Below are positions 1 to 64,000 of a DNA stretch of 64,000 bases, in pieces. The stretch comes from Prosthecobacter sp. GTDB lineage: Bacteria; Verrucomicrobiota; Verrucomicrobiia; Verrucomicrobiales; Verrucomicrobiaceae. Position 1 is the stretch's first letter; each line of letters opens with the position of its first letter. The stretch lies in the NCBI RefSeq assembly GCF_029946185.1, contig NZ_JAQSEA010000029.1, forward strand, positions 1 to 64,000, written 5' to 3'. The notes under the pieces were generated by a model. It made no database searches. It was given only the letters and a program-made list of their open reading frames with translations, and was not told where the DNA came from. Both the position numbers and the translations under genes were made by a program.

Positions 1-509
1 TCGATCAGGAGGGTACCTACACCCTGCCCGAAGCCCAGCTTGACCGCTTCCTGCTCAAAGTCCGCGTTACCTACCCGACCCCCGTCGAGGAACGCATGGT
101 GCTGGATGCAATGGCCACATCGGCACCGAAACTCGATGTGAGCCAGGTCACCGACGTCACGGCCATCAGTGCCAGCCGGGCAGTGGTGAACGAGTTGTTC
201 ATGGATGAAAAGATCCGTGATTACATCGTGGCCCTGATTCATGCGACCCGTCACCCTGAGGCACTGGCCCCGCACCTGAAGCTGCTGATCCGCTGTGGTG
301 CCTCGCCGCGCGGCACGATCAATCTGGCGCTGGCCGCCAAGGCGCTGGCCTTCCTCAACGGCCGCAACTACGTCATTCCGCAGGATATTAAAGACCTCGC
401 CCCAGACATCCTGCGCCACCGCATTTTGCTTTCTTATGAAGCCGAGGCGGAAGGGGTGACCACGGATGATGTGGTCAAGACACTCCTCGACAAGCTGCCT
501 GTTCCTTAA
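1..509 (+). CDS. MoxR-family AAA+ ATPase (3' part only)
   Basis: Only the C-terminal part is present; the reading frame is open from base 3 and the start lies upstream of the window. The first residues read QEGTYTLPEAQLDRFLLK, the pattern of MoxR ATPases just after Walker B, followed by the lid domain with a sensor-2-type GASPRG motif. MoxR ATPases act as chaperones for VWA-domain proteins, and here the gene is followed directly by a DUF58 gene and Bat-type VWA genes, the usual company of MoxR. The stop TAA lies 13 bases before the preferred GTG start of the next gene. Confidence 0.93.
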   Translation, partial: DQEGTYTLPEAQLDRFLLKVRVTYPTPVEERMVLDAMATSAPKLDVSQVTDVTAISASRAVVNELFMDEKIRDYIVALIHATRHPEALAPHLKLLIRCGASPRGTINLALAAKALAFLNGRNYVIPQDIKDLAPDILRHRILLSYEAEAEGVTTDDVVKTLLDKLPVP

Positions 510-522
510 CACTGCCCACACC

Positions 523-1443
523 GTGAACCGGGAAACTGAGCAGAACGACAACGACGCCAGACTCACGCGCATCCTGAAGCGCGTGAGGCGCATCGAGCTG
601 CTCACGCGAGGCATGGTAAAGGAGATGCTTGGCGGCCAGTACCACTCCCGCTTCAAGGGTCAGGGCATCGAGTTTGATGATTTTCGCGAGTACCAGCCGG
701 GTGACGATGTGCGCTTCATCGACTGGAACGTCACGGCGCGCATGAATGATCCATTTGTACGCAAGTACGTTGAGGAGCGCGAACTGACGGTGATGATCTG
801 CGTGGATGTCAGCGGGTCCGGTGATTACGGCAGCCAAGACGACACGAAACGAGAGCGTGCAGCGGAGATAGCGGCGGTGTTCGCTTTCAGCGCTGTGCAG
901 AACCAGGACAAGGTGGGGCTGATGCTCTTCTCCGACGGAATCGAACACTACCTGCCTGCACGCAAAGGAGCCCCTCATGCGCTGCGCATTCTGCGTGACA
1001 TTTTAAACAATGAACCCAAGCGGCACGGCACGGACCTCAAGCCAGCGCTTGATCTTGCGCTGGAACGCATCGCCCATCACGCGCTGGTGATCCTAATTTC
1101 GGATTTTATCACACCGGATCAAAGCTGGGAGAAAAGCCTGCGGGCTGTTGCGGCCAAACATGATGTGATAGCGGCGCAGATCCTGGACCCGCGTGAAATC
1201 ACACTGCCAGACGCAGGCCGCGTCTGTCTCGAAGACCCGGAGACCGGGGAGCAATTTCTCGTCAATACCTCGCACCCAGCCGTGCGCGAGCAGTATGAAC
1301 AACGCCTGATGGAACGACAGGATGCACTGGTGCATCTCCTACGCCGTTGTGGAGTGGAGCGCATCACCGTGCGAACAGATGAAGACTACGCACCTGCCCT
1401 GAAAGCGTATTTCCGTTCAAGGAAGAGGAGGAAGCGTGGATGA
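523..1443 (+). CDS. DUF58 domain protein (VWA-like), MoxR operon
   Basis: Contains the DUF58 signature: a stretch reading FREYQPGDDVRFIDWN, then ARMNDPFVRKYVEERE, then a VWA-like metal-site strand CVDVSGSGDYGS. Length is about 306 residues, normal for the family. An ATG at 466 would also give an open frame, but its first 15 codons lie inside moxR and look like out-of-frame MoxR sequence, so the GTG at 523 is preferred. DUF58 proteins are encoded next to MoxR and are presumed clients or partners of the ATPase. The stop overlaps the next start by ATGA, which suggests translational coupling. Confidence 0.88.
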   Translation: MNRETEQNDNDARLTRILKRVRRIELLTRGMVKEMLGGQYHSRFKGQGIEFDDFREYQPGDDVRFIDWNVTARMNDPFVRKYVEERELTVMICVDVSGSGDYGSQDDTKRERAAEIAAVFAFSAVQNQDKVGLMLFSDGIEHYLPARKGAPHALRILRDILNNEPKRHGTDLKPALDLALERIAHHALVILISDFITPDQSWEKSLRAVAAKHDVIAAQILDPREITLPDAGRVCLEDPETGEQFLVNTSHPAVREQYEQRLMERQDALVHLLRRCGVERITVRTDEDYAPALKAYFRSRKRRKRG

Positions 1444-2000
1444 AGCCCGCGCTGTTCGACATGCATATCCTGCTGGCGCAATTTCAGGGTCCGGGGCCGA
1501 TGCCGCATCCTGAACTGCCACCGCCAGACAGCGTACAACTGCCGCCCCCGTGGTGGATTCCTTGGGCGACGCTGGTGTTGCTGTGTCTCTTGATCTCCGT
1601 CATCGTCTGGCTGTTGGTCCGCCCTAAACAGGCGCCATCAACGCCGCTGCGGCAGCCGTGGGGTTCGGCCTTTCGTGCATTGAGTGATCTGCGCGCACGC
1701 ATTCAATCCATCCCGCCGCAGGAGATGAGTCATAAGATCTCACAGATCTTGCGGCGCTACCTGCAGGAACGCTACGCTGTGCCTGCCCCCTCCCGCACGA
1801 CACGCGAGATATTCGACGGCAAAATAGAACGGCAGCCCGGCATGAAGGTGCCGCGATCCCAAGGAATGTGGCGCGAACGCTTTGAGCCTGTGGCTCATCT
1901 ATGTGACGACATCTCGTTCATGCCAGCTCCGCGTACTGAGGAGGAATCGACCATGCTCATTGATCAGGCGATTGCACGCATGCAGGAGGAGAAACCATGA
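1440..2000 (+). CDS. DUF4381-like single-pass membrane protein
   Basis: A 186-residue protein with a proline-rich N-terminus (PHPELPPPD, then LPPPWWIPW) leading into one hydrophobic segment at about residues 42-61, then a positively charged cytoplasmic-type domain with an RRYLQERYAVPAPSRTTREIF stretch. This layout (P-rich WW motif, one membrane helix, helical tail) is that of DUF4381 proteins, which sit between the DUF58 and VWA genes of MoxR/Bat operons. It overlaps the DUF58 gene by four bases and the following batA gene by four bases. The biochemical role is not established. Confidence 0.75.
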   Translation: MKPALFDMHILLAQFQGPGPMPHPELPPPDSVQLPPPWWIPWATLVLLCLLISVIVWLLVRPKQAPSTPLRQPWGSAFRALSDLRARIQSIPPQEMSHKISQILRRYLQERYAVPAPSRTTREIFDGKIERQPGMKVPRSQGMWRERFEPVAHLCDDISFMPAPRTEEESTMLIDQAIARMQEEKP

Positions 2001-3025
2001 CGATTCCTGGCCTTCCTGCATTTCAAATTTTGCACCCGCTGTGGCTGGTGCTGCTGCCCTTCGTGCCGCTGATGGCGCTGCTGCGGGGTGCACGTGGCAA
2101 ACGGGCGGCGATCAAATTCCCCACCGCCTCCCTGCTGCGTGATCTCGGCAGACCGGCGCGCAACAGTCTCGGGGGCTTTGTCTTTGGACTCATCCTGATC
2201 GCTCTGACCTTCGGCATTCTGGCACTGTCCCGACCGCAGAAAATATTGTCGTACGAAGAGGAAAAATCCGAGGGCATCGCCATCATGCTGACGGTTGACG
2301 TCTCGCTGTCGATGCTGATCGAAGACTTCTACATCGGCGGGCAGCCCGTAAACCGCCTGACGGCGGCCAAGCGAGTGATGGCGGACTTCATCAAAGGTCG
2401 CCGCAGTGATAAAATCGGCATCGTGGCCTTTGCCGGTGAAACCTACCTGCCCTGCCCGCTCACGCTTGACCGCGACTGGCTGATCAACAATCTCGACCGT
2501 GTGCAGACGCAGCGTGTGGGTGACGGCACCGCCATCGGCTCCGGCATCGCGTCTGCCGCCAACCGCATGCGTCGTGAAAAATCGCCAAGCAAAGTCATCG
2601 TGCTGCTGACGGATGGTGCGAACAATTCCGGCCGCCTCAGCCCACAGGTTGCGGCGAAGCTGGCCGCCACGCTGGGCATCAAGATTTACACCATCGCCAT
2701 CGGCACGCCGGGCATGCACGTCATCCCTGATCCCAGACGCGGCACGTTCACGCCGGTGGGACAGCAGTTGTTTGACGAAGGCACGCTCAAAGAAGTCGCA
2801 GCCATCGGCAACGGCCAGTTCTACATGGCGCAAAACCTCAGTTCACTCAGCGATGTGTTCGGCACCATCGACAAACTCGAAAAAACCAAGATCGAGCACC
2901 ACAAGATCATCGAAACCGAAGAGCTTTTCCCCTGGCCGCTTGCCGTTTCCGCCATCGCGCTGTTTCTCGCACTGCTGCTGTCATTGACCGTTCTGCATTC
3001 GGCTCCTGAGCCTGTCGTCACCTGA
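1997..3025 (+). CDS. batA: BatA-type VWA-domain membrane protein
   Basis: A 342-residue protein with two N-terminal membrane helices (about residues 10-30 and 58-77), a von Willebrand A domain and a C-terminal helix (about 310-332). The metal site is intact: D-x-S-x-S at residues 101-105 (DVSLS), with LLTDGANNSG as the later aspartate loop. This is the architecture of BatA from Bacteroides aerotolerance operons. A good ribosome site (ggagga) lies just before the ATG. Expected to sit in the cytoplasmic membrane with the VWA domain in the periplasm and to work with BatB and MoxR; its molecular function is not settled. Confidence 0.88.
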   Translation: MTIPGLPAFQILHPLWLVLLPFVPLMALLRGARGKRAAIKFPTASLLRDLGRPARNSLGGFVFGLILIALTFGILALSRPQKILSYEEEKSEGIAIMLTVDVSLSMLIEDFYIGGQPVNRLTAAKRVMADFIKGRRSDKIGIVAFAGETYLPCPLTLDRDWLINNLDRVQTQRVGDGTAIGSGIASAANRMRREKSPSKVIVLLTDGANNSGRLSPQVAAKLAATLGIKIYTIAIGTPGMHVIPDPRRGTFTPVGQQLFDEGTLKEVAAIGNGQFYMAQNLSSLSDVFGTIDKLEKTKIEHHKIIETEELFPWPLAVSAIALFLALLLSLTVLHSAPEPVVT

Positions 3026-3030
3026 TTTTC

Positions 3031-5034
3031 ATGAGCTTTGCCCATCCACATCTGCTCTGGTTCCTGCTGATCATTCCCGCGCTGGTGGGAATGAAACTGC
3101 TGGTGGATGCACATGGCACCAAGGCAGAACGCCTGTTCACCGCGGCGCGTCTGCGGACGACTCTCATCATTGGCCGCTCTCGGTGGCGGTCATGGTTCGT
3201 GTACGCTTTGTATGTCATGGCCATGGCCTGTCTCCTCGTCGCTGTTGCCCAACCGCGCTGGGGCGAAGAAAAACTCGAGATTCCCGACAAGGGCCGCAAC
3301 ATCTTCATCGCCATCGATACCTCGCGTTCCATGCTTGCGCGAGACGTGCCACCGGACCGCCTCACGCGGGCAAGACTGGCTGCCCATGACCTCGTCATGG
3401 AACTCGCCGGAGAACGTGTCGGTCTGCTGGCCTTTGCCGGCCGCGCCTACCTTCAGGCACCGCTCACGACTGATCATGACGCCATCATCGAGTCATTGCT
3501 GGCCTTTGACCACACGATCATCGAGTGGGGGGGGAGCAATCTGGCCGACCTGCTGGATGTGACCCTGCGTGCGATTAAAAATCTACCCAAGAGCAATTAC
3601 GCGTTGGTTGTTTTCAGTGACGGTGGAGATGCGGACGCGAACCTCGCATCTTACATCCAACGCCTCACAGCGGCGGGTGTCGTTGTCGTCACGGTAGGTG
3701 TCGGCACTGCTGACGGCATGTTCATTCCAGATCCTGAAATAGAAGGTGATTACATCCGGGACGAGGCCGGCAATGTGGTGCTCTCAAAACTGCAAAGCGG
3801 CGTGCTACAGCAGCTGGCCAGCGCCACTGGCGGACGCTTTCTTAAACTTGATGCCCAGCCACTCAGCCGCCAGTCCATCCAGCCCGTGCTTGACCGGCTG
3901 ACCGAGCAGGAGTCCGCCAACCGGCAGACTTCGCGGCCGATTGAGCGCTTTGCCTGGCCACTGGGTCTGGGTATATTCCTTCTCATGCTTGCCTGGATCA
4001 TCAGCGCCCTGCCCCGCCCTGCCGCACGCCCGGTCATCCTGGTACTGGCGGTGGCCACCTTTGCGTCTGCACCTTCTGCGCAGGCCGCAGGTCCGTCAGA
4101 CTTTCTGGCATCCATGTTTCAATCCAGCGGGCCCACCCCGGAGGATGCGCTCAAAGCACTTGCGAGCGGGGATTTTAAAAAGGCCCGTGATCTCTACGGC
4201 AAGCTGCTGGAACGAGAGGATTTCGACGCGCATTCCCGCGATGAACTTCTCTACGGTCTCGCCACGGCAGAGCATGACCTCACCAACTACGATGGCAGCG
4301 TCAAGAACTTCAGCGAAGTGCTCCACACAGAGGACAAGTCACTGCGCACACGCGCTCATCGCGGCCTCGGTCAGACGCTCTATGATCAAGGGGTGCGCGG
4401 CCTGCAGGAGCAGCCAAAAATCACCCTTCAACGCTGGACCGATGCGCTGCGTCATCTTGATGCAGCACTGGAACTCGATCCTGAGAACAAGGAGCTACGC
4501 GAGAACCGAAATCACGTGGATAAAATGCTCGCCCAACTGCGCCAGATGATGAAGCAGTTGGAGGAAAAACAGGGCCAAAAAGGTGACAACGGCCAAAAAG
4601 GTCAGAAGGGGCAAAAAGGCGACAAGGGCGAAGGCCAGGAAGGTGAAGAAGGCGAGGAGGGGGACGCTGGCAAGCAAGGCAGCGACCCGGACGGCCAAGG
4701 AAAAGCCAAAGAGCCAAAAGAAGGCAAGGGCGAAAAGAAGGAGGATGATGACGGCATTGGCGGCAAGGATGCCAAAGAACTGCCCGAAGGACGGCTCCAA
4801 GCCGCTGGCAGTGAGCCCGGCGAAAAAGAAGGCCAGCAGGGCAAAGACGGCCAGAAGCCTGGTGGGGACGAGGATAAAAAAACGGCTAAAGCCATTCCCT
4901 CTGATCAACGCAATCCACGTACGGGTTATACCCCCGGCGAAGCAGAAGGCTATCTCCGTCAATACATGGATGAGATCACTACGCCGCCGACCAACCGCTA
5001 CCACACCCCGCCGCCTAACAAGAAGGACTGGTGA
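3031..5034 (+). CDS. batB: BatB-BatC fusion: VWA domain plus TPR repeats and collagen-like tail
   Basis: A 667-residue protein. Residues 8-24 and 56-73 are membrane helices; a VWA domain follows with metal site DTSRS at 96-100; two more hydrophobic segments lie at about 310-352; TPR-like helices cover roughly 360-505; the rest is very hydrophilic. The last part starts with Gly-x-y triplets (GQK, GDN, GQK, GQK, GDK), turning into acidic and lysine-rich sequence. In many genomes BatB (VWA) and BatC (TPR) are separate, so this is a fusion. It starts five bases after batA. The low-complexity tail is an unusual extension; the protein presumably anchors a periplasmic envelope-stress complex. Confidence 0.85.
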   Translation: MSFAHPHLLWFLLIIPALVGMKLLVDAHGTKAERLFTAARLRTTLIIGRSRWRSWFVYALYVMAMACLLVAVAQPRWGEEKLEIPDKGRNIFIAIDTSRSMLARDVPPDRLTRARLAAHDLVMELAGERVGLLAFAGRAYLQAPLTTDHDAIIESLLAFDHTIIEWGGSNLADLLDVTLRAIKNLPKSNYALVVFSDGGDADANLASYIQRLTAAGVVVVTVGVGTADGMFIPDPEIEGDYIRDEAGNVVLSKLQSGVLQQLASATGGRFLKLDAQPLSRQSIQPVLDRLTEQESANRQTSRPIERFAWPLGLGIFLLMLAWIISALPRPAARPVILVLAVATFASAPSAQAAGPSDFLASMFQSSGPTPEDALKALASGDFKKARDLYGKLLEREDFDAHSRDELLYGLATAEHDLTNYDGSVKNFSEVLHTEDKSLRTRAHRGLGQTLYDQGVRGLQEQPKITLQRWTDALRHLDAALELDPENKELRENRNHVDKMLAQLRQMMKQLEEKQGQKGDNGQKGQKGQKGDKGEGQEGEEGEEGDAGKQGSDPDGQGKAKEPKEGKGEKKEDDDGIGGKDAKELPEGRLQAAGSEPGEKEGQQGKDGQKPGGDEDKKTAKAIPSDQRNPRTGYTPGEAEGYLRQYMDEITTPPTNRYHTPPPNKKDW

Positions 5035-5090
5035 GCCGCATGCTCCGGCATTGACGAAGCCAGAAGGACTAACGCAATTCCCAAGTTCGA

Positions 5091-7688
5091 ATGATTCATA
5101 GCCTCCATCTCACCTCCACTCAGGCACGGCCAGCAGCCATTGCGGGTCTCTGGACTTTCAGTCCTCAGTCTGGCTTGCTGCAAGCGCTGCTGTTTCTGAC
5201 ATTTTTTCTAACCAGCGCCTCCGCAGCTACGATCCGTGCTTATCTCCAGCCTGACCACGCGCGGACCGGCCAGGAGGTCAGCTACGTCATCACAGTTCAG
5301 AACGGCACCATCCAAAGCGAGCCACAACTGCGACTGCCGGTGCAAGTCGGCATGAGTTCCGCGCTTTCCACCCGGCAGAGCATCGAGATTCGCGGTGCCC
5401 AGCAGGTGATCTCCACGCAGCTTTCCTGGGGTGTCACCAGCTCCGAACCCGGCGAGTTTGTCCTTCCACCGCAGGAGTTGCTGGTGAACGGTGAGGTTCT
5501 CAAAACCAATGAGGTCCGTCTCACCGTCAGTGAATCTGCAACCACCGTTCCCACGGCAGCCGAAGACGCCACCATACCGCTGTTTCAAATTGAAGTCGGC
5601 AAGACGGAGATCTACCAGGGCGAGGTGGTTCCCATCAGTGCCAGCCTGTATGTCCCCCGCCGCAGTGTGATGCTGCGCCGTGTCGGCCTGATCGAAGTGA
5701 ACAAGAGTGATTTTGCCATCGCCCGCTTTCCGCAGCAGGCCGAGCAAAACCCGCAGCGCATCAATGACGTTGACTACATTGTCTTCACCTATCGCAGCAC
5801 GCTCTCCGCACTCCACGCAGGCGATCTCAAGGTGGGGCCCGCCAATTGTGAGTTGTTGTTCGAGGTTTATGACGAAACCGCCCAGCGGCAGATGAGCCGA
5901 GGCCTGCCCTTTGGCATGATCATGGGCGACGTGGAGCCACGCAAGCATGTGGTCAAAAGCCAGGAAGTGAAGATCAAGGTGCTGCCGCTTCCCACCGAGG
6001 GCAAACCCGCCAACTTCAGCGGAGCCGTGGGTGATTTCAGCATCAGCGCCACTGCCACCCCCAATGAACTCAGCGTCGGCGATCCGCTGGCCGTGGACAT
6101 CACCATCGACGGTTCGGGCAATTTCGACGCGCTCAACCCACCCGGCCTCATGCCGCCTGAAGGTTGGAAGGCCTACCCCCCGCGACGCTACAATGTGGAC
6201 GGCCCGATTGATCCCAATCTCATGCCCACCCTGCAGCACCGCATCGGTTATTCGATGGTCTTTGTGCCGGAAAAAGTGCACACCGAACTGCCCCCGTTTG
6301 AGCTGAGCTACTTCAGCCCTGCACAGAAGAAATACGTCGCCGCACGCACGCCGCCGATAGCGCTGCGGATCAAGCCCGGTGCCGTGGTGGCCGCTGCCGT
6401 GGGTGCGGAAAGCAGTGGCGGAGTGGAGCCCCCCAAGCCGCCTCCCGTGCAGCAGCCCAAGCCTCAGGTCAGCGACATCCTCATGAAGATTCCGGCCAAG
6501 GCACAGTGGCTGAGCACGACCGCCGCCAACGCCCCGCTCACCACCAGCACACGTTTTTGGGCCATTCAGTCGATTCCAGCGGCCCTTGTGGTTCTGGCAG
6601 CTCTGTTCATGTGGCTTCGCCGCCGTCGCGCAGAAGCAACGAGCGGGGTGCGGGGTGAACTGCAGCAGTTGTGGCAGGGTCTGGAGGAGAGCCATCTCCC
6701 GGATCGTGATTTCCTCCAGCGCGCCGCCCACTTCATCCACCGCAGCCAGCCGGATGGAGTGCAGGACGAGGAACTGCAGCAGATCATCCGCCGCTATGAG
6801 ACCCAGAGTTTCACTGCCGCTCCTGCCTCCGGGCAAGAGCTTGGCGCAGGTGAGCGCAGCCGCATCCTGTCCACTTTGGCACCGCTGCTGAAGCGCACTG
6901 CCATTTTCATCGCCACGCTGACCCTGCTCTCACTCAATGCAGGTGCCGCCGATGCTTCCCCTGACGAACTTTATCAGCAGGCGCGCGAAGCTTTGGAAAA
7001 AGGCAAGTTCACCCAGGCGCAATACCTCGGCGAATCACTCACCAAGCAGCAGCCGCCCGCCTTGAGTTCTGCGGTTTTCACCCTCATTGCCAACGCCCGT
7101 TACCGGCAGGAGGACATGGGGCGTGCAGCCCTGTGGTACCAGCGTGCGCAGTTGCTGGATCCCTTGAACCCTGAAGTGAGGCAGAATCTGCGGCACCTGG
7201 ATGGAAAGCTGCGATTCTTCCGATTTGGAGAGGACTCGCCTCTGGCTGAGTGGAGCCTGCTGCTGAACAAAAACACCTGGGTCATCGCTGCATCCGTCGG
7301 GGTATGGCTTATTTTGCTGGCGCTGATGCGCTGGATTCTTGCCGACTCACAGAAAGGCAGCAGCGGAACCTATGCACTGATTTTCAGCATCCTTGGCCTG
7401 CTGATTTTCATTCCTTCAGCCACTTTTGCCGCCATCCGGCCCGTGCCAGGAGACCGGGTGAAGGATGTGATGGTCGTCACTGCACGTGAAGTCAGCGCCT
7501 ACAGCGCCGCCACAGTCACTTCCGGCAATGTCATCGCCCTCCCACCCGGCAGCCAGGTGCGGTTGCTCGAAAAACGCGGAGCTTGGAGCTATGTGGAAGT
7601 GCCCAGCGGCGACGAACACGTGCGCGGCTGGGTGGAATCCGCCACGTACACACCGTTGTGGCCGTGGGATATGGGGCTGGTGCCGTAA
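5091..7688 (+). CDS. batD: BatD-like protein fused to TPR and SH3 domains (BatD-BatE)
   Basis: An 865-residue protein. A hydrophobic export signal ends near residue 45; a long beta-rich BatD-type oxygen-tolerance region starts with IRAYLQPDHARTGQEVSYVI; a membrane helix lies near 488-510. A second hydrophobic segment near 602-618 is followed by TPR-like helices (about 624-705), two membrane helices (about 725-780) and a C-terminal bacterial SH3 domain from about 789. The second half matches BatE, which is normally separate. It closes the MoxR/Bat operon and converges on the ferritin gene with a four-base gap. The domain order is read directly; the envelope role is family knowledge. Confidence 0.82.
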   Translation: MIHSLHLTSTQARPAAIAGLWTFSPQSGLLQALLFLTFFLTSASAATIRAYLQPDHARTGQEVSYVITVQNGTIQSEPQLRLPVQVGMSSALSTRQSIEIRGAQQVISTQLSWGVTSSEPGEFVLPPQELLVNGEVLKTNEVRLTVSESATTVPTAAEDATIPLFQIEVGKTEIYQGEVVPISASLYVPRRSVMLRRVGLIEVNKSDFAIARFPQQAEQNPQRINDVDYIVFTYRSTLSALHAGDLKVGPANCELLFEVYDETAQRQMSRGLPFGMIMGDVEPRKHVVKSQEVKIKVLPLPTEGKPANFSGAVGDFSISATATPNELSVGDPLAVDITIDGSGNFDALNPPGLMPPEGWKAYPPRRYNVDGPIDPNLMPTLQHRIGYSMVFVPEKVHTELPPFELSYFSPAQKKYVAARTPPIALRIKPGAVVAAAVGAESSGGVEPPKPPPVQQPKPQVSDILMKIPAKAQWLSTTAANAPLTTSTRFWAIQSIPAALVVLAALFMWLRRRRAEATSGVRGELQQLWQGLEESHLPDRDFLQRAAHFIHRSQPDGVQDEELQQIIRRYETQSFTAAPASGQELGAGERSRILSTLAPLLKRTAIFIATLTLLSLNAGAADASPDELYQQAREALEKGKFTQAQYLGESLTKQQPPALSSAVFTLIANARYRQEDMGRAALWYQRAQLLDPLNPEVRQNLRHLDGKLRFFRFGEDSPLAEWSLLLNKNTWVIAASVGVWLILLALMRWILADSQKGSSGTYALIFSILGLLIFIPSATFAAIRPVPGDRVKDVMVVTAREVSAYSAATVTSGNVIALPPGSQVRLLEKRGAWSYVEVPSGDEHVRGWVESATYTPLWPWDMGLVP

Positions 7689-7692
7689 CTGA

Positions 7693-8229
7693 TCAGGCAC
7701 CGCCTGGGCCACCGGGCTTGCCACGCCCACCACCACCGCTTGGACGGCTGCCAGCTTCACGGTCAAGGACCAAGAGGCTGGCTGGATCTTCGCCGGCAAG
7801 TTTGAGGCGGTCGAGCATGTCGCGCACGGTTTTCTCCTCTTCCATCTGCTCATTGAGGAACCAGAGCAGCAGATTTTTCGAGGCATGGTCTTTCACCTGC
7901 TCCGCGACCTCATACAAATCATTGATCTGCTGGGTGACTTTTTCTTCCTGCATGAGGCTGTGCTGAAAAGCATCCATCGGCGATGCGTAATCCATTTTCG
8001 GCTGGGCGATCGGCTGCAATTCCACTGTGGCATCACGATCCACGAGGTATTGGTAGAACTTCAGCGCATGCATGGTCTCTTCGCGGCTCTGGGCAAACAT
8101 CCACTGCGCAAAACCGGCATACGGTGTGCGCTCAAACCACCCTGCCATGGCGAGGTACACATAGCTGGAGGACATTTCGTTGTTGATCTGCTCGTTGAGC
8201 AGATTGGTAAGTTTGGGATTGAGTGTCAT
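7693..8229 (-). CDS. ftnA: Ferritin with glycine-rich C-terminal tail
   Basis: A 178-residue non-heme ferritin. Ferroxidase residues sit one position later than in E. coli FtnA: E18, E51, H54, E95, Q128 and E131. Ferritins oxidise Fe(II) and store it as a mineral core in a 24-mer cytoplasmic cage. The last 20 or so residues (RPSGGGGRGKPGGPGGA) are a glycine-rich extension beyond the usual end of the fold and are unexpected. The gene is monocistronic and convergent with the Bat operon. No Fur-type site was identified upstream. Confidence 0.93.
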   Translation of the reverse strand: MTLNPKLTNLLNEQINNEMSSSYVYLAMAGWFERTPYAGFAQWMFAQSREETMHALKFYQYLVDRDATVELQPIAQPKMDYASPMDAFQHSLMQEEKVTQQINDLYEVAEQVKDHASKNLLLWFLNEQMEEEKTVRDMLDRLKLAGEDPASLLVLDREAGSRPSGGGGRGKPGGPGGA

Positions 8230-8388
8230 AATATGTATTCAGGGTTAAGGATTGTGGGTGGATTGAACCAGCAATGGAAACGCTACGCAAGGACGGGAGG
8301 TTGATTTTTTACGAGGCAAAACGTGATACTGAGACGCAAAGCCATCAGTTCAGACGATTCACTTTCTTTCGAGCCAGACCACGCCACG

Positions 8389-9675
8389 ATGATGCCTACC
8401 GCGATGCCCTCAGACACCGCAATCCCTCATCAGCATCATCCGCAGGTCGTGCGGCGAAATTTCATCTGCCACTGCCTGGAAGGCGGTTTGTACATGGGCG
8501 GGGTGGCGTTTCTCCAGCCGGAAACGGTGATGCCCAAAATGGTGGAGCAACTCGGCGGACGCTCGGCAATCATCGCGATCATGCCCGCCATTCTGCCGGC
8601 GGCGTTTGCGATGGCTGGACTGTTTGTGTCACCGCTGGTGGAACGCCTCACGAATTTCAAGCTGTGGGTGATGAGCTTTGGCCTGCTGCAACGGCTGCCT
8701 TATCTCATCACCGGCCTGGTGCTGTGGTTTTGGCAGGATGCCGGCCCGTGGCTGCTGCCGCTGGTGGTGCTGACGCCGGTGGTCTCCGGTCTCATTGGCG
8801 GCGTGGGAGCGGTGGCCTGGATGGAGATGGTCACGCGCATGGTGCCAGAGCGTGTCCGTGCCGCAGGCTGGGCAGCACGCTACATCACGCAGGCGTGCAT
8901 CGGCATGGTGGCCGGAGCGGTGATCCATCAGGTGCTGACCCATGCACCGGGACAACGCGGCTACGCGATGCTGCACCTGATCACCTTCGGCTTTTTACTT
9001 CTGTCCTGGCTGTCACAATCGTTCATGCGCGAGCTACCAGAGTCGCATCCATATCACCCTCCGCACTCCGGCAACTACTGGAGCTATCTGCGTAGTCTGC
9101 CAGGCCTGCTGGGTGAACAGCCGCAGTTGCTCAAGCTGATCGCCGCGCGTTTCACAGGCATGGGCTACTTGATGGTGGTTTCATTTCTCACCCTGCATGC
9201 GCTGCACACCACGGGCAGGCCAGCAGCGGATGTGGGCATCTTTGTCTCAATCCAATACATCAGCACCATTTTAGGCAGCATGCTTGCAGCCTGGATGGGC
9301 TACCACAAAGGCGGCAAGATGCTGTTGATCCTGTCACGGATCATCTGCATCACGCTGTGCGTCTGGGCCAGCCTGACTCACTCATTTGGCGGCTTCAGCG
9401 CGGCTTTCTTCATCCTCGGATTCGGACAGTTCCTGGATAAAGTCGGCGATCTGACGCTCGCTGCAGAACTTTGCCCACCGGAACGCCGCTCGACGCTGCA
9501 AGCCGTGCTCGGCTTTTGCAATGTGTGGGCGCTGATGCTCGCCACGAGTCTTGGCGGTGTGATTTACTCGCTCAGCGGTTCGTTTTACCTCGTCGCCTGC
9601 CTCGCGGCAGTGATGTCGGCCATTTCCATCCTGATTTTGCGTGGTATTCCAGAGCCCCGCGCACGTCAGGTCTAG
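8389..9675 (+). CDS. MFS transporter
   Basis: About 428 residues with roughly 12 hydrophobic segments and the two-half layout of the major facilitator superfamily. The conserved part starts near VVRRNFICHCLEGGLYMGG. A GTG at 8323 would add 22 poorly conserved residues; two ATG codons at 8389 and 8392 are more likely starts. The substrate cannot be read from the sequence. It is followed two bases after its stop by the end of the convergent clpS gene, with no visible terminator hairpin in between. Confidence 0.8.
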   Translation: MMPTAMPSDTAIPHQHHPQVVRRNFICHCLEGGLYMGGVAFLQPETVMPKMVEQLGGRSAIIAIMPAILPAAFAMAGLFVSPLVERLTNFKLWVMSFGLLQRLPYLITGLVLWFWQDAGPWLLPLVVLTPVVSGLIGGVGAVAWMEMVTRMVPERVRAAGWAARYITQACIGMVAGAVIHQVLTHAPGQRGYAMLHLITFGFLLLSWLSQSFMRELPESHPYHPPHSGNYWSYLRSLPGLLGEQPQLLKLIAARFTGMGYLMVVSFLTLHALHTTGRPAADVGIFVSIQYISTILGSMLAAWMGYHKGGKMLLILSRIICITLCVWASLTHSFGGFSAAFFILGFGQFLDKVGDLTLAAELCPPERRSTLQAVLGFCNVWALMLATSLGGVIYSLSGSFYLVACLAAVMSAISILILRGIPEPRARQV

Positions 9676-9676
9676 C

Positions 9677-10054
9677 CTATTCGGAGCACTCTATCGTCGC
9701 CCGCATGGACACCTTGCATTCCGGCACGCGGGGATCAGGACCGTATTCCTCAATCTGCTGCTGGCGCAATTCGGCCAGTTCCTTGTGGACCGTTGCCACG
9801 ATCACACGGCCGCAGTCATTGACCTCGTTCGCCATACGTTTGCCTAGTTCGAGTGTATGACCAAAGATCACGTTGAGCATTTCGATCACGTAATCAAACG
9901 AGTGAACCTCGTCATCCAGCAGGATGACATGCCAGGGTGGCTCCAGCGCTGGCGGTGCTGTCTGCGGCTGCACACGGGGCTTGTGAGGAGCCACGCGGGG
10001 CTGCCGCGGTCTCACAGGAGCGGTCGTGCAGCGGATGTCAGCAAAGGAAATCAT
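9677..10054 (-). CDS. clpS: ClpS, adaptor of the ClpAP/ClpCP protease
   Basis: ClpS hands N-end-rule substrates to the Clp ATPase. The core is clear: PPWHVILLDDEVHSFDYVIEML, then GRVIVATVHKELAELRQQQI and a final strand ending in ATIE. A proline-rich N-terminal arm precedes the core, as is normal for the flexible N-terminus of ClpS. An ATG at 10097-10099 (minus strand) would add 15 residues; the ATG at 10052-10054 is preferred because the extra residues have no family similarity that I can see. No clpA gene is adjacent. Confidence 0.88.
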   Translation of the reverse strand: MISFADIRCTTAPVRPRQPRVAPHKPRVQPQTAPPALEPPWHVILLDDEVHSFDYVIEMLNVIFGHTLELGKRMANEVNDCGRVIVATVHKELAELRQQQIEEYGPDPRVPECKVSMRATIECSE

Positions 10055-10196
10055 TGCACACACTATGCCCCAGAGCGGTGTTGTCTCAAGCTCCCACACG
10101 CACCACGCGCCTGCGACTGCGTTTTAGTACGCCGGATTTGCGCTGAGGGCGGTGACTGCTTGCCGGAGGGCATGGATGCATGGCAGAGTTTGAGCC

Positions 10197-10454
10197 ATGA
10201 ACCCTTCCATCTGCCGCACGCTCAGCACGATCTGTTTCCAGGCGGGCATGCTCTCCGTCGTCCTCTCCATCTGGTGCTGGTGGTTTTTTAACGGCAATTC
10301 GCCGGAACAGGCGGCCCACGCGGAGCGCCTGGGCATTTTCATCGGGCTGTGGGCTCCCACGCTGCTGATCCTCTCCAACCGCTTCGACCGCTATGCCGAC
10401 AAAGCCAAAGAGCTCCCCGGTTTAAGCGTGGATAAAACAACGGATGAAGCCTGA
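10197..10454 (+). CDS. Small two-helix membrane protein, unknown function
   Basis: An 85-residue protein with two hydrophobic segments (about residues 8-31 and 45-60), the first rich in tryptophan (WCWWFF). The C-terminal 25 residues are hydrophilic. It stands alone between the divergent clpS gene and a convergent minus-strand gene. I do not recognise the family. Coding status is supported by length, hydrophobic pattern and the compact fit between neighbours. Confidence 0.55.
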   Translation: MNPSICRTLSTICFQAGMLSVVLSIWCWWFFNGNSPEQAAHAERLGIFIGLWAPTLLILSNRFDRYADKAKELPGLSVDKTTDEA

Positions 10455-10460
10455 TTTGAA

Positions 10461-11006
10461 TCACATCGGCTCGCGGCCGGTTGATTCGACAAACTGCTGG
10501 CGCAGGCCGTTGTAGGCCTGCTGCCATTCATCCACCACGCGTTGCAGCTCCATCACCTGCTTTTCCAGCGTGGAAATGCGCGACTGCTGCATGGCGTCTC
10601 CCATGCCGCTCTTCTCATCTGAGCGCCCGGTGCCAATAAAGGTCGTGGCAGCGCTGCGCACATGATGCGGGCTGGCCTGGAACCACGACAGATCCGCCAG
10701 CCGCGACTCCTTGTTGTCGAGACAGTTGATGATCGTCACATTTTCATCGATCTCGCCGGTGGCCATGAACTCCTGGATCGTCGCCACGTTGGTCGGGCCG
10801 TAGAGATAATTGTCCGGCATCTGCACGAGGAGGTCCATCTGCAGTTCCGCGATCATGGGCGCGCGCTGCCAGCTCAGGCGGTTGTCGCTGGAGATCTTGT
10901 CGAGCGGAGAAATTTTGGCGTCAGCCGCCCAGCCGCGAAGGGTTTCGAGGTCTTTGGCTTCATAGACTTCCTTGTCCGAGGCTTTAAGCAGATACCAAGT
11001 GTGCAT
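10461..11006 (-). CDS. GYF_2/DUF4339-like protein with C-terminal coiled coil
   Basis: A 181-residue cytoplasmic-type protein. The first 55 residues (WYLLKASDKEVYEAKDLETLRGWA, then ISPLDKISS, then SWQRAPMIAEL) have the spacing of the GYF_2/DUF4339 domain, a small protein-binding module. A second, less clear copy may follow at about 60-115. Residues 140-175 form a probable coiled coil (SRISTLEKQVMELQRVVDEW). No enzyme motif is seen. It ends six bases from the convergent small membrane protein gene. Confidence 0.6.
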   Translation of the reverse strand: MHTWYLLKASDKEVYEAKDLETLRGWAADAKISPLDKISSDNRLSWQRAPMIAELQMDLLVQMPDNYLYGPTNVATIQEFMATGEIDENVTIINCLDNKESRLADLSWFQASPHHVRSAATTFIGTGRSDEKSGMGDAMQQSRISTLEKQVMELQRVVDEWQQAYNGLRQQFVESTGREPM

Positions 11007-11130
11007 GGGGAGAGATAATCAAATTCCACGGCCTGCGCCAAGCTCAAAGTGCGAAGGAAATAAAACTCAGGGCATTGACGCTGGATTTCCGCAAGGCAAC
11101 CTCCGCCGCCTTCGTTTATCGCGCCCCCAT

Positions 11131-12690
11131 ATGACCCGCCTGCTTTTCGCCATTCTTCTCGCCGCCGCCGCTGCCCGGGCCGCCGAGCCCGCCGTCTTTT
11201 CGCTCAAAACGATGACGGCGCAGATGAAATATGACACAGCTGAACTCGTGGTGCAGCCGGGGCAGGCGGTGAAAATCACTTTTGAAAACGGTGATGACCT
11301 ACCGCATAACCTGGTTTTCTGCCAGCCGGGCACGGACACCGCCGCCATGGCGATGAAGCAGATGGAAAAGCCGGAGGACGCCCTGAAGCGCAACTGGCTG
11401 CCCGACGACAAACGCATCTGGGCACACTCCAAGATGCTGAATCCGCATGAAAAAGAAGTGATCAGCTTCTCTGCGCCTGAGAAGTCCGGCAACTACCCCT
11501 ACGTCTGCACTTTTCCCGGCCATGCGCTGACCATGCGTGGCGTGCTGAAAGTAGCGCCGGTGGGAGACACGCTGCATGACCTCCAGTTTGCCCTGTATCT
11601 GGGCAACTGGCAGCAGCTCCCGGATTTCTCCAAGCTCAAGCCGCACCGTGAAGGCAAGATCGACGACAACCTTCTTCAGGTGAAGCTGGACGACTACAAA
11701 AACGAGTTTGGGGTGGTCTTCACGGGTAAATTTGTCGCTCCCAGGAAGGGCCCCTATCGCTTCTATCTCTCCAGCGATGATGGCTCGCGCATCTTGATCG
11801 ACGGCAAGGATATCCTGGCCTATGACGGCATTCACCCTTCGGGCGACATCAAGGAAGCAGGGATCCCCCTCGAAAAGGGTGAGCATGAGTTTCGCCTGGA
11901 ATATTTCCAAGGCGGCGGGGAGATCGAGCTTTATGCCGCATGGAAAGGCAGCGACTTCCAGATCACGCCGCTGTCCACATGGCTGCACCCGAAGTGGAAG
12001 GGTGGCACCAAAAAGCAGAAGGAGTTCGACCCCATCCCCCTCGTGGTGAAGGACGAAGCGGTGGTGTATCGGAACTTCATTCAAGGCGCGGGCAATCGAG
12101 GCATCGGAGTCGGCTATCCCGGCGGGGTGAACATTGCGTGGAGTGCTGAGAGCATGAACCTGGCGCTCATCTGGCGCGGTGCTTTCATGGACGCTGCAAG
12201 GCACTGGAACTCGCGCGGCGGTGGCCATGAGAAGCCGCTGGGGTACGATGTACTGCTGCCCACCGGAGAGGCCACACCCGCTTTTTTTGTGACTGAGAAG
12301 CCGGAGGCGGAGTGGCCGAAGTGGGACAAGACGAAGCGCTATGAAGGCTTCCACTGGCTGGGCTATTCGCTCGACACCAAACGCAGCCCCACCTTCCGCT
12401 ACACGTGGCAGGGTGCGGAGATTGAGGAGTCTTTCGCGGTCGAAGGGGACGGCAACAAACCCGACGGCAAGGCGAAGCTGATCCGCACGATCAAGGTCAC
12501 GGGCAAACTGCCTGCCCATGCGTGGTATCGCATCGGCAATGGTTCGTTTGAGAGCAGGGACGGTAGTTTTGTCAGCAAAGGTTCGCTTCCCTATCGCATC
12601 ACCGCCAGCGACGCCCAGCTCGCCGGTCAGAATCTCGTTGTTCGTGCGAAGCCGGGAACGATGACCATCACCTACCAGTGGGCCCAGTAA
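11131..12690 (+). CDS. Secreted blue-copper (azurin-like) protein fused to a PA14 domain
   Basis: A 519-residue protein with a signal peptide (residues 1-18). The first domain is a cupredoxin with a full type-1 copper set: H59 (LPHN), C126, H131 and M135 in C-x4-H-x3-M. A PA14 sugar-binding-type domain follows at about 155-275 (YRFYLSSDDGSRILIDGK). The rest (about 275-519) is a beta-rich region found in Verrucomicrobia proteins, with LALIWRGAFMDAARHWNSRG. The copper site predicts periplasmic electron transfer. The next gene, 19 bases downstream, encodes a secreted beta-propeller that could be an electron-donor partner; this is inference. Longer in-frame starts upstream would lose the signal peptide. 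Confidence 0.82.
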   Translation: MTRLLFAILLAAAAARAAEPAVFSLKTMTAQMKYDTAELVVQPGQAVKITFENGDDLPHNLVFCQPGTDTAAMAMKQMEKPEDALKRNWLPDDKRIWAHSKMLNPHEKEVISFSAPEKSGNYPYVCTFPGHALTMRGVLKVAPVGDTLHDLQFALYLGNWQQLPDFSKLKPHREGKIDDNLLQVKLDDYKNEFGVVFTGKFVAPRKGPYRFYLSSDDGSRILIDGKDILAYDGIHPSGDIKEAGIPLEKGEHEFRLEYFQGGGEIELYAAWKGSDFQITPLSTWLHPKWKGGTKKQKEFDPIPLVVKDEAVVYRNFIQGAGNRGIGVGYPGGVNIAWSAESMNLALIWRGAFMDAARHWNSRGGGHEKPLGYDVLLPTGEATPAFFVTEKPEAEWPKWDKTKRYEGFHWLGYSLDTKRSPTFRYTWQGAEIEESFAVEGDGNKPDGKAKLIRTIKVTGKLPAHAWYRIGNGSFESRDGSFVSKGSLPYRITASDAQLAGQNLVVRAKPGTMTITYQWAQ

Positions 12691-12709
12691 TCTTTCGCCA
12701 CGCACTGCC

Positions 12710-14218
12710 ATGAAATGCATTCTCTTTCTTTCCCTGCTCTGCTCACCGCTTTTTGCCGCTGATCCGGTCGAAGCTGATTTTTACAAGATCACCACTTATG
12801 CCACACCCAAGGAGACCGCGCTGGAGGTCGGCTCCATCGAGCTAATGCCGGATGGCAAGCTGGCCCTCGGCACCCGTCGTGGTGAAATCTGGATCGTCAG
12901 TGGTGCGGGCAGCGATGATGCCGCGAGTGTCAACTACAAGCTCTTCGCCTCCGGTCTGCATGAGGTTCTCGGGATCGCTTACAATCCGAAGGACAAAAAC
13001 CTCTACGCCACCACGCGATACGAAGTCACCCGGCTCATAGACACCGATCACGATGGCCGGGCCGATGTGTTTGAAAATGTGAACGACAGCTGGGGCGTCT
13101 CCGGCGATTACCACGAATATGCCATTGGCAGTCGTTTTGACAAAGCGGGCGATCTTTGGGTGACGCTGTGCCTGACGGGTTCTTTCGGCAGCGCCGTGCC
13201 GTTTCGCGGCTGGGCGCTCCGCATCAAACCTGACGGCACCATGGTTCCCACATGCTCCGGCATCCGCAGCCCTGGGGGCATCGGTTTCGATGCGGATGGC
13301 GAGGTCTATTACTGCGACAATCAAGGCCCGTGGCACGGTGCCTGCACGTTGCAGCATCTCGTTCCTGGCAGCTTCCAAGGCCATCCAGGTGGCAATGTCT
13401 GGTATGATCTCGCCCCCAACATGGGACCGCGGCCGATTGATCCCATCCCCGAGGCTTTTCAAGGCGAGCGCAGTCGCAAGGAAAACCGCCCCGATGGTGA
13501 TCCCGACCGCATGGTGACGGAACGCGAACGCATCAAGCAGCTCCTGCCGCCCGCTGTTTACCTTGTGCACGGCAAGATCGGCAACTCCGCCACCGCCATC
13601 ATCTGTGATCTCAGCGCGGGCAAATTTGGCCCCTTCAGCAAGCAGCTCTTTGTGGCGGATCAAAGCCACAGCAATCTCAGCCGCGTCTATTTGGAAACGG
13701 TGAATGGCATCAAGCAGGGAGTGGTGATTCCCTTCCGCAGCGGCTTTGCCAGCGGCATCATTGGGGGACGCATGGATGAAGAAGGCCGCGTCTTCGTCGG
13801 CGGCAGTGACCGCGGCTGGGGAGCACGCGGCGGAAAGCCCTTCTGCTTTGAAAAATGCGAATGGACCGGCAAGACACCTTTTGAGATACATGAAATGCAC
13901 GCCAAGCCGGACGGCTTTGAGGTCACCTTCACGCAGCCTGTTGATCCCACTTCCGCAGGTGATTTGAAGAGCTACAGCATGCGTGAGTTCACCTATGCGT
14001 ATCGCGAGCAGTACGGTGGTGACGAGGTCTCCGAAATCCTGCCGAAGATTACCGCCGCCACAGTGGCTGCAGATGGCAAATCCGTACGCCTGACGATCTC
14101 GCCGCTCACCCAAGGGCACATTCATGAACTGCATCTTGATGGCGTACGTAGCGCTGACAAGCTCCCGCTGCTGCACAAGGTGGGCTATTACACGCTGAAC
14201 GAGATTCCCACGAAGTAA
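12710..14218 (+). CDS. Secreted beta-propeller (PQQ-type sugar dehydrogenase-like) protein
   Basis: A 502-residue protein with a signal peptide (1-16, ending FAA). Blades of a sorbosone/glucose dehydrogenase-like propeller are visible: IELMPDGKLALGTRRGEIWIV, GIAYNPKDKNLYA, DTDHDGRADVF (a calcium-type loop) and FDKAGDLWVTL. A short C-terminal beta domain starts near 395. No haem motif is present. It lies 19 bases after the cupredoxin/PA14 gene and is probably co-transcribed with it. Whether it binds PQQ cannot be decided from sequence; the family also has non-enzymatic members. Confidence 0.75.
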   Translation: MKCILFLSLLCSPLFAADPVEADFYKITTYATPKETALEVGSIELMPDGKLALGTRRGEIWIVSGAGSDDAASVNYKLFASGLHEVLGIAYNPKDKNLYATTRYEVTRLIDTDHDGRADVFENVNDSWGVSGDYHEYAIGSRFDKAGDLWVTLCLTGSFGSAVPFRGWALRIKPDGTMVPTCSGIRSPGGIGFDADGEVYYCDNQGPWHGACTLQHLVPGSFQGHPGGNVWYDLAPNMGPRPIDPIPEAFQGERSRKENRPDGDPDRMVTERERIKQLLPPAVYLVHGKIGNSATAIICDLSAGKFGPFSKQLFVADQSHSNLSRVYLETVNGIKQGVVIPFRSGFASGIIGGRMDEEGRVFVGGSDRGWGARGGKPFCFEKCEWTGKTPFEIHEMHAKPDGFEVTFTQPVDPTSAGDLKSYSMREFTYAYREQYGGDEVSEILPKITAATVAADGKSVRLTISPLTQGHIHELHLDGVRSADKLPLLHKVGYYTLNEIPTK

Positions 14219-14232
14219 CGGAACAGAGCCAA

Positions 14233-14781
14233 CTAGTGCATCGCTTTTGCCTTGGGCACATCCATCAGATTCATGGGTGCCTCGGGCGCCGGTTCAGCAC
14301 GCCGCACTTCGACGATGGGGATGCTGCGGGTTTCTAGCGGTAGTTCCGCACGCATCACCTGCTCTCCGGCCATCGGCATAGGTGGTGCTGCATCCGGAAC
14401 CACAGCGCGGCGCACCTCCATCTGCTCTTCGGCGGCAGCCACGACCTGCGGAGTGGTGTAGTTTTTCACCGCAGCCGTAATCATCGCTGCGCGCCCGGGC
14501 GCAAGATCCATCGCTGTTTCTACGATTCTGCGAACCTGCCCGGGCTCGGCATTCACGGCATCAATCGCTGCGGTCACGATATCACCGGCGCAGGATTCAT
14601 GGATGACCAGAGCCTCCTCCAGCCGCATCACCATCTTGTCGGGTTCCATCCGGATCGAGTTAAACAACTCCCCACATAGATTCTCGCAGGAGATCTGGGG
14701 CTGGGTCGATTTCACTGGCTGAGCAAATCCTAGTGAAGACACTAGGATAGGCAGACAACAAAATACGGAGATCAAACGCAT
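14233..14781 (-). CDS. Secreted protein of unknown function
   Basis: A 182-residue protein with a signal peptide (about 1-20, ending GFAQ). The middle is helical and contains two cysteines close together (ISCENLCGE) and a third (ESCAGD). The C-terminal third is rich in Met, Pro, Glu and Arg (VRRAEPAPEAPMNLMDV) and looks disordered. No family recognised. The last position after the stop faces the convergent propeller gene at 14 bases. Confidence 0.6.
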   Translation of the reverse strand: MRLISVFCCLPILVSSLGFAQPVKSTQPQISCENLCGELFNSIRMEPDKMVMRLEEALVIHESCAGDIVTAAIDAVNAEPGQVRRIVETAMDLAPGRAAMITAAVKNYTTPQVVAAAEEQMEVRRAVVPDAAPPMPMAGEQVMRAELPLETRSIPIVEVRRAEPAPEAPMNLMDVPKAKAMH

Positions 14782-14845
14782 GGATTGAAGGGATGTATGA
14801 TTGACGGATTAAAAGGGCTTCCTTCAAATCATCTTTTTGTAAATC

Positions 14846-15511
14846 TCAGTCTTTTTTGTGTGTCGGATTCAGCAATTCCACCCCGGCACCACGATGTGTT
14901 CGGATGAATTGTTCTGGCCCGAAGCGATTCAGGGGCGTGTTAGCATAACCTTGGCCAGGATTCACATAAGGGCCGAGGCGCACTTCGAAATGCAGGTGTG
15001 CCAAATAGGCACCTTCGGCCGTGCCCACGGTGCCGATCTGGTGGCCGCGCTGCACATTCTGCCCGGCCTCCACTCGGATTGAATCCAAATGGGCATACAT
15101 TGTCTGGATCACGGGGCCGAGTTCGTCGCCGTCCGGCAGACGATGCGCGATGAGGATCATTTTGCCCCAGCCTGGACCGGGACTCCCCGCGTAGACCACC
15201 CGCCCGGCTGCTGCCGCGTAAACGGCATCGCCCAGATCTGAGTTGCCGCCGCCGATGCCGTTCAAGTCATCGCCGAGATGCCGCTGGATGCGAAAGGGCC
15301 GCGCATTGTAGGTGAGCGCGCCGTGTTCAGAACCCATGGGCATGTCAAAACGGGTCGCCAGGGGCAGGGTGGCCACTTCGCGAGGAGTCAGCCGGATGAA
15401 GGCGGGATCCAGGGGCTGGGGCAGCACATGGGTGACATGCCGTTGTAGCCAAATCACGATGGCCACCGCCGCCATGAGGACGAGGAGCATGATTCGCAGC
15501 ACTTTCTTCAT
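14846..15511 (-). CDS. M23 (LytM-type) zinc metallopeptidase, membrane-anchored
   Basis: About 221 residues. An N-terminal hydrophobic anchor follows MKKVLRIM. The M23 fold has the metal ligands H-x3-D (HLGDD) and the H-x-H of HLHFE, plus GRVVYAGSPGPGWGKMILIAH. M23 enzymes cut peptide cross-links of peptidoglycan or bind it. The upstream Met at 15544 would put 11 charged residues before the anchor, so 15511 is preferred. The gene is divergent from the DUF362 gene, with 73 bases between the two starts. Confidence 0.86.
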   Translation of the reverse strand: MKKVLRIMLLVLMAAVAIVIWLQRHVTHVLPQPLDPAFIRLTPREVATLPLATRFDMPMGSEHGALTYNARPFRIQRHLGDDLNGIGGGNSDLGDAVYAAAAGRVVYAGSPGPGWGKMILIAHRLPDGDELGPVIQTMYAHLDSIRVEAGQNVQRGHQIGTVGTAEGAYLAHLHFEVRLGPYVNPGQGYANTPLNRFGPEQFIRTHRGAGVELLNPTHKKD

Positions 15512-15584
15512 ACGGGAAACTCGGCAGTTGCCAGAGCGTTGCAAAGGGAACGTGCCGACCTTAAGAGTTCACATCTCTGTGAAC

Positions 15585-16988
15585 ATGCTCTCCCCTTCCT
15601 CGTTCGGCGCACCTAAAGTCTCCGTCTTCAGCGGCCAAGCCAGCTATGATGATGCCGACGCGCTGCGCCAGCAGATCGAGGCGGCCATTGATGCGCTGGA
15701 ACTTGCGGCAGATTTCATCACGCCTGGTGATCGTGTGGTGATCAAGCCAAACTGGGTGAAGGAGCACAATGCGAGCAAGCCGGAGGATGAAGGCGGCTGG
15801 CTCACCATCATCACGCATCCCGCCGTTGTGCGCGAGGTCGCTCGCTGGGCGGCTCGCAAGCTTCAGGGGCATGGCAGCGTCACGTTGTGTGATGCACCGC
15901 AGAGTGATTCGTCTTTTGCCACAATCCGTCGTTTGCACCGTCTGGATGATCTTATCACGGACCTCACGAAGGAGTTCGCGGGGATCGCTTTTCTGCTGTT
16001 CGACATGCGCTGTGAGGAATGGACGATTGATGACGGGGTGACGATTGCGAAGCGGGAACTGCCGAGCGATCCCTCGGGAGCGGTGGACATTCACCTTGAT
16101 GCGGACAGCGAATTTCTGGGGCATCCAGGGCTGGGCAAGCTTTACGGAGCTTCGTTTGACTTTGCCACGACCAACCGCCAGCACACGGACCCGAACCACG
16201 AATACCGCATCTGCCGCACGCCGATGAATGCGGATGTGCTGATCAATGTGCCGAAGCTCAAGACGCATAAAAAAGTGGGGCTCACTGTCGCGTTGAAAAA
16301 CCTTGTCGGCACCACGCCGCGCACCAACTGGCTGCCGCGCCACACTGAAGGCACACCGGCTGAAGGCGGGGATCAATTTGCCGAATCCTCCGCTAAGCGC
16401 GCGCTCGAAGGCTCGCTGATGCGGACCGCCAAAAAAATTCTGTTTGGCCGCTTCTTTCTGTCCAAGCTGTTTGTGCCGCTGAAGAAGATGGGGCGAATGG
16501 TGTTTGGCGACACGAAGCATGTCGTCCGCTCCGGCAACTGGCACGGCAACAACACGGCGTGGCGCATGATCCTGGATCTGCACAAATGCTTCTTCTACTT
16601 TGATGGGCGTGGGGTGCGGCGTGAGAAGCCGCTGCGCTACCTGACGATTGTGGATGGCATCATCGGCGGCGATGGCGATGGGCCGATGTCCTGCGATCCG
16701 GTGGCGAGCGGTGTTATCCTTGCGGGGACGCATCCGGTGGCGGTGGATTGCGTCAGCGCGCAGCTCATGGGGCTTAATTGGAAAAAGACGCGGCTTCTCA
16801 ATGATGCTTTTGCCATTGAGCGACTTCCTATTACTGGCTTTGTGGCTGCGGATATTACTGTCGCGTCAAACAAGTCTGAGTGGACTGGGCCGTTTGAGGA
16901 GATGAAGGACTGCTTTGAATTTCGGTGCCACTTTGGCTGGTCCGGGCATCTAGAGAGTGATGAGCGGCTGGCGAAGATGGGGAAATGA
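15585..16988 (+). CDS. DUF362 domain protein
   Basis: About 467 residues. DUF362 features are present: RVVIKPNWVKEHN near the N-terminus, LINVPKLKTHKKVGLTVALKN in the middle, and DGIIGGDGDGPMSCDP followed by HPVAVDCVSAQLMGLN near the C-terminus. No CxxCxxC ferredoxin cluster, which some members have, is visible. DUF362 proteins have no settled function. Starts further upstream would run through the divergent peptidase gene and its promoter, so the ATG at 15585 is chosen. Confidence 0.78.
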   Translation: MLSPSSFGAPKVSVFSGQASYDDADALRQQIEAAIDALELAADFITPGDRVVIKPNWVKEHNASKPEDEGGWLTIITHPAVVREVARWAARKLQGHGSVTLCDAPQSDSSFATIRRLHRLDDLITDLTKEFAGIAFLLFDMRCEEWTIDDGVTIAKRELPSDPSGAVDIHLDADSEFLGHPGLGKLYGASFDFATTNRQHTDPNHEYRICRTPMNADVLINVPKLKTHKKVGLTVALKNLVGTTPRTNWLPRHTEGTPAEGGDQFAESSAKRALEGSLMRTAKKILFGRFFLSKLFVPLKKMGRMVFGDTKHVVRSGNWHGNNTAWRMILDLHKCFFYFDGRGVRREKPLRYLTIVDGIIGGDGDGPMSCDPVASGVILAGTHPVAVDCVSAQLMGLNWKKTRLLNDAFAIERLPITGFVAADITVASNKSEWTGPFEEMKDCFEFRCHFGWSGHLESDERLAKMGK

Positions 16989-17109
16989 ATGGTTCCGAGG
17001 GAGCGGGTTCACGCGGCCAGAGTGGCGATGAGATTTCAGCCTTTGAGGTGTTGTGAGGGAGAACGCATTAGCTCTACCTTTTTAAGAGTTTGGGATGAAG
17101 CGGCGCGTT

Positions 17110-17130
17110 CCTTGTTCCACAGGAACAAGG
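17110..17130. repeat. REP-like hairpin followed by CTACTTTGCT
   Basis: Perfect 9-bp inverted repeat CCTTGTTCC/GGAACAAGG with a 3-base loop, followed at once by CTACTTTGCT. Shares the flank with the element at 17228. There is no T-run, so it is not a classic terminator. Confidence 0.55.
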
Positions 17131-17227
17131 CTACTTTGCTTCGCCAGCAGTAGCGATGCCATGGGTCCTCAGAGTTTTGTCCAGCCTTGACGCTTTGAGC
17201 AAAATGCGATCAGGAGACGCAGACGAA

Positions 17228-17246
17228 CCGCACATGGAATGTGCGG
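17228..17246. repeat. REP-like hairpin followed by ACTACTTTGCT
   Basis: Perfect 8-bp inverted repeat CCGCACAT/ATGTGCGG with a gga loop, followed by ACTACTTTGCT. The stem sequence differs from the copy at 17110 but geometry and flank are the same, which suggests conservation of structure. Confidence 0.55.
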
Positions 17247-17357
17247 ACTACTTTGCTGCCGCCAAATTCGCAGGTTGCCTGCTGCTACCAATATTTTTTA
17301 TACCCTGCGGCAAGGAATGGGCAAAGGCGCTTGCTCCATGTGGTATGGACTAATGCT

Positions 17358-18608
17358 TCATTCAAAGTGCATCTTGCCGATGTCTGAGCGGCGCTGCAGG
17401 CCGTCAAAGGTGATCTTGGTGCTCTCGGCGTAGGCTTTCTCACGTGCTTCGACACGGGTTGCGCCTTGGGCAACGACGGCGAGGACGCGGCCACCATTCG
17501 TTTCAAACTGGCCGCTGGCATTTTGCTTGGTGCCGCAGTGATACACACGGGCACCGCTGACGGATTCCAGGCCGGAGATGACATCGCCGTTGCGTGATGA
17601 GGCGGGATAACCGGCGCTGGCGCTGATGAGGCAGATGCTCCAGCCGGGGGCGAAGTGGATGAGGTCGGGCTGTAGATTGCCTTTGGCCGCTTCAAAGGCG
17701 TAGGTGGCGAAATCACCGCGCAGCATGGGCAGCACAGCTTCGGCTTCGGGATCACCGAAGCGGCAGTTGTACTCGATCACCTGCGGGCCGTTGGGCGTGA
17801 GCATGAGGCCGAAGTAGAGGAAGCCGCGATATTTGAGGCCGTCCTTCAAGATACCCTGCACGGTGGGCTGCACGATCTCGCGTTCGATGCGCTGCATCAG
17901 CGCTGGCTCGGCCAATTCAAGCGAGGCCACTGCACCCATACCGCCGGTGTTGGGTCCCTGATCATTATCGCGGATGCGTTTGTAGTCGCGCGCTGGCATG
18001 AGGATCTGATACTTGTCATCACACACGGAGACGAAGATCGAGATCTCCGGGCCAGTGAGGCATTTTTCGACCAGCAGATCGCCTGCGCCGAAGCAGCGCT
18101 TTTCCATCACGTCATCGATGAAGGCTTCCGCTTCGTCCTTCGAGGTGCAGACCGCCACGCCTTTGCCAGCGGCCAGGCCGTCGAACTTCAGGACGATGGG
18201 CATTTCAGTCAGGGCAGACTTGGCTTCCGCCGCGTTGGTACAGATCTCGAAATCTGCGGTGGGGATGCCGTGGCGTTGGAGGAATTTTTTCGCAAAGGTC
18301 TTGGAGGCTTCGAGCTGGGCGATCTCTTTTCGTGGGCCCCAGCATGGGATGCCGGCCTCGGCGCAGAGATTGGATAGGCCGCTGTCTTTGACGAGGAGCG
18401 CCTCTTCGCCCGCCACGCAGAGGTCGATGCTGTTCTGCGTCATCCAAGAGATCAACTCGGGCAATCCTGCCACGTCCACCCGCGTCGCCAGCATCGCGAT
18501 GGCATCGCTGCCCGGATAGACGAAGAGTTCATGCTTTTGGGGCGATTCGCTGAGTGCGGTGATGAGCGCGTGTTCACGACCGCCTTTGCCAGTAACGAGG
18601 ATTTTCAT
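17358..18608 (-). CDS. purD: Phosphoribosylamine-glycine ligase (GAR synthetase)
   Basis: A 416-residue ATP-grasp enzyme of purine synthesis: phosphoribosylamine + glycine + ATP to GAR. N-terminal MKILVTGKGGREHAL, the ATP-grasp stretch VLKFDGLAAGKGVAVC, GPEISIFVSVCDDKYQILMPARDYKR and NTGGMGAV, and EYNCRFGDPEAEAVLP are all diagnostic. Length is normal. It is monocistronic; no other pur gene is adjacent. Confidence 0.95.
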   Translation of the reverse strand: MKILVTGKGGREHALITALSESPQKHELFVYPGSDAIAMLATRVDVAGLPELISWMTQNSIDLCVAGEEALLVKDSGLSNLCAEAGIPCWGPRKEIAQLEASKTFAKKFLQRHGIPTADFEICTNAAEAKSALTEMPIVLKFDGLAAGKGVAVCTSKDEAEAFIDDVMEKRCFGAGDLLVEKCLTGPEISIFVSVCDDKYQILMPARDYKRIRDNDQGPNTGGMGAVASLELAEPALMQRIEREIVQPTVQGILKDGLKYRGFLYFGLMLTPNGPQVIEYNCRFGDPEAEAVLPMLRGDFATYAFEAAKGNLQPDLIHFAPGWSICLISASAGYPASSRNGDVISGLESVSGARVYHCGTKQNASGQFETNGGRVLAVVAQGATRVEAREKAYAESTKITFDGLQRRSDIGKMHFE

Positions 18609-18699
18609 GGGCCGGGATGCTTAGCGAGTCGATCCGCCTGTGCAAGCCTGCGCGAGAGGACGGGGGCTAAGAACTTGCGGGGTCGGACGTTCAGGAGGC

Positions 18700-20244
18700 A
18701 TGAAACGCTGTCTGCCGCTTTGCGCCCTGTTGCTCGTCTGCACCCCTGAGATTCAAGCGCAGATGAATGCTTCACCAACGGCGGAGAGCGCGACTGCTCA
18801 AGAAGCGGCTGAGCGAATCGACCGGGGATTGATGCATGACTATCGGCTCACCTCGGAGAAACGGGTGAATTACCAACGCAATCCTGCACTGCCAGAATTG
18901 CCGGCTGTTGCTGACGACACGACATTTCTGCGGCGTGCGTGCATCGATCTCGCAGGCAGGCTGCCGCGTCCGGATGAGGTGCTTGAGTTCATCGCAGATT
19001 CATCACCTGACAAACGCGCCAAACTCACAGACGCTCTCACCCGCGAACCCGGTGCCGCCGAGGTGCGCTTCCGCATGCTGGCGGAGGCGTTTCGAGTGAG
19101 AGACTACGATTTCAAAACCATCGCGTGGTTGCGGCAGGCGACTGCGGAGGACCGTCCCTATACTGAAATCGTTGCCGCTATGATCGGCAGCTGGCGGAAG
19201 CCTTCAATAGATGAAGGCAATGCGATGCGCGCTGCCGTGGAGACATTCTACACCGTACTGGGGGAGGATCTGTACTGCGCCATGTGCCACGACCATCCTT
19301 TTAACGACTACACCGAGCATAATTGCTATGCTTTAGCAGCTTGCTTCACCGGCCAAAAAGAGATGCGGGTGCCGCTCGACTATAAATACCCCGATGCCAA
19401 ACCAGGCGAAGTGATTCAGCCTGCACTACCTCGCTTGGGTGGCGGCTGGTTGCGGGATGATCGAGATAAACTCATGCAGGTGGTTCAGTGGATCACTGAG
19501 GATGACCAGAGTAAACGATTCGCCCTGGTGGCGGCGCTCCGAGTGTGGAGTGGTATGTTCGGCATGCCGGGACAGGAGGCGGACATCACGGTGGGCGGCG
19601 TGGATGACGCGCCGCCGTGGCACGGCATCAAGGGTGGAGAAAATCCCCAACACTATCACCGGAGTTGTTTCAGCGGATCGCCGCGTGGAGCGGCTACTTG
19701 GATCGATCTGACCATCAATGCTCGCGACGATTTTTCCCAAGCCCCCAAGCTGCTCATCGAGGAATTTTTGCACTGCGGTGGGAGGCTTGGAGAATTCCAG
19801 CGTATCCTGGCTCGCACCGAGGCCTACAGCCGGTCAGGCATCGACTACACTTGGAAGTGGCGCGACTGCTACCTTGCGCCAGCACCGCAGATCCGTCGCC
19901 TGCCTTCCGAGGTCATCTGGAAAACACTCACGGGTGAAAACGATGCCCAACTGCCGCAAGTCCCGCAGTCCGGGCATGTGCTACGAATGTTGGGCCGTGG
20001 CACGCGTGAATGGACGGACGAAAGCCGCACACCGCTTTCGCATGAGCTTGTGCGCTTCATGATGAATGGCGAACTCGTGGCCCAAACAACGGCGAAGGCT
20101 GGCAATGCCGAAGGGATGTTTTTGGGGCTGCTGGGGCGGGAACCAAGCGATAACGAGCGGGCGGCTATTTTGCGCACCGCGGCGTCGGATCAGGATGTCG
20201 CGTGGGCGCTGCTGAACACGACGGAGTTTATGTTCAGGCCGTGA
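18700..20244 (+). CDS. Secreted DUF1549/DUF1553-like protein
   Basis: About 514 residues with a signal peptide (1-20). The N-terminal half matches DUF1549: FLRRACIDLAGRLPRPDEVLEFI, LLGEDLYCAMCHDHPFNDYTEHNCYALAACF. The C-terminal half matches DUF1553 (LLGREPSDNERAAILR, then WALLNTTEFMFRP). These families are expanded in Planctomycetota and Verrucomicrobiota and often linked to cytochrome-c domains; here the only c-type-like motif is CAMCH, a C-x2-C-H that could bind haem. Function is unknown. AGGAGG precedes the ATG by a single base, unusually close. Confidence 0.75.
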   Translation: MKRCLPLCALLLVCTPEIQAQMNASPTAESATAQEAAERIDRGLMHDYRLTSEKRVNYQRNPALPELPAVADDTTFLRRACIDLAGRLPRPDEVLEFIADSSPDKRAKLTDALTREPGAAEVRFRMLAEAFRVRDYDFKTIAWLRQATAEDRPYTEIVAAMIGSWRKPSIDEGNAMRAAVETFYTVLGEDLYCAMCHDHPFNDYTEHNCYALAACFTGQKEMRVPLDYKYPDAKPGEVIQPALPRLGGGWLRDDRDKLMQVVQWITEDDQSKRFALVAALRVWSGMFGMPGQEADITVGGVDDAPPWHGIKGGENPQHYHRSCFSGSPRGAATWIDLTINARDDFSQAPKLLIEEFLHCGGRLGEFQRILARTEAYSRSGIDYTWKWRDCYLAPAPQIRRLPSEVIWKTLTGENDAQLPQVPQSGHVLRMLGRGTREWTDESRTPLSHELVRFMMNGELVAQTTAKAGNAEGMFLGLLGREPSDNERAAILRTAASDQDVAWALLNTTEFMFRP

Positions 20245-20774
20245 TCTGCTGGTGGCCGCAGTGTGTGGAGACAGCGGTGGGACAGCGCTCAACAGCCAGT
20301 TTGCTGCCACAGAAGTTCATTACATCAAGCACCGCCAGCAATGAATACGAACGGGCCTGCGGCGGGAGGGCGTGGCAGACGCTACTGGCAGGCGCGGTGT
20401 GCAAAAGAAAGCGTTGGATTTGCTTTCCGGATGGCTGTCGCCTGGCACCAGGGTAGCCTCGCTGAGGCTCGGCAACCCTTCGCTATGTTGCGGAAGGCCG
20501 TTGCCTTCAAGACAAGAATGTCGGCCTCTTGTATATGGCACACCAGCCAGCACCAGGGTAGCCTCGCCGAGGCTCGGCAACCCTTCGCTATGTTGCGGAA
20601 GGCCGTTGGCCTTCAAGACAAGAATGTCGGCCTCTTGTATATGGCACACCAGCCAGCACCAGGGTAGCCTCGCCGAGGCTCGGCAACCCTTCGCTATGTT
20701 GCGGAAGGCCGTTGGCCTTCAAGACAAGAATGTCGGCCTCTTGTATATGGCACACCAGCCAGCCGCTTTGGTGA
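20245..20774. other. Intergenic region with tandem hairpin repeats
   Basis: A 530-base gap. Bases 20245-20444 show no gene I can support. Bases 20445-20761 are three tandem copies of a repeat of 105-106 bp. Open frames across the repeats are not credible as genes because the unit length is not a multiple of three in the 106-base copies. Confidence 0.7.
20445..20761. repeat. Three tandem copies of a 105/106-bp hairpin-rich repeat
   Basis: Units at 20445-20549 (105 bp), 20550-20655 (106 bp) and 20656-20761 (106 bp). Units 2 and 3 appear identical; unit 1 differs by one substitution (gctgagg for gccgagg) and one missing G. Each unit holds three inverted repeats, in unit 2: GCCTC/GAGGC at 20561-20573, AAGGCC/GGCCTT at 20599-20613 and GACA/TGTC at 20617-20628. 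The near identity points to recent duplication. Confidence 0.9.
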
Positions 20775-23711
20775 TCAGTCGCGAGAGCCGGGGGTGATCT
20801 TCATTTCTACGTCCTTGCCTTCGCGCTGCACGCTGATGGTGGTTTCTTTGCCGATTTTGAGATCGCCCATGACGTAGGTGTAGTCGTAGATATTGGTGAT
20901 GTCCTTGCCGCCGAGTTTGATGATGATGTCGCCGGCTTTGACGCCGGCTTTGGCTGCGGGACCGATGGGGGAGACGCCGCTGAGTTTGACGCCTTTGATG
21001 TCGCCCTGGGCGTAGTCGGGGATGGTGCCGAGGTAGGCACGCAGGCCGGTGCGGACGCCTTGGTTTTTCGGCGCTTCCATGGCGACGTAGTCGGGGGCGG
21101 GATCGGTGGTGGCGATGCCACGGGCGATGAGGCCCATGAGCTTGGCGATCTTGGCGGCGTTGATATAGTCGATCTTGTCGGCGGTGTCGCTGGGCATGTG
21201 GTAGTCGGCGTGGGAGCCGGTGAAGGCGTTCAGCGAGGGGATGCCTTTCAAATAGAATGCGGTGCTGTCGGTAGGCAGGTGGGCATCGTTCTGCGTGGTG
21301 ATGGACAGGCCGATGGGGGCGTTACGTTTTTCGATTTCCTTGGCCCACACCGAGCTGCTGCCGAGGCCCTGAAGCACGAGGGTTTTCTGAAAGCGGCCGA
21401 TCATGTCCATGTTCAGGCATGCGGCGAACATGCCGGTGAGTTTTGCGTTGGGATCGCCCTTGATCATTTTGGCGTAGGCTTCGACGAAGTGATTGCTGCC
21501 GAGCAGGCCGAGTTCCTCACCGCTCCATGCGGCGAAAATGATGTCGCGTTTGAGCGTGAGCTTGCCCTGCTTTTTCAAGTCGGCAAGCCACTGGGCGATT
21601 TCGAGCACGCCGGAGGTGCCGGAGGCATTGTCATCGGCGCCGTGGTGGATCTTGTTCACTTCATCGCCTTTGGCGCGAGAGTTTGAGCCGCCGCTGCTGC
21701 CGAGATGATCCACATGAGCGCAGACGATGAGGGGGGCGACGTGGGGATCTGGCTTGTCGCTGTAAGGCAGAACGCCGAGTACGTTGCGGCCCTTTTTCTT
21801 TTCCTGCTGGATGACGATGTTCGCGGCGAGCGTGAGCCCCTTGCAGTCGATGCCGCCCATGAGATCGCCGTTGTCGAGCTTGTCCTGGAGTTCCTTGAGG
21901 GTCTTGCCGGCGCTGGCGAGCAGTTTGTCACCGAGGGCGTCGGTGATGCTGATGGCGGCGATGCCGCTGGTGGCAAGCGAGGCATCAAACGCGAGGGGTG
22001 CGAGCTGCTGCACCACTTTGGAATTGGGACCGCTGACGACGATCAAGCCGCGTGCGCCTTTCTGCCGAGCGATGAGGGCCTTGTAGCGCAGGCTGGCGTA
22101 GCTGCTGAGTTCATTGCGGCGTTCCTGCGTGATGCCTTCGGGCACGTAGCGAAAGACGAGGACCCATTTGTCCTTCACATCAAGATGAGCGTAGCTGCTG
22201 TAGGTCTCGATTTTTTTGCCGTCGTTGCCGGTGGCCGTCTCGGATGTTTCGATGCCGTAACCGGCGAAGACGATGCCGGCGGGTTTTACCTCGCCGTTTT
22301 GGGAGAAGGAGAGAGGTTTCCAGTCTTGGTCAACGGTCAAGGATTGGTCAAGGAGGGTCAAGGAGTTGCCCTCGCCGAGGGCGACGCCAGCGGTGAAGTC
22401 GAAGTTGTCGAAGTAGGTGTCATCATCGCCGAAGGGGGAGAGGCCGATTTTTTGGAAGACGTCTGCCACATACTGGGTGGCGAGTTTTTCGCCTTCGGTG
22501 CCGGTGAGGCGGCCGCCGAGGGCATCGCTGGCGAGGTAGGTTACCTGCTGCTTCATGTCTTCGGGACGAATTTCAGCGACGGTGGCGGAGAAGTCGGGTT
22601 CTGGAGTCTTGGAGACAGCCGCATTCGGATCGGTCTTGAGCCCGAGGGCTGTGAGCGCGTGGTCGTGGTTCCAGTCTGCGAGGTAGATTTGTGAAGCCCC
22701 CCCTGCCCCGCGTCCGCTGGTCCAGGAGAGTTTCTTGCCATCGGGCGAGAAGACGGGCAGACCATCGAATCCGTCCGTGGTGGTAACGCGCACCGGAGCG
22801 TGCTTGCCAGCGGCATCGACGATGTAGAGCTCGAAGTTGGCGAAGCCTTGCAGATTGGTGGTGAAGATCAGGTATTCGCCGCTGGGGTGGAAATACGGCG
22901 CCCAGCTCATCGCGCCGAGCTTGGTGATGGGTTTTTGCTCGCTGCCGTCAGCGTTCATGGTCCAGACTTCAGCCACATCGCCCTTCGGGGTGAAGCGGCG
23001 CCAGCAGATGCGTTTGCCATCGGCGCTGAAGAAGGGGCCGCCATCGTAGCCGGGCGCATCGGTGAGGCGCTTCACGTTTGATCCGTCGGCATCGGCGGTG
23101 TAGATCTCCATGAAGTACTGTTTGTCGATCTTCAGGCGCTCCTCGTCTTCCTTGCTGAGGTTGGCGGCATAGGCCTGGCGATTGCTGGCGAAGACGATCT
23201 TTTTGCCATCGGGTGAATAGCCGCCCTCGGCATCGTAGCCGCGTGTGTGGGTGAGGTTTTTGAGCGACTTGTCCCCGAGGGAGTATTCCCAGATGTCGTA
23301 GTGCTCGTCGTAGTCCCAGGAGTAGCGGCGGACCTTGGAGTTCTTGCGTTCTTCGTACTCAGCGGCCTGGAGTTTTTTCGATTCCGGATCAATGTGGGTG
23401 GAGGCGAAGAGGACGCGCTTGCCATCAGGATGGATCCACGCGCAGGTGGTCTTGCCCATACCGGGGGAAATCCGCTCTTGGTCGCCCGTTTCGAGGTCCA
23501 TCAGGTAGATTTGATAAAATGGGTTCCCCTCCTCGCGTTCGGACTGGAAGATCATCTTCGTGCCCTCGGCATTGAAGTAGCCCTCCCCGGAGCGTTTGCC
23601 TTCGAAGGTGAGCTGGCGTGGGGCCGTGATGAAATCCGCCTCGGTCTGGGCAAAGACGGCGGTGGAGAGAAAAAGGAGGGCGAGTAGGCGCATGGTTGTG
23701 AGAGAGAACAT
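20775..23711 (-). CDS. M28-family metallopeptidase with TolB-like propeller, PA-like insert and PDZ domain
   Basis: About 978 residues with a signal peptide (FLSTAVFAQ). Residues up to about 340 form a TolB/WD40-like propeller with repeated YSPDGKKIVFAS-type blades. The peptidase domain has the M28 zinc set: HVDHLG, GADDNASGT, WSGEELGLLGS and a late HADYHMPSDTADKID. Between propeller and zinc site is a PA-like insert (GIVFAGYGIETSE, then KDKWVLVFRYV). A PDZ domain ends the protein (GPAAKAGVKAGDIIIKLGG). Probably an exported aminopeptidase. The start at 23711 is preceded by ggcgga; a Met at 23693 is also possible. Confidence 0.87.
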   Translation of the reverse strand: MFSLTTMRLLALLFLSTAVFAQTEADFITAPRQLTFEGKRSGEGYFNAEGTKMIFQSEREEGNPFYQIYLMDLETGDQERISPGMGKTTCAWIHPDGKRVLFASTHIDPESKKLQAAEYEERKNSKVRRYSWDYDEHYDIWEYSLGDKSLKNLTHTRGYDAEGGYSPDGKKIVFASNRQAYAANLSKEDEERLKIDKQYFMEIYTADADGSNVKRLTDAPGYDGGPFFSADGKRICWRRFTPKGDVAEVWTMNADGSEQKPITKLGAMSWAPYFHPSGEYLIFTTNLQGFANFELYIVDAAGKHAPVRVTTTDGFDGLPVFSPDGKKLSWTSGRGAGGASQIYLADWNHDHALTALGLKTDPNAAVSKTPEPDFSATVAEIRPEDMKQQVTYLASDALGGRLTGTEGEKLATQYVADVFQKIGLSPFGDDDTYFDNFDFTAGVALGEGNSLTLLDQSLTVDQDWKPLSFSQNGEVKPAGIVFAGYGIETSETATGNDGKKIETYSSYAHLDVKDKWVLVFRYVPEGITQERRNELSSYASLRYKALIARQKGARGLIVVSGPNSKVVQQLAPLAFDASLATSGIAAISITDALGDKLLASAGKTLKELQDKLDNGDLMGGIDCKGLTLAANIVIQQEKKKGRNVLGVLPYSDKPDPHVAPLIVCAHVDHLGSSGGSNSRAKGDEVNKIHHGADDNASGTSGVLEIAQWLADLKKQGKLTLKRDIIFAAWSGEELGLLGSNHFVEAYAKMIKGDPNAKLTGMFAACLNMDMIGRFQKTLVLQGLGSSSVWAKEIEKRNAPIGLSITTQNDAHLPTDSTAFYLKGIPSLNAFTGSHADYHMPSDTADKIDYINAAKIAKLMGLIARGIATTDPAPDYVAMEAPKNQGVRTGLRAYLGTIPDYAQGDIKGVKLSGVSPIGPAAKAGVKAGDIIIKLGGKDITNIYDYTYVMGDLKIGKETTISVQREGKDVEMKITPGSRD

Positions 23712-23741
23712 ACGTCCGCCGGGGATGTTTGCAGAATCTTT

Positions 23742-23770
23742 ACGCATGCCATGCACCGTGTGGCATGCGT
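23742..23770. repeat. 10-bp perfect inverted repeat between TA locus and peptidase gene
   Basis: ACGCATGCCA and its exact complement TGGCATGCGT flank a 9-base loop. It lies between the end of the toxin gene (23776) and the start of the peptidase gene (23711), both on the minus strand. No T-run follows in either direction, so it may be a factor-independent pause site, an operator for the peptidase gene, or both. Confidence 0.5.
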
Positions 23771-23775
23771 CGAAG

Positions 23776-24266
23776 TCACTGCCTGCGGCCCTTCAGCTTC
23801 GCCTCAAAATGATCCAAGAGAGTCTTTTCAGCACGGAAGGTCGTTTGGCGGAGATCCTGCAATGCTGCGATGCCGTCGAGAAAGCCCAACTCGTCACCGA
23901 GATCGATCAGGTTCAACGTGCCCACCGGGAGCAGGCCTCTGGCTTGGGCGGCGGCCCGGCCTCTGCGTTCGTCCATTAACACGACCCTCACCTGTCGTTC
24001 AAGAGCAAGGCTAATGGCTTCATTTTCACCTGCACCGAGGGCGATGGATGGATCGACGCGCTGGACTTGGGTCACGTGCAACCAAGCAGGAGGTGCCTGA
24101 AGCCATCGGCTAAAGCAGGTGGCGCTTTGGGATGGCGCAACTCATTCATGACGGCTGCGGGAATCCAGACTTCGTCAAAGAGCTTTGCCAAAACGTCAGC
24201 CCTGTCGATGAGCACCAGATAGTTCAGTGGCGTCGTGTCAGCCACCACCAGCGGGATAACATTCAT
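23776..24266 (-). pseudogene. DUF3368 PIN-domain toxin, split by a one-base frameshift
   Basis: Two overlapping frames together make one DUF3368 protein of about 163 residues, a normal length. The first frame (from the ATG at 24266) gives MNVIPLVVADTTPLNYLVLI and runs through VMNELRHPKAPPALADGFRH; the second continues PPAWLHVTQVQRVDPSIALGAGENEAISLALE, with LMDERRGRAAA and the TLNLIDLG stretch. Adding one C at 24092-24093 joins them. PIN domains are metal-dependent RNases; the acidic residues (VADTTP, GAGENEA, LMDERRG) are kept. Without the change, translation ends after 64 residues. The start overlaps the antitoxin stop (ATGA), the usual coupling. Confidence 0.82.
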
Positions 24267-24526
24267 GCCTTCAGCAGGGATCGGATGGCATCACCATCTG
24301 TCTCCAGTTCTGCCCATGTCGGCTGCTGCTCAGCACCATGCTTCTTCAAGAATGCCTCGGTCTCATGAAAGCCCAGGCCCAGCATCTCCGCAGCCTGACC
24401 ACGCGAAAGCCGACCTTCACGGTAGCCTTCCATGATGAGCATCTCACGGGCACGTGTCTCTGCATTCCCAGAGTCGAGTCCGAGCAGCCGCTGCCATGCG
24501 TCAGGCAGTTGGAGAACAAGTGTCAT
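24263..24526 (-). CDS. UPF0175-family antitoxin
   Basis: An 87-residue protein of the UPF0175 family, which pairs with DUF3368 PIN toxins. Typical parts: LQLPDAWQRLLGL at the start, AREMLIMEGYREGRLSRGQAAEMLGLGFHETEAFLKKHG in the middle, a helix-turn-helix-like region. It overlaps the toxin start by four bases. The C-terminal tail (residues 65-87) should contact the toxin. Confidence 0.85.
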   Translation of the reverse strand: MTLVLQLPDAWQRLLGLDSGNAETRAREMLIMEGYREGRLSRGQAAEMLGLGFHETEAFLKKHGAEQQPTWAELETDGDAIRSLLKA

Positions 24527-24652
24527 GCCCCAAGTCTACTCTCTTCTGCCGCCATCGCAAGCTGGAGGCTCCACGGCTGGTATTCGTAAAACTTTGCGGG
24601 TGCATCCGGCGTCCAGCCGCGTTTGGTGCGCCCCGTTACTTTTTTCCCAACC

Positions 24653-27600
24653 ATGCGCACACTCCCCCTGCTCGCTCTTTTTTCCCTGCTTGTTTCCGCC
24701 GCCACTGCTGAACCGGTGTCTCTGTTTGATGGCAAGACGCTCAAGGGCTGGGATGGCGAAAAGACGAAGGTCTGGCGGGTGCAGGATGGGGTGATCGTGG
24801 GCGGGTCGCTGGAGGGGAATCCGCAGAATGAATTCCTGGCCTCGAAGAAGGTGTATCGTAATTTCATCCTGCGGCTGGAATACAAGCTGGAGGGCACGGA
24901 GGGCTTTGTGAATGGCGGCGTGCAGTTCCGTAGCGTGCGCATCCCGCAGCCGCCGAATGAGATGAGTGGGTATCAGGCGGACATTGGCGCTGGTTATTCG
25001 GGCTGCCTGTATGATGAATCGCGGCGGAAGAAGATGCTGCTGCAGCCAGCGAAGGAACTGATCGAGAAAGCTGAGAAACCAGGCGAGTGGAACAAGTATG
25101 AGATTCGCGCCGAGGAGCAGCGCATTCAGTTGTTTGTGAACAAGGTGCGCACGGTGGACTACACCGAGCGGGAGCCGGGCATCGATTTGAAGGGACTTAT
25201 TGCTCTGCAAATCCATGGCAAATGCAAGGCGCAGATCTCCTACCGCAACATCACCATTGAGGCACTGCCGGATGCGATGGTGCCTGAGGAGAAGGATGTG
25301 CTGAATCGTTTTGGCAATCCTGGCACTGCGGTGGCGAAACATGCGCCGTTTGAAGGCGGCAAGTTCGTGCTGGAGCAGGACGAAGTGATTGTGATGGCAG
25401 GTCAGGAAAATCTGGTGCGTGATCAAAAAGTCGGCGAACTCGAAGCGGTGCTCGGCACAGCATTTGCAGCCAAGCAGCCGCGTTTCCGGTCGATGGCCTG
25501 GGAAGGGGACACGGTGTATGAGCAGTGGCGGGACTTGAATTTCGGCGACTGGAAGGCGCAGCTTGATGCAGCGGGCGCGAGCATCGTGATCGCACAATTT
25601 GGGCAGACGGAATCGTTTGATGGCGTGAAGCGGCTGGCGGAGTTCAAGTCGGCCTATCATCGGCTGCTGGACCAGTTCAGCGGCCAAACAGCGCGCTTCG
25701 TGCTGGTGTCGCCGATGCCGTTTGAAAAGCCCACGGCATCGCATGCGCCAGATCTGACAGAGCGGAATGCTGATGTGAAGGCCTACGCCGAGGCGGTGCG
25801 CGAGGTGGCGAAACAGCGTGGTGCGGTCTTCGTTGATCTGTTCACGCCCTTGTCGGCACCTGCCGCGAAGGCACGCATCACGGACGATGGGCTGCATTTG
25901 AATGCACTGGGCCTGCGCGTGGTGGCACGTGAGATGGCGCAGCAACTCGGTGCATCATCGAGCGACGCGGATGATTTCACTGCGCTGAGGGAGGCGATTG
26001 TGGAGAAGAACCGGCTGTGGTTTGACTGCTGGCGTCCGGCGAATTGGTCGTTCGTGTATGGCGACCGCGTGACGCAGATGTTTGGCAAGCCTGCGCAGGC
26101 TGCGCCGTCGCTGCGGGAGAGCTTTGAAGAACGGAAGCCGCTGGTCGCGAAACTGGATGCACGCATTCATGCGCTGGCGAAGGGCGAAAAGGTGCAGGAG
26201 GAGACGAAGCCGGAACCACCCGTGATCACGGAAACGGTGCTCACGGCGGAGCAGCAGATGGCCTCCTTCACGGTGGCGGAGGGTTATGAGATGAATCTTT
26301 TCGCGTCAGAGGCGGAAGGCGTGGCGAAGCCGACGCAGTTTTCCTGGGATGAACGGGGCCGGCTGTATGTGGCCTGCTCGCCGACGTATCCGCAGACCCG
26401 GCTGGGCATCAAGCCTTCCGATTTTATCTTGGTGCTGGAAGACACGGATGGCGATGGCAAGGCGGATAAATCCACGCGCTTTGCGGAAGGTCTGACGATG
26501 GTGCAGGGCGTGGAAGTGGGCGCGGGTGGTGTGTATGTCTGCGACTTTGACCAGATCGTGCATCTCAAGGACAGCGACGGTGACGGCAAGGCGGATGAGA
26601 AGACGGTTCTCCTCGCCGGCTTCGGCATTGGTGACACGCATCAGCTGGCGAACTCGATCTGCCATGGTCCTGATGGCGCGCTGTGGTTCACCCAGGGCCT
26701 GCATGCGTTTTCACGGGTGGAAACGGCCTGGGGATTGGCCAAGCTGGAAAAGGCAGGCGTGTGGAAACTGAATCCGCGCACGCAGAAGATGGAGGCTTAT
26801 TTCAACGGCGGCAAGGCGGGGCATAACTGCTGGGGCGTGGCGTTTGACGACTACAACCAAGTCTTTCACAAGAGCGGTGACCGCCCGGTGGGCTACTACA
26901 GCGTGCCGGGACTGGTGGCGCTGGCTGATCCTGATGAATACCATCCTACCGGAGCTTTGTTTGACTCGAATCCGAAGACGAACAGCCTGGAATTCATCGG
27001 CACGAAAGCGCTGCCGGATGACATCCAGGGCTGTGCGCTGATCGGCGGCTACTTTGGCAATGTGGTGGAACTGCACCGCCTCGAAGATGATGGCTCCGGC
27101 TTCAAGAGCACGCAGCTACCGAAGCTGGTGAAATCGAGCGAAACTTCGTTTCGTCCGGTGGATGTGAGCATCGGGCCGGATGGCGCGATGTATTTGTGCG
27201 ACTGGTTCAATCCGGTGATCGGCCACTACCAGGCGAGCTATGCGGACCCGCGCCGTGACCGCTCGCATGGCCGCATCTGGCGCATTACGGCGAAAGGTCG
27301 TGCTTCTGTCAAGCAGCCAAAACTGGCGGAGATGAAGCCGACGGAATTGCTTGAGCAACTGAAATCACCAGAGCGCTGGACGCGGTATCAGGCGAAGCGA
27401 ATGCTGTTTGATGCACCGACAGCGGAGGTACTGAAAGCGGCGGATGAGTTCATCACGAAGAATGATGATGAGCATGTGCTGATGGAGGTGTGCGGCGTGT
27501 TTCAATCGCATGAATCGCCGCGTGAGGAGCTGGTGAAGCGTCTGCTGAAGGCGAAGGATGCGCGTGTGCGTGCTTATGGTGCAAGGGCGACGAATTCGTT

Positions 27601-28246
27601 GGAACTTCTGACCCAGGCTGTGCGTGACGAGAATCCGCGCGTACGGCTGGAGGCGGTGGTGGCGTGTGCGCATGTGACCAAGCCCGAAGCGGTGGAGGTG
27701 GCTGTGCAGGCGCTCGACAAGCCGACGGACAGGTTTATCGATTACGCGCTGAAGCAGGTCGTGAAGAGTTTGAAGCCGCAGTTTCAGCCGATGATGGCGA
27801 AGCTGACCTTTGGCGGCAATGCCAAACAGGCGGAGTATGTGAAGAAGATCGCCAGCGCGGCAGCTGTGGTCGATCACCCGGGCAAACTGGTGTATGACGC
27901 GCTGTGCCTGAACTGCCACCAGCCAGAGGGCAAGGGGCTGCCGGGCATCTATCCTTCCATCGCGGGAAGTGACTGGGCTGCAGGAGATCCGGTGCGTTTG
28001 ATCAAAATGCTGACTCATGGACTCACCGGGCCGATTCGCGTGAATGGCGAGGAATTCAAGCAACTTGCTCTGCTGCCGATGCCCCCCATGGGGCTGAATG
28101 ATCAGCAGGTGGCCGATGTGCTAAGCTATTTGCGGGCCAATTTCAACAACAAGGCCCCAGCCGTGACACCTGAGCAGGTGAAAGCCGTGCGTGATGCCAC
28201 TACGAACCGCACTGCGCTGTGGACTGAGGAAGAACTGGCGAAATGA
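24653..28246 (+). CDS. Secreted four-domain fusion: DUF1080, SGNH-like, beta-propeller with HEAT repeats, cytochrome c
   Basis: About 1197 residues with a signal peptide (ending SAATA). In order: a DUF1080 (3-keto-disaccharide hydrolase type) domain at about 20-195 (VSLFDGKTLKGWDGE, GGVQFRS); an SGNH-like domain at about 205-440, keeping QFGQTESFDG and DDGLHLN but with MAGQENL where the catalytic GDS serine should be; a membrane-bound-dehydrogenase-type propeller at about 545-900 (DTDGDGKADKSTRFAEGL); HEAT-like helices to about 1090; and a cytochrome c domain with CLNCH and a likely axial Met in LPMPPMG. It suggests extracytoplasmic sugar oxidation linked to electron transfer, but no substrate can be named. 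Confidence 0.85.
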   Translation: MRTLPLLALFSLLVSAATAEPVSLFDGKTLKGWDGEKTKVWRVQDGVIVGGSLEGNPQNEFLASKKVYRNFILRLEYKLEGTEGFVNGGVQFRSVRIPQPPNEMSGYQADIGAGYSGCLYDESRRKKMLLQPAKELIEKAEKPGEWNKYEIRAEEQRIQLFVNKVRTVDYTEREPGIDLKGLIALQIHGKCKAQISYRNITIEALPDAMVPEEKDVLNRFGNPGTAVAKHAPFEGGKFVLEQDEVIVMAGQENLVRDQKVGELEAVLGTAFAAKQPRFRSMAWEGDTVYEQWRDLNFGDWKAQLDAAGASIVIAQFGQTESFDGVKRLAEFKSAYHRLLDQFSGQTARFVLVSPMPFEKPTASHAPDLTERNADVKAYAEAVREVAKQRGAVFVDLFTPLSAPAAKARITDDGLHLNALGLRVVAREMAQQLGASSSDADDFTALREAIVEKNRLWFDCWRPANWSFVYGDRVTQMFGKPAQAAPSLRESFEERKPLVAKLDARIHALAKGEKVQEETKPEPPVITETVLTAEQQMASFTVAEGYEMNLFASEAEGVAKPTQFSWDERGRLYVACSPTYPQTRLGIKPSDFILVLEDTDGDGKADKSTRFAEGLTMVQGVEVGAGGVYVCDFDQIVHLKDSDGDGKADEKTVLLAGFGIGDTHQLANSICHGPDGALWFTQGLHAFSRVETAWGLAKLEKAGVWKLNPRTQKMEAYFNGGKAGHNCWGVAFDDYNQVFHKSGDRPVGYYSVPGLVALADPDEYHPTGALFDSNPKTNSLEFIGTKALPDDIQGCALIGGYFGNVVELHRLEDDGSGFKSTQLPKLVKSSETSFRPVDVSIGPDGAMYLCDWFNPVIGHYQASYADPRRDRSHGRIWRITAKGRASVKQPKLAEMKPTELLEQLKSPERWTRYQAKRMLFDAPTAEVLKAADEFITKNDDEHVLMEVCGVFQSHESPREELVKRLLKAKDARVRAYGARATNSLELLTQAVRDENPRVRLEAVVACAHVTKPEAVEVAVQALDKPTDRFIDYALKQVVKSLKPQFQPMMAKLTFGGNAKQAEYVKKIASAAAVVDHPGKLVYDALCLNCHQPEGKGLPGIYPSIAGSDWAAGDPVRLIKMLTHGLTGPIRVNGEEFKQLALLPMPPMGLNDQQVADVLSYLRANFNNKAPAVTPEQVKAVRDATTNRTALWTEEELAK

Positions 28247-28302
28247 AGAAGGATAAAAGGATTCACGGCTAGCATTGAACTTGCTGCGATTTAAGGCATC
28301 GA

Positions 28303-31300
28303 ATGAGCGTGCCTTCTGATGTTCCCAAAAAGACCCGCCGCTGGTGGAGATGGATGAAACGACTGCTCCTAGCTGGCTTTGCGCTGCTGGTGCTGGCGGT
28401 CGTTTTCCATGAATCGTTGCTGCGCTGGGCGGTGGGCTACAGCGGCCAGCGGGGTATTGAGGTGGCGGGGATCAAGATCAAGTGGCAGGGGGATGGGTCC
28501 GTGCTGCGGGATTTAAAGCTCAATCACATCGAAGCCAGCGGGTCGCTGGTGGAGCGAGCGACGATTGGCAAGGTGGAGGTGAACTACGATGCCTGGACGT
28601 TTCTCAAGACCCGTAACGTCGACATTGTGAAAAGTGTGGTGGTGAAGGACGCGGATGTGGCGCTGGATCTACGCAAGCTGGCCACGGATGAAAAGGTGGT
28701 GGTGGAGGTGAAGCAGCCGCCATCAGGCAAGCCGCCGCCACTGGTATGGCCGAAGACGATCGACATCGAAAACGTGAATACCGAGGTGATTCTCGCAGAC
28801 GGGCGCAAGATCACGGTGCGTGGCCTGAGCCTGCGGGTGGGCGAAGGCATGCCGGGGATTTTTGAGCTCGCTGAGTTCAAGATGGAGCCGGGAGATGTGC
28901 GCGTCGTGGATGTAAAAGCGCAGGTTCAGTGGGGAGAGCGCACGCTGAAAGTTACAGGACTTGATCTGCCGTATGGCGCGAAGCTGAAATCACTCGCGGT
29001 GGATTTGAGCGAATGGGACAAGGATGCAGCGAGTGTGAAACTGGATGTGGGGATGGGCAAAGCTGCATTGGTCGTGGAAACGCTGGCGCGCGGGCTGTTT
29101 GGTGGTGAGATGCAGGCGAAGGTTGATGTGCACGTGAGCGACCTGTCCTCAAGCGAACTAACAGCGATCAAGCTGCCGGAGGGCGTCGAGTTCGGGCCGG
29201 TGAGTGTGGATTTGCACGCCGAGGGCGATCCGACCAAACCGATGACGCTGGCGGCGAATGGGAAGATCAGCATTCCTGAGGTGCGGGCTGCGGGCGCCGT
29301 GCTGGACTCGATCACGACCACGCTGGAGGTCAAAGATGGCGTGGCGCGTGTGAAGGAGCTGAGGGTGCTGCGCGGTGTGAATGAAGTGGTGGCGGAGATG
29401 GAGTCGAAGCTGGCCGAGGATGTGATGAAGTCGCCGTGGACAGCCAAGGTGAAGGCCAAGATTGCCGATGTGACTCAACTGCTGGCGAAGCCGCCACCGG
29501 CACGCGGCTTGATCGAACTCACGGCGGATGCCAAGGGAATCGGTGCCACACCGACGAAGGTCGCGGCGCAGGTCAATGGGACAGACTTGGGCTTTGAAAG
29601 CTACAAGCTGCCGCAATTAGGCGTGACCTTAAGTCTGGATGGCAAGGAGGCGAAAGTGAGCGTGCCTGCGCTGATGCTAGGCGCTGGAAATCGCGTAGAT
29701 CTCAATGCGACGATGATGATGGATGATGCGATGCCTGTGGAGGCAGCATGGCGCATTCAATTTGATGATCCTATGGCTTTGATGCAAACGGTGGGGCTAG
29801 CGCCGCTGGAGAAACCGATGATGGCGAAGATCGCCATAGCGGGCAAAGCAGCCTTCAAGGTGAATGATGTGATGAATATGGACGCCGAGGTCGATCTGAG
29901 TGTGAAGGAGGGGCGCTTTGACAATGCACCGCTACCGGTGGTCGAGATGAAGGTGAAGGTGGCGAAGGGAGAAGCCACCTTGCAGCCATGCCGCATCGTG
30001 GTGGATGTGCAGAACCACATCGAACTGAAGGGCAAGGCGAAGCTGCAGGCACCGTGGGGTTTTGATTTGAATGGAGACATCGCGCTGCCGGTGCTCATGA
30101 GCTTGAACCCGCTACTGGCCGCCGTGAAAGCGCCAGCCATTGAGTCGGGCAGTCTGGCGGTGAAACTGAATATGAGCGGCGACGCGAGCCCGTGGCGCGG
30201 TGAAGGCAGCGTCGAGATGCAGGCGGCGAAGGTGAAGGTGGCGGGAATGCCGGAGGCGGCGGATGTGGATTTAAAGACGACGTTTGCCGGCACCACGGCG
30301 CAGATCGAGACGATGCAGGCAGTGCTGGGGCCGTGGAAGCTTCTGACCAAGGGCACGGTGACGAACAAGGAGGCGCATTTGAGCGAGCTGAGTTTTTGGC
30401 AGAAGGACCGGCAACTGATGAGCGGGCATGCCCATGCGCCGTTTGATGTGATGCAAACCGAAGTGGTGAAAGGTGTACCGCTGGATGTGGTGCTGAATGC
30501 GCAAGAGCTGCCGATTCATGACATCGCGGCGGCAGCGGGTGTGAAGAGTGTGCCGCCGGGGCTGCTGAGCATGGAGGTGAAGATCGGCGGACGGCTGGAT
30601 ACGATGGATGCGTCCGTGAAGGTGGGGGTTAAGGAGCTGAAAGCACCTGGACTGACGAAATCATTTAAACCGGCCATCGTCGATGTGCTCGCGACGTTGA
30701 AGGCGAATCAACTGGTGCTTGATGTGACTGCGGTGCAGGCACCGCTGAAACCTTTGACATTGAAGGCGACAGTGCCGGTGGTGCTGACGAAACTGGTCAA
30801 GGAGCCCGCACTTGCGATGGACCTGCCATTGAAGGCGACGCTGGACCTGCCAGAGAGCGATCTGAGTTTTGCGCGTGAGTTTGCGCCTGACATGCTGCGG
30901 TCAGTGCCAGCGAAATTGAAACTGCATGCGACGGTAGGCGGCACGGTGAGGGCACCGCTGATTGATTCGGTGCTCGATCTAGATGCGCCGACGATCGATT
31001 TCGTGAGCGCGGACATGCCGAGCGTGCGTGATCTGCGCGTGAAGATACACTCCCATGATCGCAAGGTGACGCTGGAAAACATTTCGGTGACGCTGGCCGG
31101 TGGGAAGGTGCGGCTGGGAGGAATGCTGGATGCGGCCAACACCCAGGACCCACGATTTGATCTCAAGGTGGAAGCACGTGAGGCGCTGGTGATGCGGAAC
31201 CCGACCTCAAGCGTGCGTGCAAACGCAGACGTCGCGTGCGTGGGCACTCTGAAGGCGGCACGCGTGAGCGGCACGGTGGAGATCGTGCGAGGCCGTGTTT

Positions 31301-32106
31301 TCCAAGAAGTGAACCTGCTGCCGAATGTCATGGGCATGATTGAGCAGGGCGAAAAACTGCCACCGCCACCGCCTTCAACCTCAAAGATCGAGCAAAATCT
31401 GACACTGCCGCCGATGCTGCAGGACTGGACATTCGACTTGAAAGTGAGGACGCGTGATCCGGTGGTGATCGCGGGCAATCTCATGAATGGGGCCATCTCG
31501 GCCGACATTGCGGTCGGCGGCACGGGTGCGGCACCGCGAGTGACGGGCTTTGCGAATGTGGACCGCATGGTGCTGAAGCTGCCGTTCAGCCTGCTGAAGA
31601 TCACGAAGGGCGTGGTGACGATGAATCCGGACAATCCATTCACGCCCAAGCTCGATGTGCGGGGGGAATCACGCGTGGGGAGCCATGACATCACACTGTA
31701 TGTCTATGGGGATGCGTCGAATCCGAAGACACGCTTTACCAGTTCGCCGCCGCTGTCGGAAGCAGACATCGTGACACTGCTAGGAACGGGGATGACGCTG
31801 GGCGGCGACAATTCGCAGATGGCGAGCGAGGCGATAACGCGCGCAGCTTTTATCGTGATCGCCGAGACCTATCGGAAAATCTTCAACAAGAAAAAGACGG
31901 TGAGCCCCGATCCGCCAAAACTGCACACGACTTTCAATCCCTCAGGAGCCGATCGTTCGAGTGACAGCGTGCAGGCGATGTACGAGATCACGCCGAAGGT
32001 GAGGTTCATCGCCCGCTTTTCGCAAACGGGACGCATGAAGGCGCTACTGGGCTATGTGCTGAAATTTGGCAAGGCAGCGAGAGCCATGGATGAGGACACG
32101 CAATGA
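28303..32106 (+). CDS. tamB: TamB-like translocation and assembly protein (DUF490)
   Basis: A 1267-residue protein with one N-terminal membrane helix (about residues 20-42) and a long repetitive beta-rich body of AsmA/TamB type, rich in Lys and Val. The C-terminal DUF490/TamB domain is clear: VTGFANVDRMVLKLPFSLL, MNPDNPFTPKLDVRGESRVG, then SSPPLSEADIVTLLGTGMTL. TamB spans the periplasm and works with TamA in outer-membrane protein insertion or lipid transport. The stop overlaps the tamA start by ATGA. Confidence 0.9.
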   Translation: MSVPSDVPKKTRRWWRWMKRLLLAGFALLVLAVVFHESLLRWAVGYSGQRGIEVAGIKIKWQGDGSVLRDLKLNHIEASGSLVERATIGKVEVNYDAWTFLKTRNVDIVKSVVVKDADVALDLRKLATDEKVVVEVKQPPSGKPPPLVWPKTIDIENVNTEVILADGRKITVRGLSLRVGEGMPGIFELAEFKMEPGDVRVVDVKAQVQWGERTLKVTGLDLPYGAKLKSLAVDLSEWDKDAASVKLDVGMGKAALVVETLARGLFGGEMQAKVDVHVSDLSSSELTAIKLPEGVEFGPVSVDLHAEGDPTKPMTLAANGKISIPEVRAAGAVLDSITTTLEVKDGVARVKELRVLRGVNEVVAEMESKLAEDVMKSPWTAKVKAKIADVTQLLAKPPPARGLIELTADAKGIGATPTKVAAQVNGTDLGFESYKLPQLGVTLSLDGKEAKVSVPALMLGAGNRVDLNATMMMDDAMPVEAAWRIQFDDPMALMQTVGLAPLEKPMMAKIAIAGKAAFKVNDVMNMDAEVDLSVKEGRFDNAPLPVVEMKVKVAKGEATLQPCRIVVDVQNHIELKGKAKLQAPWGFDLNGDIALPVLMSLNPLLAAVKAPAIESGSLAVKLNMSGDASPWRGEGSVEMQAAKVKVAGMPEAADVDLKTTFAGTTAQIETMQAVLGPWKLLTKGTVTNKEAHLSELSFWQKDRQLMSGHAHAPFDVMQTEVVKGVPLDVVLNAQELPIHDIAAAAGVKSVPPGLLSMEVKIGGRLDTMDASVKVGVKELKAPGLTKSFKPAIVDVLATLKANQLVLDVTAVQAPLKPLTLKATVPVVLTKLVKEPALAMDLPLKATLDLPESDLSFAREFAPDMLRSVPAKLKLHATVGGTVRAPLIDSVLDLDAPTIDFVSADMPSVRDLRVKIHSHDRKVTLENISVTLAGGKVRLGGMLDAANTQDPRFDLKVEAREALVMRNPTSSVRANADVACVGTLKAARVSGTVEIVRGRVFQEVNLLPNVMGMIEQGEKLPPPPPSTSKIEQNLTLPPMLQDWTFDLKVRTRDPVVIAGNLMNGAISADIAVGGTGAAPRVTGFANVDRMVLKLPFSLLKITKGVVTMNPDNPFTPKLDVRGESRVGSHDITLYVYGDASNPKTRFTSSPPLSEADIVTLLGTGMTLGGDNSQMASEAITRAAFIVIAETYRKIFNKKKTVSPDPPKLHTTFNPSGADRSSDSVQAMYEITPKVRFIARFSQTGRMKALLGYVLKFGKAARAMDEDTQ

Positions 32107-34175
32107 TGAATCGAGAAAGCAGCATGAAAAATGGAAGCCGGCTGCTATGCGCCCGGCTGATTTTGCTGGCGCTGTTTAGCCTGATGGGATCCGCGTGGTC
32201 TCATGAGGTGCATCTTGGCCAGACGACGGTGAAGGTAAACGGCGTGGAAGAAGAGCATTGGGACGATCTGCGCAGCATGCTGATGGATCAGCTCACGCTG
32301 AATGGCAACGGTCCAGCTGGCGAGCCGCTGGCGGATGATCTGGCGTTTTTTGTGCGGCAGCATTTCATCCGCGAGGGATGGCCGGACGCTGAAACGGCGT
32401 GGAAAATGGCCAGGGGCGGCATCGAACTGAACGTGAAGCAGGGCAAGGCCGTGCGCGTGGGAACCGTGACACTGAAAGGTGATTTGCCGCTGCCGGAGGA
32501 GGAACTGAAAAAGTACCTGATGAAGCCAACGCTGGAACGCGAGGATGTGGACAAAAAACTGCCGCAATGGGTGGAGGCAGACATGGAGCAGGGCGCAGGG
32601 CTGGTGCAGCGGCGCCTGCGTGCCGAAGGCTACCTGAATGCGGAAACGCTGCTGCTGCCCGCACCGACCACGGGCAAGGACATGCGGCGAGATCTGACGC
32701 TGGAGATCAAACCGGGGCCGAAGTTTATTTTTGGCCAGACATCAATCACGGGATCGCCACCGCAGTTAGAGAAACTGACGCAGGCGGAGATGACGGAGGC
32801 GAGCGGTACGCCCTTCAATGAAGCGCGGGTGCAGTTGATCCAACAGCGGCTGGATTCGATCTGCTCTGAACACGGCTGGCTGCATTCGGCGACGACGGCG
32901 GAGTACACACTGGGCAAATCCGGGGGCGCAGTGGATGTGGTGTTTCGTGTACAGGCCGGTGAGCGTGTGAGGATCGCCCGTATCACGACGCATGAAGCTT
33001 TCAGTCGTGGTGCCAAGCGCGTGCTGATGGCCAAATTCAAACCCCTGACGGGGCAGATCTACGAAGCAGCGGAGGCAGACTTCCTTTTCAAGCGAGCTTT
33101 GGACACGGGGATGTTTGCGCTGCTCGACACCAAGGTACTGCCTGAGAATGGCGACATGGCGGCAGGCAATCTGCGCATCACGGGCGAAGAGACCCAACCG
33201 GTCACTTTGGGGTTTGAGCCAGGTTTTGACACCTTCCTCGGACCCCAGGCAGGCGTGACGTACAAGAACACGAACTGGCGTGACACGGGCAATACGCTGG
33301 CGGCGGAACTGAGCTACAGCATGGCGGGTCCGGTGGGCTTTGTGAGCCTGACCAACCCTGCGGTCTTCAATTCACAGTATTCGACGACGACACGACTCGC
33401 GCTGGAGCAGTTCAACCGCTTCGAGTATGATCGAATCGGCACATCCTTGAGTTTGGATGTGGCACGCCGGCGGAATCAGGCACTGAGCTATTCGTTGTTC
33501 GTGGGCGCGACGGCAAACACGGTCAGCTCCACGAATCTTACGCTGCCGCAGACGGGCCCTGCCAACTACTCACTGATGAACATCGGGGGAAACGTGATGT
33601 ATGACCGCCGGGACAGCCCGGTGCTGCCGAAGAAGGGCTGGTATATTTCGGGACGGATCGAGAGCTCCAACGACGCGCTGGGTTCGGGCGTGAGCTTTAT
33701 ACGCTCCGATCTGCGTGGTGCATGGTACATTCCGATCACTAAGAAGTTCCGCTTCGCCACCGGCGCAGAGCTTTCAACGATTCAAGGGGCAACGGCCGAT
33801 AAAATCCCGATCGACAGCCGCGTGTTCAACGGCGGTCCGTACAGCGTTCGCTCCTTCGGCCAGCGCAAGCTCGGCCCCGTGACTCCGGGCGGAACACCGC
33901 TGGGCGGAACTTCGGCGCTGTTTGCCAGCGCCGAATTTTCCTATGAGATCATGCCGAATTTGGAGTTTGCCGTCTTTGGCGACATCGGCAGTCTGGGACA
34001 GGGGAACAACTCCTCGCCGCTCTCCTACTCCTCAGACTTCCGCGAGGCCATCGGCGCGGGCTTGCGCTACAAGCTGCCGTTTGGACCGATCCGCATCGAC
34101 TACGGGCACAATCCCAACCCGCGCCTTGGCGAGCAAAGCGGATTCCTGCATGTGACGGTGGGATTTGCGTTCTGA
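32103..34175 (+). CDS. tamA: TamA/BamA-family outer membrane protein (POTRA plus barrel)
   Basis: A 690-residue Omp85-family protein. After a signal peptide (hydrophobic LLCARLILLALFSLMGSAWS) there are about three POTRA-like repeats (VRVGTVTLKGDLPLPEEELKK, FIFGQTSITGSPPQLEKL, VRIARITTHEAFSRG) and a 16-stranded-type barrel from about 355, with YDRRDSPVLPKKGWY and the loop region FNGGPYSVRSFGQRKLGP. The last residue is Phe (VTVGFAF), the C-terminal sorting signal for outer-membrane proteins. Translationally coupled to tamB. A second possible start lies at 32124. Confidence 0.9.
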   Translation: MMNRESSMKNGSRLLCARLILLALFSLMGSAWSHEVHLGQTTVKVNGVEEEHWDDLRSMLMDQLTLNGNGPAGEPLADDLAFFVRQHFIREGWPDAETAWKMARGGIELNVKQGKAVRVGTVTLKGDLPLPEEELKKYLMKPTLEREDVDKKLPQWVEADMEQGAGLVQRRLRAEGYLNAETLLLPAPTTGKDMRRDLTLEIKPGPKFIFGQTSITGSPPQLEKLTQAEMTEASGTPFNEARVQLIQQRLDSICSEHGWLHSATTAEYTLGKSGGAVDVVFRVQAGERVRIARITTHEAFSRGAKRVLMAKFKPLTGQIYEAAEADFLFKRALDTGMFALLDTKVLPENGDMAAGNLRITGEETQPVTLGFEPGFDTFLGPQAGVTYKNTNWRDTGNTLAAELSYSMAGPVGFVSLTNPAVFNSQYSTTTRLALEQFNRFEYDRIGTSLSLDVARRRNQALSYSLFVGATANTVSSTNLTLPQTGPANYSLMNIGGNVMYDRRDSPVLPKKGWYISGRIESSNDALGSGVSFIRSDLRGAWYIPITKKFRFATGAELSTIQGATADKIPIDSRVFNGGPYSVRSFGQRKLGPVTPGGTPLGGTSALFASAEFSYEIMPNLEFAVFGDIGSLGQGNNSSPLSYSSDFREAIGAGLRYKLPFGPIRIDYGHNPNPRLGEQSGFLHVTVGFAF

Positions 34176-34176
34176 G

Positions 34177-35118
34177 TCAGGTGGCTGCGACCTTCTTGCT
34201 AAAGCCACCCACGACGGTGTGATAGCTGCCCCAGAGCACGAGCACACCGCCCATGGCTTGCGCGAGTGTGAAGGGCTCTGCAAACAGGGTGATGCTGGAA
34301 AGTGAGATGACGACGGGGACCGTCATCTGGAAGGCTCCACCTGCCGCGACAGAGAGAAAGCGGAAGCCCTCAGTCATCGCGAGCTGACCGATGCTGGCAC
34401 ACAACGCCGCAGCCAGGAGCAGCACCACGTCCATGGTGTTCAACGACGTGAAATGTGCTGCGGCAAGCGGCAGGGAAAGGAGCAGCGCGTAAATGCACTG
34501 GGATGAAAAGATGGTGGCGCTGGTCTCCGTGCGGGTGAGCTGGCGAATCACCACGACGACTGCGGCGGCGAGTACAGCGCCGGTTAGCGCGATCATTTCG
34601 TGATGTCCAAACTGGGCCATGGTACCTGGTGCGAGTCCAGTGAGCAGGCTCAAACCGGTGAGCGCCAGCAGGATGCCAAAGAGCTTCACCAAGCCAAGCC
34701 GCTCATGCAAAACGAAGGCGGCCATGATCGCGGCAAAGATCGTCCAGGTATTGCCAATGAGCGTGGCCTTGCCAGCACCGAGCGGCCCGATGGTGGTGTA
34801 GTATGCCGCCGTGCCAAGTGCTCCCAGCACACCACGGGAGGCCAGAAGCCAGCTTTGAAACGAACGACGTAGTTTCAGCGACCCTGAAGGGGCAAAGAGG
34901 ATGACAGTCAAAAGCAGGCCAACCACCGCGCGGAAGGTCATGGACATCCACGGATCAATGTGGCGATGGGAGGCAAGCTCTTTAAGCAGCAGGGCATTGC
35001 CAGAAAAGCAGGTGAGCGAAAGCAACATCGCCTGCGCGCCGCGCCGGGGATGGTATTGGAGTTGTATCTCAGGGGTGCTCATGGAGGTGCCGGTATGAGG
35101 GCTACCTTCTTGCATCAT
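34177..35118 (-). CDS. EamA/DMT-family transporter
   Basis: A 313-residue protein with ten hydrophobic segments in two EamA-type halves: SLTCFSGNALLLKELA and FRAVVGLLLTVILF in the first, LTGAVLAAAVVVVIRQL and GALQ-type helix VAAGGAFQMTVPVVISL in the second. The drug/metabolite transporter superfamily moves small metabolites; no substrate can be assigned. It ends two bases from the convergent tamA stop. Two adjacent Met codons and a third at residue 13 are possible starts. Confidence 0.82.
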   Translation of the reverse strand: MMQEGSPHTGTSMSTPEIQLQYHPRRGAQAMLLSLTCFSGNALLLKELASHRHIDPWMSMTFRAVVGLLLTVILFAPSGSLKLRRSFQSWLLASRGVLGALGTAAYYTTIGPLGAGKATLIGNTWTIFAAIMAAFVLHERLGLVKLFGILLALTGLSLLTGLAPGTMAQFGHHEMIALTGAVLAAAVVVVIRQLTRTETSATIFSSQCIYALLLSLPLAAAHFTSLNTMDVVLLLAAALCASIGQLAMTEGFRFLSVAAGGAFQMTVPVVISLSSITLFAEPFTLAQAMGGVLVLWGSYHTVVGGFSKKVAAT

Positions 35119-35325
35119 ATCTGATTGTTCTGTCTCTTGATGATGGTCGCGCTTTGCGCAGGTTCCTCAAACCGTGTTGTTAGGCATGCCAAAAGGCTCG
35201 GACCGTTTTTACAACGGCACGAATCGCGATTCGGCTGGCAGGTTTGAGGTTCATCAGACTTCGGAGGATGGATGAGAAATGCGGATGTGCAATGCTGATC
35301 TTGCCCCGCCCCTGCCCCGCAGCGT

Positions 35326-35363
35326 AAAAAAGACGGGCGTAGCGACACCACTCGCTACGCCCG
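35326..35363 (-). terminator. Rho-independent terminator of the TonB receptor gene
   Basis: On the minus strand an 11-bp perfect stem, CGGGCGTAGCG / CGCTACGCCCG with an 8-base loop, is followed by TC and six T. It lies 45 bases after the receptor stop codon, on the same strand, and is the strongest terminator in the window. Confidence 0.9.
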
Positions 35364-35407
35364 CTTGAATGACTCGAACACCAACCTAAGTGCCGACTCA
35401 AAATGTG

Positions 35408-37732
35408 TTAGAAGATCACTGTCAAAGCCACACGGCCATTGATGCCGGGCTGGGTGTAACGGTCGAGCTGTGAATTGTTAGCGTCGACACCACGCACGTT
35501 CTGATACAGCCAGTATTTTTGATTCGTGAGATTGTAGAGACCCGCGCTGAGGCTGACATTTTTGGAGAGCTGCCAGCGGCCGACGAGATCAACCGTGAGA
35601 GCGCTTGGCGTCTTGAACTGATTGATGCCGCCGGAAGTGGATTCGGTGGAACCCTTGTGCGCAAAGCAGGTCGAGATCAGTTCCACCTGCCAGGTTTCAC
35701 GACGATAGCGCAGACCGGTGACGAGCTTGAAGGGATCCACACTCGCGAGGGGCTGCTTGTTCTGACCATCCCAGCCCTGGCTGTAGGCGGCATTGGTGAA
35801 GATGCCGAAGTTGCCCAGCGACTCATGAATGAAACCGAAGGTTGTCTCCCCTTTGAATTCGAGGCCGTAAATTTCTGCCGAGGCGAGGTTGGTGCTCTGA
35901 TAAATGATCGGGTTGCCAGGAGCTCCGGTGCCGCCGACCTGCATGAAGCTGTTGATGAAGTTTTCGTAGTGATTGTAATAGCCTGCGAAATTCCACGAGG
36001 ACTCTTTTCCTTTGCGACGAACGCCGATTTCGAAGCTGTTGCTGGTTTCTTTTTTCAGGCTCGGATTGGGCACAGTCTGATAGCCGAACGCAGTATTGGT
36101 GATGGTGGCGTTCAGCTCTTCGCCACTCGGGTTGCGGAAGCCGTTCGAATACTGGAAGTAAGCACTGTGCTCCTCGTCAATCTTGAAGAGGTAGGAAAGC
36201 TTTGGAGCGAGGGCGAACTGATTGAAGTCCTGAGGCGCTCTGCCGGCGCTGGCTCTCAGGTAGAGCGGATCTGAATGCGTGGCCACGTCGTAGTATTCGG
36301 CACGCAGACCGGGAGTGAGGCGGTGACGCAGATTCCTGCCCCAGGCAATCTCATCCTGGATATATACACCCACACGGGAAGTCCGCGTGTCTGGCATGTC
36401 CTTCAGCGGGTAGGTGTCCGGCGTGATGACGTTTGTCACTGTGTTCGTGGTGAAATTGTACTCTGTGGCGTCACGAACACGACGTGAGTTGGATGTGACC
36501 AACTGGGTGCCGTAGGCCAGCGTGTGATTCAAAGCGCCTGTTTTAAACGCCTTGGTGAAGTTGAAGTTCGTGCCGATGTGATCCTGACGATAAAGGTAAT
36601 CGCGGATGCGCAGGCGGTCCTGAGGAGTGGGGGTGATGCGGTCGCGATCCTCGACCTGGTGCTCCGGAGTCTCCGAAAGCTGATAGTACATGTTCCAAGT
36701 CAGAGTGTCGAAAATATAACGGAGGCCAGTGGCGTCATACTTGTGCTCCAGGCTGAAGCGCATGCGGCGCAGATCGTCGTTCAGCAGCAAGGAGTTCACA
36801 TTGTAATTAAACCCTGGTGCAGCCACCACCACACGACGCGCACTGACGATATCGTTGTCACTGGAGCGTTCGAGGTACTCACCGGTCAGCTCAAAGCGAT
36901 GACGAGCAGAAGGCTTCCACACCATTTTGGCGAGCCAGTTGTTCACACTGTAGGTGCTGGGATCTGGCTGCACAGCGCCGCGGTTGTCGACCTCGTGTCC
37001 GTCGCGGCGGGTGTAGTGGAGCAGGAACTCCACATTGCCGGCACGCTGCGCCATGCTGATGGTGTTGCTCCAGCTAGAGTCGGCGCTGTCATAGCGTGTG
37101 GTGAGGCGGGCCACAGAGTTCAGGCCGCCGGGCGACATCGCCAGCAGGTCTTCAGGATCGATGGTGGTGAAGGAAACCACACCGGCAAGCGCGTCACTGC
37201 CATAGAGCGACGAGGCAGCATTTTTGAGGATTTCCACTTGCTTGAGGGAGTCCACGTCCACGAAGTCACGACCGACGTTGTATGAGCCACCAAAGGTGAA
37301 CTGATCTGCCTGGCGGATGCCGTCAACGGTCATGAGGACACGGTTGCCATCGAGACCACGAATGTTGATGCTGGAAGTGCCAGCGCGGGAGTTGGCGGCA
37401 GGGCCAGTACCACCGACACCGAAAGGAACGCTGACGCCGGGCTCATAACGTGCGTAGTCGCGCATGCTGGTGGCGAGGGAGAAAACGCTGGCATCTTTAT
37501 CCAGCACGGTGACGGAGGCTGGAACATCCGCGCCTGACTGTTCGCTGCGGGACGCAACGATGACAACTTCAGGAAGCACGGCACCACCGGCTGAATTCTG
37601 CGTCTTGGCTGCTTTTTTCGCCAAAGCATTGGTGTCTTGTTCGGTCTTGGGCTGCTCCTGGGCCGCCAGCGGGAGGCCGCAGGCCAGCGCTAAAAATGTG
37701 AGTGTGTGCAATAATGCGGGAGGTGGTTTCAT
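35408..37732 (-). CDS. TonB-dependent outer-membrane receptor, heme-receptor-like
   Basis: A 774-residue receptor with a signal peptide (residues 1-24). The plug domain follows LPEVVIVASRSEQSG and contains SINIRGLDGNRVLMTVDGIRQ and LKQVEILKNAASSLYGSDALAGVV. The barrel holds both boxes typical of heme receptors, FRNPSGEEL (FRAP box) and VPNPSLKKE (NPNL box). The histidine usually found between these boxes is missing. It ends in Phe. Its neighbour is a HemS-type protein, which supports heme or hemoprotein as ligand. The upstream gap carries a candidate operator at 37826. Confidence 0.85.
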   Translation of the reverse strand: MKPPPALLHTLTFLALACGLPLAAQEQPKTEQDTNALAKKAAKTQNSAGGAVLPEVVIVASRSEQSGADVPASVTVLDKDASVFSLATSMRDYARYEPGVSVPFGVGGTGPAANSRAGTSSINIRGLDGNRVLMTVDGIRQADQFTFGGSYNVGRDFVDVDSLKQVEILKNAASSLYGSDALAGVVSFTTIDPEDLLAMSPGGLNSVARLTTRYDSADSSWSNTISMAQRAGNVEFLLHYTRRDGHEVDNRGAVQPDPSTYSVNNWLAKMVWKPSARHRFELTGEYLERSSDNDIVSARRVVVAAPGFNYNVNSLLLNDDLRRMRFSLEHKYDATGLRYIFDTLTWNMYYQLSETPEHQVEDRDRITPTPQDRLRIRDYLYRQDHIGTNFNFTKAFKTGALNHTLAYGTQLVTSNSRRVRDATEYNFTTNTVTNVITPDTYPLKDMPDTRTSRVGVYIQDEIAWGRNLRHRLTPGLRAEYYDVATHSDPLYLRASAGRAPQDFNQFALAPKLSYLFKIDEEHSAYFQYSNGFRNPSGEELNATITNTAFGYQTVPNPSLKKETSNSFEIGVRRKGKESSWNFAGYYNHYENFINSFMQVGGTGAPGNPIIYQSTNLASAEIYGLEFKGETTFGFIHESLGNFGIFTNAAYSQGWDGQNKQPLASVDPFKLVTGLRYRRETWQVELISTCFAHKGSTESTSGGINQFKTPSALTVDLVGRWQLSKNVSLSAGLYNLTNQKYWLYQNVRGVDANNSQLDRYTQPGINGRVALTVIF

Positions 37733-37825
37733 GGACCGCCGCTTTAACTCAGCAGAGGCATGTCACGCTTTCGTTCGAATGACCAAGAATGGCGCTCGTT
37801 TGCGGTGAATTGCGCAGCAGATCAA

Positions 37826-37847
37826 TTCAGCGCCAGTATTTCACAAA
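37826..37847 (-). promoter_or_regulatory. Heme-locus motif, site 1 (upstream of TonB receptor)
   Basis: Read on the minus strand it starts TTTGTG and has the core AATACTGGCGCTG. It lies 94 bases upstream of the receptor start. It matches site 3 (39749) at 21 of 22 positions. Confidence 0.6.
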
Positions 37848-37867
37848 TGAGCGCAAAGAGGATGAGT

Positions 37868-38164
37868 TCATGCCGCCGCGCTCATCGCGACAGGACTGCG
37901 GAGCAGCAGCACATCAGCCGCCTCCGCCGCAACGAGGCGCAAGGGGCAGGCGGCGGGCACACGCAGGCGCTCGCCGCAACGCAGGAGTACTTCGGCGCCG
38001 TCGAGATAGGCGGCGGCTTCGCCGAAGGTGATAACCACGGCGGTTTCATTTGCCGCGCAAGATTCAAAACATGGACATCGGCGATCAAGTCCCAGCAGGT
38101 GGGCCTGTACACAGTCGTTATAAAACAGGCAGCGCTGGTCGGCCTCTGTGAGGAGACGGCTCAT
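37868..38164 (-). CDS. Small cysteine-rich protein in heme locus, unknown
   Basis: A 98-residue protein. Five cysteines cluster at residues 12, 18, 30, 32 and 36 (C-x5-C-x11-C-x-C-x3-C), a possible metal or Fe-S site; the C-terminal half is a beta-type region rich in Ala and Val. It overlaps the upstream 64-residue gene by ATGA and lies 135 bases before the TonB receptor on the same strand. No family recognised. Coding status is supported by coupling and the conserved-looking cysteine spacing, but not proved. Confidence 0.5.
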   Translation of the reverse strand: MSRLLTEADQRCLFYNDCVQAHLLGLDRRCPCFESCAANETAVVITFGEAAAYLDGAEVLLRCGERLRVPAACPLRLVAAEAADVLLLRSPVAMSAAA

Positions 38165-38355
38165 GGTTGTGGCTGGGCTCGGGGTTCGATCCGCTCCGCC
38201 ATGGCGATTTTTTCGGCATGCGTGCGGGCTTTGCGGCTGCGACGGCGGATGTCTGCGATGCGGCGCAGCAGCGCGGGATTGAGATCAGGGCGAAAGTTCA
38301 GGCGAGTGTGCAGATTGGTGTATTGCATGGCGATGCGCTCATAGCCGTGAGTCAT
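38161..38355 (-). CDS. Small basic protein in heme locus, unknown
   Basis: A 64-residue protein, rich in Arg and helical (LLRRIADIRRRSRKARTHAEK). An internal Met at 38328 is an alternative start. It overlaps the cysteine-rich gene by four bases, so the two are probably translated together. It faces the divergent HemS-type gene across a gap holding motif site 2. No family recognised. Confidence 0.45.
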   Translation of the reverse strand: MTHGYERIAMQYTNLHTRLNFRPDLNPALLRRIADIRRRSRKARTHAEKIAMAERIEPRAQPQP

Positions 38356-38374
38356 GCGTCAACGCTTTGGCTGG

Positions 38375-38396
38375 CTTGACTAATACTGCCGCTGGT
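38375..38396 (+). promoter_or_regulatory. Heme-locus motif, site 2 (divergent promoter region)
   Basis: Core AATACTGCCGCTG on the plus strand, matching site 1 at 15 of 22 positions. It sits 100 bases before the HemS-type start and 19 bases before the 64-residue gene on the other strand, so it could serve either. Confidence 0.5.
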
Positions 38397-38496
38397 TTGC
38401 GCATGGCGAGGTGCAGCGCATTTGACCGCTAGATTTCGTCAAAGGAACGAAAGCAAGGTCTCCTGACGCGGGCGTATCAAGCGGCCTACCAATCTC

Positions 38497-39514
38497 ATGG
38501 ACCCGACTCATTCCACCCACCGCATCGCCTTTAGTTTCGCACCTGGCATCTTCGACATCGAACGCATGAGGTCGGAGATGTGGTGTGATGATGAGGACTG
38601 CGGCTCTGCGTATGTGCAGCTCGACGCGGACTGGTCGCGGCTGCTGCCAGCGCTGGGCAAAATAGGATTGCTCATGGCATGTGCGCCCTCTCACCCGGTC
38701 ACTGCAGCGGAGGCACTCAAGGCTGCGCGGTTTGAGAAGGTGCCGGAGTCTCCCGACTGGATCTGCCTGGAGAGCGGAATGGAGATCTGTCAGGCGAAGC
38801 TCGGTGGTGTGCTCGCCACACTGGAACCGCTGGAAGGCGGGCAGCAGACTGCGGCGCTGCAATTCTTTGACCGCAGTGGCGAAGGCTGCCTGAAGCTGCT
38901 CGTCACGAACCGCAGCGACCTCGCTGCATTTGAACATTTGGTGAGCCGGCATGCCATGCCGCCGCACATCTCTCCCTTTGGGCAAACTGGTTCTGCTGCT
39001 GCGCTGACATTGGGTGCAGCAGAGCCGGACGCCCAGGCCGTGCGCAGTCTCTGGGGGGGGACTGCGCCGTACGCTGCCGACGAGCACCTTCCCAGGTCTG
39101 GAAGGTGTCTCGCGGCGGCGTGCGTTAGGCTTGGCCGGACTGCGGCATGCGTGGCAGATCCGAGAGACAGCCGTGATGCCCCTCATCCGCGCCATGTCCC
39201 TGGCGGATGCGCCGCTGGGCATTGGTGTGAGAAATGATGCTGTGTTTCTGCCGGTGGGCATGTATCCGACCCACTGGGCGGACTGCTGCTGCGGCACGAC
39301 GTTTTTCGCGGGAACATCACAACTCACGCTGCGGCGTGAACTGAGCCAGGCAGAAGTCTGGGTGACACGCTTCGAGGTGCGCGGTCAGGAATCTCTCTGC
39401 CTGGAAATCTATGACGATGCCGGGAATTTTCGCGCTGGGCTGGGCCTGCGGCCGGAGGCGATGCCCACGCACCACATCCAGTGGAAGCACTGGCTGCGTG
39501 AGGCGGCGTGCTGA
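38497..39514 (+). pseudogene. hemS: HemS/HmuS-type heme-utilisation protein with frameshift in a G8 run
   Basis: Two frames joined at the run of eight G at 39053-39060 give one protein of about 338 residues, the usual HemS length. The first half has SAYVQLDADWSRLLPALGKIG and AALQFFDRSGEGCLKLLVTNRSDLAAF; the second has FPGLEGVSRRRALGLAG, PLGIGVRNDAVFLPVG and SLCLEIYDDAGNFRAGLGLR, all placed as in the two HemS repeats. Reading seven G instead of eight restores the frame (LWGGLRRT). HemS proteins bind heme in the cytoplasm and help degrade it or pass it on. As written, translation would continue into 58 unrelated residues. Real mutation, slippage-based switching or an assembly error are all possible. 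Confidence 0.8.
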
Positions 39515-39550
39515 AGTAGTGGGGGGAAACTGTAGCGTCCAGAACCAGAA

Positions 39551-39564
39551 CGAGCTGAAGCTCG
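39551..39564. repeat. REP-like hairpin, third copy
   Basis: CGAGCT/AGCTCG inverted repeat with a 2-base loop, followed by GGGAGTACTTTT. The flank resembles the CTACTTTGCT flank of the elements at 17110 and 17228, so it is probably a diverged copy. Confidence 0.35.
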
Positions 39565-39573
39565 GGAGTACTT

Positions 39574-39711
39574 TTATTTCATGGCCCGATGCACCTGCTC
39601 CAGCGCGAGGATGGCGGAAATCATTTTCATGGTATTTGGAGTCTCATCACCGCGTTTGTCATGCACAACCCAGATGTGGGGGAAAAGTGGCAACGCGGCT
39701 GTTTTTGAATA
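39574..39711 (-). pseudogene. Possible remnant of an unknown gene (C-terminal end)
   Basis: One minus-strand frame reads about 45 residues with protein-like composition (FPHIWVVHDKRGDETP, then MISAILALEQVHRAMK) and then a stop at 39574. It has no start codon: an in-frame stop lies just upstream. It could be the tail of a decayed gene. I cannot name the family, and chance is possible. Confidence 0.25.
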
Positions 39712-39748
39712 TTAGCCCCTAATCTCGGGCGTCAGGCGCACATGTCAT

Positions 39749-39770
39749 TTCAGGGCCAGTATTTCACAAA
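39749..39770 (-). promoter_or_regulatory. Heme-locus motif, site 3 (upstream of kelch gene)
   Basis: Minus-strand core AATACTGGCCCTG, preceded by TTTGTGA; only one base differs from site 1 over 22 positions. It lies 46 bases upstream of the kelch gene, in the opposite orientation to that gene. Confidence 0.6.
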
Positions 39771-39815
39771 CCAACGCAAGCAGCGGCGCGTAGCTGTTGT
39801 ATCGCAGCTATCCGT

Positions 39816-40835
39816 ATGAAAGCTCTTCCATTGATTTCCCTTTTCCTGCTCTCCCTCACCTCCGCATTGAGGGCGAGCGACACTCCGCCTGAGATGCCTC
39901 TGAGTGTGGCGAGTTTTGGTGCTGCAGGCATGCCCGATGGCTCGTTGTATTTTTACGGTGGCCACAGCGGGAAGCGCCACAAGTACAACCGTGATGAAGT
40001 GCATGGTGATTTGTTTCGCTGGAAACAGGGTGCGGACAAATGGGAGACTCTGGCAAAAGATGAACCCGCGCAGGGCGCATCCCTCATCGCCGCGAAGGAT
40101 GGCGTGATCCGTATCGGCGGCATGGCTGCACGCAACGCAAAGGGAGAAAAGCAGGACTTGTGGTCGAGCGAGACAGCGGCGCGTTATGACATCGCCACCA
40201 ACAAGTGGGTGCCTCTGCCGAAACTGCCGCAGCGCCGTTCCAGCCATGACAGCATCGTCTCTGGCAACACTCTCTATGTCATCGGCGGCTGGAGTATGGA
40301 AGGCGAAGAAGACCCGGTGTGGCATGAAACCTATGTCACCCTCGATCTGAGCAAGGCGGATGCGAACTGGGAAAGCCATGCGCAGCCGTTCAAACGCCGG
40401 GCCATCGCGGTGCAGACTATCGGCACGAAGGTGTATGCCATCGGCGGCATGAACGACGAGGAAAAGACCACGAGCGCAGTCTCGGTGCTCGACACGACGA
40501 CGGGCAAATGGAGTGAAGGACCGGCGCTGCCCGCTGAGAAGATCGGTGGATTTGGTTTTGCGGCGGTGGCACATGAAGGCAGGCTGTTTTCCAGTGGAGT
40601 GACCGGCCAACTGCTCGAACTTCGCGGTGAGGCTTGGGTCGCAGTCGCAAAGCTCGCCCATCCACGGTATTTCCATCGGTTGTTGAGTGGCGGAGCTGGC
40701 AAGGTCATCGCTATCGGTGGGGAGAGCCTTAAAGGAGTCAAGGCGCCGCCAGAAGTCATCACACTGCCTGCTGCGGACTCGGCCCCCCTGCCCGACGAGC
40801 CCGCTCCTGCGAAGCCCGCAGGCAAGCATCCCTAA
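39816..40835 (+). CDS. Secreted kelch-repeat beta-propeller protein
   Basis: A 339-residue protein with a signal peptide (about 1-20, ending RAS). At least five kelch-type blades with double glycines are visible: FYGGHSGKRHKYN, RIGGMAARNAK, VIGGWSMEGEED, AIGGMNDEEK and AIGGESLKG. The C-terminus is Pro/Ala-rich. Kelch propellers mostly bind ligands or partners. It sits between the HemS-type gene and the AraC regulator, with motif site 3 upstream, so a role in the same uptake system is inferred. Alternatively it may bind a sugar. Confidence 0.78.
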   Translation: MKALPLISLFLLSLTSALRASDTPPEMPLSVASFGAAGMPDGSLYFYGGHSGKRHKYNRDEVHGDLFRWKQGADKWETLAKDEPAQGASLIAAKDGVIRIGGMAARNAKGEKQDLWSSETAARYDIATNKWVPLPKLPQRRSSHDSIVSGNTLYVIGGWSMEGEEDPVWHETYVTLDLSKADANWESHAQPFKRRAIAVQTIGTKVYAIGGMNDEEKTTSAVSVLDTTTGKWSEGPALPAEKIGGFGFAAVAHEGRLFSSGVTGQLLELRGEAWVAVAKLAHPRYFHRLLSGGAGKVIAIGGESLKGVKAPPEVITLPAADSAPLPDEPAPAKPAGKHP

Positions 40836-40843
40836 GGTCGCGG

Positions 40844-40865
40844 AGTCAAAATAATCGGCGCTGAA
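40844..40865 (+). promoter_or_regulatory. Heme-locus motif, site 4 (upstream of AraC gene)
   Basis: Weaker copy, 13 of 22 positions matching site 1, but the final ten bases, CGGCGCTGAA, differ from site 1 (TGGCGCTGAA) by one base. It ends 57 bases before the AraC-type gene, which would fit autoregulation. Confidence 0.4.
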
Positions 40866-40898
40866 CCTAGCCAAAATGGATAAACGATGAAATGTTGA

Positions 40899-40913
40899 GA
40901 TTGAGTTTCAATC
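40899..40913. promoter_or_regulatory. Small palindrome before AraC gene
   Basis: GATTGA/TCAATC inverted repeat with a 3-base spacer, ten bases before the AraC-type start. Could be an operator or part of a 5' leader; evidence is only the symmetry and place. Confidence 0.3.
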
Positions 40914-40922
40914 ACAATTAGA

Positions 40923-41795
40923 ATGCCTACCCCTGTTCCAGACCCTCCTTTTCGCTCATGGGTCACCATGCCTGAGCGTATTGAGGAGGATTGGGCGGGG
41001 GCCACGGCGGCAGATGCTCTCGTGGCTCACCTCAATTTTCGTGGTGAGGCTGAACTGAGATGGAGCGATGGCAGCAGCAGCACTCTTTCACCGCGAACGA
41101 CTTGCTGGCTGCGCGCCAGTCCGGCGGACTTGAAGATGGCCCGCCGCCTGGCCAGCCGAGACCGTCATGAATGCCTCACGCTGGTGTTTCCTGATACCTG
41201 GCTGCGCTTGATCTTGAAGGGTGTGACATCGCAGGTGGGCGAAGCATTTCAGCCGCTGATTAGCGGTACGGCCCGCAGTCTGCTAAGACAGCCGCTAACG
41301 GAGGAGGATGAAGGCTGGGCACGTGGGGCCATGCCGCCGCATCTGTGCTCGCAGGCCAGGCAGTTGCTGGACTCGGCACGTCTGACCGAGTTTTTCATCC
41401 ACTCCATCTTCCGCAATGACACGGCAGCCGAGGCAGGCACGGCCATCAGCCGTACGCTGCGAGTGGCCCAGGAGCGAGTGCAGCGCGTGAAGGATCTGAT
41501 GCTGGTACAAATCGATGCGCCACCCTCTCTGGATGAACTGGCCGCGACTGTCGGCTGCAATCCGAGCTATCTGAGCCGCACCTTCACACAGATCGAAGGC
41601 TCCACGCTGTCGCAGTGGCTGCGGCGGGTGCGCATTGAACGGGCGGCGGCTCTGATCGCCACGGGTAAGTGCAATGTCTCCGAAGCCGCACTCGAAGTGG
41701 GCTATCAAAGCTTCTCGCACTTCAGCCGAGCCTTTGCAGAGGAGAAAGGCGTGCCGCCTTCGCAATGGGTGCGCCGCTTGAGCAGCGGTAAGTAG
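40923..41795 (+). CDS. AraC-family transcriptional regulator
   Basis: A 290-residue regulator. The C-terminal 100 residues hold two helix-turn-helix motifs: PSLDELAATVGCNPSYLSRTFTQ and KCNVSEAALEVGYQSFSHFSRAFAEEKGVPPSQW. The N-terminal domain (about 1-170) is unlike the sugar-binding AraC domain and resembles the PchR-type effector domain, which senses siderophores or iron ligands. It lies in a locus with a TonB receptor and a HemS-type gene, and a related motif precedes five local transcription units, so it is the likely local activator (inference). Confidence 0.88.
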   Translation: MPTPVPDPPFRSWVTMPERIEEDWAGATAADALVAHLNFRGEAELRWSDGSSSTLSPRTTCWLRASPADLKMARRLASRDRHECLTLVFPDTWLRLILKGVTSQVGEAFQPLISGTARSLLRQPLTEEDEGWARGAMPPHLCSQARQLLDSARLTEFFIHSIFRNDTAAEAGTAISRTLRVAQERVQRVKDLMLVQIDAPPSLDELAATVGCNPSYLSRTFTQIEGSTLSQWLRRVRIERAAALIATGKCNVSEAALEVGYQSFSHFSRAFAEEKGVPPSQWVRRLSSGK

Positions 41796-41856
41796 TCATC
41801 CATGCACTGGCTGTTTAGCAGATCGCGCCAACAGCCAGGCTTTTTGCCGCAGTGTC

Positions 41857-42537
41857 TTACTTCTTCGCTTCTTTGACCGTCCAATACAGCGAGGCGCTGT
41901 GGCTGGTGATGTTGAAGGGGATGCCATTGAAGAAACCGGGGAGTTCTTCGGAGTAACGAGCGACGGCGAGCAAGTACTGGCCGGGCTTTGAGATGTCTGG
42001 TGCACGCACATAACCTTCGGCATCGGCCTGAATTTTCTGATCCGTGACCTTGGGGGAGAAGAACAGCAGTTCGACACCGCCGAGGGGCTTGCCACGGAAG
42101 TAAACCCGCGCTTCGCCGGGCTTGCCGGTGGGAACGACATCCATCGTCATCGCGGGCGTACCGGCACCTGCGCCTTCGGGCTGCCAGCGGCAATAGAAGA
42201 TGGGGGCACGGGCTGGCTTGTCGTCATGGAGCTGGCGCACGGTGAACTGAGCCTGAGCAAAGGCTGGGCGACCGGCCTCGACCTTGCCGAGAAAGAAGTG
42301 ATCCTTCTTTTTGACCACGTCGAAGACCTGCGGCTGACCTTTGTCGTCGAGTGTCCAGCCGGAGACCTGCGCGAAGGAATCGAGATGCCCTGGCGAGACT
42401 TCGTATTCGTCTCCCCACTGGGCGAAGCGTACGCCGAGACCGGCATGGTCCGGCAGTTCTTCAATCCAGAGTGAGTGTGCGGAGGCTGTCAGAGGCAGAA
42501 GGCTGAAAGCGGTGAGGGCGAGGAGTGAGCGGATCAT
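41857..42537 (-). CDS. Secreted DUF4198-like protein
   Basis: A 226-residue protein with a signal peptide (LLALTAFSLLPLTASAHS). The mature start HSLWIEEL and later beta strands (GKPGEARVYFRGKPLGGVELLFFSP, then DAEGYVRAPDISKPGQYLLAV) match DUF4198, a periplasmic family often found near metal uptake genes. Its gene converges on the AraC gene, and its upstream region holds motif site 5. An upstream in-frame start at 42762 would begin inside comM and lose the signal peptide. Confidence 0.72.
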   Translation of the reverse strand: MIRSLLALTAFSLLPLTASAHSLWIEELPDHAGLGVRFAQWGDEYEVSPGHLDSFAQVSGWTLDDKGQPQVFDVVKKKDHFFLGKVEAGRPAFAQAQFTVRQLHDDKPARAPIFYCRWQPEGAGAGTPAMTMDVVPTGKPGEARVYFRGKPLGGVELLFFSPKVTDQKIQADAEGYVRAPDISKPGQYLLAVARYSEELPGFFNGIPFNITSHSASLYWTVKEAKK

Positions 42538-42597
42538 GATGGGGGTTAGGTTTAAGCTGATGCCATACATGAGATGGAAGCGGAGTTCTTGCGGGCA

Positions 42598-42619
42598 TTT
42601 GTCAGGAACTGGCGTTGTC
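42598..42619 (+). promoter_or_regulatory. Heme-locus motif, site 5 (upstream of DUF4198-like gene)
   Basis: Starts TTTGTCAG and has ACTGGCG in the core; 15 of 22 positions match site 1. It lies 60 bases upstream of the DUF4198-like start, in the opposite orientation to that gene, as site 3 does for the kelch gene. Confidence 0.45.
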
Positions 42620-42640
42620 TTGCGCTGTTTCCTCGGAAAA

Positions 42641-44176
42641 TCACGCCCACATCTTCCTATCCAGGGTGCGGTAGCCGATGGCTTCCAGCACGTTGTCGGC
42701 GGTGATTTTCTCGTGCCCGCCGAGGTCGGCGAGAGTGCGCGCCACTTTGAGAATGCGATCATGGGCCCGGGCGCTGAAATTCATCTCGCTCATGGCGTGC
42801 TCAAGACAGCCCGCACCCTCGGCATCGAGTTCGCAGTGCTTTTTGATGAGGCGCGGCGTCATGCTGCTGTTGGTATGAACGCCCGCATGTTTGGCGAAGC
42901 GCTCATGCTGCATGCCGCGTGCGGTTTCGACCCGTTTGCGGATGGGTTCAGAGGCTTCACCGCCCTCGCGCGAAGCCAGCGCCTTGTAATCAACGAGCGG
43001 CACATCGACATGAAGATCGATGCGATCAAGCAAGGGACCGCTGATGCGCTGACGATAACGCTGGATCACCGCCGAGCCGCAGCGGCACTCGCGTTTGAGA
43101 TCGCCGTAGTAGCCGCAGGGGCATGGATTCATCGCCGCGACGAGCATGAACTTGGCCGGGAAAGTGACGGAGCCTGCGGCACGGGAGATGGTGACCTTGC
43201 CATCTTCGAGCGGCTGGCGCAGGACTTCCAGCGTGCTGCGGCGGAATTCAGGCAGTTCATCAAGGAAGAGCACGCCATTGTGCGAGAGGGAGACTTCACC
43301 GGGGCCGGGATTGCTGCCGCCACCGAGCAGACCGGCATCACTGATGGTGTGATGAGGGGAACGAAAGGGACGCGTGGCAACAAAGGCGCTGGCCTCGCCC
43401 AGCAATCCTGCGGCGCTGTGAATTTTGGTGGTTTCAATGGCCTCTTCCTCGCTCATGCCCGGCATGATGGTGGGGATGCGTTTGGCGATCATCGATTTGC
43501 CGGTGCCTGGCGGACCGATCATCAGCAGCCCATGGCCGCCGCTGACGGCGATTTCGATGGCGCGGATCGCATCGGCCTGCCCTTTCACATCATTGAAATC
43601 AATGTCGTAGTGGGAGACGGCGGCGAAAAGCTCCGTCGCACGGCAGGGCTCGGGTGCGATTTCCAGATCGCCTTTGAGGTAGTCCACGACCTCGCGGAGA
43701 TTTTGTACGCCGACGATATCGATGCCGGCCACGACGCTGGCCTCAAGTGCTGCCCGCTTGGGCACCAGCAGCCGTTTGCGCCCTTTACGCCTGGCTTCAA
43801 GCGCAACCGCGAGCAGGCCGCGCACCGTTCGCAGTTCGCCATTCAAGGCCAACTCCCCGATCATGGCGGTCTCGGCAAGCATCGCCATGGGGATGCGGGA
43901 CCGGTGTGCGATCAGCGAAATGGCGATGGGCAGGTCAAAGCCCGGTCCCTCCTTTTTCAAATCAGCCGGAGCCAGGTTCACGGTGGTCACTCCGTCATTC
44001 ATCATGAACCCAGAGGACGAAATGGCGGCAGTGACACGCTCGCGGCTTTCCTTCACCGAAGCATCTGGCAAACCCACGATGAACATTTTAGGGGTTCCGC
44101 CACTGTCGTAGGATTCAATCTCCACCTCCACGGCATCAACGCCCACAAGAGTGGCTGAGTAGGTTCTGGCGATCAT
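42641..44176 (-). CDS. comM: ComM/YifB-family Mg-chelatase-like AAA+ helicase
   Basis: A 511-residue protein. The N-terminal domain starts [21 protein letters not shown] and includes [16 protein letters not shown]; Walker A GPPGTGKS is at 221-228 and Walker [10 protein letters not shown] at about 303-311. [17 protein letters not shown] zinc-type motif follows and the Mg-chelatase C-terminal domain ends the protein. ComM is a hexameric helicase promoting branch migration during natural transformation. Length is normal. Motif site 5 lies just past its stop and belongs to the next gene. Confidence 0.94.
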
Positions 44177-44493
44177 TCGGTTCGACTATTAAGAAGTGGG
44201 TCGAGGCGAGTGCAAGCGCGCTTCACGCTCCTCGCTTTCACCGCTTTCATCGCAGGCTGCCTTGATCCTAACACCCCCGCTAAATACAAATAGATATTTA
44301 GTTGGTTATAGTTTTTCTAACAGTAACTCATGTTTAGCACTGAAGTCAGCCTGCAGTTTCACCGCGACTCACTTCTGAGAAGTTGAAACATTTCACCCGT
44401 ATCAGATCGCCCCTTGAATGCTTCGCCGAGAACTCAGAAACGTCGAAGTGGAGGCTTGCCATTCAATGAATTCAGGTGCAGCAAAGCCCGCCC
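44177..44493. other. AT-richer divergent intergenic region
   Basis: A 317-base gap between comM and the first exopolysaccharide gene, less GC-rich than its surroundings. It should hold both divergent promoters. The only clear structure is the inverted repeat at 44280-44301. No gene seen. Confidence 0.6.
44280..44301. promoter_or_regulatory. AT-rich palindrome in divergent promoter region
   Basis: CTAAATA/TATTTAG perfect 7-bp inverted repeat with an 8-base spacer, a shape suited to a dimeric repressor or to an A/T-rich promoter. It lies 193 bases before the exopolysaccharide locus. Confidence 0.35.
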
Positions 44494-45669
44494 ATGAGCA
44501 GCACTCTCCCGCTTATTACAAACAATCATTCAGAAACACCGGCTACTGATTTGAGCTTTGTTTTTCCATGCCTAAATGAGGAAGCCACCTTGGCAGCCTG
44601 CATTCAGCAGGTAAATGAAAGCTTGGCACCGAGCGGCATCGCTTACGAAATCATTGTGGCTGACAATGGAAGCACCGACCGTTCCCGCGAAATCGCTCTC
44701 AGCCTGGGCTGCCGGGTAGTGCCTGTGGCAGAGCGCGGCTATGGAGCCGCCTTACGGAACGGCATTGAGGCAGGGCGGGGCGAATATGTGATGTTTGCGG
44801 ATTCAGACAGCACTTACCTTTATGCAGATGCCGCGCCCCTTTACCTCGCGGCAAAAAAGCATAATGCAGACATGTCCATCGCGTCCCGCATGAAGGGCCG
44901 CATCGAGCCTGGCGCGATGCCACCGCTGCACCGTTACCTTGGAACCCCGGTGCTCACGTGGCTTATCAACATCTTGTTTCATGGGCGGCTCTCAGACTGC
45001 AATTCCGGCTTCCGCTGCCTGCGAAAAGAGGCTTTCAAAAAGTGGGATATCCGCTCGAACGGGATGGAATTTGCCTCCGAACTTTTGATTAAATCTCTCA
45101 AAGCAAAGGCTGTCGTCGTTGAGACTTCTTCCGGTCTGCGTTGTGGACCTCCGGGACGCGTGGCGCATTTGCGCACCTGGAGGGATGGCATGCGCCACCT
45201 TCTCTTTATCTTTTCGGAGAAGCCCCGCTTGTTTGAACTCCTCGGGATCGTTGCCTTGCTGCTGGCAACCTTTCTGCAGACTGCCGCGTTTTTCACCGGC
45301 CCGATCAGCATTCTGGACAAGTTTCACATTTTTGACGTCCACTCCCAGGCGATGCTTCTGCTAGCAGGCGTCATGGGGGCCCAGTTCTACTTGTTCAGCT
45401 GCATGCTTTATCTTCGGACCGAAGATCGCCCCCTGGCTTTGACGCGGCAATTGATCCACCTTGATGAAGGCGTTCTTTTCTTTGTGCTGCTGTCCTTGAT
45501 GACCTTAATGGCTGGAACGATCGGTTTTGTCACGTTAAAGTGGTCGCTGCAAGGCTTCGTCAATTTAAACATGGCACATGATCTGCTGTTTTGGGTTCAT
45601 GTACTGGCTGTATCCATCCTGTTCTCTTTTGGACTGCTCGGACTTCACGTATTAAAGAAGGCCGAGTAA
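44494..45669 (+). CDS. GT2 glycosyltransferase with C-terminal membrane helices (DPM1-like)
   Basis: About 391 residues. The GT2 domain (first 230 residues) has FVFPCLNEEATLAACI, IIVADNGSTDRSREIA and the metal motif FADSDSTYLY. Four hydrophobic segments follow. This is the layout of enzymes that transfer a sugar from a nucleotide to polyprenyl phosphate. It opens the exopolysaccharide locus. A GTG at 44476 is an alternative start; the ATG at 44494 is preferred. Confidence 0.83.
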   Translation: MSSTLPLITNNHSETPATDLSFVFPCLNEEATLAACIQQVNESLAPSGIAYEIIVADNGSTDRSREIALSLGCRVVPVAERGYGAALRNGIEAGRGEYVMFADSDSTYLYADAAPLYLAAKKHNADMSIASRMKGRIEPGAMPPLHRYLGTPVLTWLINILFHGRLSDCNSGFRCLRKEAFKKWDIRSNGMEFASELLIKSLKAKAVVVETSSGLRCGPPGRVAHLRTWRDGMRHLLFIFSEKPRLFELLGIVALLLATFLQTAAFFTGPISILDKFHIFDVHSQAMLLLAGVMGAQFYLFSCMLYLRTEDRPLALTRQLIHLDEGVLFFVLLSLMTLMAGTIGFVTLKWSLQGFVNLNMAHDLLFWVHVLAVSILFSFGLLGLHVLKKAE

Positions 45670-45831
45670 CGGAAATTGTGAACAGGTATTTCCCGATGCA
45701 TACTATTCGATTAACCCATATGAAAAGCTGGGGAAAGAATTCGATCTTCCTGGAGTTCTCTAAGAGCATCCCGGGGAAAACGCCGCAGCCAAAATTCATC
45801 ACCCCACTTTTCCTTCAACTGCTCCATTGAG

Positions 45832-47322
45832 ATGCACACCTCCGGAACAGCCCATAGTTTGACGATTGCGAAACGAGCTGCGCGAGATGCTTTGCTCTTT
45901 GCAGCCGCCTATGGCATCGCAAACTACGTTCGCTTCACCGAGTTGTGGCGAATCGACAGCTTTGCTCCGCCCATCGTGATCGGGGCGCTTGTGCTCGTAT
46001 GCACCACCTACATCCTCGGATTGTACTCCGTGGAGTCCCAACGAAGGTCAGGGTTTAGGATTCACCTGGTTCTTTTAACATTTGGCTTTTTAATGGCTCT
46101 GATCGCCGTCACTCTCTGCGGCTACATCAGTTTTGATCAACGCGTCGGGCGAGGATTCATGGCCTTGGGCTGTCTGTTTTCCTATCCTCTGCTGCTTGTT
46201 AATCACTGGTTCATATTTCACAAGCACAGGATCGCCCCGCGACGCATTGCTTTTCTTGTCGAATCCGAAAGTGAGATGATCGAATACCAGCGGATTCGGA
46301 AAACGCCTCTTTCAGGTGTTCATCCGGTAGGCAGAATTTCAATTTCCCCGGATTCAATTCAAGAAGCTGATTACCTTGGGAGCCTTGACGATGCCCCAAG
46401 GATTATGAAGACATACAATTTGGACTGTCTGGTTTTTTCAGAAGCCCACATAGAGAACGGGTCGATTCGTACTCGGCTGCGTCAATTGCGCTATCTTGGG
46501 ATCACGTGCACGCCCTTGATCGACGTGTGCGAAAAGCACCTCCATTACGTTCCTCTGCATCTGGTTTCACTCAACTGGCTGCTCTATTCAGAGAAAGGCT
46601 CGAGGAATCTCTATTTCAGTAAAATGAAGCGGCTTTTTGACATCATCAGCTCATTGGTGCTCATGGTCGTGCTGGCTCCGTTTCTCTTGGTCGGCATGGC
46701 AATCGTTCGCATCTTCTCTCCCGAGGGGCCGATGTTTTTCACTCAGGAACGAGTGGGGCGATTCGGCAAGCCCTTCACAATCTGGAAGCTGCGAAGCATG
46801 CGTCTTGATGCCGAATCAGCCGGGCCGGTATGGTCGGCTGCGTTTAAGGATCCGCGGGTTTTCCCCGGTGGAGCCCTGCTGCGCAAGTACCGTATCGACG
46901 AAATCCCCCAGCTGATCAACGTTCTTAGGGGAGATATGTCTTTCGTTGGCCCGCGTCCAGAGCGACCAGGATTCGTGAAACAACTCAGCGAAACACTCCC
47001 GTTTTACGAAGAGCGGCACATGATCCATCCGGGACTTACTGGCTGGGCTCAGGTCTGCTACCCGTACGGAGCCTCCATCGAGGATTCGAAGTGCAAATTG
47101 GAATACGATCTCTACTACCTGAAACACGCAGGCGTCGTCTTCGATTTGCTCATCCTCCTCGACACCGTGCGTGTTGTTCTGGGCGGCGGGTTAAAACCAT
47201 CCGCTCGCCAACGCTACTCTGGCGGAGAGGCGTCAGAAAAATACTCTCAGCTGGAGGCAGTCATGAGTGCGAAAATAGCCACTGAGCAAGGCCACCTCCA
47301 ACCCGCTTCCAGGATAGCCTGA
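45832..47322 (+). CDS. Polyprenyl glycosylphosphotransferase (initiating sugar transferase)
   Basis: A 496-residue WcaJ/EpsL-type enzyme that starts polysaccharide repeat-unit synthesis by moving a sugar phosphate to undecaprenyl phosphate. N-terminal membrane helices (about 18-130), a Rossmann-like middle part, a further helix with DIISSLVLMVVLAPF, then the catalytic domain: FTQERVGRFGKPFTIWKLRSM, RKYRIDEIPQLINVLRGDMSFVGPRPE and HPGLTGWAQV. A 162-base gap separates it from the GT2 gene. Confidence 0.93.
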   Translation: MHTSGTAHSLTIAKRAARDALLFAAAYGIANYVRFTELWRIDSFAPPIVIGALVLVCTTYILGLYSVESQRRSGFRIHLVLLTFGFLMALIAVTLCGYISFDQRVGRGFMALGCLFSYPLLLVNHWFIFHKHRIAPRRIAFLVESESEMIEYQRIRKTPLSGVHPVGRISISPDSIQEADYLGSLDDAPRIMKTYNLDCLVFSEAHIENGSIRTRLRQLRYLGITCTPLIDVCEKHLHYVPLHLVSLNWLLYSEKGSRNLYFSKMKRLFDIISSLVLMVVLAPFLLVGMAIVRIFSPEGPMFFTQERVGRFGKPFTIWKLRSMRLDAESAGPVWSAAFKDPRVFPGGALLRKYRIDEIPQLINVLRGDMSFVGPRPERPGFVKQLSETLPFYEERHMIHPGLTGWAQVCYPYGASIEDSKCKLEYDLYYLKHAGVVFDLLILLDTVRVVLGGGLKPSARQRYSGGEASEKYSQLEAVMSAKIATEQGHLQPASRIA

Positions 47323-47325
47323 AGA

Positions 47326-48489
47326 TCAGGCGAGGTGATTGGTGAGCAGGTCGAGATATTGCCGCGAGCAATTTTCCCAGGAGAAGGATTGCATTGATTC
47401 ATGCAGTCCCATTTCATCCGGCGAATTCTGCAGCGCATCCATGAGGGCTGACGCGTAGGCCTCGGCATCGCGCGATGGAACCAGGAATCTGCGTCCCAAG
47501 ATCGGTTCGATGATCTCAGCAATCCCGCCGACATCCGTGCACACTGGAACACGTCCGCATGACAATGATTCCAGCACTACATTGGGAACGCCCTCGTTGT
47601 GGCTCGTCATGCAGATGGCATCGGCAGCCTGCATCCAACGTGCAACTTCAGAAGGCTGCTGACGTCCGAGAAACAGAAGCCGGCTGGAAATGCCCAAAGC
47701 TTCCGCCTGGCTACGCAGCGCACTTTCTAAAGGACCGCCACCGATCAACGCCAGTTTGATGGGGTTACTCGTTCGGGCGACGACCAATGCAAAGGACTGG
47801 AGCAGCAGATCAAGCCCCTTCACGGGAAGAAAATTGCCCACGAACAGCAGCAACTGCTCATCCGGCGGCAGTTCAAGTCCTCGGCGTGCGGCATGCCGAG
47901 GCACGGGCCTGAACGTATGAACGTCCACGCCGTTATAGATCGTCTGCACGCCACCAAGCCGGGCACCATGGCTGATCAATCTCTTTTCCAAATCATTGCT
48001 GCGGGTGACAACGGACTTCACCCTCTTCGTCATCGCCACAATGGCGCTGCGCCGCATGGGCATGTCTAGATACTGATGCGCATCTGATCCCTGAGCCACG
48101 GCAACAACAGGAATACTTTTCTTTGCAGCAACAAGCGAAACCGCACAGGCATCCGGAAAGAGCCAGGGCGCAAGGATCGCTTGTGGGTGAAAATCTTCAG
48201 GAAGTGAAGTCCATGCTTTGGCAAGAACGCGGGCGAACAGCCAGTGATTCAATCCACCCAGTTTTGGAAGATAGGGCGTCCAGAAGTATTCAGGGTGAAA
48301 GCAGACATCTTGAACTCGCGGCCGCTTTGGAGCACGGCCAAAGTGTGTGATCGAAGGGCGGAACGCTAGAACGCGAATCCTCAGGCTGGCATCCAGATCC
48401 CGAAGTGCATGCAACAGCGTCACATTATCGAGGCCGCGCCACGGCTCCGCCTCGTCAGGAAACAGATTGGAAACAAAAAGAAGATCCAT
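47326..48489 (-). CDS. GT4-family glycosyltransferase
   Basis: A 387-residue GT-B enzyme. Acceptor-domain start MDLLFVSNLFPDEAEPW; nucleotide-sugar domain with VGNFLPVKGLDLLLQSF, GGGPLESALRSQAEALG and the E-x7-E region SHNEGVPNVVLESLSCG. Sugar and linkage cannot be told. It ends four bases from the convergent sugar transferase gene, and its start lies four bases after the stop of the next minus-strand gene upstream. Confidence 0.88.
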   Translation of the reverse strand: MDLLFVSNLFPDEAEPWRGLDNVTLLHALRDLDASLRIRVLAFRPSITHFGRAPKRPRVQDVCFHPEYFWTPYLPKLGGLNHWLFARVLAKAWTSLPEDFHPQAILAPWLFPDACAVSLVAAKKSIPVVAVAQGSDAHQYLDMPMRRSAIVAMTKRVKSVVTRSNDLEKRLISHGARLGGVQTIYNGVDVHTFRPVPRHAARRGLELPPDEQLLLFVGNFLPVKGLDLLLQSFALVVARTSNPIKLALIGGGPLESALRSQAEALGISSRLLFLGRQQPSEVARWMQAADAICMTSHNEGVPNVVLESLSCGRVPVCTDVGGIAEIIEPILGRRFLVPSRDAEAYASALMDALQNSPDEMGLHESMQSFSWENCSRQYLDLLTNHLA

Positions 48490-48492
48490 AGG

Positions 48493-49596
48493 TCACGCGT
48501 TTTGCAGACTCGGGGGCTGACCGTAAATGTAGTCGCGCCACTCACCTGCATTTCCCCTGTTCCCATCTTCCGCCGCGTGGAGAATATTCACCATTTCTCG
48601 TGCGCTCACGTAGTGTAATCGGAAGCCAGCACTGGCTGCCAGCGCGGTTAAATCAGTGTGAAACTTACGGCGTGCGTCACCAATCAAGGCTTCATGATTT
48701 CGCTCCGGGCCGCCATGGGTGTGAAGTTTCACGAAACGCCAGCCATCCGCCCCGGCCACGCTGATTCCCGCATTTATCCAACCCGTCATGCGTTGTGCAG
48801 TCGGAGGATTGACTGAAGTAATATCCGAGTTCTCAACTCGGGGCAACAGGCCCCATTTGCGCCTTTGCCAATCCAGGCCGAGGGGCCCCTGAACCAGCAG
48901 CAAGTGATCATCTTTATCACGCAAACCCCGTGTGCCAGATTCACCGTTCGAAACTCGCGTGCCCTGATGATGTGAACAGCCTTTGAGGTTACTACGAGAA
49001 TAGTAGAGCTGATTGACAATCGGAGTCTGCGTCCGGTGAGGGGCTGAAGGCATGGTGAAATCCGCATAGCAGCCCGTTTGCTTGAGAATGGCGAGCTCCC
49101 CCTTCACCCCGCAGCCTTCTCCTTGAGGATCGGAATCGTCCAGCGCCCAGTTGCCGTGAATGAAACCGAACGCGGCCTCTCCGCTCGCGTTTCCGCCCAG
49201 CAGTCCGTGCTTGCGCAAATCGGTCTTGCCTTGTGTAAGTAACCTTGCGAAATTTTCGGCGGTGTCATTCTCGTGATGCAGATGCACCTCGACCTCATTC
49301 CGAGTCTTCTGGCAAAGCGCCGCCAATGATTGCACGACCTCGGAATCGTACTGCTCAACGGGGTAGAAAAAGGTGTGCCGCGGACCGCTCCCGTCATGAT
49401 CTCTGTTCGCATCGGTAACGGCGGGAAGACTGTCGTGCCAAGCCTTCATCCGCCGCATGGCCCCGTCCTTGTCCGTGTGATGAAAGGGTTCGAAGTGATC
49501 ACACACCGCCAGCATGACATCGGTCACAGGCGCCTTGGAACAGCCGATGCTTTGACGCAGCCATGGCAACAACCATTTGTCGAATGCCTTTAACAT
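48493..49596 (-). CDS. Putative NodB-fold (polysaccharide deacetylase-like) protein
   Basis: About 367 residues. Features that resemble a carbohydrate esterase of the NodB fold are an early acidic/His pair (LAVCDHFEPFHH), EVEVHLHHEND in place of the H-x3-5-H motif, FGFIHGNWALDD and a late VKLHTHGG. The order and spacing are not those of a textbook NodB domain, so the call is tentative. It is coupled to the GT4 gene downstream and divergent from a GT2 gene. A start at 49680 would extend it by 28 residues. Confidence 0.55.
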   Translation of the reverse strand: MLKAFDKWLLPWLRQSIGCSKAPVTDVMLAVCDHFEPFHHTDKDGAMRRMKAWHDSLPAVTDANRDHDGSGPRHTFFYPVEQYDSEVVQSLAALCQKTRNEVEVHLHHENDTAENFARLLTQGKTDLRKHGLLGGNASGEAAFGFIHGNWALDDSDPQGEGCGVKGELAILKQTGCYADFTMPSAPHRTQTPIVNQLYYSRSNLKGCSHHQGTRVSNGESGTRGLRDKDDHLLLVQGPLGLDWQRRKWGLLPRVENSDITSVNPPTAQRMTGWINAGISVAGADGWRFVKLHTHGGPERNHEALIGDARRKFHTDLTALAASAGFRLHYVSAREMVNILHAAEDGNRGNAGEWRDYIYGQPPSLQNA

Positions 49597-49729
49597 GGTC
49601 GTTCCAAAAGCAGGGCGTTCGGGGATAAGTGCGAAGGTTTGAACATGCCGTTTTTTGCCCCTGATTAGCCCGATGTTCAAGACGCATGTTTACTTTACAT
49701 GCCACTGCGGTATCTCGAACGCTTCGTTC

Positions 49730-50878
49730 ATGACAGTTTTGCTGGCCATCACTCTTCTTGCCATCGTTTACATCCAAGCCGGATATGCCTGCGGGATGTT
49801 TTTTTTGGCGAGATGGCGCCCTCGGAAACCGGTGGCTACACACCCCATGCCAGCCGCAATCAGCATCGTGCTATGCATTCATAACGGCGCGGGTCGCATT
49901 CAGGAGCGGCTTAGAAACCTCCATGCATGCGAATGGGATGGTGACCGTGAGTACATTGTGTTCTGTGATGGCTGCGACGATGATTCCGCCGCTCTGGCGG
50001 CCAGCACCGAGGTAGGAAATGTTCGCGTTTTGTCACATCCGATCCAGCGGGGGAAGTGGGCGGCGATCAATGATGCGGTTCGATCCGCCCGGCACCCGAT
50101 CATCATCTTTGCTGACTTACGTCAGTCCTTTCATGCCAGCGCACTGCAAAAGCTCGCAGAAGCATTCAAGGACCCAACCATCGGCGCGGCGAGCGGCCGT
50201 CTCGTCATCGCCCAATCTGAGTCGGGTGCCGGCAGGGGCGTGGACATTTACTGGCGAATGGAGACAAAACTCAGGGAGTGGGAAGCTCGTTTCGATTCCG
50301 TGATCGGTTGCACAGGAGCCATTTATGCCATTCGCAGGGAGCTTTTCACTGATCTGCCATCGAGCACGATTCTTGATGACGTGGTGGTGCCGATGCAAAT
50401 AGCGCTGCAAGGCTGGCACGTAGGCTATGCCACTGAGTCCCTTGCCTTTGACCCCCAAGCCCTCGATCCAGACAAAGAGGCCGAGCGAAAGTTACGAACT
50501 TTGTTCGGCAACTATCAAATGATGGAGCAGTTTCCGACTTGGCTGTTGCCTTGGCGCAATCGTCTCTGGATCCAGTTGCTCTCGCATAAATACGCCCGGC
50601 TTGCAGTTCCCTGGCTGATGGTTGCTGCACTTGCTCTGAATGTGGCCGCGCCCAAATCTCCGCTGATATGGCTGCTGCTGGCCGGACAGGGGCTCTGCTA
50701 CAGTCTAGGGCTCATCGGTTGTTCTTATAAAGGCCTTCGTTCGCGGTGGATCATGGTGCCGGCTGGCTTCTTGATGCTCCAATGGAATTGTGCCCGTGCT
50801 TTGTTCGCCTACTTGCGCTGTCGCCGTGATCCCTTGAGCCTTTGGAAGAAAAAGTCCGATGTTGGACAAGTTGCTTGA
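49730..50878 (+). CDS. GT2 glycosyltransferase, membrane-bound
   Basis: About 382 residues. A membrane helix at the N-terminus (MTVLLAITLLAIVYIQAG), a GT2 domain with ISIVLCIHNGAGRIQERL, FCDGCDDDS, GCTGAIYAIRRELF and ILDDVVVPMQIALQG, and two to three C-terminal helices. This is the type of processive or chain-extending enzymes such as NodC/IcaA relatives. An ATG at 49673 is an alternative start. It overlaps the next gene by 20 bases if that gene starts at 50859. Confidence 0.85.
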   Translation: MTVLLAITLLAIVYIQAGYACGMFFLARWRPRKPVATHPMPAAISIVLCIHNGAGRIQERLRNLHACEWDGDREYIVFCDGCDDDSAALAASTEVGNVRVLSHPIQRGKWAAINDAVRSARHPIIIFADLRQSFHASALQKLAEAFKDPTIGAASGRLVIAQSESGAGRGVDIYWRMETKLREWEARFDSVIGCTGAIYAIRRELFTDLPSSTILDDVVVPMQIALQGWHVGYATESLAFDPQALDPDKEAERKLRTLFGNYQMMEQFPTWLLPWRNRLWIQLLSHKYARLAVPWLMVAALALNVAAPKSPLIWLLLAGQGLCYSLGLIGCSYKGLRSRWIMVPAGFLMLQWNCARALFAYLRCRRDPLSLWKKKSDVGQVA

Positions 50879-52142
50879 GGGACGCCCAAACCACTCTCAC
50901 TTTGCTTCCCACCGCATGCGCATACTCTGGGTAAAAACAGGACCACTCCTCCCTCTTGACACCGGGGGCAAACGGAGAACCCACGCTTTGCTCACAGAAA
51001 TGAGCAAAGCGCACCACGTTGTTTATCTCTCTCTTTTACCGGAAGGCGAGATGCTTCATGCGCAGGAAGAAAGTGCTGCTTATGCAGCGGAGAAAATATG
51101 GATCCGAACTCACTCCCCCGCGAAGGGTACTCTGAGCTTCTGGTTCGACCTTGCCAAAAGCACGATCTTCACCACGCGTCCCTATGCACTGCAGCGCTAC
51201 GAAGACCAGGCACTGCATTGTAAGCTGCGCGAACTCTCAAATGATCCATCGTTTGATTTTGTTATTTGTGATTTCTTAGCTCCGGCTCTGAATTTCCTCG
51301 GCCTGAGGTTTCGTTGCCCGGTGATTCTTTTTCAGCACAACATCGAGGCCCAGATCTGGCGGCGCCTCGCTGATAGTCAGGCCTCAGCAGTTAAAAGATG
51401 GTACTTTGGCATCCAATACAAACGGATGCATCACTGGGAAGCCCGCCTTTCCGCCTTGTTCGAAGGTGTCATCACCGTTTCACCAGAGGATACTGAAATC
51501 GCCCGCACGGAATACCAGCTGACCAATGTGCTGGGCCACGTCCCAACGGGTGTCGATGTGGATGCATTCCAACCCGCAGCCCCCAGGGCGCAAGGCCAGC
51601 CCTTTGTCATGGGATTCCTTGGCTCCATGGACTGGATGCCGAACATTGATGCGACCCTTTATTTTGTGCAGGACATCCTGCCAGGCGTCAGGGCAAAGCT
51701 TCCCGACTGCCGCTTCAAAATCATCGGCCGCAAACCAACCGCAAAAATTCGCGAGCTTGCCACCAACGATCCCGGCATCGAAGTCACCGGCACCGTGGAG
51801 GAAGTCCAGAGTCACGTGCAGGAATGTGATGTCATCGTGGTTCCGTTGAAAGCCGGTGGTGGCACCCGCATCAAAATCTATGAAGCCATGGCCATGGGGG
51901 TCCCTGTTGTCTCGACCACGATTGGAGCCGAAGGGCTGGCAGTAACTCATGAAGAAGACATCCTCATTGCCGACGATTCAGCAACTTTTGCGGCTCTGTT
52001 ATTGAGCCTAGCTCACGACCGCAAATTCTCGATGGAATTGGCCCAAAAAGCGCGAAATGCAGTCGAAACGAATCATTCGTGGACGAAGGCCGCTCGCTGC
52101 TTCATGGAACTGACCACCCGCTGCAAACCAGCCTCCGTATAA
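50859..52142 (+). CDS. GT4-family glycosyltransferase
   Basis: About 427 residues. Conserved parts: MRILWVKTGPLLPLDTGGKRR (an alternative start at 50916), FQHNIEAQIWRRLAD, GVITVSPEDTEIA, and the donor domain with GFLGSMDWMPNID, VVPLKAGGGTRIKIYEAMAMGVPVVST. Probably adds a sugar to the growing lipid-linked unit. It is followed five bases later by the methyltransferase gene. Confidence 0.87.
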   Translation: MLDKLLEGRPNHSHFASHRMRILWVKTGPLLPLDTGGKRRTHALLTEMSKAHHVVYLSLLPEGEMLHAQEESAAYAAEKIWIRTHSPAKGTLSFWFDLAKSTIFTTRPYALQRYEDQALHCKLRELSNDPSFDFVICDFLAPALNFLGLRFRCPVILFQHNIEAQIWRRLADSQASAVKRWYFGIQYKRMHHWEARLSALFEGVITVSPEDTEIARTEYQLTNVLGHVPTGVDVDAFQPAAPRAQGQPFVMGFLGSMDWMPNIDATLYFVQDILPGVRAKLPDCRFKIIGRKPTAKIRELATNDPGIEVTGTVEEVQSHVQECDVIVVPLKAGGGTRIKIYEAMAMGVPVVSTTIGAEGLAVTHEEDILIADDSATFAALLLSLAHDRKFSMELAQKARNAVETNHSWTKAARCFMELTTRCKPASV

Positions 52143-52147
52143 ACGCC

Positions 52148-52969
52148 ATGTCTTCCGAAGTTCAACGCACGCCAGAACGCCTCCGCCATCACTTTGAAGT
52201 GGAGAGGGAACTTGCTCATCAAATGCGCCAGTCAACGCAAAAGGAGCGAACCGAACTTTTCAAAACTCTTTACACCCAACTGTTTGAACGAGTGCCGGAT
52301 CACCCGAGACTGACAAGGCGCGAGACGCCGGAGTCCAGCCGTCGGAAGGTCGAATCTCAAATGCGATTGCTTCGTCCGTTCCTCCGCAAAGATTCCGTTT
52401 TTCTCGAGTTTGCCCCCGGCGATTGCCGACTTGCTGCGGCTGTTGCCAAAGAGGTTCACAGCGTGGTGGGCGTCGATATATCAGATCAACGTTCAGGGGG
52501 AGAGCAATTCCCGGATAATCTCGAACTGATCGTTTATGACGGATATAATCTTGCTGTGGCGGATGCCTCAGTTGATGTCGTCTTCAGCTATCAGTTTCTC
52601 GAGCACCTGCACCCCGAAGACGTTGACGCCCATTTTGCGATGGCCCACCGCTTGCTCAAGCCAGGTGGGGTTTATGTCTTCGACACGCCGCATCGTTACT
52701 CAGGCCCGCACGACATCTCCCGCCATTTTGGCAACGAGCTTGTCTGCTTTCACTTTCAAGAATGGACCAGCAGCGACATGCGGCATCTTTTGAAAAAACA
52801 CGGGTTTTCACACTCTTCCGTCTATCGCTTTGGCAAACCTGTTTTCAGCCGCTTTCTCAATCGGGTAAACGACCTCATCGAACTCGCCGTGGGATGGCTG
52901 CCAGCCCCACTTCGTCAGAAGATCTCCAGGCGCTTGTTTCCTTCGGTGACCATGTTTGCTCGCGCGTAA
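52148..52969 (+). CDS. Class I SAM-dependent methyltransferase
   Basis: About 273 residues. SAM-binding motif I is VFLEFAPGDCRLAAAV, then VGVDIS, the post-I region, and FSYQFLEHLHPEDVDAHF, as in Methyltransf_11-type enzymes. Placed after three glycosyltransferase genes, it may methylate a sugar or the chain end. The C-terminal 60 residues are basic and may touch the membrane. Confidence 0.8.
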   Translation: MSSEVQRTPERLRHHFEVERELAHQMRQSTQKERTELFKTLYTQLFERVPDHPRLTRRETPESSRRKVESQMRLLRPFLRKDSVFLEFAPGDCRLAAAVAKEVHSVVGVDISDQRSGGEQFPDNLELIVYDGYNLAVADASVDVVFSYQFLEHLHPEDVDAHFAMAHRLLKPGGVYVFDTPHRYSGPHDISRHFGNELVCFHFQEWTSSDMRHLLKKHGFSHSSVYRFGKPVFSRFLNRVNDLIELAVGWLPAPLRQKISRRLFPSVTMFARA

Positions 52970-53004
52970 GCGGGTGGCCCGCATCCAGACTGCTTTTCCT
53001 TTTC

Positions 53005-54225
53005 TTACGGCTTCGAACTTCCGCCTGTGAGACGCATTCTGGCCATTACAGCCCGATGCTGTGAAGGGCGTTTCTTTTCAGTGAGGCACTCGACCGCCTT
53101 CCAATGTCGGTCGTAAAAAATATAATCGATGCGCATCCAGGGGCCGCCCAAACTCAAAGGATTGCGAGTCACCCCGGGAAATGTAAAGCCAAACCCATGC
53201 CCGGCCGCCGCGTGGGCGTCGCCCAGTTCCGCAGCCAGCATTCTGTGGATATAGCCAACGTGTGGCGCGTTAAAGTCACCGGCGAGGATGCATGGATTGG
53301 CATCTGCGCGCACGGACGCCATGATCTGGCTGGCATCGTTGATCTGCTGGTCCCAAAACGTCTGGTAGTGTCTGCGTTTCTCGGCCCCGGGAGTGCCCGG
53401 AACCCCGAGGATACCCCACAGGAAAGCACCCCTCATGTAAAAACCGAGCACATCGCGTGGGGTCATCAAATGCACGACATAGACTGATATGGGCCTGCCG
53501 TTCCAATCGATCACAAACCGTGCAGCCCTGGCGCTACCCAAGCTCGCAGCAGGCACCAGAGAGCGGTCTTTAATCGGGTAGCGGCTGAGCAAGGTGAACT
53601 CCCCAATATCCGCTGCATGGCCAAACTCGGCATAATCTGGAGAATGCAGAAACCCAGCCGCCCGCCCCCCCGCCTCCTGAAACACCAAGATGTCAGGATG
53701 GGTGGCGTTCTTGAACGGCTGCAGGCTTTGGCTCATATTCTGACCTCGGTTGTAGGTCATCACTGAAATTTCATGGGTCTCACCCCCATCCCCCGTCGCC
53801 GTAGAGAGCCTGACGAGCGGATAACCCAGCCAGAGCATTAGCAAACATCCCATGGCGATCTGAGCCATCAGACACCGTCGGTAAAACAGCAGCCCGAGCA
53901 GCATGAGCGGCGCTAGGGGGAGAAGCCAGAGCGACGGCGGTAGATAAATCAAAAAGGCGGTGGTGATGTTGCGCTCGCCCACGAAGTGCATGGCAAAGCA
54001 GAGTCCAGCCCCGAGGACAAAATAGATCACGGTCAGCCATAGCGTGAGGCTGCGAAAAAAACGACCGATCAACTTAAGCAATCCCCCCTGCTCTGCTGCG
54101 ACAATCAATTTACCACCCAGGCGAGACGCGATGCGGTCCACCTGTCCCATTTGCGTCGCCTGTGTGGGCGCACCGCGCCCGGTCAGGTCAGCAGCAGTGT
54201 TTGGGTCTGGGCTGTCGAAAGCCAT
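53005..54225 (-). CDS. Endonuclease/exonuclease/phosphatase-family protein, membrane-anchored
   Basis: A 406-residue protein. Three hydrophobic segments (about residues 60-140) precede an EEP domain: ISVMTYNRGQN, DILVFQEAG, SVYVVHLMTP, LAGDFNAPHVGYIH, RIDYIFYDRHW and PSQHRAVMARM. The final motif is SQH where most family members have SDH, so catalysis could be altered. EEP proteins cleave phosphodiesters of nucleic acids or lipids. Seven bases separate its start from the stop of the upstream pseudopilin-like gene, so they form an operon. Confidence 0.82.
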   Translation of the reverse strand: MAFDSPDPNTAADLTGRGAPTQATQMGQVDRIASRLGGKLIVAAEQGGLLKLIGRFFRSLTLWLTVIYFVLGAGLCFAMHFVGERNITTAFLIYLPPSLWLLPLAPLMLLGLLFYRRCLMAQIAMGCLLMLWLGYPLVRLSTATGDGGETHEISVMTYNRGQNMSQSLQPFKNATHPDILVFQEAGGRAAGFLHSPDYAEFGHAADIGEFTLLSRYPIKDRSLVPAASLGSARAARFVIDWNGRPISVYVVHLMTPRDVLGFYMRGAFLWGILGVPGTPGAEKRRHYQTFWDQQINDASQIMASVRADANPCILAGDFNAPHVGYIHRMLAAELGDAHAAAGHGFGFTFPGVTRNPLSLGGPWMRIDYIFYDRHWKAVECLTEKKRPSQHRAVMARMRLTGGSSKP

Positions 54226-54232
54226 TGAATCA

Positions 54233-54526
54233 TCATTGGGCGCGTGGCTTCTCCGCTGGCTGGGACCTCGCAGGCGGGCCGCTACCCAGACCAGTCTGCT
54301 CTCTCACGACATCAGGAAGCAGAGTATCGCCTGATATCGGCAGGGTGATGGTGGATTCATCCCCGCCTTTCTTCTTCCACTCGGGATTATCGGCGTCCCG
54401 CACACTGGTCGGCCCCCGCTTGATGACAGCAAAAGTTACCAAGCAGAAGGCAGTCAGCAGCACCAACATCAAGCAAGACTCAAGAATTGTGAATCCCAAT
54501 TTACGCTGGCTGGGCTGTGTCGTCAT
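54233..54526 (-). CDS. Pseudopilin-like protein (type IV prepilin motif)
   Basis: About 97 residues from the ATG at 54526. After a short leader it has RKLGFTILESCLMLVLLTAF: Gly before Phe, Thr, a hydrophobic run and Glu at position +5, the prepilin peptidase and N-methylation signature. The rest is hydrophilic and rich in Pro and Arg. A start at 54640 would overlap the lipoprotein gene and give a long leader. No pilus assembly genes are in the window. Function within an exopolysaccharide locus is not clear. Confidence 0.65.
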   Translation of the reverse strand: MTTQPSQRKLGFTILESCLMLVLLTAFCLVTFAVIKRGPTSVRDADNPEWKKKGGDESTITLPISGDTLLPDVVREQTGLGSGPPARSQPAEKPRAQ

Positions 54527-54636
54527 GGGCAAAGTTGGATCAATTCCCTCTCCGCTCCGCATGGTCGCCGCCCTTGGCTTAAATATGACCTGCAAACCTT
54601 TTTTAATCTCCCCATGTGAAGGGCGCTTAAAGCGTT

Positions 54637-54879
54637 TCACGGGTAAGAGATAACGGTTTGCTTTTTACCAGCTCCCGATCGTTGATCGAAGACCGACTCT
54701 TCACGCTGAATGTCCTTGGGGATGTAGACTGAAGGAGTAATAGAGTTACCCTGCCCTCCGAAATAATGACCGTTCTGGCTTGCACCGAAAGGGTAAAGGG
54801 ACGCGCAATTGGTCAATAAAAAAACTGAAAAAAGCGGCAACAGCAACCGTATGTGAGCAGAGGATTCAAGTTTGGACAT
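54637..54879 (-). CDS. Small lipoprotein
   Basis: About 80 residues from the ATG at 54879. A hydrophobic signal (LLLPLFSVFLLTNC) ends in a lipobox with Cys, so the mature protein is about 60 residues, probably attached to the outer membrane. The mature part has GASQNGHYFGGQGN and a charged tail. A longer start at 54966 is possible. No family recognised; first gene of a three-gene minus-strand group. Confidence 0.6.
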   Translation of the reverse strand: MSKLESSAHIRLLLPLFSVFLLTNCASLYPFGASQNGHYFGGQGNSITPSVYIPKDIQREESVFDQRSGAGKKQTVISYP

Positions 54880-55173
54880 ACCAAAAAAATTAAGCAAGTA
54901 TTTCTTAAGCACCACGGATCCCAGAAAAATTGTAATCTTCCGCGAGTGACAACAGGCGTCGTTCAAATATATATTTATTCAAATGCTAATTCTCCGAAAA
55001 CAAGACATTTTATGATTTGCAGCACCCTCGATTCTGCGTTTAGGTCACCGACTTTTGCAAGCTCAGCCCGGAGCGTAACCGAGTATATCCTTAATTGTTA
55101 TCCCCGACAAAGACGCAGAAACACAAACTGTCAAAGTATACGCTCATTGTGACACCCCATTTTTTGAGATGGC
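54880..55173. other. AT-rich divergent intergenic region
   Basis: A 294-base gap of clearly lower GC than the rest, with an AT stretch around 54965-54985 (aaatatatatttattcaaat). It should carry promoters for the lipoprotein group on one strand and the small membrane protein gene on the other. No gene or strong hairpin seen. Confidence 0.5.
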
Positions 55174-55464
55174 ATGCTAACTTTATTAATCAAATTTTTA
55201 ACCCTTGCGCCCGAAAACGTCAGCAAGGAAGTCTACTGGGCACTCGGCGCTATATATTTCATTTTTATCATCGCTACGATCTTAAGCATTAAGAAAACCA
55301 CTTCCAGCCTCGCCCTGAAACTGGCATGGATTCTGCTCGTAACTTTTCTACCAGTAATTGGCATCGCTATTTACTGCATCCGCTGCTTGGCATCATCAGA
55401 CTTTCACTTTCTAAAGCAATTCAGCCCTGCCCCGCCGCAAGGCCCAAAACACTGGAATTCGTGA
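55174..55464 (+). CDS. Small membrane protein with PLDc_N-type domain
   Basis: A 96-residue protein with two membrane helices (about 22-41 and 48-70). The second reads KLAWILLVTFLPVIGIAIY, the pattern of the phospholipase D N-terminal (PLDc_N) domain. Such small proteins also occur without the catalytic part. Its role next to export genes is not known. No catalytic HKD motif is present. Confidence 0.65.
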   Translation: MLTLLIKFLTLAPENVSKEVYWALGAIYFIFIIATILSIKKTTSSLALKLAWILLVTFLPVIGIAIYCIRCLASSDFHFLKQFSPAPPQGPKHWNS

Positions 55465-55527
55465 ATTAGACTACAGCCTCAACTCACACCCTTTCTAAAT
55501 ACCCTTCAGAAGAAGACTTCTTTTTTC

Positions 55528-57243
55528 ATGATCACAAATCAACTACCAACAGCTGCCGCTCTGTTTATGGCATTGTTTTGTGCTTGTGCAACACAGTCTG
55601 GGGCACAGGATACTATTGTTGAGCCCACGCTACCTACGACCAGAGGAGGACAAGGTTACTTTCCCACCTTGGGAGAAAGCGCTTTGCTCCGAGGCGCTTA
55701 CAACGCCAGATCTCCTCAGGGAGCAGCCCTGGGCAATGCGGAAGGCCCCGATGCAGGTATGCAAACTGCTTCAGGTCTGTTCCCCTATGAGGATTCGGAT
55801 CCTGATTTTTACCAGCGAAATCAGAATTTTTTCAGACCCTTGAACCAGACCCTCGGCTGGCTGACTCCGCATGATGCGTGGACAATGCAGTTTAGTCAGA
55901 TGGATAACAACTCCCTAACGGTAGACGGTAATTTGGGTGGTATTTTCACCCGATCATTTGCGCCAGAACTGGCCACCGTCAAAGCTGGCCCCCTCTATTT
56001 CGACCTCTTATGGGTGGGCGCAGGAGCCATATGGTCAGATTATAATGGCAACCTCAATACCACGGGAAACAGAGGAGACGAAGGAGACGGAGTCATTGCC
56101 TATGTAGATGTCGGCGTGCGTGGAGTCCTCCGAATTTCCGACTCCCTGTACCTTTCTGCAGTAGCGGATCTCATGTATCTCCCTTTTACAAATCGCTTTG
56201 CTCTACAATTTGGCGGAGGGGGCGGAGGACCCGCATTGTTCACCCGTTTAAATTACAGCAAAACCCTAGGTTCTTGGGACGTGCTCTTCTATGACGAATT
56301 CATAGGGCAATCGAGCTTAAACTGGTTTTCGTCGGCGACTGTCAACGGATACGACAGGGCGGGCCGTTATTTTTATGGCTTCCAGACACCTGGACCAACC
56401 AATTCATTCCAAAACTCAGGTTATGCAAGGTTTGGGAATACCATTGGCATGTCCTTATCGACGCTCGTATTTGACAATTCATGGAGGTTGTGGATTACAG
56501 GACGTCATGTGGATTTTTGGCAAGGCTATGAGTTCAGAAATCATGCAAATTTAGAAAACATAGGCGTGGCCTTGGGTTATGAGGGCTCCAAGATTCCGTT
56601 CGCACCACGATTTTCTTACGACATGTATGCTTACGGTGGATCCGATAGCGTTATGCATCAATTCTTGTTGAGCTTAACCGGAAGGCTAACAGAAAATCTC
56701 AACTGGCTGGGAAGCGTAGGTGATTTCTTCATGACAGGAGCCGGGGCGCGTGGATCGAGTGGGAACCGTTTTATTTGGAATATCGACTTAAGGCATTCAC
56801 TCACCCAGAACACGACTCAGTCCTTTGGCCTAGGAGAAACCGTTTTCCACAACAATGTCGTTGGCGAAGCGCTCCTGTCAAGATATGCGCAATACAGCAT
56901 AAACCAACGCCTTAACAGCCGTTCATACGGGAATGCATTCATTCAATACGCGGACAGCGAAACCAACCTTCTCACCATGCAGACCGCCCGGCGAACATCT
57001 GTAGGAGTTGCGTTCAATTACCAACCCTTGGATTTTACCCAACTAAATGCATCGATCATCTATGACAAGTTCAGCCAGAGCACGCTTACCGGTGACAGAT
57101 GGCGCTATATGGTGACTGCTACACAGCAGCTTGGAATGCGTCTTACCGGCAGTTTGTTTTATCAGTATGAAGATTATCAGGTCGACAACCCCGCAAGATT
57201 CTCCGAACATCTTATCGGCGTTACGATCAGAAGGTATTTTTAA
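55528..57243 (+). CDS. Outer-membrane beta-barrel protein, possible polysaccharide exporter
   Basis: A 571-residue protein with a signal peptide (about 1-27) and a barrel of many amphipathic strands, rich in aromatic and glycine residues, ending in IRRYF, the outer-membrane C-terminal signature. The N-terminal 100 residues of the mature protein are less barrel-like. It lies upstream of a short Wza-like export gene. In Myxococcus, short export proteins of this kind work with separate barrels (Wzp proteins); this is the best guess for this one. No sequence motif proves it. Confidence 0.65.
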   Translation: MITNQLPTAAALFMALFCACATQSGAQDTIVEPTLPTTRGGQGYFPTLGESALLRGAYNARSPQGAALGNAEGPDAGMQTASGLFPYEDSDPDFYQRNQNFFRPLNQTLGWLTPHDAWTMQFSQMDNNSLTVDGNLGGIFTRSFAPELATVKAGPLYFDLLWVGAGAIWSDYNGNLNTTGNRGDEGDGVIAYVDVGVRGVLRISDSLYLSAVADLMYLPFTNRFALQFGGGGGGPALFTRLNYSKTLGSWDVLFYDEFIGQSSLNWFSSATVNGYDRAGRYFYGFQTPGPTNSFQNSGYARFGNTIGMSLSTLVFDNSWRLWITGRHVDFWQGYEFRNHANLENIGVALGYEGSKIPFAPRFSYDMYAYGGSDSVMHQFLLSLTGRLTENLNWLGSVGDFFMTGAGARGSSGNRFIWNIDLRHSLTQNTTQSFGLGETVFHNNVVGEALLSRYAQYSINQRLNSRSYGNAFIQYADSETNLLTMQTARRTSVGVAFNYQPLDFTQLNASIIYDKFSQSTLTGDRWRYMVTATQQLGMRLTGSLFYQYEDYQVDNPARFSEHLIGVTIRRYF

Positions 57244-57312
57244 TTTTGCCTGTGAAATCCACCACCGACAAGTTCCTTTTCCATTCTTAACCACTTAGTG
57301 TATATAACTCCC

Positions 57313-58233
57313 ATGGACTCACTGCATTCCCCAACTCATTCATTCACACGCTCCGCTGTGTGTCTTTGCACCTGGGTATTATCAGCACTTTCAGTAAGTA
57401 TCAAAGCTGAAGACTCGCCATCATTGCAAACCAACAAGGATGCGCCTTCAAGTTTCCACAAGTATTTCGGTCAGCGAGTTAACTCCTTTTTGGACGCAGA
57501 ACGCCAGATTGCCAAACTGGATATCGATGCAGACATGAACCATGATGGCATGATTCAAAACATTGATCCGGCTGATAATGGAGCCTTTGAAGCGACGCCG
57601 CCGGGAATGATCTTGGGTGTGGGAGAAATGACCCGTTTCGTCGTCCGTCTGCTGCCTTACCGCGTGGATTTTGAAGGTGAAGTGGTGGTGACATTGGAAG
57701 TGGAAGGCATCAATCGTGGAGTCAAATCCGGAGAATTTGCCTCCATGGACGAGGAACTTCAATCCATGGGCCACATACGTGTCTGGAAGGAAAAGGACAA
57801 AAAGACACTGCTGCTGGACTCCAGAGATCCTGCAAAACGTGTGGTTGAGTTCACCACCCAGTACAAAACCTACCCCTACAACCTGCCCATGACCGTGCCA
57901 CGGGCTGTATACGTAGAGGGGGTGAAGCCCTCTCCACAACACATTGGAGACGTCCGCGTGCTTTGCACGGTCTCTCACCGTGCGCTGCAATCTGAGGGCC
58001 AACGTGCCAATACGGCCAATGCCACAGCAGCGGCTGCCGCCGAAGTGACTTCGGCCAAACAGCCAGAGCCACAGCCAGTGGCGGAAAGAGTAAATCGCCT
58101 CTCCAACATTAAAAGCTTCCGGACGTCATTCGATCACATTCTAGTAACTGTGCAGCCAAAGCCGACCACGAAGCAGTTCATCAATGACAACAACGAAGGT
58201 GTCTGGGTTGCCCCTCCAGGATGGACATATTGA
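57313..58233 (+). CDS. Secreted protein of unknown function in exopolysaccharide locus
   Basis: About 306 residues with a signal peptide (LCTWVLSALSVSIKA). Residues near 70-90 (DIDADMNHDGMIQNIDPADNG) look like an EF-hand or dockerin-type calcium loop. The middle is beta-rich; the C-terminal part has an Ala-rich linker and ends PPGWTY. An upstream start at 57298 adds five residues. Its place between the barrel gene and the Wza-like gene suggests an export accessory protein (inference). Confidence 0.55.
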   Translation: MDSLHSPTHSFTRSAVCLCTWVLSALSVSIKAEDSPSLQTNKDAPSSFHKYFGQRVNSFLDAERQIAKLDIDADMNHDGMIQNIDPADNGAFEATPPGMILGVGEMTRFVVRLLPYRVDFEGEVVVTLEVEGINRGVKSGEFASMDEELQSMGHIRVWKEKDKKTLLLDSRDPAKRVVEFTTQYKTYPYNLPMTVPRAVYVEGVKPSPQHIGDVRVLCTVSHRALQSEGQRANTANATAAAAAEVTSAKQPEPQPVAERVNRLSNIKSFRTSFDHILVTVQPKPTTKQFINDNNEGVWVAPPGWTY

Positions 58234-58253
58234 TCCTGATTGTGGATTCCCAC

Positions 58254-58279
58254 TTCCAGCTATGCTCTCGCAGCTGGAA
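58254..58279. terminator. Hairpin between export genes, weak terminator candidate
   Basis: TTCCAGCT/AGCTGGAA perfect 8-bp stem with a 10-base loop, 20 bases after the upstream stop. No T-run follows, so it could be an RNA processing or pausing site instead. Confidence 0.35.
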
Positions 58280-58381
58280 TCCAACCCACCTACCGATTAG
58301 GTGTCATTGATCAGAACGACAGCTTTTTCTCACATCTGCTTGATTGCTTGGATGACCTTGCAAAAGTGATATCCAAATCCT

Positions 58382-59086
58382 ATGCCATCTTTTCGCCGCC
58401 TCAGTAGCTTTCCTTCCAGTTGTGTGTTTTTGATCGTGTCGACTTTTTCAGCGTGTTCGCATCGAGACCCCTCGTCAGGCGATCTCCCTCCTCTGTCAGG
58501 CATGTCTGAAAATGTGGTGCGGACACCAATCGCCAAGGATGTTTTTCTGGCGGGCGACAATCTCGAATTGTTTGTCAAGGAAGATGCGACTCTTAACAAC
58601 AGCTATCCAGTTCGTGAAGGTGGATACATCGTCATTCCCAGGGCTGGACGCATCTCAGTGTCTGGACTATCCCGTGCCGAGGCGGAAGCTCGGGTTAAAG
58701 AAGCCTTGCAAGGAACTCAGTTAACTAAGGCCACCGTATTGGTGGAACGCATGAGCAAGAGCGCCCAGTTCGCTTCAACGCCCGGAGCAGCCTCCACCGT
58801 TCCAAAGATCATGGTTTACATCACCGGAGCGGTGAAACAGCCGGGAACCCATTTTGTGCCGAGTTCGGATGGACATTCGCTTGGCATCTACGAGACACTG
58901 CTCATCACTGGCGGGTTGGGCCGCCTCGCGCAAGATCAGCGCGTTGAGGTGATGCGAGTGAATGCTTCTGGCAGACGGCAGCGGGCCATCATTGATATTC
59001 GCAAAGTGGCCTTGGGGCTTGCTGATGACCCGCCGGTTGGCGAAGGGGATATCATCCATGTGCCGGAAAAGGTGTTCGGCTTTTGA
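58382..59086 (+). CDS. Wza-like polysaccharide export lipoprotein (short OPX type)
   Basis: A 234-residue protein. A signal peptide ends in a lipobox (STFSAC). The polysaccharide export domain follows (DNLELFVKEDATLNNSYPVREGGYIVIPRAGRISVSG), then a SLBB-like domain (IMVYITGAVKQPGTHFVP, then LLITGGLGRLAQDQRVEVMRV). It has no C-terminal helix to form an outer-membrane pore, so it needs a partner barrel; the 571-residue protein upstream is the natural candidate. The Wzc-like kinase gene follows after 116 bases. Confidence 0.9.
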   Translation: MPSFRRLSSFPSSCVFLIVSTFSACSHRDPSSGDLPPLSGMSENVVRTPIAKDVFLAGDNLELFVKEDATLNNSYPVREGGYIVIPRAGRISVSGLSRAEAEARVKEALQGTQLTKATVLVERMSKSAQFASTPGAASTVPKIMVYITGAVKQPGTHFVPSSDGHSLGIYETLLITGGLGRLAQDQRVEVMRVNASGRRQRAIIDIRKVALGLADDPPVGEGDIIHVPEKVFGF

Positions 59087-59202
59087 CATGACTTTCTCTC
59101 TGGCGTGCATTCTATGCGCAGGGGACAACATTGAAAGTCTTCCAACTCATATCTTCACTTAGCAAGTCGCTGTAAGCTTTGCATCACCCTCTACTGCCCC
59201 GC

Positions 59203-61482
59203 ATGCCGCCTCCGAACAAAAAGTCAGTCACTGCAGCCCCCAAAGTGGACGGCAACACTTTTTTGCGCTTTCTGCTCAGCTATGAAGATTATTTGATATT
59301 GATGCTGCTGTTGTTCAGCTTAGGTCTCTTGGGCGGCCTGATTGGCTTTATTTATACCCGTCCCACTTTTTCGTCCACAGCCTTGCTCCGAGTCAATCAA
59401 TTCGTGGACAGCTCGCGAACCGCAGAAGGGGGAGGGCGCTCTATCGATTATCACTTGATGCGCTCCATCCTGCTTGAACTGGGCAGTGGGCGTATGGTTC
59501 TTGAGGCGAGTAAATCGCTTGGGCTGGCAGACGAATCAACGAGTTATAACAATTTGCGTGAATCGCTGGTGCCAGCGGTTCGCATCGGAATTCTAGATTC
59601 GACCCACATTGAACTGGGCATTGTCGGTTTCACACCACGTGTCGTGCGTGAACTGCCAGCAGCCCTCGCGGAGACTTACGAAGCCGTCAGAGTGCGTCAA
59701 AGAATCGATTTCCGGGAAAAGGCCATCAAACGCTACGTGGACGAAATTTCCGTCGTTCGAGCCAAAGTGTCCGCTCAGCTCGATACTCAGCTGAAATTTG
59801 AAGAAGAAAGTGCGCTGGCGAGTGCGCAGATTGAGCTTGAGCGCCTCAGCAACGTTCCTGTGGAACTGGTCAGAATGCGTTATCGACTCGGAGAGATGGA
59901 CCGAGTTAATAACATTTTGAATGATCAAAAATCCGTGCTGGGGGAAGTCGGAATGCTGGCCTTGCTGACCAGCCTGCCGGCTGATACCGCGTCCGCTGAT
60001 CCGCTGAGTTCGGGCACTATTGTACGGAATTCAGGCACATCCACAGCACCGTTTACCTTTTCGAGCCCCACTAAAACCCCCCAAAGCACCCAGGTTGTGG
60101 TGCAGCCGGATATGGTAGAAGGTCTCGAGCCCTGGCAAGATCTCGAAAAGAAGAAGCGAACTCTGGAGGAAAAGATGCGACTAACACGCACTAAGTTTCT
60201 CGAAGATCATCCGGAGATGATCAAGATGAATGAGGAACTACGGGAGGTGACTTCAGCACTGAATTTGGAACTTGAGGTGGCCCGCAAGTCCTTCTCACTG
60301 GAATACGCCCGTACAAAGGAATCCATCAAGACTCTCGAGGAAAAACTGCCTGATTATCATAAAGCCACCAAGTCTTTCGACGAGAAAAAAATGGGCTATG
60401 ACCTCATGAAAAAGGGGCAGCTTGCTTGGGACAAGGCATACGAGGAGCTCAGCAAGCAAATCGAAGGTCTGCAATTCGGGGGCGATGGCGCGGCGGTTGA
60501 CATTGAATTCCGAGGATTCATCGAAGTTCGCAGCGAGATCCCTATTTCTCCCAGCAAATCCAAACTGGCCATGATGGGGTGCATGCTGGGCATTGGCCTC
60601 GCTGGCGGAATTCCCTATCTGTTCCGACGCTTCAGCACATCTGTTTCAGATCTTAATGAGTTTGAAGTCAGCCTGGGAATTCCCGGCATCGGACTGGTTC
60701 CACTTACCGATCCAAAAATTTTGGAGGACATCAATCGTTCACCCACCGTGGGAGCCACCACCCCAAACGCTTTGCTGGAAAACTTTCGACTGATCCGCAG
60801 CAGCATTATTCTGAACAAAGGTCCCAAAGGGGACATGCGAGTGATGATGGTGACCAGTGCGCGCCCGGGTGAGGGCAAAACCACGGTTGCTGTCAATACC
60901 GCTTGGGCGTTCTCCTCTTTGGGTGAGCGAACCTTGGTGATTGACTGTGACTTGCGGCGCGGGCGTGTTCACAAAGTGGCGGGAATTGTCAATCATCCCG
61001 GCATGACGGATTTGCTCACCGGTGCGGCTACAATCGAGCAGTGCATTCAGAAGTCTCCCGCTGACAACTTGTGGCTGATTCCCCGCGGCGCTGTTGTACC
61101 TGGCACAACCGAACTGCTCAACACTGCAGTGTTTTCAAATATCCTTGAGAAACTCAAGGGGGCGTTTGACCGCATCGTTTTGGACACCCCTCCCGTGCTG
61201 GGTCTCAGTGAAACAGCGTTTTTGCAAAACCATGCTGATGGAGTGGTTCTCGTTGTCAAATCTGACAGCACTCCGAGAAAAGACGTCGAGGACGCCTTTT
61301 TTGCGCTCCAAAAACTGGGTGCCCACTTCTACGGGTTTGTCCTCAATCGAGTGGACTTCACCAAACGGGCCAATCACTACTACTATTACTACTACTCATC
61401 CAGCTACTACGATTCCAACTGGGAAACCGAGGAGGAAGCCAAGGAGCCGCCGACTAAAAAGGCCTCACCATTCGCCTCATAG
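59203..61482 (+). CDS. Wzc-like polysaccharide co-polymerase and tyrosine autokinase
   Basis: About 759 residues. A Wzz-type domain lies between two membrane helices (about residues 31-51 and near 455-475), with a long coiled coil in the periplasmic part. The bacterial tyrosine kinase domain has Walker A SARPGEGKTT at about 553, LVIDCDLRRG and IVLDTPPVLGLSE. The C-terminus carries the tyrosine cluster HYYYYYYSSSYYDSNW, the autophosphorylation site. It sets chain length by cycling with Wza and Wzy. A TTG at 59179 would add eight residues. The kinase and Wzz halves are fused, as in E. coli Wzc. Confidence 0.93.
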   Translation: MPPPNKKSVTAAPKVDGNTFLRFLLSYEDYLILMLLLFSLGLLGGLIGFIYTRPTFSSTALLRVNQFVDSSRTAEGGGRSIDYHLMRSILLELGSGRMVLEASKSLGLADESTSYNNLRESLVPAVRIGILDSTHIELGIVGFTPRVVRELPAALAETYEAVRVRQRIDFREKAIKRYVDEISVVRAKVSAQLDTQLKFEEESALASAQIELERLSNVPVELVRMRYRLGEMDRVNNILNDQKSVLGEVGMLALLTSLPADTASADPLSSGTIVRNSGTSTAPFTFSSPTKTPQSTQVVVQPDMVEGLEPWQDLEKKKRTLEEKMRLTRTKFLEDHPEMIKMNEELREVTSALNLELEVARKSFSLEYARTKESIKTLEEKLPDYHKATKSFDEKKMGYDLMKKGQLAWDKAYEELSKQIEGLQFGGDGAAVDIEFRGFIEVRSEIPISPSKSKLAMMGCMLGIGLAGGIPYLFRRFSTSVSDLNEFEVSLGIPGIGLVPLTDPKILEDINRSPTVGATTPNALLENFRLIRSSIILNKGPKGDMRVMMVTSARPGEGKTTVAVNTAWAFSSLGERTLVIDCDLRRGRVHKVAGIVNHPGMTDLLTGAATIEQCIQKSPADNLWLIPRGAVVPGTTELLNTAVFSNILEKLKGAFDRIVLDTPPVLGLSETAFLQNHADGVVLVVKSDSTPRKDVEDAFFALQKLGAHFYGFVLNRVDFTKRANHYYYYYYSSSYYDSNWETEEEAKEPPTKKASPFAS

Positions 61483-61530
61483 CATTCGAACCAAACGTTA
61501 GTGAAGCTCGGTGGGAAAGAAGGCTGTCGA

Positions 61531-63075
61531 TTACATGGTTTCGAGAACATAATCCCAAATGGCTAATACGAGCCAAGTGAGACCCGCGCTGGCGGCCAGA
61601 TCTATCAGATCTAACCGCCTCCAAAAGGGGCGTTTTTCCGCAGAATCGCCCTCGACCTCACCAACGACAGGCAGGCATTGATCATCCTCCACCTGTACGC
61701 AGCGCGTAACATCCACCGAAATATCCTCCTCACCCTTCATCAAATCCGCAGACTCTGCTGTCGCCAAAGCATCTTCAGCCTGGCAAAGCCGGTGAATCGA
61801 AGCGGCCACAGCGATCAGCAGGAAATACTCCGTGTGATACTGGCGATTAATCATCCAGCTGGAAACCGCATAGGCGCACAGCAGGATCAGCCCGCAGCGG
61901 CGGCAGCGTTCTCTGGTATCCATATCGAAGGTAAACGGATAGACCATGACCAGGGTACGCCAAGCCGTCCAAAGTCCCGCAACAAACAAGAAGAGACCAT
62001 ACAAGCCTAGGTCAGCACCGACATGAACATAGCTGGAGTGGGTGCTTTTCGGAATGATTTGTCCTTCCCAGTTAATCAAGGCAACAAATTGCTGCCACCC
62101 TTCTCCTGTGCTCTTGGTATCCACCACGTCCCTAGCGATCCTCCAGGCCATCAACCGGCCCATCACTCCCTCTTCAGAGTTGAGGCTGTCCATTCTCGAC
62201 ATTCGAGGAAGAAAGCTTAACGCGGACACCCCTAGGACAGAAGCAGATGAGATGGCAAACAATTTGATAGCCATCGGTCTTCCAATCACGAAAATTAAAA
62301 CGACCAGTCCTCCTCCAACGAGAAATGAGCCTTTGGACTCGGTGTAATACATACACATGCAGACGAGCACGGCACAGAGCGGGAAATACACCGTTCTGCC
62401 ATTTAGGCCACCTCTCCAAAAGAACAAAAAGTAACTCAGGGGGATGGCCACAGCAACGGTATGAGCAAGGGCGTTTGGGTTGTCGCACATCCAGGTCCCA
62501 ATGGCAAGCCTCCCAAAATTTTGATCGGTCATATCCTTAGCACCGGTGATGTCGATCCCGTAAAGACTTGCCACGCCAATTGCCGCCACCGTTACAACCA
62601 TGATATTCCAAGTTTTCAGAAAGGCTAAAACTCGCTCCCAGTCTGTGAGGGACTGCACGGTGAACACATAGAAGATGACTACCGGCAGGAAGCTTTTGAA
62701 GGCATCCATCGAATCAGGCGCGTTCCACACTATGTAGCCGAAATAACCGAGCATCAGCCAGTCGTGAGGTGTCGAAAGCAATTTATGGACAGGCGACCTC
62801 TCTTTTCGCACCATCAGTGCAGCAATCCAAGCCAGGATCAATGGCTTAATAACATTGACCCCGATCAGCCCCCCCAACCAATCTTGTGGGCGGATAAAAT
62901 ATAAAAACAAGAAAAACTGAGCGATGCGAAAATCCACAGAAGAGAGAGTGCGGCGTTGAGGTGATACTAGGCAGTGTTTCAAAAACCTCCAAAGACAATA
63001 TTGGTAGTTATGGACTGCTCGTCTGGTCAAAGCAACGAAGCACCGGCGAAAGCCGCTTAAGCGACGGCTTTTCAA
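61531..63075 (-). CDS. O-antigen ligase/polymerase (Wzy-like) membrane protein
   Basis: About 514 residues with ten or more hydrophobic segments. Features of the Wzy/WaaL family: WTMC-type and NPNALAHTVAVAIPLSYF, a SKGSFLVGGGL stretch, and the large loop ending THSSYVHVGADLGLYGLFLF, where H-S-S-Y-x-x is typical. It starts at a TTG with no better ATG before residue 88, so the exact start is uncertain. The C-terminal 90 residues are acidic and then form one last helix. It polymerises or transfers the exported repeat units. Convergent with the kinase gene. Confidence 0.85.
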   Translation of the reverse strand: MKSRRLSGFRRCFVALTRRAVHNYQYCLWRFLKHCLVSPQRRTLSSVDFRIAQFFLFLYFIRPQDWLGGLIGVNVIKPLILAWIAALMVRKERSPVHKLLSTPHDWLMLGYFGYIVWNAPDSMDAFKSFLPVVIFYVFTVQSLTDWERVLAFLKTWNIMVVTVAAIGVASLYGIDITGAKDMTDQNFGRLAIGTWMCDNPNALAHTVAVAIPLSYFLFFWRGGLNGRTVYFPLCAVLVCMCMYYTESKGSFLVGGGLVVLIFVIGRPMAIKLFAISSASVLGVSALSFLPRMSRMDSLNSEEGVMGRLMAWRIARDVVDTKSTGEGWQQFVALINWEGQIIPKSTHSSYVHVGADLGLYGLFLFVAGLWTAWRTLVMVYPFTFDMDTRERCRRCGLILLCAYAVSSWMINRQYHTEYFLLIAVAASIHRLCQAEDALATAESADLMKGEEDISVDVTRCVQVEDDQCLPVVGEVEGDSAEKRPFWRRLDLIDLAASAGLTWLVLAIWDYVLETM

Positions 63076-63265
63076 CCGTTGTCACACAATCTGCAGAGTT
63101 CGCCTGTCAATAGAGCTGCCCATGGATGCAGTCAATGGAGGTATACACCCGGCCACGAGAAGGAAGGTGCCCGTTGGTCCAGCCCGATTAGTTCTACCAG
63201 CAGTTTCCCCGCCAGCACCCACGATGAGCCAGCTTCGGGCACTGTGCGAATGCCTCTGCCATTCA

Positions 63266-64000
63266 CTACCGCCAGCTTTCAGTGATGAGATCCACCGGAA
63301 AGACTGCGGGTATGCGCTCATGCAGTTCTGCATACACCGGCCGAAGCATGGCCTGATCTTCAGGCCGTGCGAAGGTGGGATGTGGTCGCCAAATGGGGAG
63401 TACAATGCCACCCGTCCAAGCTCGGTTTTCTTGAGCGTCCACCTGTTTGAAGTAGGCATCCAACTTCTCCAGGCTGCGATAACATGAGACATTCTTACTC
63501 GCCCAGTCCTGCGGTCGCAGGCTCGGTGCGCGTTCCAGCAGCGTGGCCATATCCTTCGCCACGCGGCCAGGGCGCAGCAGCATCCCCGTCTGCTCATTGA
63601 TGTATGCCAGGGGACCGATGTGGGCGTCAGCACGCATCGCCAGCGCACTGCCTGCAAACAAAGACTCCACTGCCGCGACGCAGCATCCCTCACGGCGCGT
63701 CATGATCACTGAGACTTTAGCGTCGCACTGCAATTCCGCCACCTGCTGGATAGGAATGGACTGATACACCTCCAGTTCCTGCTTCACGCCAAGGTCACGG
63801 GCAATGCGGATCATGTCGTCCTTGTTCCTGATACCATCCGTCTGCCCAACCATCGTCACGCGCAGGTCGGCAGGCAGCTTCGTCAGCATGTCAAAAAATT
63901 CCCAATGTCGCTTAACCGGCCCCCAGAACGCCACCATCATGATGTCACGGGTACGTTCAGCCATTGGCTTGGGCTGGTAAAGGTCGGGCATGATCCAATC
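63266..64000 (-). CDS. GT4-like glycosyltransferase (5' end outside window)
   Basis: The frame is still open at base 64000, so the start lies beyond the window. Visible parts: VAFWGPVKRHWEFFDML, LRVTMVGQTDG, SVIMTRREGCCVAAVESLFAGSALAM and MLLRPGRVAKDM, the donor-side half of a GT-B enzyme with an E-x7-E-like region. The last 60 residues hold PIWRPHPTFARPEDQAML. It is separated from the Wzy-like gene by 190 bases without any gene. Confidence 0.75.
   Translation of the reverse strand, partial: DWIMPDLYQPKPMAERTRDIMMVAFWGPVKRHWEFFDMLTKLPADLRVTMVGQTDGIRNKDDMIRIARDLGVKQELEVYQSIPIQQVAELQCDAKVSVIMTRREGCCVAAVESLFAGSALAMRADAHIGPLAYINEQTGMLLRPGRVAKDMATLLERAPSLRPQDWASKNVSCYRSLEKLDAYFKQVDAQENRAWTGGIVLPIWRPHPTFARPEDQAMLRPVYAELHERIPAVFPVDLITESWR

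Follow-up and report, generated by a model that had tools for sequence, protein, structure and literature searches.

A HemS-like gene split between reading frames at a run of eight Gs in a Prosthecobacter genome

Results and Discussion

In the window, the whole 64,000-nucleotide stretch of Prosthecobacter sp. DNA analysed here, a HemS-like gene is broken at a run of eight Gs. We propose that this is an ordinary recent slippage frameshift that has knocked out a dispensable haem-handling gene, a reading to which we give a probability of about 0.58 and in which the reality of the run length, its origin by slippage, the inactivity of the product and the role in haem handling are what we infer. The window comes from the 74.5-kb contig C29 of a draft assembly (G000) with 317 contigs and 6.19 Mb in all, whose closest relatives are the sister metagenome bins G012 and G030.

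The broken gene and its neighbourhood

The run at 39053-39060 (+ strand) consists of exactly eight Gs. The N-terminal half of the gene (38497-39060, + strand) begins with an ATG at 38497, and its frame continues past the run to a stop ending at 39237, giving 246 codons of which the last ~59 are out of the family frame. The C-terminal half (39062-39514, + strand) lies in another frame, which is open across the G8 run as far as 39514 and contains no additional stop; no second lesion was found in the gene. A single relative of 337 aa from G012 spans both parts, its residues 1-189 aligning to 38497-39066 (90% identity; 90-91% for the N-terminal half) and its residues 185-336 to 39053-39508 (94%). 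Each half has a Pfam match to the HemS/ChuX domain, the first to PF06228 (2.7e-6) and the second to PF05171 (0.018, under the cut-off); neither half is matched in NCBIfam. The break falls at residue 185 of 337, and the two halves joined give ~337 aa, the length of the closest relatives. These data confirm that both halves are one HemS-like protein divided between frames at G8; the earlier note, which had described a HemS-type gene in two parts meeting in different frames at this run and regaining about 338 residues when joined, was correct to the base. The product of the upstream frame would comprise the N-terminal domain followed by ~59 unrelated residues and would be inactive. No second HemS copy was found in the window genome, so the HemS-like gene is single-copy.

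The region directly upstream of the gene (38360-38496, + strand) has a mean column identity of 85% with G012 and G030, and because it is so well conserved in these two bins the promoter region is probably intact. Adjoining the HemS-like gene in divergent orientation is an intact gene for a TonB-dependent haem/haemoglobin receptor (35408-37732, - strand; TIGR01786 at 2.2e-114 and TIGR01785 at 3.2e-104, both above cut-off). Between the two lies a small Cys-rich ORF of 98 codons (37868-38164, - strand) without a match in Pfam or NCBIfam, and the order of receptor, Cys-rich ORF and HemS-like gene is kept in G012 and G030. At locus L021 of genome G011, where a counterpart of the Cys-rich ORF also stands beside the receptor, periplasmic-binding and ABC proteins, TonB receptors and a PepSY protein are encoded near the HemS-like gene. 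The TonB receptor and the L021 neighbours support, by context only, a role in the use of haem or iron. In the relative at another locus, L020, a flavodoxin gene (PF00258, 2115-2618) is directly upstream of the HemS-like gene, and its product is a possible electron donor.

Relation to characterised HemS proteins

A profile of the intact relatives matches the chains of Yersinia enterocolitica HemS, Escherichia coli ChuS and Pseudomonas aeruginosa PhuS at 1e-11. A fold search with a model of the intact G012 relative ranked PhuS, HemS and ChuS first (E 1e-12 to 1e-15); this AlphaFold model was built from five sequences with a mean pLDDT of 51.5, and only the ranking of its PDB matches, not its geometry, is used here. 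Besides these profile and fold matches, the protein shares with HemS, ChuS, PhuS and HmuS two features that mark the family, namely two tandem HemS/ChuX domains (PF05171) in a length of ~340 aa and an association with haem uptake genes, here the adjacent TonB haem receptor and, at L021, the ABC parts. In characterised members the axial haem ligand is a His where the C-terminal domain begins (His196 in HemS, His193 in ChuS and His209 in PhuS; PMC6018153). This His was found in none of the aligned relatives: unlike in HemS and ChuS, the position of HemS His196, which falls in an ungapped stretch of the alignment, is occupied by Leu, with Arg instead in the relatives furthest removed. The product is thus predicted to be a divergent two-domain protein, HemS-like in fold and context but lacking a residue that defines the characterised proteins. 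Judged from gene context, its role is probably the binding or handling of intracellular haem behind the TonB haem receptor, and a HemS-like clade without the usual haem-ligand His is of interest for biochemistry.

Two sequence features were observed in this verrucomicrobial clade (38497-39514 and relatives L103-L120). A stretch (R)SLPxxxFPG is conserved at the axial-His position, and the C-terminal domain has a CxCG motif that is specific to the clade, kept in most of its members, and sets it apart from HemS, ChuS, PhuS and HmuS. A further difference, confined to the window genome, is the broken state of the gene.

Origin of the tract and selection on the gene

The HemS-like gene is present in 18 of 68 family genomes, compared as one genome per species, and its carriers include Prosthecobacter bins, a Verrucomicrobia bin and Brevifollis gellanilyticus. 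Only in the window genome is it split, the match in one of the 18 (G071) ending at a contig end. Comparison of the run in sisters, a check that the earlier note had suggested, gave a shorter tract and an unbroken gene: G012 and G030, whose N-terminal halves are 91% and 70% identical to that of the window gene, both have G7 at the identical site. The other alignable relatives have no G tract; in them the codon that separates the conserved Trp from the conserved Gly specifies Ser, Lys, Asn or Asp. We propose that the tract arose once, incidentally, in the common ancestor of the three sister species, as a by-product of a Trp-Gly-Gly-Leu stretch written with G-rich codons, and that one of the three species then gained one base (G7 to G8) by replication slippage. 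Slippage on a short G tract is an ordinary event and in principle reversible, and here it would have knocked out the gene in the window lineage. With the intact G7 version in the sisters, slippage, already named in the earlier note, is the probable origin of the break. Around the tract, 8-9 of 9 codons are synonymously conserved versus 66% overall in the gene, and this high local conservation, together with the persistence of G7 in two sisters, might be taken to mean that the tract itself is conserved and would then count against its being incidental; several other windows of the gene are as conserved as the tract region.

Both halves are, by sequence comparison, under purifying selection. Between the window genome and G012, dN/dS is 0.042/0.242 for the N-terminal half and 0.025/0.267 for the C-terminal half. 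When changed codons are polarised with G030, the window branch has 10 synonymous and 4 non-synonymous ones in the N-terminal half and 6 and 2 in the C-terminal half; the G012 branch has 7 and 3, and 11 and 3, respectively. These counts suggest no relaxation of selection yet on the window branch. The purifying selection on both halves implies that the break is recent: selection acted on the gene until a short time ago, and continues today if the G8 length is a misreading.

That last proviso introduces the chief rival, an error of consensus or assembly, in which sequencing, or a consensus over mixed strains, gave the wrong run length for an unbroken gene. The earlier note had raised such an error, and we retain it as a less probable reading. 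It is favoured by the draft state of the assembly (317 contigs), by the G7 read in both sister bins and by selection on both halves that resembles selection on an intact gene. Against it stand at least 29 other tracts of G8-G11 that are in frame inside ORFs of the same assembly, and the ~50 kb syntenic with G012, where no further homopolymer was seen to cause a clear frameshift. A systematic homopolymer error is therefore unlikely, and since the assembly shows no general error of this kind a real mutation is likelier, a local error keeping about one chance in four.

The census of homopolymers behind these statements used a coding-frame score, a simple codon log-odds trained on the window's long ORFs, which leaves runs in weakly scoring stretches unclassified. 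The window genome has 79 exact G8 runs; 78 were scored for coding frame on both sides and 23 of these were in frame inside an ORF, and the window run is the only G8 run in the genome seen to break a gene. Six other runs flagged automatically as shifts turned out on inspection to lie at the end or start of a gene or to be in frame. Longer runs were retrieved 42 times (27 G9, 12 G10 and 3 G11, none longer); six of them are in frame, and one further apparent break lies on contig C14. There (L125, C14:4850-4859), a gene assigned to no family seemingly changes frame at a run of ten Cs, and no orthologue of it was found in 37 genomes. In an alignment of 31 homopolymers of at least six bases with G012, only the HemS-like G8 shows a clear, uncompensated change of length within a gene that the sisters carry intact, and the break is the single clear homopolymer frameshift in the ~50 kb of synteny. 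A second frameshift candidate, near window position 10100, was rejected: the part shared with G012 is, by eye, a ClpS-like protein intact in both genomes, and the remainder is non-coding. The window contains two G8 runs versus 2.47 expected from shuffles, and a G8 tract at 3527-3534 is in frame. A G8 run is thus ordinary by chance; that the single clear coding frameshift in ~50 kb should fall on one is unlikely by chance.

Comparison with phase-variable loci

The earlier note had raised possible phase variation. In true phase variation the G tract would be kept as a contingency locus switching a haem-handling protein in subpopulations. Such an evolved switch is not supported: the tract is short, most relatives do without it, and no contingency-locus signature is seen in the genome. 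We consider true phase variation unlikely. It has in its favour that the same tract reads off in one species and on in two sisters, and that the Neisseria meningitidis haem acquisition genes hmbR and hpuA are switched by poly-G within the ORF, with predominant tracts of 9, 10 and 13 Gs and many lengths among isolates (PMC3786947). The present gene is like hmbR and hpuA in belonging to a haem/haemoglobin iron pathway and in having a poly-G in the ORF whose length sets the frame. Unlike these outer-membrane receptor components, the HemS-like product is predicted to be cytoplasmic rather than a surface antigen, and its tract has two lengths, G7 and G8, among three species instead of many among isolates. 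The homopolymer lies within the ORF and sets its frame, as in contingency genes, but G8 here and G7 in the sisters are below the cut-off of at least nine Gs used in a Neisseria phasome study (PMC5953494). Maintenance of the tract among orthologues was not found, since it occurs only in the window genome, G012 and G030, and it stands in mid-gene. The number of G8 runs in the window equals chance, and in the genome the retrieved G8, G9, G10 and G11 runs (79, 27, 12 and 3) are below the ~280, 80, 23 and 6 expected under independence at the 57.1% G+C of the window, which argues against a set of long tracts. Among the papers searched, none linked Prosthecobacter with phase variation.

Another parallel is the G7 tract of meningococcal siaD, which switches at less than 1e-5 and was judged a chance tract not selected for mutability (PMC5953494). 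Like siaD, the HemS-like gene has a short G tract at which slippage, of low rate in siaD, would inactivate it; unlike the siaD tract, for which length switching was seen within the species, the HemS-like tract is known from one genome per species. Nothing indicates that the length of the tract was selected for switching. The case is a warning: in a genome of 6 Mb, chance alone is expected to give a gene broken by seven or eight Gs in a row, and such a break is not by itself evidence of phase variation. It would gain in importance if the tract were seen to change length often in clonal cultures. That a verrucomicrobium of free-living habit has its only HemS-like haem-handling protein, from a clade without the haem-ligand His, turned on and off by poly-G slippage is in our view decidedly unlikely; if true, this would extend phase variation to a cytosolic step of haem use and beyond host-associated bacteria, to which the known switches of this kind belong.

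A highly improbable alternative is bypass, in which transcriptional slippage or ribosomal frameshifting at G8 would yield some full-length protein. Because both frames are open across the run, a shift there would meet no stop, and the purifying selection on both halves would also agree with it. However, the sisters encode the protein in a single frame, which leaves no conserved basis for recoding, and programmed bypass was dropped as a main reading; moreover, in E. coli and Buchnera the runs that undergo transcriptional insertion are A/T runs, and G/C runs were found not to be prone to it (PMC5574713).

A repeat downstream of the gene

Just downstream of the HemS-like gene, at 39545-39575, is a palindromic repeat of ~30 bases with the core GAGCTGAAGCTCGGGAGTAC, which is REP-like and sometimes paired. 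With up to two mismatches, the repeat has 41 copies in the window genome, 34 in G012, 31 in G030 and 23 in G033, and none in G011. Less than 1 kb from one copy (C14:2915-2934), at L125 of the window genome, is a gene for an IS200-like Y1 transposase (PF01797, 5e-10; positions 2-1246 of L125, - strand), possibly a REP-associated transposase.

Follow-up and report, generated by a model that had tools for sequence, protein, structure and literature searches.

Export of exopolysaccharide (EPS) by an OPX protein paired with a separate outer-membrane barrel has already been published (PMC9601211, PMC9603273). The accessible parts of PMC9601211 report that EpsX and EpsY interact and are both required for EPS, and that the survey of such OPX/barrel translocons used two barrel seeds, the EpsX type and VpsM; those of PMC9603273 describe class 3 OPX proteins with Wzp barrels. 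As these sources present them, the Myxococcus system, VpsN/VpsM (PMC9601211) and the class 3 OPX/Wzp pairs (PMC9603273) combine a short OPX lipoprotein, composed of Poly_export and one SLBB and devoid of an outer-membrane helix, with the genes for a barrel and for a co-polymerase of the Wzc type, both coupled to the OPX in the EPS cluster, features that the locus described here appears to share. A second point of comparison is provided by TIGR03016 and TIGR03014 (EpsL), the barrels of XrtA/XrtB PEP-CTERM EPS loci, which are distant sequence kin of the barrel of this locus.

The locus lies in a window of 64,000 nucleotides from Prosthecobacter sp. (contig NZ_JAQSEA010000029.1), in which the open reading frames of a barrel, a middle protein, an OPX and a Wzc-type kinase follow each other in a row on the forward strand. 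The first encodes an outer-membrane beta-barrel of 571 residues with a C-terminal Phe (55528-57243, +), proposed as the EPS conduit, and is followed by a 311-residue protein predicted to be secreted (57298-58233, +), a short OPX lipoprotein of 234 residues (58382-59086, +) and a Wzc-type polysaccharide co-polymerase carrying a tyrosine autokinase domain and a Tyr-rich tail (59179-61482, +). Taken together, these genes probably specify an envelope-spanning apparatus for the export step of a Wzx/Wzy-type exopolysaccharide pathway, built on a short OPX and a separate barrel, with the middle protein as a candidate accessory. The barrel and the secreted protein that an initial annotation had placed upstream of the OPX were both recovered as open reading frames. 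The Wzc-type kinase and two other neighbours had not been mentioned there: a Wzy_C-type polymerase/ligase (PF04932; 61531-63075, -), likely of the same pathway, and a polyprenyl glycosylphosphotransferase, i.e. a polyprenyl sugar-phosphate transferase (45832-47322, +; above the TIGR03025 cut-off and near TIGR03013), which would start the Wzx/Wzy pathway. The Wzc-type protein displays two hydrophobic segments and a periplasmic part of ~400 residues that is not clearly extended, unlike in the OPX/barrel systems as far as they are covered by the accessible published descriptions. Promoter and terminator scans of the locus returned signals no commoner than in shuffles and so lend no support to a single operon. 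A small prepilin-like ORF upstream (54233-54640) was rejected as a component, since it recurs in only 1 of 45 loci.

The OPX carries a Poly_export domain (PF02563) at residues 57-121 (58550-58744, +), scoring 43.1 bits against a Pfam cut-off of 28, and a weak SLBB match of 15.6 bits, below the cut-off of 27. Its nearest model is TIGR03027, matched at 50 bits, short of the curated cut-off of 180 bits, and the last position of this model is reached at OPX residue 232 of 234. The sequence thus ends at the last SLBB position, leaving no room for a C-terminal helix, and 24 relatives stop at the same place or a few residues off. Judging from these ends, the protein lacks the C-terminal amphipathic outer-membrane helix found in Wza (class 1 OPX) and hence a pore of its own, as the initial annotation had read it. 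The lipobox cysteine (Cys25) is aligned in all 25 OPX rows, and the strict lipobox pattern matches 19 of these 25 proteins, the misses being mostly due to start choice. With 234 residues (280 being the upper bound), no helix, a lipoprotein signal and a barrel gene two genes away (five being the limit), the protein conforms to the D1D2-type, or class 3, OPX of composite OPX/barrel translocons. Both this anatomy and the gene linkage described below support the earlier proposal that a short OPX is here paired with a distinct barrel, on the Myxococcus pattern.

The barrel model consists of a long run of antiparallel strands (pLDDT 72), about 22 although the count is uncertain, and its 92 N-terminal residues have pLDDT below 50. 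VIA-align placed porins, TonB receptors, MtrB, AlgE (13.5) and PelB (13.1) alike at Z ~13-15, and Foldseek TM-scores were ~0.2-0.4; the modelled fold alone leaves the function undecided. The estimate of ~22 strands, held with moderate confidence, follows from the strand list of the model and from the lower rmsd of larger receptors (6-7) relative to 16-18-strand porins (~10); it would lie above the minimum of 16 strands asked of a composite translocon barrel. At 571 residues the barrel is longer, and by this prediction richer in strands, than the 18-stranded Myxococcus barrel, as the latter is given in the accessible literature. Many porins match the model with equal scores (Z 14 to 15, rmsd ~10), which can be taken in favour of an ordinary small-solute porin lying here by chance; such a reading is nevertheless highly improbable given the linkage of the barrel to OPX and Wzc genes across the family and the phylum.

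The window barrel alone matched no Pfam or NCBIfam family, and the barrel-family profile found no sequence relative among solved structures (best E 0.058). Sixteen of the 26 family members matched TIGR03016 (best 1.4e-7), the barrel scoring 28.6 bits (E 1.6e-6) below the curated cut-off of 90.85 bits, and hhalign of the family against the OPX-linked set matching TIGR03016/EpsL models gave a probability of 99.1. As far as kinship can be measured from these alignments, the barrel is akin to the TIGR03016/EpsL barrels of exosortase-linked EPS loci, of which its family appears as a distant relative, the window barrel being ~100-150 residues longer than aligned TIGR03016-type relatives. The affinity of the OPX to TIGR03027 and the presence of two exosortases in the genome add to the likeness with XrtA/XrtB PEP-CTERM EPS loci, unlike which the exosortases here lie on other contigs.

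The barrel might instead be a Wzi-like surface anchor or receiver of the polymer, the conduit being another barrel of the genome. Its N-terminal stretch (residues ~41-112) is conserved and includes predicted helices (residues 94-112) that could fill the barrel, and a published survey also places Wzi-type barrels in the vicinity of OPX genes (PMC9603273, accessible parts). We consider this decidedly unlikely: the OPX of the window, without its own pore, calls for a conduit, it is the relatives of this barrel that neighbour OPX genes throughout the phylum, and its predicted size exceeds that of Wzi (18 strands according to the accessible parts of PMC9601211). Wzi was not among the best 50 barrel fold matches listed, which has no bearing on Wzi likeness.

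Besides the window, 25 of 26 related loci keep barrel, middle protein and OPX in this order on one strand; the remaining locus is cut by a contig end. A Wzc gene lies directly downstream in 16 of 27 loci (window counted) and upstream in 4 more; these counts are not of independent lineages, because they include records apparently shared by two collections (L077/L103, L078/L102, L079/L101) and close relatives (L094/L097/L067, L087/L088, L090/L106), and the profiles annotating the loci were iterated on those very loci. A strong middle protein (E <= 1e-50) was detected in 27 of 68 family genomes, with an OPX gene at most 340 bp away in 26 of them and a contig end in the remaining one. Across 387 phylum genomes, the barrel profile matched 35 places in 30 genomes, and among the 30 loci examined 22 had an OPX gene within ~1.5 kb, 3 only a Wzc-like gene, and 5 neither OPX nor Wzc nearby; considering the weak matches alone (n=23), 15 had an OPX gene and 3 only a Wzc-like one. 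The co-occurrence of barrel and export genes therefore holds across genomes, the opposite of the unlinked barrel by which the initial annotation would have been refuted. Its suggestion that this could be the Verrucomicrobia form of the exporter goes too far, since elsewhere in Verrucomicrobiota there are TIGR03016/EpsL-type barrels paired with OPX in the absence of the middle protein.

The middle protein has a signal-peptide-like N-terminus (recognised by eye) without a constant lipobox, then an EF-hand-like loop (DMNHDGMIQNID, residues 79-90; 57532-57567, +) and a beta-rich domain, and its C-terminal tail is conserved. Of the 26 middle proteins, 25 carry the calcium-type loop pattern D-x-[DN]-x-D-G-x-[ILVM]-x3-D, against a background of 7 in 26,000 shuffles and 1 in 90 window ORFs of at least 150 residues. 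Over 22 loci, the middle protein is the best conserved of the three (mean identity 0.54, versus 0.40 for the OPX and 0.31 for the barrel), and it is nearly confined to Verrucomicrobiales. For the family alignments, start codons had been picked by a script, some of them too far downstream; L085, whose barrel is cut, was removed from A2, the likewise cut L100 from both A3 and A4, and L087, with its poorly chosen start, from A4. Searches of Pfam, NCBIfam and PDB sequences gave chance-level matches only, and none was found in the viral contigs or plasmids searched. In having a third gene, placed between those for barrel and OPX, this locus differs from the OPX/barrel systems in the accessible published accounts, and linkage and sequence conservation support the middle protein as a new element of the locus. 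The earlier idea of a new component is upheld to that extent, its function being one that we infer. Barrel-OPX pairs devoid of it (L065, L066 and the TIGR03016/EpsL-type loci) indicate that it is not generally needed.

Two placements of this protein have to be weighed. It could stand outside the exporter: once secreted, it would serve in the matrix or as an anchor, binding the exported polymer at the surface in a calcium-dependent way, and its gene would lie with the pathway, as is common for matrix proteins. Its putative secretion signal without constant lipobox, its calcium-type loop and its beta-rich model, whose Ig- and cohesin-like matches are weak and non-significant (Foldseek returned nothing at E <= 0.001), are compatible with such a role. 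So are its divergent relatives outside EPS loci: of 14 weak cases, 6 are encoded on a different contig from the OPX, and the two examined were surrounded by unrelated genes. Likewise, a large protein of secreted type, belonging to another family, shows a similar loop-plus-beta motif. Surface matrix proteins are usually more variable, and the middle protein is better conserved than OPX and barrel, which fits a machine part better than a fast-changing matrix protein; it also sits strictly between barrel and OPX in 25 of 26 loci. We regard the matrix role as a serious option, somewhat less likely than the accessory role. Assigning the protein to the translocon as an accessory is the weakest step of our explanation, and we give it tentatively, at a little under an even chance.

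In the proposed exporter, the polymer would pass from the inner-membrane Wzc into a ring that short OPX lipoproteins form in the periplasm; this ring having no outer-membrane pore, the large beta-barrel encoded separately would serve as the exit. The middle protein would be secreted by Sec and bind calcium through its EF-hand-like loop; located in the periplasm or facing the outer membrane, it may act as an accessory that holds or stabilises the OPX ring on the barrel. The sequences themselves give the domains, the lipobox, the lack of a helix, the conserved gene order and the kinship of the barrel; ring formation, OPX-barrel contact, polymer passage, calcium binding, and where the middle protein sits and what it does, are what we infer from them. 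The arrangement recalls PelC/PelB of Pseudomonas, where a periplasmic partner lies beneath an outer-membrane EPS barrel, PelC being, unlike the middle protein, a ring of lipoproteins (PMC12141448, accessible part).

Structural comparison of the middle-protein model pointed to the peptidylarginine deiminases (PAD), whose entries, or oocyte lattices containing PADI6, occupied the top 26 rows (Z 8.7 to 7.4, 119-142 residues aligned, rmsd 3.1-4.3; best row Z 8.7, 133 aligned, rmsd 3.7), with unrelated rows reaching 7.3. The model thus resembles the calcium-binding middle part of these enzymes, whose catalytic deiminase domain the middle protein lacks. Sequence searches give no confirmation: PAD_M (PF08527) matched 0 of 26 members at E <= 1, the PDB sequence search returned no PAD, and 44 of 288 phylum genomes had PAD_M matches at E <= 1, none above the cut-off. 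It is conceivable, although unlikely, that the protein is a PAD-middle-domain-like calcium sensor that sits as a collar, or third ring, between the ring of OPX and an unusually wide barrel of ~22 strands, with periplasmic calcium assembling or gating polysaccharide export in Verrucomicrobiaceae. If true, this would be a three-part outer-membrane translocon, of which no earlier description was found in the literature searched.

The locus adds to the known OPX/barrel exporters a longer barrel family and a third gene nearly always present in the lineage. It also ties the TIGR03016/EpsL-type barrels, which adjoin OPX genes across Verrucomicrobiota, to the same job, and brings forward the middle protein as a conserved candidate calcium-dependent accessory.

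The barrel gene (55528-57243), the gene of the 311-residue middle protein (57298-58233) and the OPX gene (58382-59086) all lie on the plus strand as open reading frames, as the initial annotation placed them, and a Wzc-type kinase (59179-61482, plus strand) is encoded directly downstream of the OPX. The window belongs to contig C29 in the host draft genome (6.19 Mb, 95.9% complete). A TIGR03025/TIGR03013-type sugar-phosphate transferase and several glycosyltransferases surround the export genes, together with methyltransferases, a Wzy_C protein and a PIG-L deacetylase; the region is assigned by gene content to Wzx/Wzy-type EPS biosynthesis. No Wzx flippase was identified among the proteins scanned. 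Just upstream of the barrel lies a 96-residue membrane protein with a PLDc_N match of 26.5 bits (55174-55464, plus). Three minus-strand genes precede it: an 80-residue putative lipoprotein with an LLTNC lipobox and without Pfam match, divergent from the export genes (54637-54879), a small prepilin-like frame with, by eye, a type IV pilin-type hydrophobic N-terminus, found again in one of 45 loci (54233-54640), and a membrane endonuclease/exonuclease/phosphatase-family protein (53005-54225), a possible further companion gene with relatives at 23 of the 45 loci examined around export genes. Elsewhere, a TamB-like protein directly followed by an Omp85/POTRA protein forms a TamA/TamB-type pair (28303-34175, plus).

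The OPX carries a Poly_export domain (43.1 bits, cut-off 28) and a weakly detected SLBB domain; among solved structures, sequence comparison places it closest to a polysaccharide export protein (9n9a) and to PslD (9v6l). Across 25 aligned OPX proteins the lipobox cysteine is invariant, and VPEKVFGF stands at or near the C-terminus in most. Together with a TIGR03027 match that ends at the model's final position at residue 232 of 234, the Poly_export domain and the lipobox therefore identify it, by sequence, as a short lipoprotein without the Wza helix, in line with the absence of a pore-forming C-terminal helix initially proposed.

The single barrel sequence gave no Pfam or NCBIfam match, while among the 26 members of its family 16 match TIGR03016 (best 1.4e-7) and 7 match DUF2490. 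The family profile found matches in 30 of 387 phylum genomes; at 22 of these loci an OPX gene lies no more than about 1.5 kb away, while 3 have only a Wzc-like gene and 5 neither (calls at E <= 1, the weakest accepted Wzc matches being near 3e-3). The link to export genes extends to other genomes. Ten weak-match barrels from this search, aligned for comparison, match TIGR03016 (7/10, best 1.2e-18), EpsL/TIGR03014 (6/10) and BBP2_2 (7/10), and profile comparison related them to the window's family with a probability of 99.1 over the C-terminal half. Judged by these matches and by its OPX-adjacent relatives, this protein is a long and divergent relative of the EPS-locus barrels adjoining OPX genes; another TIGR03016-like barrel adjoins the second OPX of the host genome (contig C108). 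The AlphaFold model (26 sequences; mean pLDDT 72, pTM 0.61, residues 1-92 below 50) suggests a wide barrel, with about 22 DSSP strands over residues 128-571 once short fragments are merged, and comparison with solved structures was not decisive. The family ends in Phe (24/26) or Tyr (2/26), and a strongly conserved stretch N-terminal to the barrel domain (FPT, R, GPD and FPY motifs) is a candidate OPX contact or plug.

The middle protein carries the loop D-x-[DN]-x-D-G-x-[ILVM]-x3-D, present in 25 of 26 family members versus 7 of 26,000 shuffles. Its predicted fold (mean pLDDT 69) is beta-rich; across residues 101-230 the majority of 10-residue blocks score between 75 and 95, and residues 81-101, part of the loop, fall below 50. 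Foldseek returned no significant match with this model, and VIA-align placed peptidylarginine deiminase (PAD) entries at the top (Z 8.7 over 133 residues, with rmsd 3.7 and 17% identity), followed by unrelated proteins (Z 7.3). The aligned PAD part carries the calcium-binding middle domain; sequence profile searches gave no confirmation of this kinship, and a PAD-like fold is a lead from modelling.

Searching the genome collection yielded 26 middle-protein loci, the nearest named relatives being from Prosthecobacter and other Verrucomicrobiaceae, which makes the host very probably a member of this family. The barrel-middle-OPX order and strand are kept at 25 of them and in the window, the remaining locus being cut. 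Within the family, 41 of 68 genomes have matches: 27 strong, with OPX within 340 bp in 26 and a cut contig in one, and 14 weak, of which 8 have an OPX gene nearby while the other 6 lie on a different contig from it. Phylum-wide it occurs in 8 of 387 genomes, seven in the window's gene order and the eighth as a weak match within a 1390-residue frame. Rare in the phylum but OPX-linked in the family, the middle protein is thus a lineage-specific companion to a barrel-OPX pair that is itself more widespread. Diverged relatives with a changed loop at two of the loci (L073, 8266-9096; L075, 9093-9887) lie outside EPS loci and adjoin, by eye, HU-like and protease-like genes, and a large secreted-type protein in a large plus-strand frame of locus L144 has a similar loop-plus-beta motif, a hint that Verrucomicrobiota have a broader family of such modules. 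The Verrucomicrobial gene set also appears in a locus labelled Falkowbacteria MAG (L093), probably a misbinned contig.

The split OPX/barrel principle is known, having been published for 10 phyla, given in a figure (PMC9601211); the stem 'Verrucomicrobi-' is absent from the main texts of that paper and of PMC9603273, and Verrucomicrobium spinosum is named in the PEP-CTERM founding paper (PMC1569441). In the open-licence literature, we found no paper on TIGR03016 and, in titles and abstract starts among the matches listed, no description of a third component of such a translocon, the role initially proposed for the middle protein. EpsY and EpsX, described as interacting and stabilising each other (PMC9601211), and class 3 OPX coupled with Wzp (PMC9603273) appear analogous to the OPX and barrel here. 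By this analogy, Wzc would hand the polymer to the OPX ring, from which it would reach the barrel. The middle protein is secreted and, by its motif, calcium-binding; its place would be either at the OPX-barrel junction or outside on the polymer. Its strict place in the gene order and its high conservation (mean identity 0.54 among 22 loci, the highest of the three, versus OPX 0.40 and barrel 0.31) favour the junction; barrel-OPX pairs that manage without it elsewhere and its relatives outside EPS loci favour the outside position.
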